Shown: positions 1 to 38,791 of the stretch, one piece after another
How the letters are laid out: each line of letters starts with the position of its first letter
Position numbering within the stretch: position 1 is the first letter of the stretch
From: Gammaproteobacteria bacterium
Lineage (GTDB): Bacteria; Pseudomonadota; Gammaproteobacteria; JAADGQ01
Reading direction: 5' to 3'
Assembly: GCA_013152295.1 (NCBI GenBank)
Contig: JAADGQ010000150.1
Coordinates: 1 to 38,791 of the forward strand
Length of the DNA: 38,791 nucleotides
The notes under the pieces: generated by a model
What the model saw: the letters and a program-made list of their open reading frames with translations, nothing else
What the model was told of the DNA's origin: nothing
Database searches by the model: none
Program-made: the position numbers and the translations under genes

Positions 1-2
1 GC

Positions 3-1220
3 GAGCCCGCTACTACTATTACCGTTGCGGGTAGTCAAGTGACCCTGCTGGGTACTGCTCACGTATCGCGTGCCAGCGCGGACAAAGTCAGAGAGCTGCT
101 CAATAGCGGTGATTATGATGCGGTGGCGGTAGAGCTCTGTCCGAGCCGTCACAATGCCATTGTTAATCCTGATGCCATTGCAAAGATGGATCTGTACAAG
201 GTGCTGCGCGAAGGCAAAGGTGCAATGGTGGCGGCCAGCTTGGCGCTGGGCGCATTTCAACAGCGTGTGGCCGATGAGTTGGATATCAAGCCGGGTGCCG
301 AGATGCGTGCGGCAGTCGACGTGGCGCGGGAGCGGGGTTTTCCTGTGCTGCTCATCGATCGAGAGATCGGCGTCACGTTGAAACGTATCTACAGCAATGC
401 GCCGTGGTGGAAGCGCGCGAGCCTTCTCGCCGGTGTGATGTTCAGTGTTATTTCACGGCAAAAGGTGAGTGAAGAGGAGATTGAACGACTCAAGGATGGC
501 GACATCCTCGAGTCGACTTTTGCTCAATTCGCCGAAAAGGAGGAGGACCTCTACCTGCCGTTGATTGATGAGCGTGATCGTTACATGGTTGCACGTCTTG
601 AGCAGGAGGTTGCGGCGGGTGATTATCCGCGGATTTTGGTGGTGGTTGGCGCTGGCCATATGAAAGGTATGCAGCGCTATTTTCAAGGCGCACCCATGCT
701 TGATCGTGATACGGCCCAAGAGGGCAGCGCCAAGGCCCTGCCTGCGGACGTTATCAGCGAGTTGGATCACATTCCCACCACAAGCCAGTGGGTGAAGATG
801 ATTCCGTGGTTCATCGTGCTGCTGATTGTGAGCGGCTTTATTATCGGTTTCTCCAAAAATAGCGAGCTAGGCTGGCAGTTGGTGACGGATTGGGTTGTGA
901 TTAACGGCGGCTTGGCAGCTATTGGGGCGCTCATTGCTGCGGCACATCCGTTGACAGTGGTGACAGCATTCGTTGCTGCACCGATTACCTCATTGAACCC
1001 GATGGTTGGCGCAGGGATGGCGACAGCGGCGATGGAGATCTGGCTGCGCAAACCCAGTGTCGATGATTTTAGCCAGCTGCGTAGCGATACCGCGCAGATA
1101 AAAGGCTGGTGGCAAAATCGCGTTAGCCGGGTTTTGCTGGTTTTTATTTTTAGTACGCTGGGCTCAGCTGTTGGCACTTATGTGGCGGGGTTTCGCATAT
1201 TCGAGCGCTTGACCGGGTAG
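3..1220 (+). CDS. TraB/PrgY-family membrane protein (5' end outside window)
   Basis: The frame is open from the window edge and passes through a GTG at 39. Homologues have residues before the GTAHVS motif, so the true start is probably just upstream of the window and this entry is partial. The TraB domain covers about the first 215 visible residues: GTAHVSRASADKV at the start, VELCPSR, and GAGHMKGM near 205. In this family these Gly-His and Glu/Arg positions are conserved and a metal-dependent peptidase-like role has been proposed but is poorly established. The C-terminal third has hydrophobic segments (WFIVLLIVSGFIIGF, a Gly/Ala-rich stretch containing HPLTVVTAFVAAPITSLNP, and VLLVFIFSTLGSAVGTYV), so it is an inner-membrane protein. 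The family includes PrgY, linked to pheromone shutdown in enterococci. In proteobacteria its function is unknown. Family call firm, role unknown. Confidence 0.85.
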   Translation, partial: EPATTITVAGSQVTLLGTAHVSRASADKVRELLNSGDYDAVAVELCPSRHNAIVNPDAIAKMDLYKVLREGKGAMVAASLALGAFQQRVADELDIKPGAEMRAAVDVARERGFPVLLIDREIGVTLKRIYSNAPWWKRASLLAGVMFSVISRQKVSEEEIERLKDGDILESTFAQFAEKEEDLYLPLIDERDRYMVARLEQEVAAGDYPRILVVVGAGHMKGMQRYFQGAPMLDRDTAQEGSAKALPADVISELDHIPTTSQWVKMIPWFIVLLIVSGFIIGFSKNSELGWQLVTDWVVINGGLAAIGALIAAAHPLTVVTAFVAAPITSLNPMVGAGMATAAMEIWLRKPSVDDFSQLRSDTAQIKGWWQNRVSRVLLVFIFSTLGSAVGTYVAGFRIFERLTG

Positions 1221-1328
1221 CGTTAGGGTAGTAGTGAACCAAAAATCACGGATGGCGAACGGGGCACCTGATGTTAAATCATATTTTTTCAGGGTTTGTG
1301 AGCCAGCGCGCTATCCGGGTAAAAAAAC

Positions 1329-1356
1329 TTGACCTTTATCGGCGAGGCTCTAATAT
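1329..1356 (+). promoter_or_regulatory. Sigma-70-like promoter, TTGACC-N16-TAATAT
   Basis: The -35 hexamer TTGACC lies at 1329-1334 and the -10 hexamer TAATAT at 1351-1356, with a 16-nt spacer. Transcription would start near 1363, about 250 nt before the ATG of the SRPBCC gene. It follows an A-rich run (1321-1327). Confidence 0.5.
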
Positions 1357-1495
1357 CGTTGGGCACTGATGAGGGTCGTGTTAGAGCAGTGAGAATGACC
1401 CGGGTGTGCTCGCTAAGACGAGGCACGGCTGGGGAGGTGGACGGAGAGGTGGAAGCTCCCGTTATCTGTGTGTCCATGTCACTGTTCGATCACGC

Positions 1496-1522
1496 CAGAA
1501 GTGGCATAAGGCCAAACTTCTG
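1496..1522 (+). other. Hairpin in the leader of the SRPBCC gene
   Basis: CAGAAG (1496-1501) pairs with CTTCTG (1517-1522), and TGGC (1502-1505) pairs with GCCA (1511-1514). The loop is 5 nt (ATAAG) with a 2-nt bulge on the 3' side. No T-run follows, so it is not a simple terminator. It could be part of a structured leader or small RNA. Confidence 0.45.
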
Positions 1523-1613
1523 ATAGTGCCGACGAGGTGGGAGGCTTCGCCGGTGCGAGTATGCCTGAATCTATCGTATGGTCTCGTTGTGGGCTATAAA
1601 CGGAGCAAAAATA

Positions 1614-2141
1614 ATGAGAAAGGTTGCGACGACATTAGAGGTTAGTGTATCAGCGGCGCGCGTATGGGAAGTGATTTCTGACTTTGGTAACGTCCACCGT
1701 TTCCATCCACTCGTCAGAAGGGCGCCTATCGTTGGCGAGATCGAGCGAGGCGTGGGCGCGACACGCCGCTGTGAATTTTACGACAGCACTTCTGTTGTGG
1801 AGAGGGTGGTCAACTGGGTTGATGGCGAGTTCATCGAGGTCGAATTGTCAGAGATGATGATGCCGCTGAAAGAAGCCACATCCTATATCAAAATAAAATC
1901 GATAGGCGAAAACGCTGCGGCTGTCACGTTGGGTATGCATTACGCCTACAAAGGCAGCCCTCGCGGTTGGCTGAAGGATGTTCTAATTATGCGCAGCGTG
2001 ATGCAGAAGATGCTCACCAAAACCATTAAGGCATTGGAGTATCACGTCACTACCGGGAAATTGGTGGGTGAAGGTGGTGTTCAAGACTGGAAAGTCGAGT
2101 GTTACAGAAATACCGGTGGTGACATGCACATTGCCGGGTAG
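1614..2141 (+). CDS. SRPBCC-fold protein (polyketide cyclase/dehydrase-like)
   Basis: A 175-residue protein with the START/SRPBCC pattern. It opens with a strand (MRKVATTLEVSVSAARVWEV), then the helix and loop motif VWEVISDFGNVHRFHP, then RRCEFYDSTSVVERVV, and ends in a long helix rich in aliphatic residues (LKDVLIMRSVMQKMLTKTIK). Such folds bind a small hydrophobic ligand in a helix-grip cavity. The ligand cannot be read from sequence. The ATG at 1614 is preferred over an in-frame ATG at 1578 because GGAG (1602-1605) sits at normal spacing and the domain begins here. It appears to be a single-gene unit, with a long leader upstream and a terminator at 2175-2197 downstream. Confidence 0.8.
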   Translation: MRKVATTLEVSVSAARVWEVISDFGNVHRFHPLVRRAPIVGEIERGVGATRRCEFYDSTSVVERVVNWVDGEFIEVELSEMMMPLKEATSYIKIKSIGENAAAVTLGMHYAYKGSPRGWLKDVLIMRSVMQKMLTKTIKALEYHVTTGKLVGEGGVQDWKVECYRNTGGDMHIAG

Positions 2142-2174
2142 CGCTGTATCAGTGTGTGGCATACGTTCTATCTG

Positions 2175-2197
2175 AAGCGGGGCTTGGCCCCGCTTTT
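2175..2197 (+). terminator. Rho-independent terminator after the SRPBCC gene
   Basis: AAGCGGGGC (2175-2183) pairs perfectly with GCCCCGCTT (2187-2195) around a 3-nt loop, and the T-run spans 2194-2197. It lies 34 nt after the SRPBCC stop. The minus-strand side has no U-run, so it mainly serves the plus strand. Confidence 0.8.
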
Positions 2198-2263
2198 ACT
2201 TTCTGCCCCTTTTTTATTGCTCCTCCTCTCTCCTTCCCCCTCAACCCTTTTTCCCGCTGACTG

Positions 2264-3415
2264 CTATGAACGCGTTGCTGTGCGTTTGATGATAATGGCT
2301 GTGCAGTCATCTTTGCGTGTGGCGTGTGCACTATGGGCGCAGATCGCATCGCGTAGTGCTTGGAGGATCTCTGTCGCTGTTGTCTGATGGTGGCGGGTGA
2401 TGATGTTTTCGATACGTTCAATTCCTGCGCTAATACCCGTTGGGCTGAGTGCCTCTAACACACCGTCGGAGACGACTACGACAATATCCCCGTCATGCAT
2501 GTTGACAGTGGAAGGGGTGTGAGAGGCGAGCTGCTCTACGATCCCCAGCGGCGGAGTGTTCGCCTCTCGGCGCTGAATGAGCGCGTGTTGGGCATCGTAG
2601 TAGAAGATTGGTGCCTGGCCTGCACTGAAGCTGGTGAGTGTATGGCCGCCCGCCTCGATCTCAGCAAGCCATGCGGTGATATAGCGCCCGCCGTGAAGGT
2701 CAGCATGTAGCTGGGCATTCATGTGGCAGGCGATCTCTTCCAAGCTCGCACCCATGCGCACTGCCATGCGCAGCATGGCGCGGGTTTCGGTGACGGATAG
2801 AGCAGGGCCAATGCCATGCCCGGTAGCGTCTGCCAACAACAGCACAGCGCATTCGGCATCAGCGCTGGTGAGTTGTGGCATAGCCATTGGTGAAGCTCTG
2901 TTGTAGCCGATGATGTCGTAAGTGTCGCCGCCGGTCTCTTCAGCGGGTTCGCTCCACGCAGCCAGTTCAAAGTCTGTCAGGTGTGGCAGTTGGCTGGGAA
3001 TGGTGTTCTGCTGAATCTGCCGGGCCAATTGCAGATCGCGCTCGATTTTAATGAGTGATTGCAGCCCGGCACGCATACGCTCATGAGCTTCGCCCAAGCG
3101 CACTACCTCGGATATCGTTGAGTGAATAGGCGCACCCTGATAGAGGTTGCCGTGGCTAATGCGATCGCTCTGTTTCAGCAGTGTCTCTATTGGTTGGCTA
3201 TAGTGGCGTGCCAAGGTGATGGCGCGCAGTATGGCAATGGCGATAACGATCAGGGTGACCAGGATGATCCACAGCTGCTGCTCGGAGCGTGGGCGGCTCA
3301 GGTCGGGCTCCGGTGTGAGCACGCCTGTTATAAGCAAGATAGCACCGCTGAGCAGCACGATCAGCAGCAGCATGTTGCCCAACAGGCTGCGTTGAATAGA
3401 TATTGTGCGGCTCAT
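2264..3415 (-). CDS. Membrane-bound PP2C (SpoIIE/RsbU-type) phosphatase with HAMP
   Basis: A 383-residue protein. There are two membrane segments (about 12-32 and 48-68) with only a short periplasmic loop between them. A HAMP-like linker follows (about 69-120, with PIETLLKQSDRISHGNLY), then a short coiled coil (IERDLQLARQIQQNTIPS) and a PP2C/SpoIIE domain to the end. The metal-binding acidic motifs look intact: GGDTYD, LADATGHG, VSDGVLEA and RKDDCT. SpoIIE/RsbU-type phosphatases dephosphorylate STAS anti-sigma antagonists, so the STAS protein encoded at 4395-4727 in the same operon is the natural substrate (inference). The small periplasmic part argues against sensing a soluble ligand with a folded outer domain. 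It is the last gene of the minus-strand signalling operon. Confidence 0.88.
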   Translation of the reverse strand: MSRTISIQRSLLGNMLLLIVLLSGAILLITGVLTPEPDLSRPRSEQQLWIILVTLIVIAIAILRAITLARHYSQPIETLLKQSDRISHGNLYQGAPIHSTISEVVRLGEAHERMRAGLQSLIKIERDLQLARQIQQNTIPSQLPHLTDFELAAWSEPAEETGGDTYDIIGYNRASPMAMPQLTSADAECAVLLLADATGHGIGPALSVTETRAMLRMAVRMGASLEEIACHMNAQLHADLHGGRYITAWLAEIEAGGHTLTSFSAGQAPIFYYDAQHALIQRREANTPPLGIVEQLASHTPSTVNMHDGDIVVVVSDGVLEALSPTGISAGIERIENIITRHHQTTATEILQALRDAICAHSAHATRKDDCTAIIIKRTATRS

Positions 3416-3455
3416 CCGTACAGGAAGTGAGGTGCTGGGTGGTGCAGGAGGGTGG

Positions 3456-4292
3456 CTACTTGCGCGCTGTTAAACGTTGCAAATAGTCGCCGGTATTCGC
3501 AGGCGTTTTGCGCGGTCTGCGGTGGATCATGTTTTGAATATCGCTGTTATCGCTGTTGCGGATCTCGTCGACGGTGCCGGTCATCAAGATCACGCCTTGA
3601 TCCAATACGGTAATCCGGTCGGCAATTTTAAAGGCGCTCTCCAGTTCGTGGGTGACGACGACGATGGTCATATGCAGGGCATCGCGCAGGCGCAATATTA
3701 ACTCATCAAGCTCCGCAGAGACGACCGGGTCAAGGCCTGCAGAGGGCTCATCAAAAAATAGCAGCTTTGGGTCGGTAATCAACGCCCTGGCCAGAGCCGC
3801 GCGCTTGGCCATGCCACCGGAGAGCTCGGATGGCATCAGCGCTTCGCTGCCGCCCATATTGACCATCTCCAGCTTCATCCGCGCCATGATCTTTATGGTC
3901 TCTTCATCCAGCTGCGTATGTTCTCTGAGCGGCAGCAGCACGTTTTCGATGGTGCTGATTGAGCTCAGCAGCGCGCCGCCCTGAAACGAGACACCGATCT
4001 GTTTGCGCAGTGCATACATTTCGCGTTGGCTGGCACCGGTGATGTCGTTGCCAAGCACGCGAATGGTGCCGGAGGTGGCTCTGTTTAGACCGAGGATGTG
4101 GCGCATCAGCGTGCTCTTCCCCGATCCGCTACCGCCCATGATTACCCTGATTTCACCCTCTGAGATAGAGAGGCTCACTTTGTTAAGAATGGCGCGCTCA
4201 CCATAGTGCGTGACGAGGTCTTTGACTTCAATGGCCACGTTGGTTTCGTGAGATTCTTCGCAAACAGCAGTCTTGCAAGCGTGATTCGCCAT
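3456..4292 (-). CDS. ABC transporter ATPase, MlaF/Ttg2A-like
   Basis: A 278-residue ABC ATPase with Walker A GGSGSGKST, Q-loop VSFQGGALL, signature LSGGMAKRAA, Walker B LLFFDEPSAGLDP and H-loop VVTHE, all intact. The Q-loop region, PLREHTQLDEE and MPSELSGGM are typical of MlaF-type ATPases, which drive phospholipid or solvent-tolerance (MCE) transporters together with an MlaE permease and MlaD. Neither partner is encoded in this window. In Mla systems the ATPase is bound and stabilised by a STAS-domain protein, MlaB. Here a STAS gene lies 102 bp upstream in the same operon, between an anti-sigma-type kinase gene and this one. Either the permease is encoded elsewhere, or the ATPase has been drawn into the signalling circuit. 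The family call is firm and the partner is unknown. Confidence 0.88.
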   Translation of the reverse strand: MANHACKTAVCEESHETNVAIEVKDLVTHYGERAILNKVSLSISEGEIRVIMGGSGSGKSTLMRHILGLNRATSGTIRVLGNDITGASQREMYALRKQIGVSFQGGALLSSISTIENVLLPLREHTQLDEETIKIMARMKLEMVNMGGSEALMPSELSGGMAKRAALARALITDPKLLFFDEPSAGLDPVVSAELDELILRLRDALHMTIVVVTHELESAFKIADRITVLDQGVILMTGTVDEIRNSDNSDIQNMIHRRPRKTPANTGDYLQRLTARK

Positions 4293-4394
4293 GATTAAAC
4301 AGGGTTCCGATGGTGATGATCGATGATGAGGGTAGCGCCGCTGGATTATAACCCTGTGGCCGCCAGCTTCCAGTATATTGTGGCAGGCATGGCT

Positions 4395-4727
4395 TTAGCT
4401 GTCTTGAGATAGCGCCGCTTCCAATGATGGGTAGATGGGAAAAATAGTATCAAGGCGGGCCAGTTGCAGTACCTGCATCACCGCCTGACTGGCGTTGACG
4501 AGTGCGAACTTGAGCTTGCTACTGTTGGCCAGCTGCAACCCTTCGATCATGCTGGCGATGCCCGAACTGTCGATGTACTCTACCGCAGAGAGCTCAATGA
4601 GCAGGTTCTGTTTGGCTTTGAGCGTTTTCAAAATCTCCTCCCTGAGTTGCGGGGAGTGGTGCAGATCGATCTCACCGCTCAGCGCAATGAGTTGGTAGGC
4701 GCCTTCACTGCGTGTGCTGAATTTCAT
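4395..4727 (-). CDS. STAS-domain anti-sigma factor antagonist
   Basis: A 110-residue single STAS domain. It has LSGEIDLHHSPQLREEI near the start and the phosphorylation loop YIDSSGIASM at about 51-60, where Ser54/Ser55 would be the phospho-acceptor as in SpoIIAA/RsbV. Its ATG overlaps the stop of the kinase gene upstream by 4 bp (4724-4727), which implies translational coupling. In partner switching the unphosphorylated STAS protein binds the kinase and releases the kinase's other target. It could also act as an MlaB-like partner of the neighbouring MlaF-type ATPase. Sequence cannot separate these two roles. Confidence 0.9.
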   Translation of the reverse strand: MKFSTRSEGAYQLIALSGEIDLHHSPQLREEILKTLKAKQNLLIELSAVEYIDSSGIASMIEGLQLANSSKLKFALVNASQAVMQVLQLARLDTIFPIYPSLEAALSQDS

Positions 4728-5176
4728 GGTTGCTCCTGTTTAGCCTTATCAATGCTGATCTTCATCTCCAATACGTTGCCGACTCCTTCCCTGTTATTCA
4801 GGCCTTCGGTGTTAAGAAAAGTGACTTCATCCATAATTTCACGGATGAGATGGACACCCAACCCACCGGGGCGGACGATGCTCACATCGCGTGGTTCCAG
4901 ACAGGTTCTGTCCGTTGGTTCGGCAAAGTCGGTCAGGCGAAAGATCAGCGTGCCCCGATTATTGAAGATTTCGAGAATAATTTCACCTGCATCACCACAC
5001 CCATAGGCGTGTTGCATGATGTTCATGCACGCCTCGTTGACTGCCAGCACGATGTGAGCGGCGGGCTCAGTGGGGCACTGCTGCTCCAGCAGTATGCGGC
5101 GTACCAGGCAGCGGATGTGCTGCAGCTGCGATGAACAGGATGAGAAGTGCGCTGTGGCCAGCAGTCGTCTAGGCAT
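4724..5176 (-). CDS. RsbW-like HATPase (anti-sigma/partner-switch kinase)
   Basis: A 150-residue GHKL ATPase domain with N-box NEACMNIMQHAY, a degenerate G1 box (DFAEPTD) and G2 box GGLGVHLIREIMD. It has no other domain. This is the architecture of RsbW/SpoIIAB Ser kinases, which phosphorylate a STAS partner and sequester a sigma factor or another output. It overlaps the HDOD-PP2C gene by 8 bp and the STAS gene by 4 bp, so the three should be made together. No sigma factor is encoded in the window, so the output target is unknown. Confidence 0.88.
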   Translation of the reverse strand: MPRRLLATAHFSSCSSQLQHIRCLVRRILLEQQCPTEPAAHIVLAVNEACMNIMQHAYGCGDAGEIILEIFNNRGTLIFRLTDFAEPTDRTCLEPRDVSIVRPGGLGVHLIREIMDEVTFLNTEGLNNREGVGNVLEMKISIDKAKQEQP

Positions 5177-6872
5177 GATGGTCGTCGCTTTGAGCGTGCT
5201 GTATGAGCAGCATGGTCATGTCATCGTGCAACGTCTCTTGTTCATTGCCCGCAGCGCTCATGATGCTGTTCAGCTTCTCTTCTGGGCTGCCTTGCCCTGC
5301 CGCTGCGATCAATTTCAGCAACCCTTTCAGTCCGCGCATTGTTGTTGGCGTGTCGTTTTCGCAGCTTTCAGTCAGGCCGTCGGAATAGAGGTAGAGACAG
5401 CCTTCTGTCAGCGTGAGTTCCACCTCTGGAAAACGACTGTTGGGGATGATACCGAGCGGGGGTGCCGAGGCGGAGAATTGACTGATCTGTGCGCCTTTTT
5501 TAATCAATAGCGCAGGGGGGTGACCGGCGTTGACCAGCTGGATCTGCCCTGTGGCCGGACTGTAGAGGCCGGCGATAAGTGTCACGAACATGCCGTAAAC
5601 TGACGTTTCACACAGCTCGTTATTGATCGCTTCGAGCAGCTCGCCGGGATTATCGATATGCTTTCCCAGGCAGTGAAACAGGCTGCTGGTTTTTGCCATC
5701 AGCAGCGCTGCGTTCACACCTTTCCCCGATACATCACCCAGATTAAAGTAGATACGCCCGTCATTGAGCGAAAAATAGTCATAAAAATCGCCAGACAGCT
5801 GACCCGCAGCGATGTTGATAGCCGCGATGGATGGTTGCAGAGCAGCGGCGGGTAGCAGGCTGCGCTGAACCTCTCGGGCCAGCTCCAGCTCCCGGTTGAG
5901 CGCTGCGGCGAGGTGGTCGCGCTCTTTTATCGTATTCTCCAGCTGCCAGGTCAGCTCCTGATAGCTGAGGTTGGCTGCGGCCAACTGCAGATTGCTGTCG
6001 CGCAGTATCTGCTCCAGGTCGGCTTGTGCCGAGACATTGAGTCCCAACGCCTCGGCAGCTGCTTCCACTTGAGCGGGGATCTGTTTGAGGAGCGCTTCAA
6101 GCTGCTGCTGGCTGATGTCGAGGTGGGTGGCGAGTATTGCGCTGCAGCGTTCGAGCGTTGCCGTTGAGGCGGCCCTGTTATAGAGCGCTGCGATCCAGTC
6201 GACACAATAGAGCAGCTTGCTCAGCAGCGTTTGCTCTGTGTCGTCTGGTGCGTGGTGATGGTTGAGTGCATCGACAAGGGTTTGTGGTAGCTGCCACGCT
6301 TCGCCAAGCATCGCGCCCACCTCAGTGTGGGTCATGGTGAAAATGGTCTGCTCTTCGGCAAGGCGCGTATCCGGGTCGAGTTGACACATTTTTTGCCATG
6401 CGCTGGCGTGCTGCGGTAACACCACGAACATCACCAGCAGGCCAAAATCCTGCAGCAGGCCTGCGGTAAAACACTCATCCCCATCGAGGTGCAGCAGTTC
6501 ACCCAGCAGTCGTGCGCTCACCGCGCGGCGTAATGCCTCCTCCCAATAGGCCGTGATATCGATTTCGCTGGGTGTTTCGCTCTGTAGCGCACTGCGCACA
6601 GAGATGCATAACACCAAATTGCGCAGTGTGTTTCTACCCAGCACGGTGACAGCGCGCTGCACTGTCTTAACGTTTTTAGAGAGTCCGAAAAATGCTGAGT
6701 TGACGACGCGCAGTAATTCAGCGGCCAGCTGTGGATCACTGCCTGCGATACGCGCCAGATCGTTGCTGTCGGAGTGCGCTTGGGAGCAGTGCTGCAGAAT
6801 GCGAATCGCCGCCTGCGCAGGCATCGGCAGATCGGTGGGGCGGATCGATTTTAGCGCTGCGGGATAGGCCAT
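5169..6872 (-). CDS. HDOD-PP2C (SpoIIE) signalling protein
   Basis: A 567-residue soluble protein. An HDOD domain covers about 13-215 (DLPMPAQAAIRILQ, then VVNSAFFGLSKNVKTVQRAV and LGRNTLRNLVL). A helical linker and coiled coil (about 285-330) follow, then a PP2C/SpoIIE domain (about 345-560). The metal-binding motifs are present: GDFYDYF, GDVSGKG, LYSDGLTES and HDDMTM. HDOD domains lack the HD metal-binding pair and serve as protein-interaction or regulatory modules. The phosphatase should remove phosphate from the STAS partner. This is the first gene of the operon, so the circuit has two phosphatases: this cytosolic one and the membrane-bound one at 2264-3415. Two phosphatases for one STAS protein would let two inputs converge. 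Confidence 0.9.
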   Translation of the reverse strand: MAYPAALKSIRPTDLPMPAQAAIRILQHCSQAHSDSNDLARIAGSDPQLAAELLRVVNSAFFGLSKNVKTVQRAVTVLGRNTLRNLVLCISVRSALQSETPSEIDITAYWEEALRRAVSARLLGELLHLDGDECFTAGLLQDFGLLVMFVVLPQHASAWQKMCQLDPDTRLAEEQTIFTMTHTEVGAMLGEAWQLPQTLVDALNHHHAPDDTEQTLLSKLLYCVDWIAALYNRAASTATLERCSAILATHLDISQQQLEALLKQIPAQVEAAAEALGLNVSAQADLEQILRDSNLQLAAANLSYQELTWQLENTIKERDHLAAALNRELELAREVQRSLLPAAALQPSIAAINIAAGQLSGDFYDYFSLNDGRIYFNLGDVSGKGVNAALLMAKTSSLFHCLGKHIDNPGELLEAINNELCETSVYGMFVTLIAGLYSPATGQIQLVNAGHPPALLIKKGAQISQFSASAPPLGIIPNSRFPEVELTLTEGCLYLYSDGLTESCENDTPTTMRGLKGLLKLIAAAGQGSPEEKLNSIMSAAGNEQETLHDDMTMLLIQHAQSDDHHA

Positions 6873-6945
6873 GGGTACCGCTCATTCGGGATCGACCACT
6901 GTTTTTATCGGCGTGGCGAAGTGCGCTGCGGCGACAGGTCGTTAA

Positions 6946-6980
6946 GGTGGAATATCGGCATTTAGCGCAGATATTCCACC
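6946..6980 (-). promoter_or_regulatory. 11-bp inverted repeat upstream of the signalling operon
   Basis: GGTGGAATATC (6946-6956) and GATATTCCACC (6970-6980) are perfect inverted repeats around a 13-nt spacer, about 75 bp before the HDOD-PP2C start. On the minus strand a weak promoter can be drawn with TTGTTG (6994-6999) as -35 and GAATAT (6971-6976) as -10, spacer 17 nt. One repeat arm would then cover the -10, as an operator would. A second small palindrome, CAACAA-C-TTGTTG (6994-7006), covers the -35. There is no U-run on either strand, which makes a terminator for the DUF349 gene less likely. Confidence 0.45.
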
Positions 6981-7037
6981 CCGGAGCGAATTTCAACAAC
7001 TTGTTGGTGCTGGCCACGGAAATGACCCGAGGAATGG

Positions 7038-10000
7038 CTAAGCGAGGTTTTCGTAATAGGCTTCACGGCTGCGGTGGAAGCGCTGTTCTAACGCGAGCGC
7101 CTCTTCATCAATAGCCCAGGCCGCGTTGTACCAGCGCTTTTCCAGTGCGTGAACCTGTTCGCTCAGGTCAGCACCGCCGCCCATGCCCTCTGCGAGCAGT
7201 GCCATTTGAACCTCCATGCGCGCCTGTTTAAGCGCTGCTGGTGATTCGGTGTTTGTCAGTATCTCTATTTGCAGACACAACTGTGCCCTGTTAGGCAGGT
7301 TCGTTGAGTGGTCATGGTCGATCTTTTCGGCGACGGCAGCGGGTTGCTGACGCGCTTGTTCGAGCAGGGTTAGAGCTGCGTTAAAACGTTGCTCCAATGC
7401 TTTGTCAACGAGGCTATCTTGCCCGCTGTTATCGCTGCTCAGTGACTGCCACTCCTGCTGGAACGTCTGCTCAGATTTTTCGTCAAAACTGGGTGCGGCT
7501 GCAGCGGGCTGATCTTCGTCGCGATTAGCTAGGTTATGCGCAAAGGTTGCGACAGCGCACTCCAGCTGATGGCACAGTACGCTCTTTTTCTGCTGCTGGA
7601 GACGAGCGGCGCGGGCTTCATCGCTGATGCGCATGCGGTTTTGTGTGTCGAAGGTGGTGCAGGCGTGCTCAAACTCATGTTCAATCACGTGGCTGTCAGC
7701 TTTGGCGACGGGGCCGATCTGTTGCCACTGCTGCTTGGCTTGCGCTACCTGCGCGCAAGCCTGTTTCAATGCGTCGCCTTGCAGGTCACTCCAGTGCAAT
7801 ACGTTTTCACAGAGCCTTTTTTTCTGTTCGAGATTGTCGTCAAGCATCTGTTTACGTTGCTCTGATTGAGTGCTGCGCTGGGCAAAAATAGTATCGCTGG
7901 CGGTGCGCATCTGTTTCCAGAGTTCGCCGTCCCTGTGGGCGGGACCGATCTCCTTCCACTGCGACTGAATGCGTTTTATCTCACTAATGGCGTTGTGCAG
8001 TGTGCCAGGGTCACTCTTCAGCGTGTCGCACAGTGCCTGCGCACGTTCGAGTAGCGCGGTTTTCTGCTCTGCGTTACGTTTGCGGTTGCTGCGGGTTGCG
8101 GTACGCAGCGTATCGAGCACTTTGCGAAAACGGTTGTTCAGCGCACTTTGGTGTTGGTGCGGCAGCGGGCCGATACGGCGCCACTCCTGTTCAGCCAAGC
8201 GCACAATGTTTTCAGCCGCCTTCCAGTCAACTTCGCCGTTTTCGATCTGTACCGCCTGTAGCTGTGCATATTGTTCGAGGTCATCGCAGACGATGGTTTT
8301 CTGCTGCCGTGCCACCTCGCGCAAGCTGGCTTGCTGTTCAAAAAGCGTCTGACACGGTTCGTAAGCCTGGCTGCAGGCGTGGTCAAAGCGCTGCCACAAT
8401 TTGTTGTCGTTACGACCGGCGCTGGAGAGTGTTTTCCACTCGTCGCGTGCAGCGCGAACCAGTCGAGCGACCTCGACAAGATCGTAGTGCGGATTATTCT
8501 GCTGGCTGGTCACCTCTTTGGCGAGGCGCTCCATGCGTTTGCAGAGGGATTCGCGCACCGGAGCGTCAGACCAGTTGCGCCACGATTTCAGTTCGTCGGC
8601 CTTGGCCACCTGTTGGTGGAAATTAGCCAATAGCCCCTGTTTGCGCAGAGATTCGGTAGTGCTATCGGAGAGGCCAGCGAGCAGTTTTTTGCCATGGTTG
8701 GCTAGTTGTGCTGAGCGTTTGCTCTGCCCCTCTGCGAGTGCCTGTGCCAACTGTTCAACGGTCTGCTGGAATAGTGCGAGGCTCTCTTGCTGTTGTTCCT
8801 GATGCTGTGTCGAGTGCGCGCGCAGTTGATTCAGCTGTTGTTCGAGCGTTGTAACGACATCGCCGGGTAGCGCAAAGTGCTCGGGCTGTGTAATGGTCTG
8901 CCACGCCTGCTCCAGCTCCTTGAGTTCGTCGGCCTGTTCCGCCAGCGAGCGACCCAACAGCTTTTCACAGCGGCTGCTCAGTGTGGTGAGTTCTGCGACG
9001 GCCTGCTGGTAGAGTCTGCGGTCTTTTAGGTAGTAGCGCACGTTTTGTTGGGCGATGGCGAAGCGGGAGTCAACTTCGCTGTCGGTCACATCGCCGTCTT
9101 CGCGCGCCTGCTGCCAGGTGACTCGAATGCGGTTGAAGCGCGGCTCCATTGCGCTGAGCATGTGTTCACCGGGCACATCGCTCTCTTTTATCTCCTGTAG
9201 CAGTGCCTCGATCTCTTCGCAGATATTGAGCATTTGAGATAGTGCAGGCGCCCGCTCGGCGATGGCGTGGCGCTGTTCAGCTTCGCGTTGCTGGTGTTGC
9301 GCAAACGCCTCTTCAAATTCGTCACACACGGCAGAAAAACGCTGACTGAGGTCGGCAGGCCAGGGGGTGTCTAGCGCCTCTTGCCATTGGTCCCATTGCG
9401 ATTGCCAGCGACTTTTCAGCTCATCACGGCGCCGTTCGGCTTGTGACCAGTTGCCGCTCTGTTTGCACTGCCGTATCAGGGCGGCAATTGATTGGCAACA
9501 TTTTTTCCCCGTCTCAACCAGATGTTGAGGTAATTTCTGCGCTTCGTCGAGCTGCTGGAGTTGCTCGCGGAGTCGTGCGGCGACGCGTTTATCGCGCTTG
9601 CGGACACGCTTTAGAACCCGTTCCAGGGTGGAGCGTTGGAGGATTTTCTCGGCTGCCGCGTAGCGCACATCGGGGTCGCTGTCGCTGATCGCAATATCGC
9701 CGAGCAGCGATTGGCGTGTCATGCGCGTCACCGCGCGCAGGCGCAGTTCGCCCTCGTTGCCCTTGCGCGCGATGAGCTCCAGCGTGGCCTCGTCGTCGAT
9801 CGCATCGGTTAAGCGCAGGCGGATGTTGAGTGGTGGTGTGCTGTCAGCGTTGCCGCTGAGTAGCTGTAAAAAACGCTGCTGCGCCGTCGCGCTGACTTCG
9901 GCATCTCTGTCAGAAGCAGCGATCTGTTGCAGCAGGTGGATATCGCGCAGGCGGCGGCAGGCGACGCTGCGCACATTTGCATCGGGGTCCTCTTGTGCCA

Positions 10001-10121
10001 GTTGAACGATAACAGCTTGAGTCACACCGTCGTCACTACCCATGGTCAGCAGCGCGTCGCGGCGCACTTCAGCCTTTCTGTTTTTCCACTTCGGCGTACG
10101 CAGTCGCGCAAAAATATTCAT
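7038..10121 (-). CDS. DUF349-repeat helical protein
   Basis: A 1027-residue, almost fully helical, soluble protein. The first 150 residues look like HEAT-type repeats (KAEVRRDALLTMGSDD, EDPDANVRSVACRRLRDI, DRDAEVSATAQQRFLQLL). The rest carries repeated DUF349 units marked by Trp-x-x-Ile/Leu-Gly patterns: EWRRIGPLPHQ, QWKEIGPAHRDGELWKQM and QWQQIGPVAKADSHVIE. DUF349 function is not established. Charged helical repeats suggest a scaffold or nucleic-acid-associated role, but this is speculation. The ATG at 10121 (MNIFARLRTPKWKNR) is chosen because the family begins this way. An in-frame start at 10238 would overlap lolD by 74 bp. No clear ribosome-binding site precedes 10121, so translation may be coupled to lolD, whose stop is 43 bp upstream. 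Confidence 0.8.
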   Translation of the reverse strand: MNIFARLRTPKWKNRKAEVRRDALLTMGSDDGVTQAVIVQLAQEDPDANVRSVACRRLRDIHLLQQIAASDRDAEVSATAQQRFLQLLSGNADSTPPLNIRLRLTDAIDDEATLELIARKGNEGELRLRAVTRMTRQSLLGDIAISDSDPDVRYAAAEKILQRSTLERVLKRVRKRDKRVAARLREQLQQLDEAQKLPQHLVETGKKCCQSIAALIRQCKQSGNWSQAERRRDELKSRWQSQWDQWQEALDTPWPADLSQRFSAVCDEFEEAFAQHQQREAEQRHAIAERAPALSQMLNICEEIEALLQEIKESDVPGEHMLSAMEPRFNRIRVTWQQAREDGDVTDSEVDSRFAIAQQNVRYYLKDRRLYQQAVAELTTLSSRCEKLLGRSLAEQADELKELEQAWQTITQPEHFALPGDVVTTLEQQLNQLRAHSTQHQEQQQESLALFQQTVEQLAQALAEGQSKRSAQLANHGKKLLAGLSDSTTESLRKQGLLANFHQQVAKADELKSWRNWSDAPVRESLCKRMERLAKEVTSQQNNPHYDLVEVARLVRAARDEWKTLSSAGRNDNKLWQRFDHACSQAYEPCQTLFEQQASLREVARQQKTIVCDDLEQYAQLQAVQIENGEVDWKAAENIVRLAEQEWRRIGPLPHQHQSALNNRFRKVLDTLRTATRSNRKRNAEQKTALLERAQALCDTLKSDPGTLHNAISEIKRIQSQWKEIGPAHRDGELWKQMRTASDTIFAQRSTQSEQRKQMLDDNLEQKKRLCENVLHWSDLQGDALKQACAQVAQAKQQWQQIGPVAKADSHVIEHEFEHACTTFDTQNRMRISDEARAARLQQQKKSVLCHQLECAVATFAHNLANRDEDQPAAAAPSFDEKSEQTFQQEWQSLSSDNSGQDSLVDKALEQRFNAALTLLEQARQQPAAVAEKIDHDHSTNLPNRAQLCLQIEILTNTESPAALKQARMEVQMALLAEGMGGGADLSEQVHALEKRWYNAAWAIDEEALALEQRFHRSREAYYENLA

Positions 10122-10164
10122 TTGATGCAGGGGCAGCCTGTTGAGTGGTGTGCGTTTGTGCGGC

Positions 10165-10831
<667 letters not shown>

Positions 10832-10839
<8 letters not shown>

Positions 10840-12082
10840 AACGCAATGCCTCTGCGGGTTGAATGCGCGCAGCGCGCGCAGCCGGATAGATGGTTGCCAG
10901 AATGCTCAGTATAAAAGAGGCAATAGCGATGGTGATGACGTCAGCCCAGACCATTTTTGATGGCAGGTCGCTGATGTAGTAAACATCTGCGGCAAGAAAC
11001 TGCACACCGAGCATCTGTTCAATGGCAGGCACAATGGTCTCCACATTGAGTGCTAAAGAGACGCCGCCGAGTACGCCGAGCAACGTGCCGACCAAACCGA
11101 TGAGCGTGCCCTGCACCATAAAGATAGAGAGGATGCTGCCTGGTGTCGCACCCAGCGTGCGCAAAATAGCGATGTCGCTCTGTTTGTCGGTGACCACCAT
11201 CACCAGCGTTGAGACGATGTTGAACACGGCAACCGCAACGATAAGAAAGAGGATGACGAACATCACCGTCTTTTCGGTTTTGATGGCGCGGAAAAAATTG
11301 GCATGACGCTTGCTCCAGTCACTGATGTAGTAGCGTTGTGGCAGCTCGTTGCGCAGCGCTTGTGCTAGCGCCGGAGCACCGAAGAGGTTATCCATTTTGA
11401 GACGCAGGCCGGTGACAGTGTTGTTCATGCGGAACAGTTTGGCGGCGTCTTCTATATGTAGCAGTGCCAGTGCGCTGTCGTACTCATACATGCCGATACG
11501 AAAAATGCCGACCACAGTGAAACGTTTCAGACGCGGCATCACGCCCACGGGCGTGATGTTGGCCTGAGGTGTAATCAGTGTCACTTTGTCGCCGACAGAG
11601 ACGCGCAGCGCGGCGGCCAGATCGGCGCCGAGTATGATGCCGAATGAGCCAGGGCGCAGGTTGTCCAGATGGCCCAGTGTCATCTTTTCACCAACCTCAG
11701 AGACTGTGCGCTCACGGTCGGGCAGAATACCGCGAATGATGGTGCCACTGACGAGCGACCCATTGCTCAACATCCCTTCGCGGCGGATATAGGGCGCCAT
11801 TCCTTCTACCTCGTTGTGCGTTGCGATCTGCTCGGCGAGTTGTGACCACTCTTTCAGTGGTTCGGCGGCAGGGCCGCGAACAGTGACATGGGACGCGACG
11901 CCGAGGATGCGCTCACGCAGCTCCTCTTCAAAACCGTTCATCACCGACAGCACGGTAATCAGCGCGGTGACGCCCACGGCGATACCCAGCATGGAGGAGA
12001 CGGAGATGAACGAGATGAAGTGGTTGCGACGTTTGGCCCGCGTGTAGCGCAGCCCGATAAAAATCTCAAATGGCTTAAACAT
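10832..12082 (-). CDS. lolC: Lipoprotein-releasing ABC transporter permease (LolC/LolE family)
   Basis: A 416-residue MacB/LolCE-type permease. It begins with [20 protein letters not shown] followed by [20 protein letters not shown] (first membrane segment). A large periplasmic domain spans about 50-265, then come three membrane segments (about 268-290, 312-345, 378-400), ending with [13 protein letters not shown], the usual C-terminus of the family. It works with LolD, encoded immediately downstream with an 8-bp overlap. LolC and LolE cannot be told apart by eye, and many bacteria have a single homodimeric LolF-like permease. The gene is divergent from the DUF374 gene at 12230. Confidence 0.92.
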
Positions 12083-12167
12083 AGTGGGGGGGATTAAAGC
12101 ACAAAACCTCTGAAACGCCGAATACGGTTTTTGAACGGAGCCCCAGCTTATGCGGCGTTTAGGCCGG

Positions 12168-12197
12168 TTTGATCGCCGTGGAGGATTTCCCGATAAT
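12168..12197 (+). promoter_or_regulatory. Weak promoter candidate for the DUF374-PilZ pair
   Basis: TTTGAT (12168-12173) and GATAAT (12192-12197) are spaced by 18 nt, 32 nt before the DUF374 start in the divergent intergenic region. Both hexamers match the consensus only in part. Confidence 0.3.
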
Positions 12198-12229
12198 GGC
12201 CCTCACATTTTTACGCGAGCGGGTTTTGC

Positions 12230-12922
12230 ATGTTGAAAAAGCTGTTGACAGATCATGTTGTGCCGAAGTTGATCTTTGTATTGATCTATAGCTTGAGCAC
12301 TACGTTGCGCTTAACGGTTTTAAACAGGCGTTACGAGGAGGAAATTCGTAAAAAAAAAGGCCAGCCACTGGCGCTGTCGATGTGGCACAATCGATTGCTC
12401 TATCTGCCATACCACTTCAGAAAACAGAGTGATCGTTTCCATATTCTCACCAGTGCCAGCGGTGATGGCGAGATGAACGCACGGGTCATGGGGCTGTTTG
12501 GCTATGGCGTGGTACTCGGCTCCAGTTTCAAAAACGCGGTCAAAGCTGTGCTGGCGCTGAAGCGTCTGGTTAACGCCGGAAATTCAGTGGTGCTGGTGGC
12601 AGATGGCTCGCGCGGACCGATTTATCAGATGCAGCCAGGGGCGCTGCTGATCTCGAAGTTGACGGGTGCTCCGGCGCTCCCTGTCGCCGTGGCGTTTTCC
12701 CGCTACTGGTCGCTGAAGACATGGGATCGCCTGCGTGTTCCCAAACCATTTGCCAAAGTTGTCGTCATCTATGGCGAGCCGGTTACCTGCCCCGCCGATG
12801 CGGACGCTGAGTTGTTGCAGGAGAGGCAGTCGTTGTTGGAGAGTCGCCTCAGAGCGATTACCGCTCAAGCCGATGACTATTTTACGCAGCAGAGCGCAAC
12901 GAAGGGGCACGATGGTGATTGA
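12230..12922 (+). CDS. DUF374 family acyltransferase-like protein
   Basis: A 230-residue protein of the DUF374 / lysophospholipid acyltransferase-like family. It has a hydrophobic N-terminal segment (VVPKLIFVLIYSLSTTL), then SMWHNRLLYLPYHF as the catalytic-motif region, SASGDGEMNARVM, and VLVADGSRGPIYQMQPGAL, corresponding to acyltransferase motif III. These proteins resemble the LpxL/PlsC fold, and some members are linked to lipid A or glycolipid acylation. The acceptor is unknown here. A 9-A run (12350-12358) lies in the early coding region. Its stop overlaps the start of the PilZ gene by 11 bp, so the two are probably translated together. Confidence 0.8.
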   Translation: MLKKLLTDHVVPKLIFVLIYSLSTTLRLTVLNRRYEEEIRKKKGQPLALSMWHNRLLYLPYHFRKQSDRFHILTSASGDGEMNARVMGLFGYGVVLGSSFKNAVKAVLALKRLVNAGNSVVLVADGSRGPIYQMQPGALLISKLTGAPALPVAVAFSRYWSLKTWDRLRVPKPFAKVVVIYGEPVTCPADADAELLQERQSLLESRLRAITAQADDYFTQQSATKGHDGD

Positions 12923-13505
12923 TCAAACCGATAATCCACTGGGCGAGAGCGTCGCTTATGACGCGTTGCTGCCGTTTCGCTGGCAGCACCTTGAGGTACC
13001 CCCAGCGGGCGCTGCCCAAAGCGGTTTGCAGAGTGTTGACGAGCAGGCTGCCAGCGAAGCGCTATTGCGCACGCTGCTGGTGCTGGACGATGCTCGGATT
13101 GAGTTGGGTGAGGAGCACGAAGCGCTCTCCCAAGAGCTGGTGCGCCTCGATTTCAAAATCAATTTGATGCTCGATATGGTGGCCGAGATCTACCGTCGGC
13201 AACTGGATATGCCTTCCGAACGCCAGATACGCCTTGGTGGCGCACATGCCGAGTGGCACGATTCGTCACCCCCACAAATGGGTGAGCGGCTTCGTTTAGA
13301 GATCTACTTGAGTCAAAAATATTCACGCCCGATCTATCTGCTGGGGCAGGTGATTGTGGTTGAAGCGTCACCCGCTGGCGACAGTGCGCGCGTCGTTGTT
13401 GAGTTGATTGGCTTGAGCGAGCCGCTGCAGGCACAGCTGGAGAAATTTCTGTTTCGTCAGCATCGGCGTGCCGTTGCCCACGCGCGACGCGCGACGGATA
13501 GCTAA
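12912..13505 (+). CDS. PilZ-domain-like protein with N-terminal helix
   Basis: A 197-residue protein. It has a helical stretch at about 50-100 (LDDARIELGEEHEALSQELV, then DMVAEIYRRQ), followed by a PilZ-like beta barrel (IRLGGAHAEW, GERLRLEIYLSQKY, LLGQVIVVEASP, RVVVELIGLSEPL). The arrangement resembles oligomeric PilZ proteins with a long helix. The usual RxxxR motif in front of the barrel is not obvious, and the DxSxxG turn is replaced by RLGGAH, so cyclic di-GMP binding is doubtful. The ATG at 12912 has GAAGGGG 4 nt upstream and matches the domain. The longer in-frame start at 12735 would lie inside the DUF374 gene. It ends tail-to-tail with anmK, with a 4-bp overlap. Confidence 0.7.
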   Translation: MVIDQTDNPLGESVAYDALLPFRWQHLEVPPAGAAQSGLQSVDEQAASEALLRTLLVLDDARIELGEEHEALSQELVRLDFKINLMLDMVAEIYRRQLDMPSERQIRLGGAHAEWHDSSPPQMGERLRLEIYLSQKYSRPIYLLGQVIVVEASPAGDSARVVVELIGLSEPLQAQLEKFLFRQHRRAVAHARRATDS

Positions 13506-14605
13506 GCGCCTGCGTAAATCCCCCCCAACACAACAGGGTGCGAGGCTCCGGTGATGCTCGGCAGGTTGATCGGCGTTGAGCTGAGGCGCTGTTGAGCGAG
13601 CCACGCAAACGCCATCGCCTCCATCATATCCGGGTCAACGCCGTATTTCGCGCTGGAGCAGAGCGCACGCGGTTGTGCGTGGGCGGCGAGGCGCTCCATC
13701 AACAAGCTGTTGTGCACGCCCCCGCCGCAGACAATCACCTGTCGTGCATTGGTGGCGTGCTGGTCGATGGCCTGACATACCGTGGTCGCAGTCAACTCGG
13801 TGAGTGTGCGCTGCACATCTTGCGGGCCGAGTTGTCGGTGCTTATCCAGTCTCTTCTCCAGCCACTCGATGTTGAAGTGTTCGATGCCGGTACTTTTTGG
13901 CGGCGGGGCGCGAAAGTAGGCGTCATCGAGCAGCTGCTCCAGCAACGCGTCGTCGACCGTGCCCGTGGCTGCCCAGGCGCCATTGATATCGTGTGCTGAA
14001 TTGAGGTGGCGCTGGGCCCATGCGTCGAGCAGTGTATTTGCGGGGCCGGTATCGAAGCCGCTGACTGCTTCGTCGTCGGCACTTGGCAGCAGTGTGATGT
14101 TGGCGATGCCGCCGAGATTGAGCACTACTCGCGATTCACTGTGATGGCGCAGCAGCGCGTCGTGGAAGATCGGCAGCAGCGGCGCGCCCTGGCCACCGGC
14201 GGCCATGTCGCGGCGGCGAAAGTCGGCAACGGTGGTGATGCCGGTCAGTTCAGCGATGGTATTTGGATCGCCGATCTGCAGCGTAAATGGCTCGCTCTGT
14301 GCGGGACGGTGGCGTACCGTCTGGCCGTGGCTGCCAATGGCGGTGATGGCGGATGCGGGCAGTTGTGCCTGAGCGAGCAGTGACGTAACCGCCGCCGCAA
14401 ACAGGCGCGCGACTTTGATGTCGAGCCGACCGAATTGGTCCAGGTCACCGTGGTGGCAGAGCTGCAACAGATCGCGACGCAGCGCTTGCGGGATCGGCTG
14501 CGCATGCGCAGCGATTAAACTCGGGGTGTTCTCTTCAAAGCTGACCAGCACAGCATCGACGGCATCCATGCTGGTGCCGGAGATGAGGCCGATGTAGAGG
14601 CGCAT
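13502..14605 (-). CDS. anmK: Anhydro-N-acetylmuramic acid kinase AnmK
   Basis: A 367-residue ASKHA-fold kinase of normal family length. It shows GLISGTSMDAVDAVLV at the start (phosphate loop), GSHGQTVRHRP, TVADFRRRDMAAGGQGAPLL (the AnmK hallmark with the catalytic Asp), LNLGGIANITLL, GFDTGPANTLLDAW and ICGGGVHN. AnmK converts 1,6-anhydro-MurNAc from cell-wall turnover to MurNAc-6-phosphate. It lies downstream of an M23 peptidase gene in the same direction, so the two form a peptidoglycan remodelling and recycling pair. The 21-bp gap suggests co-transcription. Confidence 0.96.
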   Translation of the reverse strand: MRLYIGLISGTSMDAVDAVLVSFEENTPSLIAAHAQPIPQALRRDLLQLCHHGDLDQFGRLDIKVARLFAAAVTSLLAQAQLPASAITAIGSHGQTVRHRPAQSEPFTLQIGDPNTIAELTGITTVADFRRRDMAAGGQGAPLLPIFHDALLRHHSESRVVLNLGGIANITLLPSADDEAVSGFDTGPANTLLDAWAQRHLNSAHDINGAWAATGTVDDALLEQLLDDAYFRAPPPKSTGIEHFNIEWLEKRLDKHRQLGPQDVQRTLTELTATTVCQAIDQHATNARQVIVCGGGVHNSLLMERLAAHAQPRALCSSAKYGVDPDMMEAMAFAWLAQQRLSSTPINLPSITGASHPVVLGGIYAGA

Positions 14606-14626
14606 TGAAATCGTTGCGCTGTGGCC

Positions 14627-16075
14627 TCAGCGTACAGCGCTATTCATCGAGAGTTGCTGCGGTGCCTGCAGCAGTGCCAGGCGCGCCATGGCCTGCTTGG
14701 CTTGTGCCAAAAAGTCATCCCTGTAGCGTTTATCTATGGGTGATGCTTCGGGAAACTTCACGGTCAACGGGTTGCGGTGCACACCGTTGAGGCGGAACTC
14801 ATAGTGCAGGTGGGGGCCGGTGGCCAGACCGCTGCTGCCGATATAACCGATGGTCTGTCCCTGGCGTACTCTTTTGCCGTTGCGAATCCCCTTGGCAAAG
14901 CGCGACATGTGGCCGTAGAGCGTAGTGTAGCGCTGGCCATGTTGCAGGATAATCGCTTTGCCGTAGCCACCTTTGGTGCCGCGAAAGACCACTTTGCCAT
15001 CCCCCGTTGCTTTGATCGGCGTGCCGCGCGGAGCAGCGTAGTCGACCCCTTTGTGAGCGCGGATGCGATTCAGAACCGGGTGTTTGCGGTGCAGGCTAAA
15101 GCGCGAACTGATGCGCGAAAACTCTACCGGCGTGCGCAAAAACGCTTTGCGCATGCTCATACCTTCAGGCGTGTAGTAGTCGGTGCGGTTGCTGGCATCG
15201 GTGTAGCGCACAGCACTATAGGTGTGCTTGCGGTTGCTGAACTCGGCAACGTGAATATCGCCGTCACGTATCTTTTCACCATCACGAAAAATTTCATCGT
15301 AGATCACCGAGAAGTGATCGCCTTGGCGAATGTCCAGCGCGAAGTCGATATCCCAGCCGAAAATTCCTGCCAGCTTCATGGTCAGGTTGTCGGAGAGACC
15401 GGCGCGCTGAGCGCTGAGAAACAGCGAGCTGTTAATGATGCCGTGAACATGGCGCACCCGCGTCTCCAGAGGATGTTGGATGATCGTCGCTTGAAAGCGA
15501 CCGTCGAGGCGGCTGATATCCAGCGTTTGCGCATCATCAATGTCATACTGCAACGCTTGCAGTTGGCCTTCATCGCTGACTGTCAGGCGCAGCTCATCAC
15601 CGGGATAGAGGCGGGTCAGAGCTGTGCTCTGTTCGCCGAGTGCGACGATCTCTTGCAGCTGGCGGGCACTGATCCCCTGTTTTGAGAAAATAACAGAGAG
15701 GCTATCGCCGCTATTAACCCGGACGATTTGCGGTTGTGGCTGCGTCGCTAGCGGAGTTGTCTGCTCGACGGGTTTGAGCTGTTGCAGGGTGTCGTTGCGC
15801 GGCAACGCGAGCGGTATATTGGGCTGTTGTGCCTGTGATATTTCAGTGGCGCTGTTTGAACGCATCGCCTCGGCATCACCTGTAGCCAGACTCAGCGTGA
15901 TGGTAATCGTGACGATTGCCGTGGCGATGAGCGGCCAGCGGTATCTGATAAGAGGGTGGGTTGCTGGTTTAGGTGAAGTGCTCGTCCGTGATTTATAATC
16001 GCAGTTAACAATAGGTCTTGGATTCACGCTGTTCACCCTAATGTACAAAAAAATCGGGGTACAAAACTGGGGCAC
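14627..16075 (-). CDS. M23 family murein endopeptidase with OapA/LysM-like domain (MepM-like)
   Basis: 482 residues from the GTG at 16075. There is one membrane segment (about 46-65, RYRWPLIATAIVTITITLSL), an OapA/LysM-like domain (about 116-170, VRVNSGDSLSVIFSKQGIS), a central domain, and a C-terminal LytM/M23 domain (about 325-450). Zinc ligands are visible: H341 and D345 in RAHKGVDYA, and HLH at 422-424 in ATGPHLHYEF. MepM-like enzymes cut meso-DAP cross-links so that the wall can expand. The start is uncertain: GTG codons at 16036 or further in would drop a short, odd leader but keep the membrane anchor. The gene is divergent from tyrS and sits upstream of anmK. Confidence 0.88.
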   Translation of the reverse strand: MPQFCTPIFLYIRVNSVNPRPIVNCDYKSRTSTSPKPATHPLIRYRWPLIATAIVTITITLSLATGDAEAMRSNSATEISQAQQPNIPLALPRNDTLQQLKPVEQTTPLATQPQPQIVRVNSGDSLSVIFSKQGISARQLQEIVALGEQSTALTRLYPGDELRLTVSDEGQLQALQYDIDDAQTLDISRLDGRFQATIIQHPLETRVRHVHGIINSSLFLSAQRAGLSDNLTMKLAGIFGWDIDFALDIRQGDHFSVIYDEIFRDGEKIRDGDIHVAEFSNRKHTYSAVRYTDASNRTDYYTPEGMSMRKAFLRTPVEFSRISSRFSLHRKHPVLNRIRAHKGVDYAAPRGTPIKATGDGKVVFRGTKGGYGKAIILQHGQRYTTLYGHMSRFAKGIRNGKRVRQGQTIGYIGSSGLATGPHLHYEFRLNGVHRNPLTVKFPEASPIDKRYRDDFLAQAKQAMARLALLQAPQQLSMNSAVR

Positions 16076-16260
16076 ACCTTAGCTTGAGAGAAGCTTGTGG
16101 TCAATGGGGAGAGCCATTTTTTACCTCTGCTGTGGTCTGTCTGCACGTTTTTATCTTTCAATATCTGACCCGTACTATCAGGATTGCTGCACTTGTTTGC
16201 GAACCCAGGTAGTGGTGTATCGACCATTTATGACAACGTATTAAAAGTTGGGAACTGTTT

Positions 16261-17460
16261 ATGACATCTGTATTAGAGGCACTTGCGCTGATTCAACGCG
16301 GTGCTGAAGAGGTTTTGTTGCTGGATGAACTCAAAGAGAAGTTAGATAGTGGTCGGCCACTGCGCATTAAAGCGGGCTTTGACCCCACTGCTCCCGATCT
16401 GCATCTGGGGCACACGGTGCTACTCAACAAGTTGCGCCAATTTCAAGAGCTGGGTCACGAGGCGATTTTTCTGATCGGTGATTTTACCGGCATGATCGGT
16501 GATCCCACCGGCAAAAACATCACGCGTCAACCCTTGACCCGTGATGAGGTCATAGCCAATGCGCGCTCCTATGAGGAGCAGATCTATAAAATTCTCGACC
16601 CGGAAAAAACACGCATTGCTTTTAACTCGCAGTGGATGGATGAGCTGGGTTCAGCGGGCATGATTCAGCTGGCGGCTAGGCATACGGTGGCGCGCATGTT
16701 GGAGCGTGATGATTTCAGTAAGCGCTACAAGGGCGGTCAGCCGATTGCCATTCACGAATTTCTCTACCCGTTGGTGCAGGGTTATGACTCGGTTGCGCTG
16801 CAAGCAGATGTGGAGCTGGGTGGTACCGACCAAAAATTTAATCTGCTGATGGGGCGTGAGCTGCAAAAAGATTACGGGCAGAGTCCTCAGGTGATACTGA
16901 CCATGCCGCTGCTGGAAGGTACCGGCGGCGTACAGAAGATGTCTAAATCGCTGAACAATTATGTTGGTATCAATGAGTCGCCGACGGAGATGTTTGGCAA
17001 GCTGATGTCGATCTCCGATGAGCTCATGTGGCGCTATTTTGAGCTGCTCAGCTTTCGTCCGATGAGCGAGATCGACAGTTGGAAGCAGGCGGTTGAGCAG
17101 GGCGAGAATCCCCGTGATATTAAATTCAGGCTGGCAGAAGAGATTATCGAGCGTTTTCATAATCGCGAAGCCGCTGTTGCAGCGCGCGAGGCATTTATTG
17201 CGCGCTTTCAGAAAGGTGCCATGCCTGATGAGATTGCTGAAGTTGAGGTGCAGGCCGAGCAGGGGCTGTTGCCCATTGCCAATCTGTTGAAAAATGCAGG
17301 GCTGACCCCGAGCACGTCAGATGCATTGCGCATGATCAAGCAGGGTGCGGTGCGTATTGATGGCGAACGTCTGGAAGATCGCAGCAAAAAAATTGCCGCG
17401 GGCACCACTCACATCTACCAGGTGGGTAAACGGCGCTTTGCCAAAGTGTCTGTGGTGTGA
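16261..17460 (+). CDS. tyrS: Tyrosyl-tRNA synthetase
   Basis: A 399-residue class I aminoacyl-tRNA synthetase. It has the HIGH signature as HLGH (48-51), [14 protein letters not shown] (73-86), the Tyr-binding region with [20 protein letters not shown], and KMSKS (226-230). An S4 RNA-binding domain forms the C-terminus (about 335-399, with [17 protein letters not shown]). The length and GDFTG motif are those of the TyrRZ type. It attaches tyrosine to tRNA-Tyr in the cytosol. The ATG at 16261 follows GTTGGGAACTG, a modest ribosome-binding site. It is followed after 31 bp by an lptM-like gene. Confidence 0.97.
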
Positions 17461-17491
17461 GGAGTGAGTGTATGTATGGGGAGGAGCGATC

Positions 17492-18007
17492 TTGAATAGA
17501 GCAAACGAGCGGGCTATTGGGGTGCTGCTGTTGCTGCTCGTCGGTGGCTGTGGTCAAAAAGGGGATCTGTACCTGCCTGATGCAGGCACTGAGGTTGATG
17601 CGCGCAGTGCGACCTATCTTGAGCGTACGGCCAGGCTGCAGGTAAAGAGCAACGCGGCGCTGGCGACCATCGCTGGTCCGGTGGGCAGATCCCAAAACAG
17701 CGATGCCAACATGCCTGCACCGACGGCCAATAGACCAAACAGCGTGGCGATCAATGCCATCTGCTCCGGCGAACGGGCGATGCCGCGAGCAGCTGCCGCC
17801 GGAATAATCAGCAGCGAGGTCACCAGCAGAATGCCGACCACTTTCATCGACACGGCGATGATGATGGCAACCAGCACGGTGAACAGCAGCTGCACGGGCA
17901 CCACTTTGACACCCTCTACCCGTGCCAGCTCTTCGTCAACGGTGATGGCCAGCAGTGGCCGCCAGATGGCGATCAATATCAGCAGAGCTGTCGCGCTGCC
18001 AGCGTAG
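17492..18007 (+). CDS. lptM: LptM (YifL)-like lipoprotein with aberrant antisense tail
   Basis: TTG at 17492 is preferred because GGAGGAG (17478-17484) precedes it at 7 nt. The first 35 residues are a typical LptM: short N-terminus, VLLLLLVGGC lipobox with lipidated Cys, then GQKGDLYLPD, the conserved motif that follows the Cys in LptM. LptM assists maturation of the LPS translocon LptD. The family is usually 40-80 residues, but this frame has no stop until 18007 and encodes 171 residues. From about residue 41 onward it is simply the antisense of znuB and has low complexity (Ser/Thr/Ala/Met-rich), so it is unlikely to be a real extension. The natural stop has probably been lost by a rearrangement or frameshift at about 17600-17620. 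Confidence 0.6.
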   Translation: MNRANERAIGVLLLLLVGGCGQKGDLYLPDAGTEVDARSATYLERTARLQVKSNAALATIAGPVGRSQNSDANMPAPTANRPNSVAINAICSGERAMPRAAAAGIISSEVTSRMPTTFIDTAMMMATSTVNSSCTGTTLTPSTRASSSSTVMASSGRQMAINISRAVALPA

Positions 18008-18396
18008 ATCCAGTAGATATCAGGCAGTGTCACCGCCAGAATGTCGCCAAACAGATAGCTGGCCAGGTTGATGCGCAACTGCTCCATAAAGCTCAGAGCG
18101 ATGACCCCGAATGCCAGTGTGGTGTGCGAGAGGATGCCAAGCAGGGTGTCGTTGGCCAGCCGTTGCTGGCGTTGAAGGGCGACGAGTAGCAGCGCCAGTA
18201 TCACGCAGGTGGCGATAATGGTGATATTGGTGTTGATGTCGAGCAGCATCCCCAACGCAACGCCGAGCAGTGCTGAGTGCGCCAGTGTCTCGCCAAAATA
18301 GGCTTTGCGCTGCCAGATGATAAAAGCCCCCATTGGGCCGCTGATGAGCGCGATACCGAAACCGGCGATGAGTGCCCGATAGATGAAATCATCCAT
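17614..18396 (-). CDS. znuB: Zinc ABC transporter permease ZnuB
   Basis: A 260-residue ABC-3 family permease with seven to eight hydrophobic helices. Visible family features are [28 protein letters not shown], split across the first helices, and IVVSMKVVG-like [19 protein letters not shown] near 195. ZnuB forms the membrane channel for zinc with ZnuC and ZnuA. The ATG at 18396 (MDDFIYRAL) overlaps znuC by 8 bp and fits the family better than the ATG at 18411. The 3' end overlaps the lptM-like frame on the other strand. Confidence 0.92.
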
Positions 18397-19174
18397 GGGG
18401 ATGTTCCGCATCGGGTCGCTTCGGGCATGTTGTGCAGCTATCGACCACTGCGCCGTGAATATCGTGTTGGTGGTCGTGGCGGTGGGTGTAGAGGGCGAGG
18501 CCGGGATGGTTGCCGAACAGCGCGAGGTAGGCCGGGTCCTGGCTCACCGTTTCAGGGTGGCCGGAGCAGCAGATGTGCTGATTCAGGCAGAGCACTCGAT
18601 CGGTGGTGGCCATCACCAGATGCAGGTCGTGGGAGATCATCAGCACGCCACACTGGTAGCGATGACGGATGGTGTTGATCAGGCTGTAGAGTTCGGCCTG
18701 CCCCTGGATATCGACGCCTTGCGCGGGTTCGTCGAGAATGAGCAGCTGCGGTTTGCGCAGTAGCGCTCGGGTTAGTAGTACACGCTGATTCTCGCCGCCT
18801 GAGAGGCTCTGGATGGGGGCGTCGATCAGTCGTTCAACACCGGTCTCAGCGCAGGCGCGGCGCAACGTCTCGTTGTTGCAGCGTTGGCCCAGCGTCAGAA
18901 AACGGCGCACTGTCAGCGGCAGCGCTGGGTCGATCCGTAGTCGCTGTGGCATGTAGCCGATGCGCGTGTCGGGTGGCAGTGAAACCGATCCATAATCCGC
19001 TTTTATGAGTCCTAAAATAATGCGTATCAGTGTAGATTTTCCGGCGCCATTGGGGCCGATCACCGCAACGACTTCGCCGCGTCGCACGCTTAGATCAATC
19101 TGCTTCAGGATTGTGCGGCCGCCTAGCGTGAGCGATACGCCGTTGACCTGAATCAGTACTGGAGGGTTGCTCAT
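18389..19174 (-). CDS. znuC: Zinc ABC transporter ATPase ZnuC
   Basis: A 261-residue ABC ATPase with Walker [10 protein letters not shown], a ZnuC-type [18 protein letters not shown], signature LSGGENQRV, Walker [13 protein letters not shown] and H-loop ISHD. The last 40 residues are rich in metal ligands ([14 protein letters not shown], then SCTTC and EHPHG). Known ZnuC proteins end in a shorter His-rich tail, so the extra CTTC/HPH segment is unusual and might tune activity to cytosolic zinc (inference). It is divergently transcribed from znuA, with a Zur-like half-site between them. Confidence 0.94.
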
Positions 19175-19257
19175 GTAGTCTCGCCGACCTCTTTTGCGCT
19201 GGCGAAGGGAGGCGAGGTTGGGGCCACCATTTGAATAATGCTCGCTATAATTGCTGG

Positions 19258-19270
19258 TTTATAACATAAC
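19258..19270. promoter_or_regulatory. Zur-box-like sequence between znuC and znuA
   Basis: TTTATAACATAAC resembles the TATAACA half of the gammaproteobacterial Zur operator. The second half is poorly preserved. The site lies in the divergent znuC/znuA spacer, where Zur sites are normally found, and could repress both directions when zinc is plentiful. Confidence 0.4.
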
Positions 19271-19335
19271 TTTGCCGATGCGATAACCGTCGGAGTAACG
19301 GCTTGTCGACACAGGTAAAACAGATAGATTAAGGA

Positions 19336-20304
19336 GTGTTTTCAATTAACAAGGCCACACTACTGCATTATGTCACAACTGCTTTTGCTGTATTGATCGC
19401 TGTGGGTGTGGCGATGCCGGTTGCCGTTTGCGCCGGAGAGCCTCTCCGCGTAGTGGTGAGCATTGCGCCGCTGCACTCGCTGGTGAGCGGTCTGCTCGAC
19501 GGGATTGGTGAGCCAGATCTACTGATGGGCGCCAATGCATCCCCGCATGGTGCCTCTCTCAAGCCATCACAAATGCGCCTGCTCAACCGCGCACAACTGG
19601 TGATCCGCCTCGGCGAACAGGGCGATGTTTTTTTGAATAGGCCACTCAAGACATTGGCGGACAAGGTTGAGGTTGCCGAGATGATGGCTGTGCCCGGTCT
19701 GGTTTTACTGCCCAACCGTGCGCCGGGTATTGTCGGCAAGCAGGCGCGCCACGGTTCGGAGCCGCGCGAGCACCACGCTGGAGAGATGGACAGTCATATT
19801 TGGCTGGACCCAAAAAATGCAGTGCGAATGGTTGAGGCGATAGCGCAGCGGTTAGTCGAGTTGGATGCGCCGCACGCCGCACGCTACCGTGTCAACCAAG
19901 CGCAACTGCTAAAGCACCTTATGCGGCTGGACCGGGCGCTGGCTGAGCGTCTGCAGGGGGTTGCGCATAACCCGTATGTTGTTTTTCACGATGGCTACCA
20001 ATATTTTGAGCGGCGCTATCAATTGCACGCTGTGGCGGCGCTGAGCACAGATCCGGCGCATCCGGTCAGTGCACGCCGCTTAATGCGGGTGCGCGCCGAA
20101 ATGAAACAGGTTGGAGTTCGCTGCGTGTTCGGTGAGCGCCAGTTTTCAGCGGCATATGTTGATCTGTTGGCTGAAGGTGGCGATATCAGTGTCGGTTTTC
20201 TCGACCCGTTGGGTGTTGGTATAGCGCCGGGTAAAACGCTCTATTTTACGCTGATGCAGCGCTTGGCTGATGCCTTTGTCGAGTGCTTGAGCCAAGCTGA
20301 TTAG
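19336..20304 (+). CDS. znuA: Zinc ABC transporter substrate-binding protein ZnuA
   Basis: A secreted zinc-binding protein of up to 322 residues. A signal peptide (LLHYVTTAFAVLIAVGVAMP, cut near VCAG) is followed by the cluster A-I fold. Metal ligands can be assigned as H71 (ASPHGASLKPSQ), H154 (DSHIWLDPKNA) and H218 (VFHDGYQYFERRY), plus the late Asp in GFLDPLG. The His-rich loop is short (RHGSEPREHHAGEMDSH). The start is unusual. The only conventional start in reach is the GTG at 19336, but the strong AAGGAG at 19331-19336 overlaps it. An ATT codon at 19345 lies exactly 8 nt after that ribosome-binding site. The 3' end overlaps the deacetylase stop by 4 bp. Confidence 0.92.
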   Translation: MFSINKATLLHYVTTAFAVLIAVGVAMPVAVCAGEPLRVVVSIAPLHSLVSGLLDGIGEPDLLMGANASPHGASLKPSQMRLLNRAQLVIRLGEQGDVFLNRPLKTLADKVEVAEMMAVPGLVLLPNRAPGIVGKQARHGSEPREHHAGEMDSHIWLDPKNAVRMVEAIAQRLVELDAPHAARYRVNQAQLLKHLMRLDRALAERLQGVAHNPYVVFHDGYQYFERRYQLHAVAALSTDPAHPVSARRLMRVRAEMKQVGVRCVFGERQFSAAYVDLLAEGGDISVGFLDPLGVGIAPGKTLYFTLMQRLADAFVECLSQAD

Positions 20305-21299
20305 CGCCGCTGTGTTGCATAGTTGGTCATATACCACAGCAGCTGTTGGTTCGATATATTGGCATCGACGCCGATTCTACGCAGCTCGAAGAGCTCCTCT
20401 TTGCACGCAAAACCCTTGTTGGTGGCTAGCGCAGCGCCAAAATGTTTTTTACAGGCGTTGATCACCTGTGGCGAGTAGTCGGCACTTTTGCCGTTGGGAT
20501 AGCAGAATGTATCCGAGCACTGCCCGGTGTTCTCGGTGACGTGGCGGCGGCTGTCAGCAATTTCCATCTCCGCTTGGTCAATCTCGATGCGAGACAAAAT
20601 CGGATGGTTGATGGTATGGGCGCCTACTTCGAAGCCATCATCGAGCAACTGCCGGGCATCCGCCCAATCCATAAAACGGTAGAGGCCATGCGGGGGGGCA
20701 TTTTTGATGGAGAGCTGTTCTTCAATTTGGTCCACTTGTTGCTCGCAGGTGTCCAGTGATTTTTTTTTGAGTTCCGCTTTTATCTGTCGCAGCGCTGCTT
20801 TTTTTTGTTCAAGTGTTGTCAAGGGTAGTGTGGCCCCGTTGCCGGGTCGCGTGATAAATTTGCTTTCACTCTGGGCGATAGCGTTCTCCAGTCGATCAGT
20901 CCACATCCAGCGCTGTTTGCCAATGTAGCCTGTCGATAGGAAAAAAGTGGCGGGTATGCCGAGATTTTTAAGTATTGGCGCGGCGTGAGTGACGTTGTTA
21001 CGAAAGCCATCATCGAAGGTGATCGCCATGAGGCGCTCTTTGGGGTTGGGTTCGTGGAATTTAGCGACCAGTGCGGAGAGCGGCACAATATCAAAGTTTG
21101 CTTTAAGGATTTTTAGTTGTGTGGCAAAAGCGGTTTTGTGAACGTGCTTGCCATCACCGTTGATAAGGTCGAGCGATGGGGTGTCGGTGACGCCGTGGTA
21201 CATCAGGATGAGAGGCTTGGTGCGGTAAGCTGAAAGCAGGGGTCTGGCGCCAAATACTTTGTATGTGGCTTTTTTGATTGTTTGCTCAACGATACTCAT
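20301..21299 (-). CDS. Polysaccharide deacetylase (NodB family)
   Basis: A 332-residue carbohydrate esterase family 4-like protein without a signal peptide. Motifs are LILMYHGVTDTP, MAITFDDGFRNN (catalytic and metal-binding Asp), FFLSTGYIG, RFMDWADARQLLDDGFEVGA followed by HTINHPILS (metal-binding His pair), and CYPNGKSADYS. Such enzymes remove N-acetyl groups from surface or capsular polysaccharides, and related genes often sit in exopolysaccharide clusters. No such cluster is visible here. A 9-T run on the plus strand (20760-20768) encodes a Lys-rich stretch. It is divergent from rpsT and convergent with znuA. Confidence 0.88.
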   Translation of the reverse strand: MSIVEQTIKKATYKVFGARPLLSAYRTKPLILMYHGVTDTPSLDLINGDGKHVHKTAFATQLKILKANFDIVPLSALVAKFHEPNPKERLMAITFDDGFRNNVTHAAPILKNLGIPATFFLSTGYIGKQRWMWTDRLENAIAQSESKFITRPGNGATLPLTTLEQKKAALRQIKAELKKKSLDTCEQQVDQIEEQLSIKNAPPHGLYRFMDWADARQLLDDGFEVGAHTINHPILSRIEIDQAEMEIADSRRHVTENTGQCSDTFCYPNGKSADYSPQVINACKKHFGAALATNKGFACKEELFELRRIGVDANISNQQLLWYMTNYATQRR

Positions 21300-21426
21300 G
21301 TTGCAGTTTCCAAAAAACTATGAACGCAATTTTCGCACGCCTTGTGCAAGGTACGCTAATAAGTGTGCAAGAGGGAAGGAGGAGTTCCCCTTTGTGGATG
21401 TCTGGTTGCAGCGTGTCATCAGCGAT

Positions 21427-21456
21427 TTGACAATGGGTCGTGCGACCCATCATAAT
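21427..21456 (+). promoter_or_regulatory. rpsT promoter with palindrome filling the spacer
   Basis: TTGACA (21427-21432) and CATAAT (21451-21456) are separated by exactly 18 nt. Those 18 nt are a perfect inverted repeat, ATGGGTCG-TG-CGACCCAT (21433-21450). Transcription would start near 21463, leaving a leader of about 47 nt before rpsT. The palindrome is a candidate operator. Confidence 0.65.
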
Positions 21457-21509
21457 TATCGGCTGGATTTTATAACCACTGAAATTAACAGAAGCAGGAG
21501 TACTATTCC

Positions 21510-21770
21510 TTGGCTAACTCCAAGCAAGCGGCGAAGCGCGCCAGGCAGTCTGAAATTCACCGTCAGCGCAATGTGGGCAAGCGCTCTATGATGCGTACCT
21601 CGATTAAGAACGTTCTTAAAGCGGTTATTTCGGGCGATAAGCCTCAGGCAGAATCAGCATACAAGTCGGCTGTTCCGGTTATCGATAAAATGGTCACAAA
21701 GAGTATTATTCACAAGAATAAGGCGGCTCGTTACAAGAGCCGCTTGAACGCTCGCGTTCGGGCGATGTAG
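21510..21770 (+). CDS. rpsT: 30S ribosomal protein S20
   Basis: An 86-residue basic helical protein with MANSKQAAKRARQSEIHRQR and IIHKNKAARYKSRLNARVRA, the standard S20 sequence and length. It binds 16S rRNA in the small subunit. The start is TTG at 21510, preceded by AGGAG (21496-21500) at 9 nt. A UUG start is also found in E. coli rpsT, where it takes part in autogenous control, so the same may apply here. The last 40 bp overlap the 3' end of rsmJ on the other strand. Confidence 0.97.
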   Translation: MANSKQAAKRARQSEIHRQRNVGKRSMMRTSIKNVLKAVISGDKPQAESAYKSAVPVIDKMVTKSIIHKNKAARYKSRLNARVRAM

Positions 21771-22693
21771 CGCCTCTGCTCTTCCCCCTCCACTCCCCCC
21801 ACTCGGGGGAGTGCTGTGTCGCCATCCTGAGTGGCGGCACTTCCAGTCTCTCTTTCGCAGTTTTTGATCGGTTCTTCCGTCGAAATTTCCTGCGTCACAT
21901 AAACATCGTAGCGGGTTTTTTTGCTGCTAATGGCGAATGTCGGCTTGCATTCGCCGAGTGGGTCGGCGCCGCTTGGTCGCTTGACTACGACTCTTCGCGT
22001 GGCGCATGTGAGCGCCGCTTTCAGCAGGTCATCGTCGTCACTGTGGCCGACAATCTGTTGTAACGAGCGCATCTCTTTTTTAACCTGTGCGGATTTACTG
22101 CGCGGTGGATACATCGGGTCGAGGTAGATGACCTCGGGTCGCGGCTCTGCGCTACGCATCAGTAACCGTGCATCGTGACCGAAGAAGCGCATGCGTTGGC
22201 TGACGATCGGTGCGACCTCGGGGTCGTTGAGTGCACGTTGTAGTCCATCCTCCAGCAGCGCGGCAACAACGCGATTGCGCTCGGCGAGCAGTACGTTGCA
22301 GCCGAGATACGCCAGTACGAATGCATCTCGCCCCAACCCTGCGGTTGCATCAAGTACAAGCGGGTAATGGCCGCCCTTGAGGCCAATGGCGCGAGCCAGT
22401 GGCTGGCCGCGCCCACCGCCATATTGGCGTCGATGGGCATTGCTGCCACTGACAAAATCTGTATAGATAGGACCGGGGGCGGTTTTGCCTAGTTGTCGTA
22501 ACTCCAGGCGTTGCGTTGTAACAACCAGCAAGAAACTGTTCTTCTCTCTTTCTATGCGAGGGATAACACTCTCTCTATCAACATCCTTTTCAAAAGGTAG
22601 GTTGAGTGTTTTTGCGAGCTGTCGCGCGTGCTCATGGAGTGTCGGATCGGTCGTGCTGACAGTGATCGTGGTGATAGTTTTAGTTGTAGCCAT
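21731..22693 (-). CDS. rsmJ: 16S rRNA (guanine1516-N2)-methyltransferase RsmJ, with extended C-terminus
   Basis: A 320-residue SAM-dependent methyltransferase of the RsmJ/DUF548 family. It has FVSGSNAHRRQYGGGRGQ, LVLDATAGLGRDAFVLAYLG (SAM-binding motif I), IYLDPMYPPRSKSA (catalytic NPPY-like motif) and KKTRYDVYV near the normal end. It methylates G1516 of 16S rRNA. Family members are about 250 residues. Here about 50 extra residues follow (STEEPIKNCE onward, ending AFKRLL). They are encoded across the rpsT terminator hairpin and 40 bp of the rpsT 3' end, so they are probably a stop-codon loss with no function. Confidence 0.9.
   Translation of the reverse strand: MATTKTITTITVSTTDPTLHEHARQLAKTLNLPFEKDVDRESVIPRIEREKNSFLLVVTTQRLELRQLGKTAPGPIYTDFVSGSNAHRRQYGGGRGQPLARAIGLKGGHYPLVLDATAGLGRDAFVLAYLGCNVLLAERNRVVAALLEDGLQRALNDPEVAPIVSQRMRFFGHDARLLMRSAEPRPEVIYLDPMYPPRSKSAQVKKEMRSLQQIVGHSDDDDLLKAALTCATRRVVVKRPSGADPLGECKPTFAISSKKTRYDVYVTQEISTEEPIKNCERETGSAATQDGDTALPRVGGVEGEEQRRYIARTRAFKRLL
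21791..21813 (+). terminator. Hairpin after rpsT
   Basis: CACTCCCCC (21791-21799) pairs perfectly with GGGGGAGTG (21805-21813) around a 5-nt loop, 20 bp after the rpsT stop. There is no T-run, so termination strength is uncertain. It lies inside the extended C-terminal coding part of rsmJ on the other strand. Confidence 0.5.
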
Positions 22694-22838
22694 TGGGCTC
22701 TGTTCCTGCGTATCTATTCAATTGCCGTGATTATAAGTATCGCGTCGTCATGTGTGCGAATAGTGCTTTTTCTTTGCATCCAACCCCGAGATTCTGCTGT
22801 TCTCTTCCCCAGTTTGTCATGCAGTTATTGCGCAATTA

Positions 22839-22857
22839 AATGATAATGGTTATCATT
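22839..22857 (+). promoter_or_regulatory. Fur box upstream of fbpA
   Basis: AATGATAA-TGG-TTATCATT is a perfect 8-bp inverted repeat that closely matches the Fur operator consensus built from GATAAT/ATTATC units. It ends 57 nt before the fbpA ATG. GATAAT at 22842-22847 could also serve as a -10, so Fur-Fe(II) binding would block the promoter. Confidence 0.85.
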
Positions 22858-22914
22858 AAGATCTACGGGCTGCTCGACTAATGACAGGCTGTTGATTATT
22901 AAAGGAGATTGAAG

Positions 22915-23916
22915 ATGCTACAACGTTGGTTTTTGATTGGAGCGGCGCTGATCACTCCCCTGCTCTATACGGCGTCTGCTTGCAGTGAAGAGCTGGTGGT
23001 CTATTCGGGCCGCAGTGACAAGTTTGTTAAGCCTGTGGTCAAGGCGTTTACCGAGCGCAGCGGGATCAAAGTGCTGTTGCACAGTGCCAAATCGACGGCG
23101 CTGCTCAATAAAATGCGTGTCGAAGGCGAGCACACTCAGGCGGATCTTTACTTGAGCAACGATGCTGGCAACCTGCAGATTGGCAGTGACTTGGGGCTTT
23201 TTACTCCGGTGAGCGACGCAATAGCCGACACTATCCCTGCTAACTTGCGCGCCGCGGACAACAGCTGGATCGGTCTCTCTGCTCGCGCTCGGGTGTTGGT
23301 GGTGAGCAACAATGCCAAAGATGTCGGCTTTGTTAAGTCGGTGTTCGATCTGGCTGATCCCCGTTTGAAAGGGCGTCTTGCGATTACCAACAGTAGCAAT
23401 GGGAGTTTTATTGCGGGCACCACCGTTTATATGCTTACCGCAGGCAAAGAAAAAACCAAACATTGGCTGGAGGGTATGAAAGCTAATGTTGATGGCAAAG
23501 TATTCGACAAGCACAGCAAGATAGTAAAAGCCGTAGCTTCGGGAAAGCTGGATGTCGGCTTGGTTAACCACTACTACATCTATCGTCATCTGGCCAAAGA
23601 GCCCGATGCGCCGATCCACATCGTGCTACCTGATCAAGATGGAATGGGTGTGGCGTGGAATGTGGCGGGCATAGCCATTAGCAAATACACCAAAAAGCGT
23701 GCTGCCGCAGAGCAGTTTGTCGCTTTCCTCACCTCTGAAGAGGGGCAGAAGATTTTTGCCGAAATGAATCGTGAATACCCGACCCGCAAGGGCGTCGCAG
23801 CTGCCGCTGAAGTGCCTGCTGCGGGGAGCTATGTTGTTAATGACATTGCCATGAGCGAGTTGGGCAAGCAGCGCAGCGCAACGATTGATCTGCTGGAGGC
23901 AGTTGGCATGCCCTAA
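22915..23916 (+). CDS. fbpA: Ferric iron ABC transporter substrate-binding protein FbpA
   Basis: A 333-residue periplasmic binding protein. A signal peptide (MLQRWFLIGAALITPLLYTA, cut after SAC or nearby) is followed by ELVVYSGRSDKFVKPVVKAF, the usual start of FbpA/FutA proteins. LVNHYYIYRHL supplies the paired Tyr residues that bind ferric iron. It delivers Fe(III) to the permease at 24005. The ATG at 22915 sits 7 nt after AAAGGAG (22901-22907). The TTG at 22909 overlaps that spacing and is rejected. A Fur box lies just upstream, and a strong hairpin separates it from fbpB, which should give more binding protein than permease. Confidence 0.94.
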   Translation: MLQRWFLIGAALITPLLYTASACSEELVVYSGRSDKFVKPVVKAFTERSGIKVLLHSAKSTALLNKMRVEGEHTQADLYLSNDAGNLQIGSDLGLFTPVSDAIADTIPANLRAADNSWIGLSARARVLVVSNNAKDVGFVKSVFDLADPRLKGRLAITNSSNGSFIAGTTVYMLTAGKEKTKHWLEGMKANVDGKVFDKHSKIVKAVASGKLDVGLVNHYYIYRHLAKEPDAPIHIVLPDQDGMGVAWNVAGIAISKYTKKRAAAEQFVAFLTSEEGQKIFAEMNREYPTRKGVAAAAEVPAAGSYVVNDIAMSELGKQRSATIDLLEAVGMP

Positions 23917-23938
23917 CAGCAGGTGCGATGTAAATGTT

Positions 23939-23967
23939 GGTGGCGGCCAAGTATACTGGCCGCCACC
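23939..23967 (+). terminator. Intra-operon hairpin between fbpA and fbpB
   Basis: GGTGGCGGCCA (23939-23949) pairs perfectly over 11 bp with TGGCCGCCACC (23957-23967), with a 7-nt loop and only a weak TTCTT after it. It is likely a partial terminator or an mRNA-stabilising 3' structure that raises FbpA relative to FbpB. Confidence 0.6.
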
Positions 23968-24004
23968 TTCTTAACCTGTTTCCCAAATCACACCACCTCC
24001 TGGA

Positions 24005-25591
24005 ATGTTGCAACGTCTACACAGATACCTCAGCGGACCGGGCATGATCGCCGCCAGCGTCGTTTTGCTGGCTACTATTCCACTACTGTTTGTTGTCTAC
24101 AACGGCCTCCAGCTCAGTGCGGAGCGCTGGGCAGCCTTGTGGAGCGGTCGCCTGCCGGCACTGATGTGGAATACGCTGACGCTGGCATTTTGGGTGGCGT
24201 TGGGGAGTTTTACCCTGGGCGTTTCGTGCGCCTGGATTATCGGTCGTCGCCAATTTGCCGGTCGCACGTTGGCGACTTGGCTGATGGTGTTGCCGTTAAC
24301 GATTCCCACCTACGTTTACGCCTATATCTACACGGCGCTGCTGGAGGATGACGGTTGGTTGGGGCAGCTTTGGCACGCTGTTTTTGGTCATGACGCCGCC
24401 ATCCCCGATCTCTACAACGTTGGTGGTGTCGCGCTGGTGCTGTCGCTGGCAGGCTACTCCTACATTTTTTTGCTGGTGCGCGCGGCACTGATGCGCTCAA
24501 ACCGTAACCTTGAAGAGATGGCGCAGATCCAGGGTGCTTCAGGACGTACGGTATTTTTCCGTGTGACGCTGCCGCTGATGCGCCCGGCCGTTGCTGCCGG
24601 GTTAGCGCTGGTGGTGCTGCATGTGTTGTCGGACTTTGGCGCTGTGAGCATGTTGCGCTATCAGACCTTTACTTTGAGCATCTATCTGCAGATGAGCGGC
24701 CGCTTCGACTATCAGGCTGCTGCCGGATTGAGTCTGGTGTTGTTGCTGATCAGTCTGACCTTTTTGGTGCTGGAGCGCTTTTTTCGTAAACGTCAGCGCT
24801 ATTACGCGCGTGCGCAGAGCCGGGTTGTTGTCGCCAAAGCGGCGACGCGTGGCGAGCTGATACTGCTCTGGTCATGGTTAGGGCTGGTCACGCTGTTCGC
24901 CTTCGGGCTGCCTGTGGCGTGGATGTTGAGCTGGAGCTGGGAGGCGTGGGCCAACCAGATGATCGGTGCCGAATTTTGGGGCTATGTGAACAACTCGGTG
25001 ATTGTCGCGGTGCTGGCAGCGACGGTCGCCACGGCGTGTGGCTTGCCGATCGGCCTCTACCACACGCGGCGCCACTCGCTCTTGAGTAGCACCTTTTTGC
25101 ACCTCTCCAGTATCGGTTTTGTGCTGCCCGGCCCTGTTGTGGCGCTGGGTATTCTAACCTTTGTCATCGCCGGATTTTCCAGCCTCTATGGCAGTCTGGC
25201 GGTACTGGTGATGGCGTTGGTGGTGCGCTTTTTGCCACTTGCCATTCAATCACAAGAGGCTGCGATGCAGCAGCTGACCCCTTCCATCGAGCAGGCGGGG
25301 CGTATTCACGGCGCGGGGCCGTTGGAGAACTTGTGGCGCGTGGTTTTGCCCATGATGAAAGGAGGCATGATCAGTGCTTGGGTGCTGGTCTTTATCGATG
25401 TACTCAAAGAGCTGCCCGCAACGCTGCTGCTGCGGCCGGTTGGTTTCGACACGCTGCCGGTGCGCATCTGGATTGAGGCCAGCGAAGAGATGCTGGAGCT
25501 TGCGGCCCCCGCAGCACTGATGTTGATCATCAGCGCCTTTCCTGCATTGTGGATCATGATGCGCAGTGAAATACCCCGCCGTCAATCGTGA
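24005..25591 (+). CDS. fbpB: Ferric iron ABC transporter permease FbpB
   Basis: A 528-residue fused double permease with about twelve membrane helices. Each half has a cytoplasmic coupling (EAA) loop: EEMAQIQGASGRTVFFRVTL and EQAGRIHGAGPLENLWRVVL. This is the FbpB/ThiP-like layout for ferric iron uptake. The ATG at 24005 lacks a strong ribosome-binding site. No ATPase gene follows: the next gene is gcvT. FbpC must be encoded elsewhere or be shared with another transporter. Confidence 0.92.
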   Translation: MLQRLHRYLSGPGMIAASVVLLATIPLLFVVYNGLQLSAERWAALWSGRLPALMWNTLTLAFWVALGSFTLGVSCAWIIGRRQFAGRTLATWLMVLPLTIPTYVYAYIYTALLEDDGWLGQLWHAVFGHDAAIPDLYNVGGVALVLSLAGYSYIFLLVRAALMRSNRNLEEMAQIQGASGRTVFFRVTLPLMRPAVAAGLALVVLHVLSDFGAVSMLRYQTFTLSIYLQMSGRFDYQAAAGLSLVLLLISLTFLVLERFFRKRQRYYARAQSRVVVAKAATRGELILLWSWLGLVTLFAFGLPVAWMLSWSWEAWANQMIGAEFWGYVNNSVIVAVLAATVATACGLPIGLYHTRRHSLLSSTFLHLSSIGFVLPGPVVALGILTFVIAGFSSLYGSLAVLVMALVVRFLPLAIQSQEAAMQQLTPSIEQAGRIHGAGPLENLWRVVLPMMKGGMISAWVLVFIDVLKELPATLLLRPVGFDTLPVRIWIEASEEMLELAAPAALMLIISAFPALWIMMRSEIPRRQS

Positions 25592-25601
25592 AATCGATCG
25601 C

Positions 25602-25630
25602 TTGGTTTTACGCGCTTTTCCGATTATAGT
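25602..25630 (+). promoter_or_regulatory. Promoter candidate for the glycine cleavage operon
   Basis: TTGGTT (25602-25607) and TATAGT (25625-25630) are spaced by 17 nt, which would give a leader of about 95 nt before gcvT. The leader does not show the paired glycine-riboswitch aptamer pattern. Confidence 0.45.
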
Positions 25631-25729
25631 CCGTCGGACCGCCCAAAAAGTCGCTGCTTATTGACCGATAAGCGTGCGGCAATTCAGAACGCAATCGCAC
25701 AACGTTTACGAATCCCGCAGGTACTCAAG

Positions 25730-26836
25730 ATGGTAAAAAAAACGCCGCTCTATGATGCTCATCTTGAGCATGGTGCAAAAATGGTGGAGTTCGGCGGTTG
25801 GAGTATGCCGATCAACTACGGCTCTCAGCTGGAAGAGCACCATCAGGTGCGTCGTGACGTGGGCATGTTCGATGTCTCACATATGACGATTGTTGACCTG
25901 CATGGCGATCAGGTTCGGGCGCTGCTGCGCCAGTTGATGGCTAATAACGTTGATCGACTGAAGCAGACGGGTAAAGCGCTATACAGCTGCATGCTCAATG
26001 AGTCTGCGGGCGTGATTGACGATCTGATCATCTACTTTCTCGATGAAAAATATTTCCGCGTGATACTGAACGCGGCTAATCGCGACAACGATATTGCATG
26101 GATTGAGACACATGCGCAGCCCAAATCCGTCGAGGTCCGGGTGCGTGACGACCTGTCGATGATTGCTGTTCAAGGACCCAATGCGCGCAGCACAGTCGAT
26201 AAAGTGCTTGAAGCGGAATATGGCAGCACCGTGAGTCGCGCCGCCGAGGCATTGAATCCCTTTTTTTCTGTGCACAATAACAATAACGGTGAACTGTTTA
26301 TCGCCCGCACCGGCTATACGGGTGAAGATGGTTATGAGGTGATTTTGCCTGCTGCCCGCTGCGCTGATCTTTGGCAATCGCTGTATAATGCGGGCGCCAG
26401 GCCGATCGGTTTGGGTGCGCGCGACACGTTGCGTCTGGAGGCCGGTATGAACCTGCACGGCACAGACATGGATGAGAGCACCTCGCCGCTGGAGTCGGGG
26501 TTAGGTTGGACCATCGCGTGGGAGCCCGTAGAGCGTGAATTCATTGGTCGCCCAGCGCTTGAAGCGCAGCGCCATGATGCGAATCGTGCTAAATGGGTGG
26601 GGCTTGTATTGCAAGACAGAGGCGTGCTGCGCAGCCACCAACAGGTCTTAATCGATGGCCACGTTGTCGGAGAGACGACCAGCGGCAGCTTTTCACCGAC
26701 GTTGGGGCAGTCCATCGCATTTGCGCGCATCAAAGGTGAACTGCCGGAACTGTGCCAAGTTACAGTGCGTGGGCGGCAACTGTCGGCGCGTATTGTGAAG
26801 CCACCCTTCGTTCGTCACGGCAAACCCTGCACTTAG
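25730..26836 (+). CDS. gcvT: Glycine cleavage system T protein (aminomethyltransferase)
   Basis: A 368-residue folate-binding GcvT. It shows KTPLYDAHLEHGAKMVEFGG, VSHMTIVDLHG, DDLIIYFLDEKYFRVILNAA, TGYTGEDGYEV and LGARDTLRLEAGMNLHGTDM, all in family order. It transfers the methylene group from the lipoyl arm of GcvH to tetrahydrofolate and releases ammonia. The ATG at 25730 is chosen because the family starts at this motif. The longer frame from 25661 adds 23 unrelated residues. An 8-A run follows the start codon. It is first in gcvT-gcvH-gcvPA-gcvPB. Confidence 0.95.
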   Translation: MVKKTPLYDAHLEHGAKMVEFGGWSMPINYGSQLEEHHQVRRDVGMFDVSHMTIVDLHGDQVRALLRQLMANNVDRLKQTGKALYSCMLNESAGVIDDLIIYFLDEKYFRVILNAANRDNDIAWIETHAQPKSVEVRVRDDLSMIAVQGPNARSTVDKVLEAEYGSTVSRAAEALNPFFSVHNNNNGELFIARTGYTGEDGYEVILPAARCADLWQSLYNAGARPIGLGARDTLRLEAGMNLHGTDMDESTSPLESGLGWTIAWEPVEREFIGRPALEAQRHDANRAKWVGLVLQDRGVLRSHQQVLIDGHVVGETTSGSFSPTLGQSIAFARIKGELPELCQVTVRGRQLSARIVKPPFVRHGKPCT

Positions 26837-26897
26837 CTCTTTCTTAGCTTTCTAATTTTCAATATTTTTTTAACTTAATTTAACTAAGGATCTATCG

Positions 26898-27287
26898 ATG
26901 AGCGATATTCCTGCTGATCTGAAATACAGCAAATCCCACGAGTGGATTGAAGTGATGGGTAATGGTGATGTCACCGTTGGTATTACTGCCCACGCTCAGG
27001 ACCTTTTGGGCGACATGGTTTATGTAGAGCTGCCCGAAGTAGGTCGCGAAATCAGCGCCGAAGAGGAGATTGCGGTGGTTGAGTCGGTCAAGGCTGCTGC
27101 CGATATCTATGCGCCAATCAGTGGTGTGGTCACCGAGATTAACGAAACGCTGGCGGATCAGCCTGAGTCGATCAACAATGATCCATTTGGCGATGGCTGG
27201 CTGTTTCGTCTGAAACCGACAGATGCCGATGAGCTGGAAAAACTGCTGGATGCCGATGAGTATCGGGCGCTGATCGAGGCCGAGTGA
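26898..27287 (+). CDS. gcvH: Glycine cleavage system H protein
   Basis: A 129-residue lipoyl-carrier protein. It begins [20 protein letters not shown] and carries [13 protein letters not shown], where K65 is the lipoylated lysine. It shuttles the aminomethyl group between the P, T and L proteins. AAGGA (26885-26889) precedes the ATG at 8 nt. The 61-bp spacer from gcvT is strikingly AT-rich compared with its surroundings. Confidence 0.97.
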
Positions 27288-27321
27288 GGCGCGGCATTTT
27301 CGTAGCCATTTATGACAGCTA

Positions 27322-27360
27322 GAGAGTGCTTTGCCGCTCATTCGTTTGTGCGGCGCTCTC
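27322..27360 (+). other. Hairpin between gcvH and gcvPA
   Basis: GAGAG (27322-27326) pairs with CTCTC (27356-27360), and GCCGC (27333-27337) pairs with GCGGC (27350-27354). An internal loop separates the two helices, and the apical loop is 12 nt. It may adjust the ratio of GcvH, needed in excess, to the P-protein subunits. There is no T-run. Confidence 0.35.
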
Positions 27361-27423
27361 GCTGCCCTCGGCTGATTTTCTGGCCAGCGCCACATCCCCT
27401 CTCAATTATTGATCGAGACCTTT

Positions 27424-28788
27424 ATGCCCTTTATCCCGCACACTGAAGATGACATCGAGCAGATGTTGGCCACCATCGGTGCGGCCAATATTGATGCGCT
27501 GTTTGATGAGATACCCGCCGCCCTCAGAGTCGATGGCTTGCCGGGTGTGCCGACGACAATGAGCGAGGCCGAGGTGAGCCGCTTGATGACGCAGCGCGCC
27601 GCCGACGTGCAGCGCCCTCTCTGCTTCGTTGGCGCGGGCGCCTATGATCACCATATTCCCGCCGCAGTGTGGGAGATCGCAACCCGTGGCGAATTCTATT
27701 CAGCCTACACACCCTATCAGGCGGAGGCGAGCCAGGGCACGCTGCAACTGCTCTACGAATACCAGAGCATGATGACGGCGCTGACCGCGCTGGATGTCTC
27801 CAACGCGTCGTTATACGACGGTGCATCGGCCCTGGCTGAAGCGATATTGATGGCGGTGCGCTGCAACCGCAAATCGAAATCAAAGCGTATTTTGATGCCG
27901 ACAACGGTTCATCCATTGTACCGTAAAGTTGTGCGCACGATTGTCTTGAGTCAGGGTATCGAGCTTGTCGAGCTACCCTACGATGCATGCGGTGGCACTA
28001 TTTTGGCCGCGGCTCTCAGTGAGCACGAGGGCAGCGATATCACTGCTTTGGTGATACCTACGCCAAACTTTTTTGGCGCGCTGGAAGAGGTCGATACGCT
28101 GACCGACTGGGCGCACCAGCAGGACGCTCAAGTGATCGCGCTGGTTAACCCCACCTCACTGGCGCTGCTCAAACCGCCGGGTGAGTGGGGTCACAAGGGT
28201 GCTGATATCGCTTGTGGCGAGGGACAGCCGCTGGGTATTCCGTTGGCAGGCGGTGGCCCCTATTTTGGTTTTATGTGCTGCAAAAAAGCCCATGTGCGGC
28301 AGATGCCGGGACGCATTGTCGGTGCCACGCTGGATCTGCAGGGCAAGCGCGGCTTTACCCTGACCCTGCAGGCGCGCGAGCAACATATTCGCCGCTCCAA
28401 AGCGACCTCGAATATCTGCACCAATCAGGGGCTGATGGTCACAGCGGCCACCATCTATATGGCGCTGCTGGGGCGTGAAGGGCTGGTTCGGTGTGCTGCA
28501 GCGTGTCACGACAACGCGGTGGCGTTGGTCGATCGACTGACCGCCATTGACGGGATTAGCAAGGTTTTTGATCAACCCTTTTTTCACGAGGCAGTGATCC
28601 GATTTGAGCGCCCCGTTGCCGGGCTGCTGGAGCAGCTGGCTGAGCAGAATATTCTCGCAGGTTATGCGCTGCAGGGTGACTATCCCGAGCTGGAAAATTG
28701 CCTGCTGGTCTGCGCAACCGAGCAGCGCAACGCTGCCGACATCGAGACCTTTGCCAAACACCTGCAGCAGATCATTGGCTCGCACTGA
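27424..28788 (+). CDS. gcvPA: Glycine dehydrogenase (decarboxylating) subunit 1
   Basis: A 454-residue N-terminal-type subunit of P protein. It starts [19 protein letters not shown] and contains [53 protein letters not shown] and [13 protein letters not shown], as in other GcvPA proteins. With GcvPB it decarboxylates glycine using PLP. It carries no PLP lysine itself and supports the active site. The ATG at 27424 fits the family; the TTG at 27409 is the longer alternative. Confidence 0.95.
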
Positions 28789-28812
28789 GCCGTTTTTTGG
28801 AAGCTATCCCCT

Positions 28813-30267
28813 ATGTTGATTTTCGAACAGTCTCGCGCGGGCCGCTGTAACCGGGCTCAGCTGCCATCAAGCCAGGCAGCGCACAGTGCACTGCCCGAGC
28901 GCTTTTTGCGCAAAACAGAGCCAGCACTGCCGGAGGTGTCGGAGATGCAGACGGTGCGCCACTACACGCGCTTGTCACAGAAAAACTTCTCCATCGATAC
29001 CCACTTCTATCCGCTCGGCTCATGCACGATGAAATACAACCCGCGCGCCTGCAATACGCTGGCGATGCAGGGGGCATTTCTCGGCCAGCACCCGCACGCG
29101 CCAGTCGGCATGATTCAGGGATTTCTCGCCTGCCTCTACGATCTGCAGCAGATTTTGGCCGAGCTGTCCGGCATGAGAGGTGTCTGTCTGACTCCGATGG
29201 CCGGTGCCCAGGGTGAGTTTGCCGGTGTTGCGATGATGCGCGCCTATCATCTGGCGCGGGGCGACAACGAGCGCACCGAGCTGCTGGTGCCCGATGCCGC
29301 CCACGGCACCAATCCCGCGTCGGCAACGATGTGTGGATTGTCGGTGCGCGAGATCCCCACGCTGGTCAATGGTGATATGGATATCGCGGCGCTGAAGGTG
29401 GCGCTCGGTCCACGCACGGCGGGCATCATGTTGACCAACCCCTCAACGCTGGGTGTTTTTGAACGGCAGATCGCAGAGATCTCAGCGCTGGTGCACGAAG
29501 CGGGTGGCTTGCTCTACTACGATGGCGCCAATCTCAATGCCATTTTGGGCAAAGTGCGCCCCGGTGATATGGGTTTTGATGTGATCCATATCAATCTGCA
29601 CAAAACCTTCTCGACACCGCATGGCGGTGGCGGGCCTGGCTCCGGCCCGGTGGCGGTCAGCGAACGGCTGCTACCCTTTTTGCCGATTCCGCGTGTCGCT
29701 TATGATGGCTCCAGCTATCGCTGGATCGCTGAACAGGAGTGCCTGCACACCATCGGCCGTCTCTCGGCATTTATGGGTAATGCCGGTATTTTGCTGCGCG
29801 CCTATATCTACGCGCGCCTGCTGGGCCGTGAAGGGATGGAGCGTGTGGCCGACTTCTCTACCCTCAATGCCAACTACATCATGGCGCGCCTGAAACAGGC
29901 TGGTTTTGATGTTGCCTACGCCGAGCGCCGCGCTACTCACGAATTTATTATTACGCTGCAGCGCCAGGCTCAGGAGCTGGGGGTGAACGCTGCCGATTTT
30001 GGCAAGCGGCTGCTCGACCACGGCTACCACACACCGACCATCTACTTTCCGCTGCTTGTTCCCGAGTGCATGCTCATCGAACCGACAGAGACCGAAGCCA
30101 AAGAGACGCTGGATGGTTTCATCGCTGCGCTGATAAGCATCAAGGAGGAGGCCGAGTGCAACGCCGGGCTGACCAAGAGTGCGCCATTGACCTTGCCAGT
30201 GAGGCGCCTGGACGAGGTTAAAGCGGCGCGCGAGCTGGATCTGGCCTGGAGTGCACCGCATGGGTAA
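28813..30267 (+). CDS. gcvPB: Glycine dehydrogenase (decarboxylating) subunit 2
   Basis: The 484-residue catalytic subunit of split P protein. It has [53 protein letters not shown] and [18 protein letters not shown], where K264 forms the Schiff base with PLP. The two-gene form of P protein occurs in many environmental gammaproteobacteria and in Gram-positive bacteria, whereas E. coli has one fused gene. The lipoamide dehydrogenase (L protein) is not in the window. Its stop overlaps the dgkA start. Confidence 0.96.
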
Positions 30268-30625
30268 GCCGCCGCCGGTCAATGAGCTCAAACGCATCGT
30301 CAATGCGGCCAACTACTCGCGGGCAGGCCTCAAAGCGGCCTTCCGCTACGAAGCTGCTTTTCGTACAGAGCTGCTGCTTGCTGCGATTTTAGCGCCGTTG
30401 GCGCTGTGGTTGGGCGATAACGGCATCGAACGGGTGGTACTGCTCAGTGGCCTGTTTCTGGTGCTGGTTGTGGAGCTGCTCAACTCCGCCGTCGAGGCCG
30501 TTGTCGACCGTATTGGTCCCGAACACCATGAGCTGTCGGGTCGCGCAAAAGATATTGGCTCGGCAGCAGTTTTTGTTGCAACGCTGTACGTCGCTATCAG
30601 CTGGACGTTGGTGCTCGCTGGATAA
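30260..30625 (+). CDS. dgkA: Diacylglycerol kinase DgkA
   Basis: A 121-residue integral membrane kinase with three predicted helices. The signature [20 protein letters not shown] spans the active site, and [12 protein letters not shown] follows it. It phosphorylates diacylglycerol left over from osmoregulated glucan synthesis and similar reactions. The ATG at 30260 overlaps gcvPB by 8 bp and has GGAG (30247-30250) 9 nt upstream, so it is probably the last gene of the gcv transcript. Confidence 0.95.
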
Positions 30626-30678
30626 GCATCAAAGTGCCATGTCTGAATAATTTAGTAGCTAAAAAACAGGGAAAAACG

Positions 30679-31617
30679 ATGTCTGCACTGATTTGTGGTT
30701 CATACGCTTACGACACCATTATGGTGTTTCCGGACAAGTTTAAAAACCATATCCTGCCGGATAAGGTGCATATTTTAAACGTCTGCTTTCTGGTGCCAGA
30801 GATGCGTCGTGAGTTCGGTGGCTGCGCTGGAAATATCGCCTACAACTTGAAATTGCTCGGAGGTGATCCGCTGCCCATGGCGACCGTTGGCAGTGACTTT
30901 GCGCCTTATGCACAGTGGATGGATCGCCACGGCATCAGCCGCGAACATCTCAAGGTGATCGACGACAGCTACACCGCGCAGGCCTTTATCACCACCGACA
31001 GCGACGACAACCAGATCACCGCGTTTCATCCCGGTGCCATGGGTGAAGCGCAGCAAAACCGGGTGGCAGATGCCGACGACGTGACGATCGGCATTGTCTC
31101 CCCGGATGGTCGTGACGGCATGATTGCACATGCGGCACAATTCAAGGCGGCAGGCATCCCATTCATTTTTGATCCGGGTCAAGGTTTGCCGATGTTTGAT
31201 GGTAACGAATTGATGGCCTTCGTGCGTCAAGCGACATGGGTGACCGTCAACGACTATGAAGCACAGCTGCTACAAGAGCGCACCGGCTGCTCATTTGATG
31301 AGCTGGCGACACACGTCGAGGCGCTGATCGTCACTCGTGGTGGCGAGGGCTCGCGGATCTATACTGGTGGCGACTGCATCGAGATCCCTTCCGTGGTGCC
31401 GATGCATGTTGCCGACCCCACGGGTTGTGGTGATGCTTACCGCGCCGGGCTGCTGTATGGATTGACTCAAGGTTGGGACTGGCCGACCACCGGGCGTATC
31501 GCCTCGCTGATGGGCTCGTTAAAAATTGAGCACAACGGCACACAAAATCACACCTTCACGCTGGATGCTTTTATCAAGCGTTTTGACGAGAGCTTTGATC
31601 TGGAGTTTCCGCGCTAA
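30679..31617 (+). CDS. PfkB-family sugar/nucleoside kinase (adenosine kinase-like)
   Basis: A 312-residue ribokinase-fold protein. The N-terminal GSYAYDTIMVFPDKF and EFGGCAGNIAYNLKLLGG form the substrate site. ADPTGCGDAYRAG near 250 holds the anion hole and catalytic Asp. The opening IMVFPDKF resembles a group of bacterial adenosine-kinase-like proteins. The substrate is not certain. The ATG at 30679 has AGGGA at 8 nt, while a GTG at 30634 would add 15 unrelated residues. It precedes the giant coiled-coil gene, with two hairpins between them. Confidence 0.85.
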   Translation: MSALICGSYAYDTIMVFPDKFKNHILPDKVHILNVCFLVPEMRREFGGCAGNIAYNLKLLGGDPLPMATVGSDFAPYAQWMDRHGISREHLKVIDDSYTAQAFITTDSDDNQITAFHPGAMGEAQQNRVADADDVTIGIVSPDGRDGMIAHAAQFKAAGIPFIFDPGQGLPMFDGNELMAFVRQATWVTVNDYEAQLLQERTGCSFDELATHVEALIVTRGGEGSRIYTGGDCIEIPSVVPMHVADPTGCGDAYRAGLLYGLTQGWDWPTTGRIASLMGSLKIEHNGTQNHTFTLDAFIKRFDESFDLEFPR

Positions 31618-31630
31618 AACAGCGTTTTTT
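31612..31630 (+). terminator. Weak terminator candidate after the PfkB kinase
   Basis: CGCT (31612-31615) pairs with AGCG (31621-31624), followed by TTTTTT (31625-31630). The stem is only 4 bp and includes the stop codon, so this is tentative. Confidence 0.3.
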
Positions 31631-31645
31631 CAATAGTTTGATGGA

Positions 31646-31671
31646 GTGCACATATTCGACGTATGGTGCAC
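31646..31671 (+). other. Hairpin 1 upstream of the giant coiled-coil gene
   Basis: GTGCACATA (31646-31654) pairs with TAT-G-GTGCAC (31662-31671) with one bulged G and a 7-nt loop. GTGCAC is itself palindromic, so the site could equally be a paired protein-binding site. Confidence 0.35.
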
Positions 31672-31700
31672 CGAAAGGGCTCATGAACGCGTATCTGCGA

Positions 31701-31738
31701 ACCGATTAAGTAGGGGGTATCCCCCCACTTAATTCGGT
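31701..31738 (+). other. Hairpin 2 upstream of the giant coiled-coil gene
   Basis: ACCGA-TTAAGT-A-GGGGG (31701-31717) pairs with CCCCC-C-ACTTAA-T-TCGGT (31721-31738) around a 3-nt TAT loop. This gives 16 bp with one A/C mismatch and one bulged T. It ends 40 nt before the ATG of the giant gene and has no T-run. It could act as a terminator-like block, an attenuator or a leader structure. Confidence 0.5.
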
Positions 31739-31778
31739 GCGTTAGCGCGCACTATCTTGAAAGAGATAGAGTCATTTC

Positions 31779-34700
31779 ATGCAGCTACTCAGAGGTATCG
31801 TCACCGCCAGCAAGGTGATCGACAAAGATTTGCTCAAAGATCTGGATCCGCTCAATATGCTGGGTCCAGAAAAAATCAGCGAAATCACCCACAACAGCAG
31901 TATCGAACAGCTCTCAGCGGGTGTCGTGCTCTTCACTAAAGGGGAGCGCGATCAGCAGGCGGTCTACCTGTTGTCGGGACAGGTTGAACTGAGCGCCGAC
32001 AATAATCCCCCTCTCATCGTCAAGGCTGGTTCGAAGATGGCCCGCCAGCCACTGGTCCATCACCAGCCCCGTCAAGTTACCGCAAAAGCGCTTACCAAGG
32101 TTTCGGTGTTGCGCATCGATTCCGAACTGCTGGATGCGTTACTCAGCTGGAATCCATCATCTGCCTACGAAGTTAGTGATATTGAGCAGGTTGATGATGG
32201 CGACTGGATGACGGTATTGCTGCAATCCCCTCTCTTTCAGCGCCTGCCTGCCAAAAATATTCAAGCTGTGCTGACACGCATGGAGACGCGTGCAGTGCGC
32301 GCCGGAGACAAGATCGTCACACAGGGCGGTTTTGATGACTACTATCATGTTGTGAAGCAGGGTCGTTGTGCGGTGACGCGCAAACATCCGCAGCATGGCA
32401 ATGAGGTCAAACTGGCGGAAATTGGCATCGGACAAGGGTTTGGCGAAGAGGCGCTGCTGAGCGGTGGCGCAAAAAATGCCAGCGTGACGATGATGGTCGA
32501 TGGTGCAGTGATGTCCCTGAACAAGCAGGACTTTACGCGGCTGCTTGCCGAACCATTGATGAATTTTGTCTCTTTTGACGAGATGCGCGGTCGGTTGGCG
32601 CGAGGCAATATGCTGATCGACGTGAGGGAGGCTGACGAATTCAACCAAGCGGCCATTCGAGGTGCTGTTGATGTTCCTCTCTCGCTGCTGCGCCTGAAGT
32701 CCAAGGACCTCTCTCCCAAAAAGGGTTACATCGTCTACTCGGATAAAGAGCAGCGTAGCGCTGCCGGGGCGTTTCTGCTCGCGCAGCAAAATCTCAATGT
32801 CTTTATTTTACGCGGTGGTCTGCGCGGTGCGCCCGCTGATGAGATCGACAGCAATTCGGATAAGCAGGAGATCGTAGAGGGTAGCGCGCAGGAGAGTAGC
32901 GCTGCGCTGGATGATTCGCCACAAAAACAGGCAGAGAGAGCGGCTGCGCGGCAACGTGTCGAGGAGGAGACGGTGCGCGCACGCGCTGCCGAGCAGGAGC
33001 GCGATCAGGCACAGGGCGAGATTGCGCGGCTCAATGCCGAGCTTGAAGCGGCACGACAACAGGCAGAGGCTGCAAAAAAATCCAACGCGGCTGAGGTTGC
33101 CGCGCGTGAACAACAGCAAGCGGTTCACCAAGAGACAGAAAAGCGCCACTCCGATGAACAGAGTGCAGCACTAAAACAGGCTGCTGAAGCGGCACAACAG
33201 CGCGCCGACGAAGAGATCGCGCGCATGAAGGCGGAGCTGGAAGCTGCGCAAATACAAGCCGAAGAGGAGGTGCGCAGAGCGGCAGAGCTTGATGCGGCCC
33301 GGCATAAGGCACAGCAAGACGTGCTGAAGATCAAGAAGCTCGCTCAGTCTCATTTTGCGCGGGAGTCAAAAAAGCAGGAAGAGGAGGAGCAGCGCCGCAA
33401 ACAGGAGCTGGAGGAGACCAAAAAGCAGGCGGAGGCCGAGATTGAGCAGATCAAAATCGATCTTGAACAGGCACGGCAGCGCGCGGAATCTGAAGCGCTG
33501 AAGGCGGAGGAGCAAGAGGCAGAGCGGCGCAGAGTTGAAGAGGAGGCCGCCAGGAAAATAGAGCAAGAGCACGCACGCATTCAGCAGGAGATCGAGCAGC
33601 GCGAAGCTGCAGAGGCGCAACGGGCAGAGCAGGCACGGTTGGCAGCGGAGCGCGAAATTGAGCGTACGCGCGCAGAGCTGGAAGAGGCGCGCCGCAAGAC
33701 CGAGGAGGAGAATCGCAAGTTTGCCGAAGCTGAGGCGGCGCGCATCAAGTCCGAACAGGAGGCGGCCCGTATTCGCGAGCAGGCGTTGGCACAGCAGCAA
33801 GAGGAGATCGCAGCCAAGCAGCGCAAAGTCGAAGAGGAGGCACGTCGCGCCGAGGAGGCGGAACAGGCTCGCTTGAAGGCGGAGCAGGAAGCGGCAGAGC
33901 TGGCAGCCTCTCTTGAGGTAGCGCGCCAACAGGCTCAGCAACAGGCCGAACAGCAGGCACAAAAGTACGCGGCAACCCAGGCTGCGCTGAAAGAGGCTGA
34001 GGCGCGTGCGGCCCAGTCCCAGGCGGATGAGCAGGCGCGGCAGGAGGAGCTGCGCCTGCGTGAAGTTGCCCACGAAGCGGAGCAGCTGAGAATCGCCGAG
34101 CAGACCCAACAGCAGGCAGAGCAAGCGATCGAAGGCATGAAGGCGGAGCTGGAGGCCGCGCGCCTGAAAACGCAGCAGGAGAGCCGTAAAGTTGCTGAAG
34201 CCGAAGCGGTGCGCCTTGCTGAGCAAGAGGAGGCCGCACGAGTTCGCGAACAGGCACAAGCGCAGAGCGCAGCGCAGATCGAGGCCAGCCAGCTCAAAAT
34301 AGCGCAAGAGGCTGAGCGCGCCAAACTTGCTGAAGAGGCGCGGCTTCAGGCCGAAGAGGAGGCCCGAGCGCTTAAAGAGTCTCTGCAAGTCGCTGAGCAA
34401 AAGGCAGTGCAGGAGAGCAGCAAGGTTGCCGAAACCAAGGCTGCCATTAAACAGGCGCAGATTGATGCCGATGCTGCTCGGCAGCTGCTGCTGGAGAAAC
34501 AGGAGGAGGAGCGTCGTCGTCAGCAAGAGACCGATGCGCAGCGCTGGCAAGCGGCCGAAGAGGCGCGGCAGCAAGCAGAAGCTGAAATTGAGCAGATGCA
34601 GGCAGCGCTAAAGATCGCCAATGAGCGCATTGAAGAAGAGGCCCAGCGCAGCGCCGAAATGGAGGCGGCCCGACAGAAGGCGGACGAGGAGGCGCTACGC

Positions 34701-36389
34701 GCCAAAGAGCAGGAGCGTGCCGAGTTTGAGGCGCAGATCGAGACGGCGAAACGTAAAGCTGACGAGACAACCGAAACGGCGCGCATGGCTAACGGTGCTC
34801 ACCAGCAGGCGATGGAACAGATCGCTCGCTTGCAGGCTGACTTGGGGGCAGTGCAGCAGCGCTCTGCTCAAGAGGCGGATGAGCTTGCTGAGGTTGAGGC
34901 GGCGCAAGAGGTATCTAAAGCCAAGGCGGATGCGCGGGAACAAAAGAAGGTAGCGGCAGCGGAAAAGCTGCACCAGCAGACACTGCAAAAAATAGCGTTA
35001 ATGGAGCAGGAGCTTAACGCTGCCCAGCAAGCCTGTGAGCTTAATAACGCTAAATTTCTTGCAGCTGAAAAGGCGCGCTTGACCGCCGAGCGTGAGCGCG
35101 CTCATGTTGACGAAGAGAGTCAGGCACGGCAACAGGCCGATATTGAGCTGGCCCAGTTGAGAGCAGAGGAGGAGTCGGAACGTGCTCGCATTGCTGAGCA
35201 GGAGCGCCAAAAAGCAGAAGAGGAGATCAAGCAGTTGAAGGCGCTGCTGGCGCAGCGAGAGGCTGGTGACAGCGCGACAAAAAAACGGGCCAATACTCCG
35301 TCGTACGACTCGTGGTTGGGTGATGACGACAGTGATCCCTTTAACTTGATGGCGTCTGCCGCCTTTGAGGGTGTTGACTCTGAACAGATCAAGGAGCATG
35401 TGGATGTGCTCGCCTCGAAGGTGGATCGTGAGCAGCGTAAACAGGCTGAGGCGGAGGCTGCCCGCATTGTCGCCGAAGAGGAGGCCGAGCGGATTCGCCA
35501 GGAGCTGAGCACGGCACGAGCGCGCAAAAAAGAGGTTGTCGCAAAAAAAACTCAAATTGAGGGGGTAAATGCTGCCAATATTGATCTGGTATGGGAGACA
35601 TCGTCAGATTATTGGGGCTGTCCTGCAACAACCGGTACAGCGGCAGAGAAAGGCATAACCCGTGAAAGGGCCACTGCGAATGGCAGCCACATTGAAATGC
35701 AATCCGCAGAGCAGTTTGCAGAGCTGCCAACGGCTGCTGAGCAACAGCAGCCTGTTGTTGCTGATGCGGGAGCAGCACCGCGCAAAAAAAGCAGTGCTGC
35801 GTGGATTGGGCTCGGCGTTGCTGGGTTGGTATTGGCGGTGGCTGGCTATCTCTATACCTCTGGGCTTCTGCTAGAGCCGACAGAGAACGGGGTGCCACCC
35901 GCGTCGATACCATTAGTGACGCCATCAGTCAGTGCTGTTTCGCCCCCTGCCGTTGAAGAGAGGTTATCTCCCCCAGCCACAAAAGTAGACGATGGTGAAG
36001 AGTCATTGGCGAACGCTGCTGTGGTACGCGCCGCCAGAAAACGGGTCACCGCAGAGGCGGAGCGTGCTCACCAGCATCTGCTACTGAGCCAGCAAAAAAA
36101 GGCAGCGGTAACCGTTGAGACAGAGAGCCTGGCTACGTTGCCCACACCGGAAAGCGCGCCTCAATTTGTCTCTAAACCTGCACCGAAAGCGCAACTCAAG
36201 CCTGAACTGGCTCTGCCGCCGCCGCGACAAGCAACGCAGGCTCCCGCCAAGGGAGCGCGTCGTTTGAGTGTCGACGATCACACGTTAGAGCAGGTGCTGA
36301 AGGCTGAGCGTACTTGGGAGGAGGATGATCCCGATACTGCCGAGAGGAGCGCCAAAGTGATTAACAAACTGATTGATAACCAATTTTGA
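31779..36389 (+). CDS. Giant membrane protein: cNMP-binding-like + rhodanese-like domains + long coiled coil
   Basis: A 1536-residue protein. Domains in order: a degenerate cNMP-binding-like domain (about 35-125, VVLFTKGERDQQAVYLLSGQ); a second one (about 146-255) with FGEEALLSGG in the phosphate-binding cassette but AKNAS where PRTA/S with Arg is usual; and a rhodanese-like domain (about 262-350, LIDVREADEFNQAAIRGA) with Ser321 (VYSDKEQRS) in place of the catalytic Cys. A coiled coil rich in Ala, Glu, Gln and Arg runs from about 380 to 1160. An acidic patch (YDSWLGDDDSDPFNLM, near 1180), a second short coil, one membrane helix (about 1340-1362, WIGLGVAGLVLAVAGYLY) and a Pro-rich tail complete it. 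Lys/Arg before the helix puts the N-terminal part in the cytosol and the tail in the periplasm. The cNMP-plus-rhodanese pair is known in shorter proteins. The function of this one is not recognised. Confidence 0.85.
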   Translation: MQLLRGIVTASKVIDKDLLKDLDPLNMLGPEKISEITHNSSIEQLSAGVVLFTKGERDQQAVYLLSGQVELSADNNPPLIVKAGSKMARQPLVHHQPRQVTAKALTKVSVLRIDSELLDALLSWNPSSAYEVSDIEQVDDGDWMTVLLQSPLFQRLPAKNIQAVLTRMETRAVRAGDKIVTQGGFDDYYHVVKQGRCAVTRKHPQHGNEVKLAEIGIGQGFGEEALLSGGAKNASVTMMVDGAVMSLNKQDFTRLLAEPLMNFVSFDEMRGRLARGNMLIDVREADEFNQAAIRGAVDVPLSLLRLKSKDLSPKKGYIVYSDKEQRSAAGAFLLAQQNLNVFILRGGLRGAPADEIDSNSDKQEIVEGSAQESSAALDDSPQKQAERAAARQRVEEETVRARAAEQERDQAQGEIARLNAELEAARQQAEAAKKSNAAEVAAREQQQAVHQETEKRHSDEQSAALKQAAEAAQQRADEEIARMKAELEAAQIQAEEEVRRAAELDAARHKAQQDVLKIKKLAQSHFARESKKQEEEEQRRKQELEETKKQAEAEIEQIKIDLEQARQRAESEALKAEEQEAERRRVEEEAARKIEQEHARIQQEIEQREAAEAQRAEQARLAAEREIERTRAELEEARRKTEEENRKFAEAEAARIKSEQEAARIREQALAQQQEEIAAKQRKVEEEARRAEEAEQARLKAEQEAAELAASLEVARQQAQQQAEQQAQKYAATQAALKEAEARAAQSQADEQARQEELRLREVAHEAEQLRIAEQTQQQAEQAIEGMKAELEAARLKTQQESRKVAEAEAVRLAEQEEAARVREQAQAQSAAQIEASQLKIAQEAERAKLAEEARLQAEEEARALKESLQVAEQKAVQESSKVAETKAAIKQAQIDADAARQLLLEKQEEERRRQQETDAQRWQAAEEARQQAEAEIEQMQAALKIANERIEEEAQRSAEMEAARQKADEEALRAKEQERAEFEAQIETAKRKADETTETARMANGAHQQAMEQIARLQADLGAVQQRSAQEADELAEVEAAQEVSKAKADAREQKKVAAAEKLHQQTLQKIALMEQELNAAQQACELNNAKFLAAEKARLTAERERAHVDEESQARQQADIELAQLRAEEESERARIAEQERQKAEEEIKQLKALLAQREAGDSATKKRANTPSYDSWLGDDDSDPFNLMASAAFEGVDSEQIKEHVDVLASKVDREQRKQAEAEAARIVAEEEAERIRQELSTARARKKEVVAKKTQIEGVNAANIDLVWETSSDYWGCPATTGTAAEKGITRERATANGSHIEMQSAEQFAELPTAAEQQQPVVADAGAAPRKKSSAAWIGLGVAGLVLAVAGYLYTSGLLLEPTENGVPPASIPLVTPSVSAVSPPAVEERLSPPATKVDDGEESLANAAVVRAARKRVTAEAERAHQHLLLSQQKKAAVTVETESLATLPTPESAPQFVSKPAPKAQLKPELALPPPRQATQAPAKGARRLSVDDHTLEQVLKAERTWEEDDPDTAERSAKVINKLIDNQF

Positions 36390-36405
36390 GGCTGCTGGCT
36401 ACTAA

Positions 36406-36840
36406 CTAATTGGTGTCATCCGCTGTTGGTTTTTCTGCCTCAACATATTGAAAAATACTGGCTTTCAGTGGCACGCCTGACTCATCCACAACATAGGCTG
36501 TCCATTTGCCCAGCATGCGTGGGTCAAGACGTTTGCTGGAGTGAATTCGCCAGCGCGGCCCTTCGACAGAGAAACTGATATCTGCAATGACTGCGCCATC
36601 GTACTCCCAGCGGTGGTGTATCGTCTGTCCGTCGAGAAAGCGCAGATCGGTGAAGAAATAGATCTGCTCAACATCGTTGCCTAATACGGCGATCTCATCA
36701 ACAGGCTCCCGGTTTTCTACGGCACTGGTAAACAGGGCTCGGGCTACGTAGCCCTCTTGGGTGGTGGGCTCTGCCGCAACGGTGCTGACAAAGCAGCATG
36801 TCAACATGCCCCACAGTGGCACGCTCAGGTGTCTCATCAT
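36406..36840 (-). CDS. DUF2914 secreted protein
   Basis: A 144-residue protein with a signal peptide (MMRHLSVPLWGMLTCCFVST, cut after VAA). A DUF2914 domain follows: ARALFTSAVENREPVDEIA, IYFFTDLRFLDGQTIHHRWE, GPRWRIHSSKRLDP, GKWTAYVVDESGVPL. The family is found in periplasmic or surface proteins of proteobacteria. It has no established role and a beta-rich fold is likely. Its stop lies 16 bp from the stop of the giant coiled-coil gene on the other strand. The periplasmic location matches that protein's C-terminal tail, but a link is only a guess. Confidence 0.85.
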   Translation of the reverse strand: MMRHLSVPLWGMLTCCFVSTVAAEPTTQEGYVARALFTSAVENREPVDEIAVLGNDVEQIYFFTDLRFLDGQTIHHRWEYDGAVIADISFSVEGPRWRIHSSKRLDPRMLGKWTAYVVDESGVPLKASIFQYVEAEKPTADDTN

Positions 36841-36954
36841 CGCTGGTTTTCCCCTTCGTATGCAGATTTTGCGTATCCCATGACATCACGTTATGGGGCT
36901 ATTATGCCCATCTCAATATCTGTGTCGGCGAAAGTGTTGGCACAAATAAGTTTT

Positions 36955-36981
36955 TTGCCTAAGGGGCATTCTGGTTATAAT
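36955..36981 (+). promoter_or_regulatory. rdgC promoter candidate
   Basis: A perfect TATAAT (36976-36981) lies 47 nt before the rdgC ATG. The best -35 match, TTGCCT (36955-36960), has a short 15-nt spacer, so the -10 is more convincing than the -35. Confidence 0.45.
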
Positions 36982-37028
36982 CCGCGCCCTTTTTCTCTGT
37001 TTTTTCCTTTATTTTGGCGGGGATGCCT

Positions 37029-37949
37029 ATGTGGTTTAAAAACCTTCATTTTTACCGGTTTATCAAACCATTCACGCTCTCTGCGGAGCAGCTGGAGGCG
37101 GAGCTTGGCAAAAACTGTTTTCGTCGCTGTGGCTCACAAGAGCTGGGCAGTTACGGTTGGGTTTCGCCGCTGGGACGAGGCGCTGACGCGCTACTGCATG
37201 CGGCGAATGGTTATCTGATGGTCGCTGCATGCAAAGAGGAGAAGATACTTCCCGGCGCGGTGGTCAACGAAATTTTGGGCGAACGGGTCGCAGAGCTGGA
37301 AGAGCAGCAGATGCGTCGTGTTCATTCCAAAGAGCGTGCCGAGCTGCGCGATCAGGTGATCAACGAGCTGCTGCCACGCGCATTTTCGCGCACGCAGCGC
37401 ATGCACGCCTATATCGCCCCACAGCAGGGCTACCTGATCATCGACTCGGCGAGCAGCAAAAAGGCTGAAGAGCTCACGGTGTTGCTGCGCAAGTCATTAG
37501 GTTCACTGCCAATTGCGCTGCCCGAGAGCAATGAGAATCCGGTGGCGGTGATGACGCGCTGGCTCACCGACGGCGACTGCCCGGCTGATTTCACGCTGGA
37601 GAGCGAGTGCGAGCTGCGCTCGCCAGAAGAGGAGGGCGGTATCGTCCGCTGCCGGCGGCAGAACCTGGAGTCACAAGAGATACAGAGCCATCTCGAAGCG
37701 GGCAAGGGGGTTATTCGTCTCGCCTTGAGCTGGAACGATCGCCTCTCATTTGTGCTGGATGAATCTCTGGCAATCAAGCGCTTGAAGTTTCTCGATATTA
37801 TCCAAGAGCAGGCCGCAGAGGTCGAGACGGATGACGCCGTGGTACGCTTTGACGCCGACTTTTCTATCATGAGTCTGGAGCTTTCGGCGTTTATCGACCG
37901 ACTCTTTGCGGTGATGGGGGGTGAAAAGCCGTTGCCGTCTGACGGATGA
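37029..37949 (+). CDS. rdgC: Recombination-associated protein RdgC
   Basis: A 306-residue RdgC with MWFKNLHFYRFIKPFTLSAE at the start, FRRCGSQELGSYGWVSPLG, ATG-independent KEEKILPGAVVNEIL, and RAFSRTQRMHAYIAPQQGYL. E. coli RdgC begins MLWFKNL, so the ATG at 37029 is chosen over ATG 37023 or TTG 37014. GGGG at 37018-37021 gives normal spacing. RdgC forms a ring around double-stranded DNA and restrains RecA. The length is normal (about 300). It is followed by minC after 122 bp. Confidence 0.95.
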   Translation: MWFKNLHFYRFIKPFTLSAEQLEAELGKNCFRRCGSQELGSYGWVSPLGRGADALLHAANGYLMVAACKEEKILPGAVVNEILGERVAELEEQQMRRVHSKERAELRDQVINELLPRAFSRTQRMHAYIAPQQGYLIIDSASSKKAEELTVLLRKSLGSLPIALPESNENPVAVMTRWLTDGDCPADFTLESECELRSPEEEGGIVRCRRQNLESQEIQSHLEAGKGVIRLALSWNDRLSFVLDESLAIKRLKFLDIIQEQAAEVETDDAVVRFDADFSIMSLELSAFIDRLFAVMGGEKPLPSDG

Positions 37950-38071
37950 TATGTCGCTTTTGCATGGTTCCGCTCCGCCTCTTCTGTTTGTTGCGGCACC
38001 ATCGAATAAGTTAACATCGCAATCGATTTTACGACTTAAGCGGATACGCAAGCTTGCCAAGCCACCACAAT

Positions 38072-38791
38072 ATGTCCCATTCAGAGCACAACAGTCACGA
38101 TCCTGATCCCTGCATGAAGTTGAAGGGGCGCCTGTTTCCTCTGTCTGTATTGCAGCTGAACCATCTCGATTGGCCGCAGCTTGAAGCCGAGCTTTGCGAT
38201 AAAGTCGCGCAGGCGCCTGACTTTTTTTGTCACGCGCCCGTTGTTCTCGATCTGGAGGCTCTCAGAGCGTGGATTTTAACCAGCTGCGCCGTATTGTCGA
38301 ACAGCAGCAGCTTATTCCCGTGGGCGTGTTGAGCAGCAGTGAACAGCAACAAGGCGCTGCTCGCGAAGCCGGGTTGGCACTGATTAAATCCGGCAAGCCA
38401 CCACTCGATGACAAGGGGGGGGATAAGCAGGCGGATAAAAAGAGAAAAGCGCCCGTGGCGCAGTCAGATGCTTGTGCCCAGGTTATCCGTCAAAACGTAC
38501 GTTCCGGTCAACAGGTCTATGCCAAAGGCGGTGATCTGGTGGTGATGGGATCGGTAAGCCCTGGGGCAGAGATCCTGGCTGACGGTAATATTCACATCTA
38601 CGGCGCACTGCGCGGCAGAGCATTGGCGGGAGCCGCTGGCGACACCGCTGCAATGATCTTTTGTCACAATTTGCAAGCAGAGTTGATCGCTGTCGCTGGT
38701 AATTTCCGCTTGAGTGATGATATACACCAACGCTACTTGAAGCAGCGCGTTGCGGTGCATTTAAGTGACGGCAAGATGTTGATTGACCTGT
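38072..38791 (+). pseudogene. minC: Septum-site determining protein MinC, frameshifted, 3' end outside window
   Basis: The ATG at 38072 opens a MinC N-terminal domain (MKLKGRLFPLSVLQLNHLDW, then [15 protein letters not shown]). The frame then goes wrong and stops at 38332. From about 38269 the continuation lies in another frame ([20 protein letters not shown]) and runs without a stop to the window end. That part includes the MinC C-terminal beta-helix: [40 protein letters not shown] and [19 protein letters not shown]. One missing base between about 38261 and 38268 explains this. MinC blocks FtsZ assembly at the poles. Because both halves are well conserved, this is either a very recent mutation or a sequencing error. 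A run of eight G (38415-38422) lies in the linker between the two domains. Confidence 0.85.

Follow-up and report, generated by a model that had tools for sequence, protein, structure and literature searches.

A very long helix rich in Ala, Glu, Lys, Arg and Gln, with many salt bridges and one transmembrane (TM) anchor, is found in TolA domain II and in single-alpha-helix domains, and in TolA this helix is periplasmic. Tandem cNMP-binding (CNB) domains are found in the PKA regulatory subunit (PKA-R) and in PKG. The trypanosomatid PKA-R has lost the Arg of its phosphate-binding cassette and binds a non-cyclic nucleoside, a specificity for which the Ala202 position must also be Glu (PMC10959531). 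The protein considered here, P0001, shares the tandem CNB arrangement with PKA-R and PKG, and domain 2 of most of its relatives carries the cassette FGE-x-A...R-x-A, but no kinase or kinase-inhibitor segment was seen in P0001, and its CNB pair, with the cassette Arg missing, is fused to a rhodanese-like domain, a helix and a TM segment. It has the fold and the conserved Asp-Val-Arg and Arg-Ser motifs of rhodanese-like domains (PF00581), but Ser321 takes the place of the catalytic Cys and the domain is placed after the CNB pair. The helix is similar to TolA domain II in composition, salt bridges and TM anchor, but is placed N-terminally, on the side predicted to be cytosolic. Helix-TM relatives with an FGE-like domain (PF03781) have the same N-terminal module, long helix and single TM helix, but their coils show strong heptads and P0001 carries no FGE-like domain.

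P0001 is encoded by an uninterrupted 1536-aa ORF with an ATG start at 31779-36389 (including the stop), on the forward strand of the window, the 38,791-nucleotide gammaproteobacterial contig that was analysed; related frames occur in other genomes, and the ORF is as described in the first-pass annotation of this DNA. Its order is cNMP-cNMP-rhodanese, a proline-free helical stretch of 787 residues, a single TM helix and a tail rich in Pro. CNB domain 1 spans residues about 30-122 (31866-32144; Pfam, alignment, AlphaFold2), CNB domain 2 has its Pfam core at residues 171-257 (32289-32549; the same evidence and Foldseek) and the rhodanese-like domain occupies residues 267-349 (32577-32825; Pfam, AlphaFold2). 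Pfam assigned the two cNMP_binding stretches with an E-value of 2.1e-21 and the rhodanese with 5.8e-12, and phmmer against the PDB matched PKG and PKA-R chains. An AlphaFold2 model of residues 1-355, built on a 4-sequence alignment, showed two beta-barrel CNB folds and an alpha/beta rhodanese fold (pLDDT 75.6), and its top Foldseek matches were PKG/PKA-R tandem CNB pairs (E about 1e-17), with low global TM-scores, so that the relative placement of the domains was not reproduced. The domains that had been proposed for this head are confirmed.

Residue states were read from 68 aligned modules. The cassette of CNB domain 2 has Glu in 68/68, Ala in 62/68 and Arg in 64/68; P0001 keeps Glu223 and Ala225 and has Lys232 (codon 32472-32474) in place of the Arg. 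In CNB domain 1 a Pro-Arg pair is present in 63 of the 68, including P0001 (Pro97-Arg98), and the FGE Glu is absent from P0001 and from all 68 modules. Neither CNB domain of P0001 therefore has both cassette residues, domain 1 offering only Arg98 and domain 2 only Glu223, and the earlier statement that the cassette Arg is missing applies to domain 2 and not to domain 1. At the catalytic position of the rhodanese, 57 modules have Cys and 11 have Ser, and Ser321 (codon 32739-32741) in P0001 is as had been noted; the protein lacks the catalytic Cys expected of an active rhodanese (sulphurtransferase). Eight of the 11 Ser-bearing modules fall in the 14-member clade of P0001, and most members of this clade retain the cassette Arg. 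Judged by alignment, a canonical cyclic-phosphate site is present in most members of the module family, which as a whole seems capable of binding cyclic nucleotides and possibly of sulphur transfer. Since the cassette Arg and the rhodanese Cys persist in most relatives, the degeneration is specific to P0001 and its close kin, and the earlier suggestion that the protein binds something other than cAMP could hold for these proteins but not for the family.

One form of that suggestion is that the ligand of the CNB sites is a non-cyclic nucleoside or another nucleotide, as in the trypanosomatid PKA-R. The Arg is lost in P0001 and in its sister paralogue C149, which has Gly at this position, and the Foldseek matches of the head include trypanosome PKA-R nucleoside complexes. 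However, the Glu that trypanosome specificity requires at the Ala202 position (PMC10959531) is the canonical Ala225 in P0001, and we regard nucleoside binding as improbable.

The helical stretch, residues 386-1172 (32934-35294; composition, AlphaFold2, repeats), contains 0 Pro, 5 Gly, 24% Ala, 40% charged residues and 13.9% ILVMF. Its heptad score is z 5.3 against local shuffles with 16% of windows strong, whereas leucine-rich family members reach z 12-27 with 56-65% of windows strong. Opposite-charge pairs are enriched (z 5.2 at i+4, 7.5 at i+3) and like-charge pairs depleted (z -5.9), which is the charge-pair pattern of a single alpha helix domain. Weak heptads and few large hydrophobic residues favour a single or loosely paired helix, and the P0001 helix appears charge-stabilised, resembling TolA or a single alpha helix more closely than it does a coiled coil. 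Of the coiled coil of about 800 residues proposed earlier, the long Pro-free helical stretch stands and the coiled-coil character is borne out in part. For its proposed length of over 100 nm, 787 x 0.15 nm = 118 nm is an upper bound; single-sequence AlphaFold2 gave helices of 313, 152, 137, 116 and 63 residues at a pLDDT of only about 50-75, with four low-confidence breaks near 694-722, 875-888, 1026-1045 and 1162-1200. The stretch also contains diverged internal repeats at shifts of 147-157 residues, with up to 35/60 identity and a best score of 169, where 40 block shuffles reached no more than 96; no tandem array was found for them at the DNA level. A cytoskeletal filament or polar organiser would suit the large size and long helix of P0001 and the leucine-rich coils of other family members, but not its own weak heptads and low content of large hydrophobic residues, and this reading seems very improbable.

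Beyond the helix lie an aromatic/acidic patch, SYDSWLGDDDSDPFNL (residues 1175-1190; 35301-35348), and the motif VWETSSDYWGCP (residues 1271-1282; 35589-35624), which is common to the C113 paralogue and its relatives in the genomes G001 and G002. The YWGCP motif was considered as a family-wide feature and rejected, having been seen only in family f1. The single TM helix, residues 1340-1359 (35796-35855), is predicted by hydropathy and was not resolved by AlphaFold; Lys and Arg on its N side would place the N-terminus inside by the positive-inside rule, a prediction from hydropathy and charge. The tail, residues 1360-1536 (35856-36386), is Pro-rich, predicted to be periplasmic and, unlike that of many relatives, lacks an FGE-like domain after the TM helix. 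These predicted features agree with the single membrane helix and Pro-rich tail that had been described, and together with the helix, Lys232 and Ser321 they support a long, membrane-anchored, putatively cytoplasmic spacer with altered sensory residues. A possible helix motif in the tail, RVTAEAERAHQHLLLSQQ (residues 1422-1439; 36042-36095), weakly resembles the tails of relatives and was equalled in 8/2000 shuffles, but segments of the coil score equally high; a periplasmic RVxxEAE helix motif was rejected, as it showed no excess over the helical background.

P0001 is a member of an undescribed, widespread gammaproteobacterial family defined by the cNMP-cNMP-rhodanese N-terminal module; it has both CNB domains and the rhodanese in order and aligns over about 350 aa. 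The module was found in 157/369 sampled genomes of the class at E<1e-50 (67/143 at E<1e-30 in a smaller sample), and outside the class only module frames of about 370 aa were seen, in 4 genomes. Four classes of architecture occur: stand-alone modules (about 355 aa), modules with a soluble helix (about 700-850 aa, without a TM helix and often paired as neighbours), helix-TM-FGE-like proteins reaching 1984 aa, and helix-TM proteins that lack FGE, to which P0001 belongs. About 20 proteins of more than 950 aa begin with these domains in the same order and continue into a long helix, most of them with a TM helix, and the domain order and size are thus not unique to P0001. The first-pass annotation had named no described protein of this order and size, and none was found here: the module is absent as a named unit from Pfam and NCBIfam, and we found no paper describing the combination, although many subscription papers were not covered and this absence is weak evidence. 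Other arrangements seen include a PP2C phosphatase domain between the rhodanese and the coil of a protein that also has an FGE-like domain (L061:5779-10986), and adjacent pairs of module-helix proteins of 700-1270 aa without a TM helix (L057, L065, L074, L080, L085), possible hetero-partners.

The window's genome holds further copies of the module, in C149 (551 aa, 51% identical), C113 (700 aa, 42%) and C89; the last (L010:3799-4837) is split over two overlapping frames, either a frameshift or an assembly error. A CNB-like domain fused to an HDOD-like domain was also seen by eye in this genome (L011:5926-7230). In an IQ-TREE phylogeny of 67 modules P0001 and the C149 paralogue form a pair (100/97) nested in a clade of 14 rows (95/99) whose proteins measure 480-1614 aa; it is made up of helix-TM proteins without FGE and five members without a TM helix predicted by hydropathy, which count against a membrane tether as the common plan. 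Sequence and a HAD-hydrolase neighbour present in both identify the C113 paralogue as the orthologue of proteins of 480-482 aa in G001, a genome of the same family as the window's organism, and in G002. These short orthologues carry VWE-x-ASDYWGCP and no long helix, which marks the helix as an expandable insert; over the family its length runs from none (L066, 482 aa) to about 800 residues.

Such freedom of length also suits a purely structural spacer or scaffold, in which the module is a protein-binding head, the helix a ruler, and no small molecule is sensed in the branch of P0001. Lys232 and Ser321, the Ser at the rhodanese position in 8/14 clade members and the Gly of the C149 paralogue all point the same way. 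Retention of the cassette Glu and Ala by P0001, whose Lys could still pair with phosphate, and of the Arg by most of its clade argues against it, and as a complete account we find it somewhat unlikely.

Convergent with P0001, its stop 16 nt from that of P0001, lies a gene for a 144-aa DUF2914 protein (36406-36840, reverse strand), with an N-terminal hydrophobic segment resembling a signal peptide; its product is probably secreted. A convergent DUF2914 gene is also found 37-100 nt downstream of the module gene in L053, L112, L114, L115, L125 and L130, making 7 loci in 5 families with the window, and DUF2914 itself occurs in 99/369 genomes of the class; nothing useful on it was found in the literature. 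Convergent neighbours are not co-transcribed, which counts against coupling. In a second tree, of 30 sequences, the DUF2914-linked members were scattered over several branches and the deeper position of P0001 was not resolved.

Six relatives from 2 families (L051, L053, L112-L115) lie beside all or part of a TPR-ExbB-ExbD-ExbD-TonB cluster, beside an FHA-class III cyclase, or both. ExbB-ExbD-ExbD-TonB_C is on the upstream side in L053, L113, L114 and L115, with a TPR gene matched before ExbB in L053, L113 and L114; L112 keeps TonB at the contig end, and only the downstream side of L051 is visible. Downstream are DUF2914 (absent from L051 and L113), TerB, NERD, a small protein, the FHA-class III cyclase and DUF2786, with some loci missing genes. 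The FHA-class III cyclase was found in 14 genomes, all of them module-positive against a background of 157/369 (hypergeometric 4.5e-6; about 0.003 counted by family). Class III cyclases lie near module genes at 9/81 loci where about 1 is expected, but six of the nine are one syntenic cluster and so reflect few independent events; this enrichment was not retained as an independent signal. At L093:6961-9180 a gene for a class III cyclase, which by eye looks CHASE2-like, converges on a stand-alone module gene 18 nt away. The ExbB/ExbD/TonB cluster is also present in G001 and G002, which have only the short module protein, and the link may therefore be one of synteny rather than function.

The window's genome has its TPR-ExbB-ExbD-ExbD-TonB cluster on a different contig, unlinked to P0001, and of the genes clustered in relatives only DUF2914 adjoins P0001. 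A class I cyclase is present, the sole class III cyclase (about 776 aa) adjoins a CNB-domain gene, and no FHA cyclase was found in this MAG, which is 92% complete. P0001 might then be a decaying orphan that has lost its sites and its cluster and is drifting, but an intact frame of 1536 codons, a TM helix and YWGCP motif common to its paralogue and the conserved DUF2914 neighbour make decay highly improbable.

The upstream PfkB was rejected as a conserved partner: it had clustered with a ketohexokinase-like PfkB found downstream of FGE-class genes, and at only 25% identity the two are not the same gene. The window's PfkB and DAGK turn up again close to a module gene at L079 and L117, as neighbourhood synteny. 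Between pfkB and P0001 (31700-31745) is a strong stem-loop, CCGATTAAGTAGGGGGTATCCCCCCACTTAATTCGG, of about -25.6 kcal/mol and without a clear T run, a possible terminator or attenuator. By eye, an FGE-class gene precedes a ketohexokinase-like PfkB gene and, in most cases, one for a Rieske-like ferredoxin in L047, L050, L056 and L058, and a stand-alone module lies directly upstream of an aroE-like gene at 7 loci (L067, L096, L100-L104), several of which also have amtB-/glnK-like genes upstream. A Cas9-like gene was seen by eye near a module gene in genome G120 (L084:1579-4626). An anti-phage defence reading of P0001 was dropped, as PADLOC matched it to no defence model.

The reading that we tentatively favour, as a serious candidate, is a tether that is anchored in the membrane, responds to cNMP and is coupled to an envelope machine, with P0001 as a derived version whose neighbours are dispersed and whose residues are altered. 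Judging from relatives, the tandem-CNB module would read a cyclic nucleotide produced by a cyclase of class III or class I. The helix, whose length varies freely, would serve as a spacer or reach arm, the one TM helix would tether this long charged helix to the inner membrane with the short tail in the periplasm, and TM helix and tail would relay the state of the module to, or keep it near, an envelope complex with DUF2914 as one component and perhaps the ExbB-ExbD-TonB machine as another. A more specific version is a new system in which the FHA-class III cyclase supplies cNMP to the CNB-CNB-rhodanese tether, which controls or positions a dedicated TPR-ExbB-ExbD-ExbD-TonB machine and the periplasmic DUF2914, the window's organism having a remodelled form; taken with all its parts, this is unlikely. 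As its cassette Arg and rhodanese Cys are replaced and the cyclase and TonB genes are unlinked to it, P0001 is probably a scaffold for binding or a pseudo-sensor, and for this one protein we rate such a role about as likely as sensing.

No description of a tether linking cyclic nucleotides to a TonB-type machine was found in the literature. If the neighbourhood reading is true, cyclic-nucleotide signalling would be physically tethered to a proton-motive-force-driven TonB-type envelope machine, and DUF2914 would gain a functional lead. Regardless of that reading, some 40% of the genomes sampled from the class carry a large family of proteins with helical arms of variable length that is unnamed as a unit in annotation libraries.
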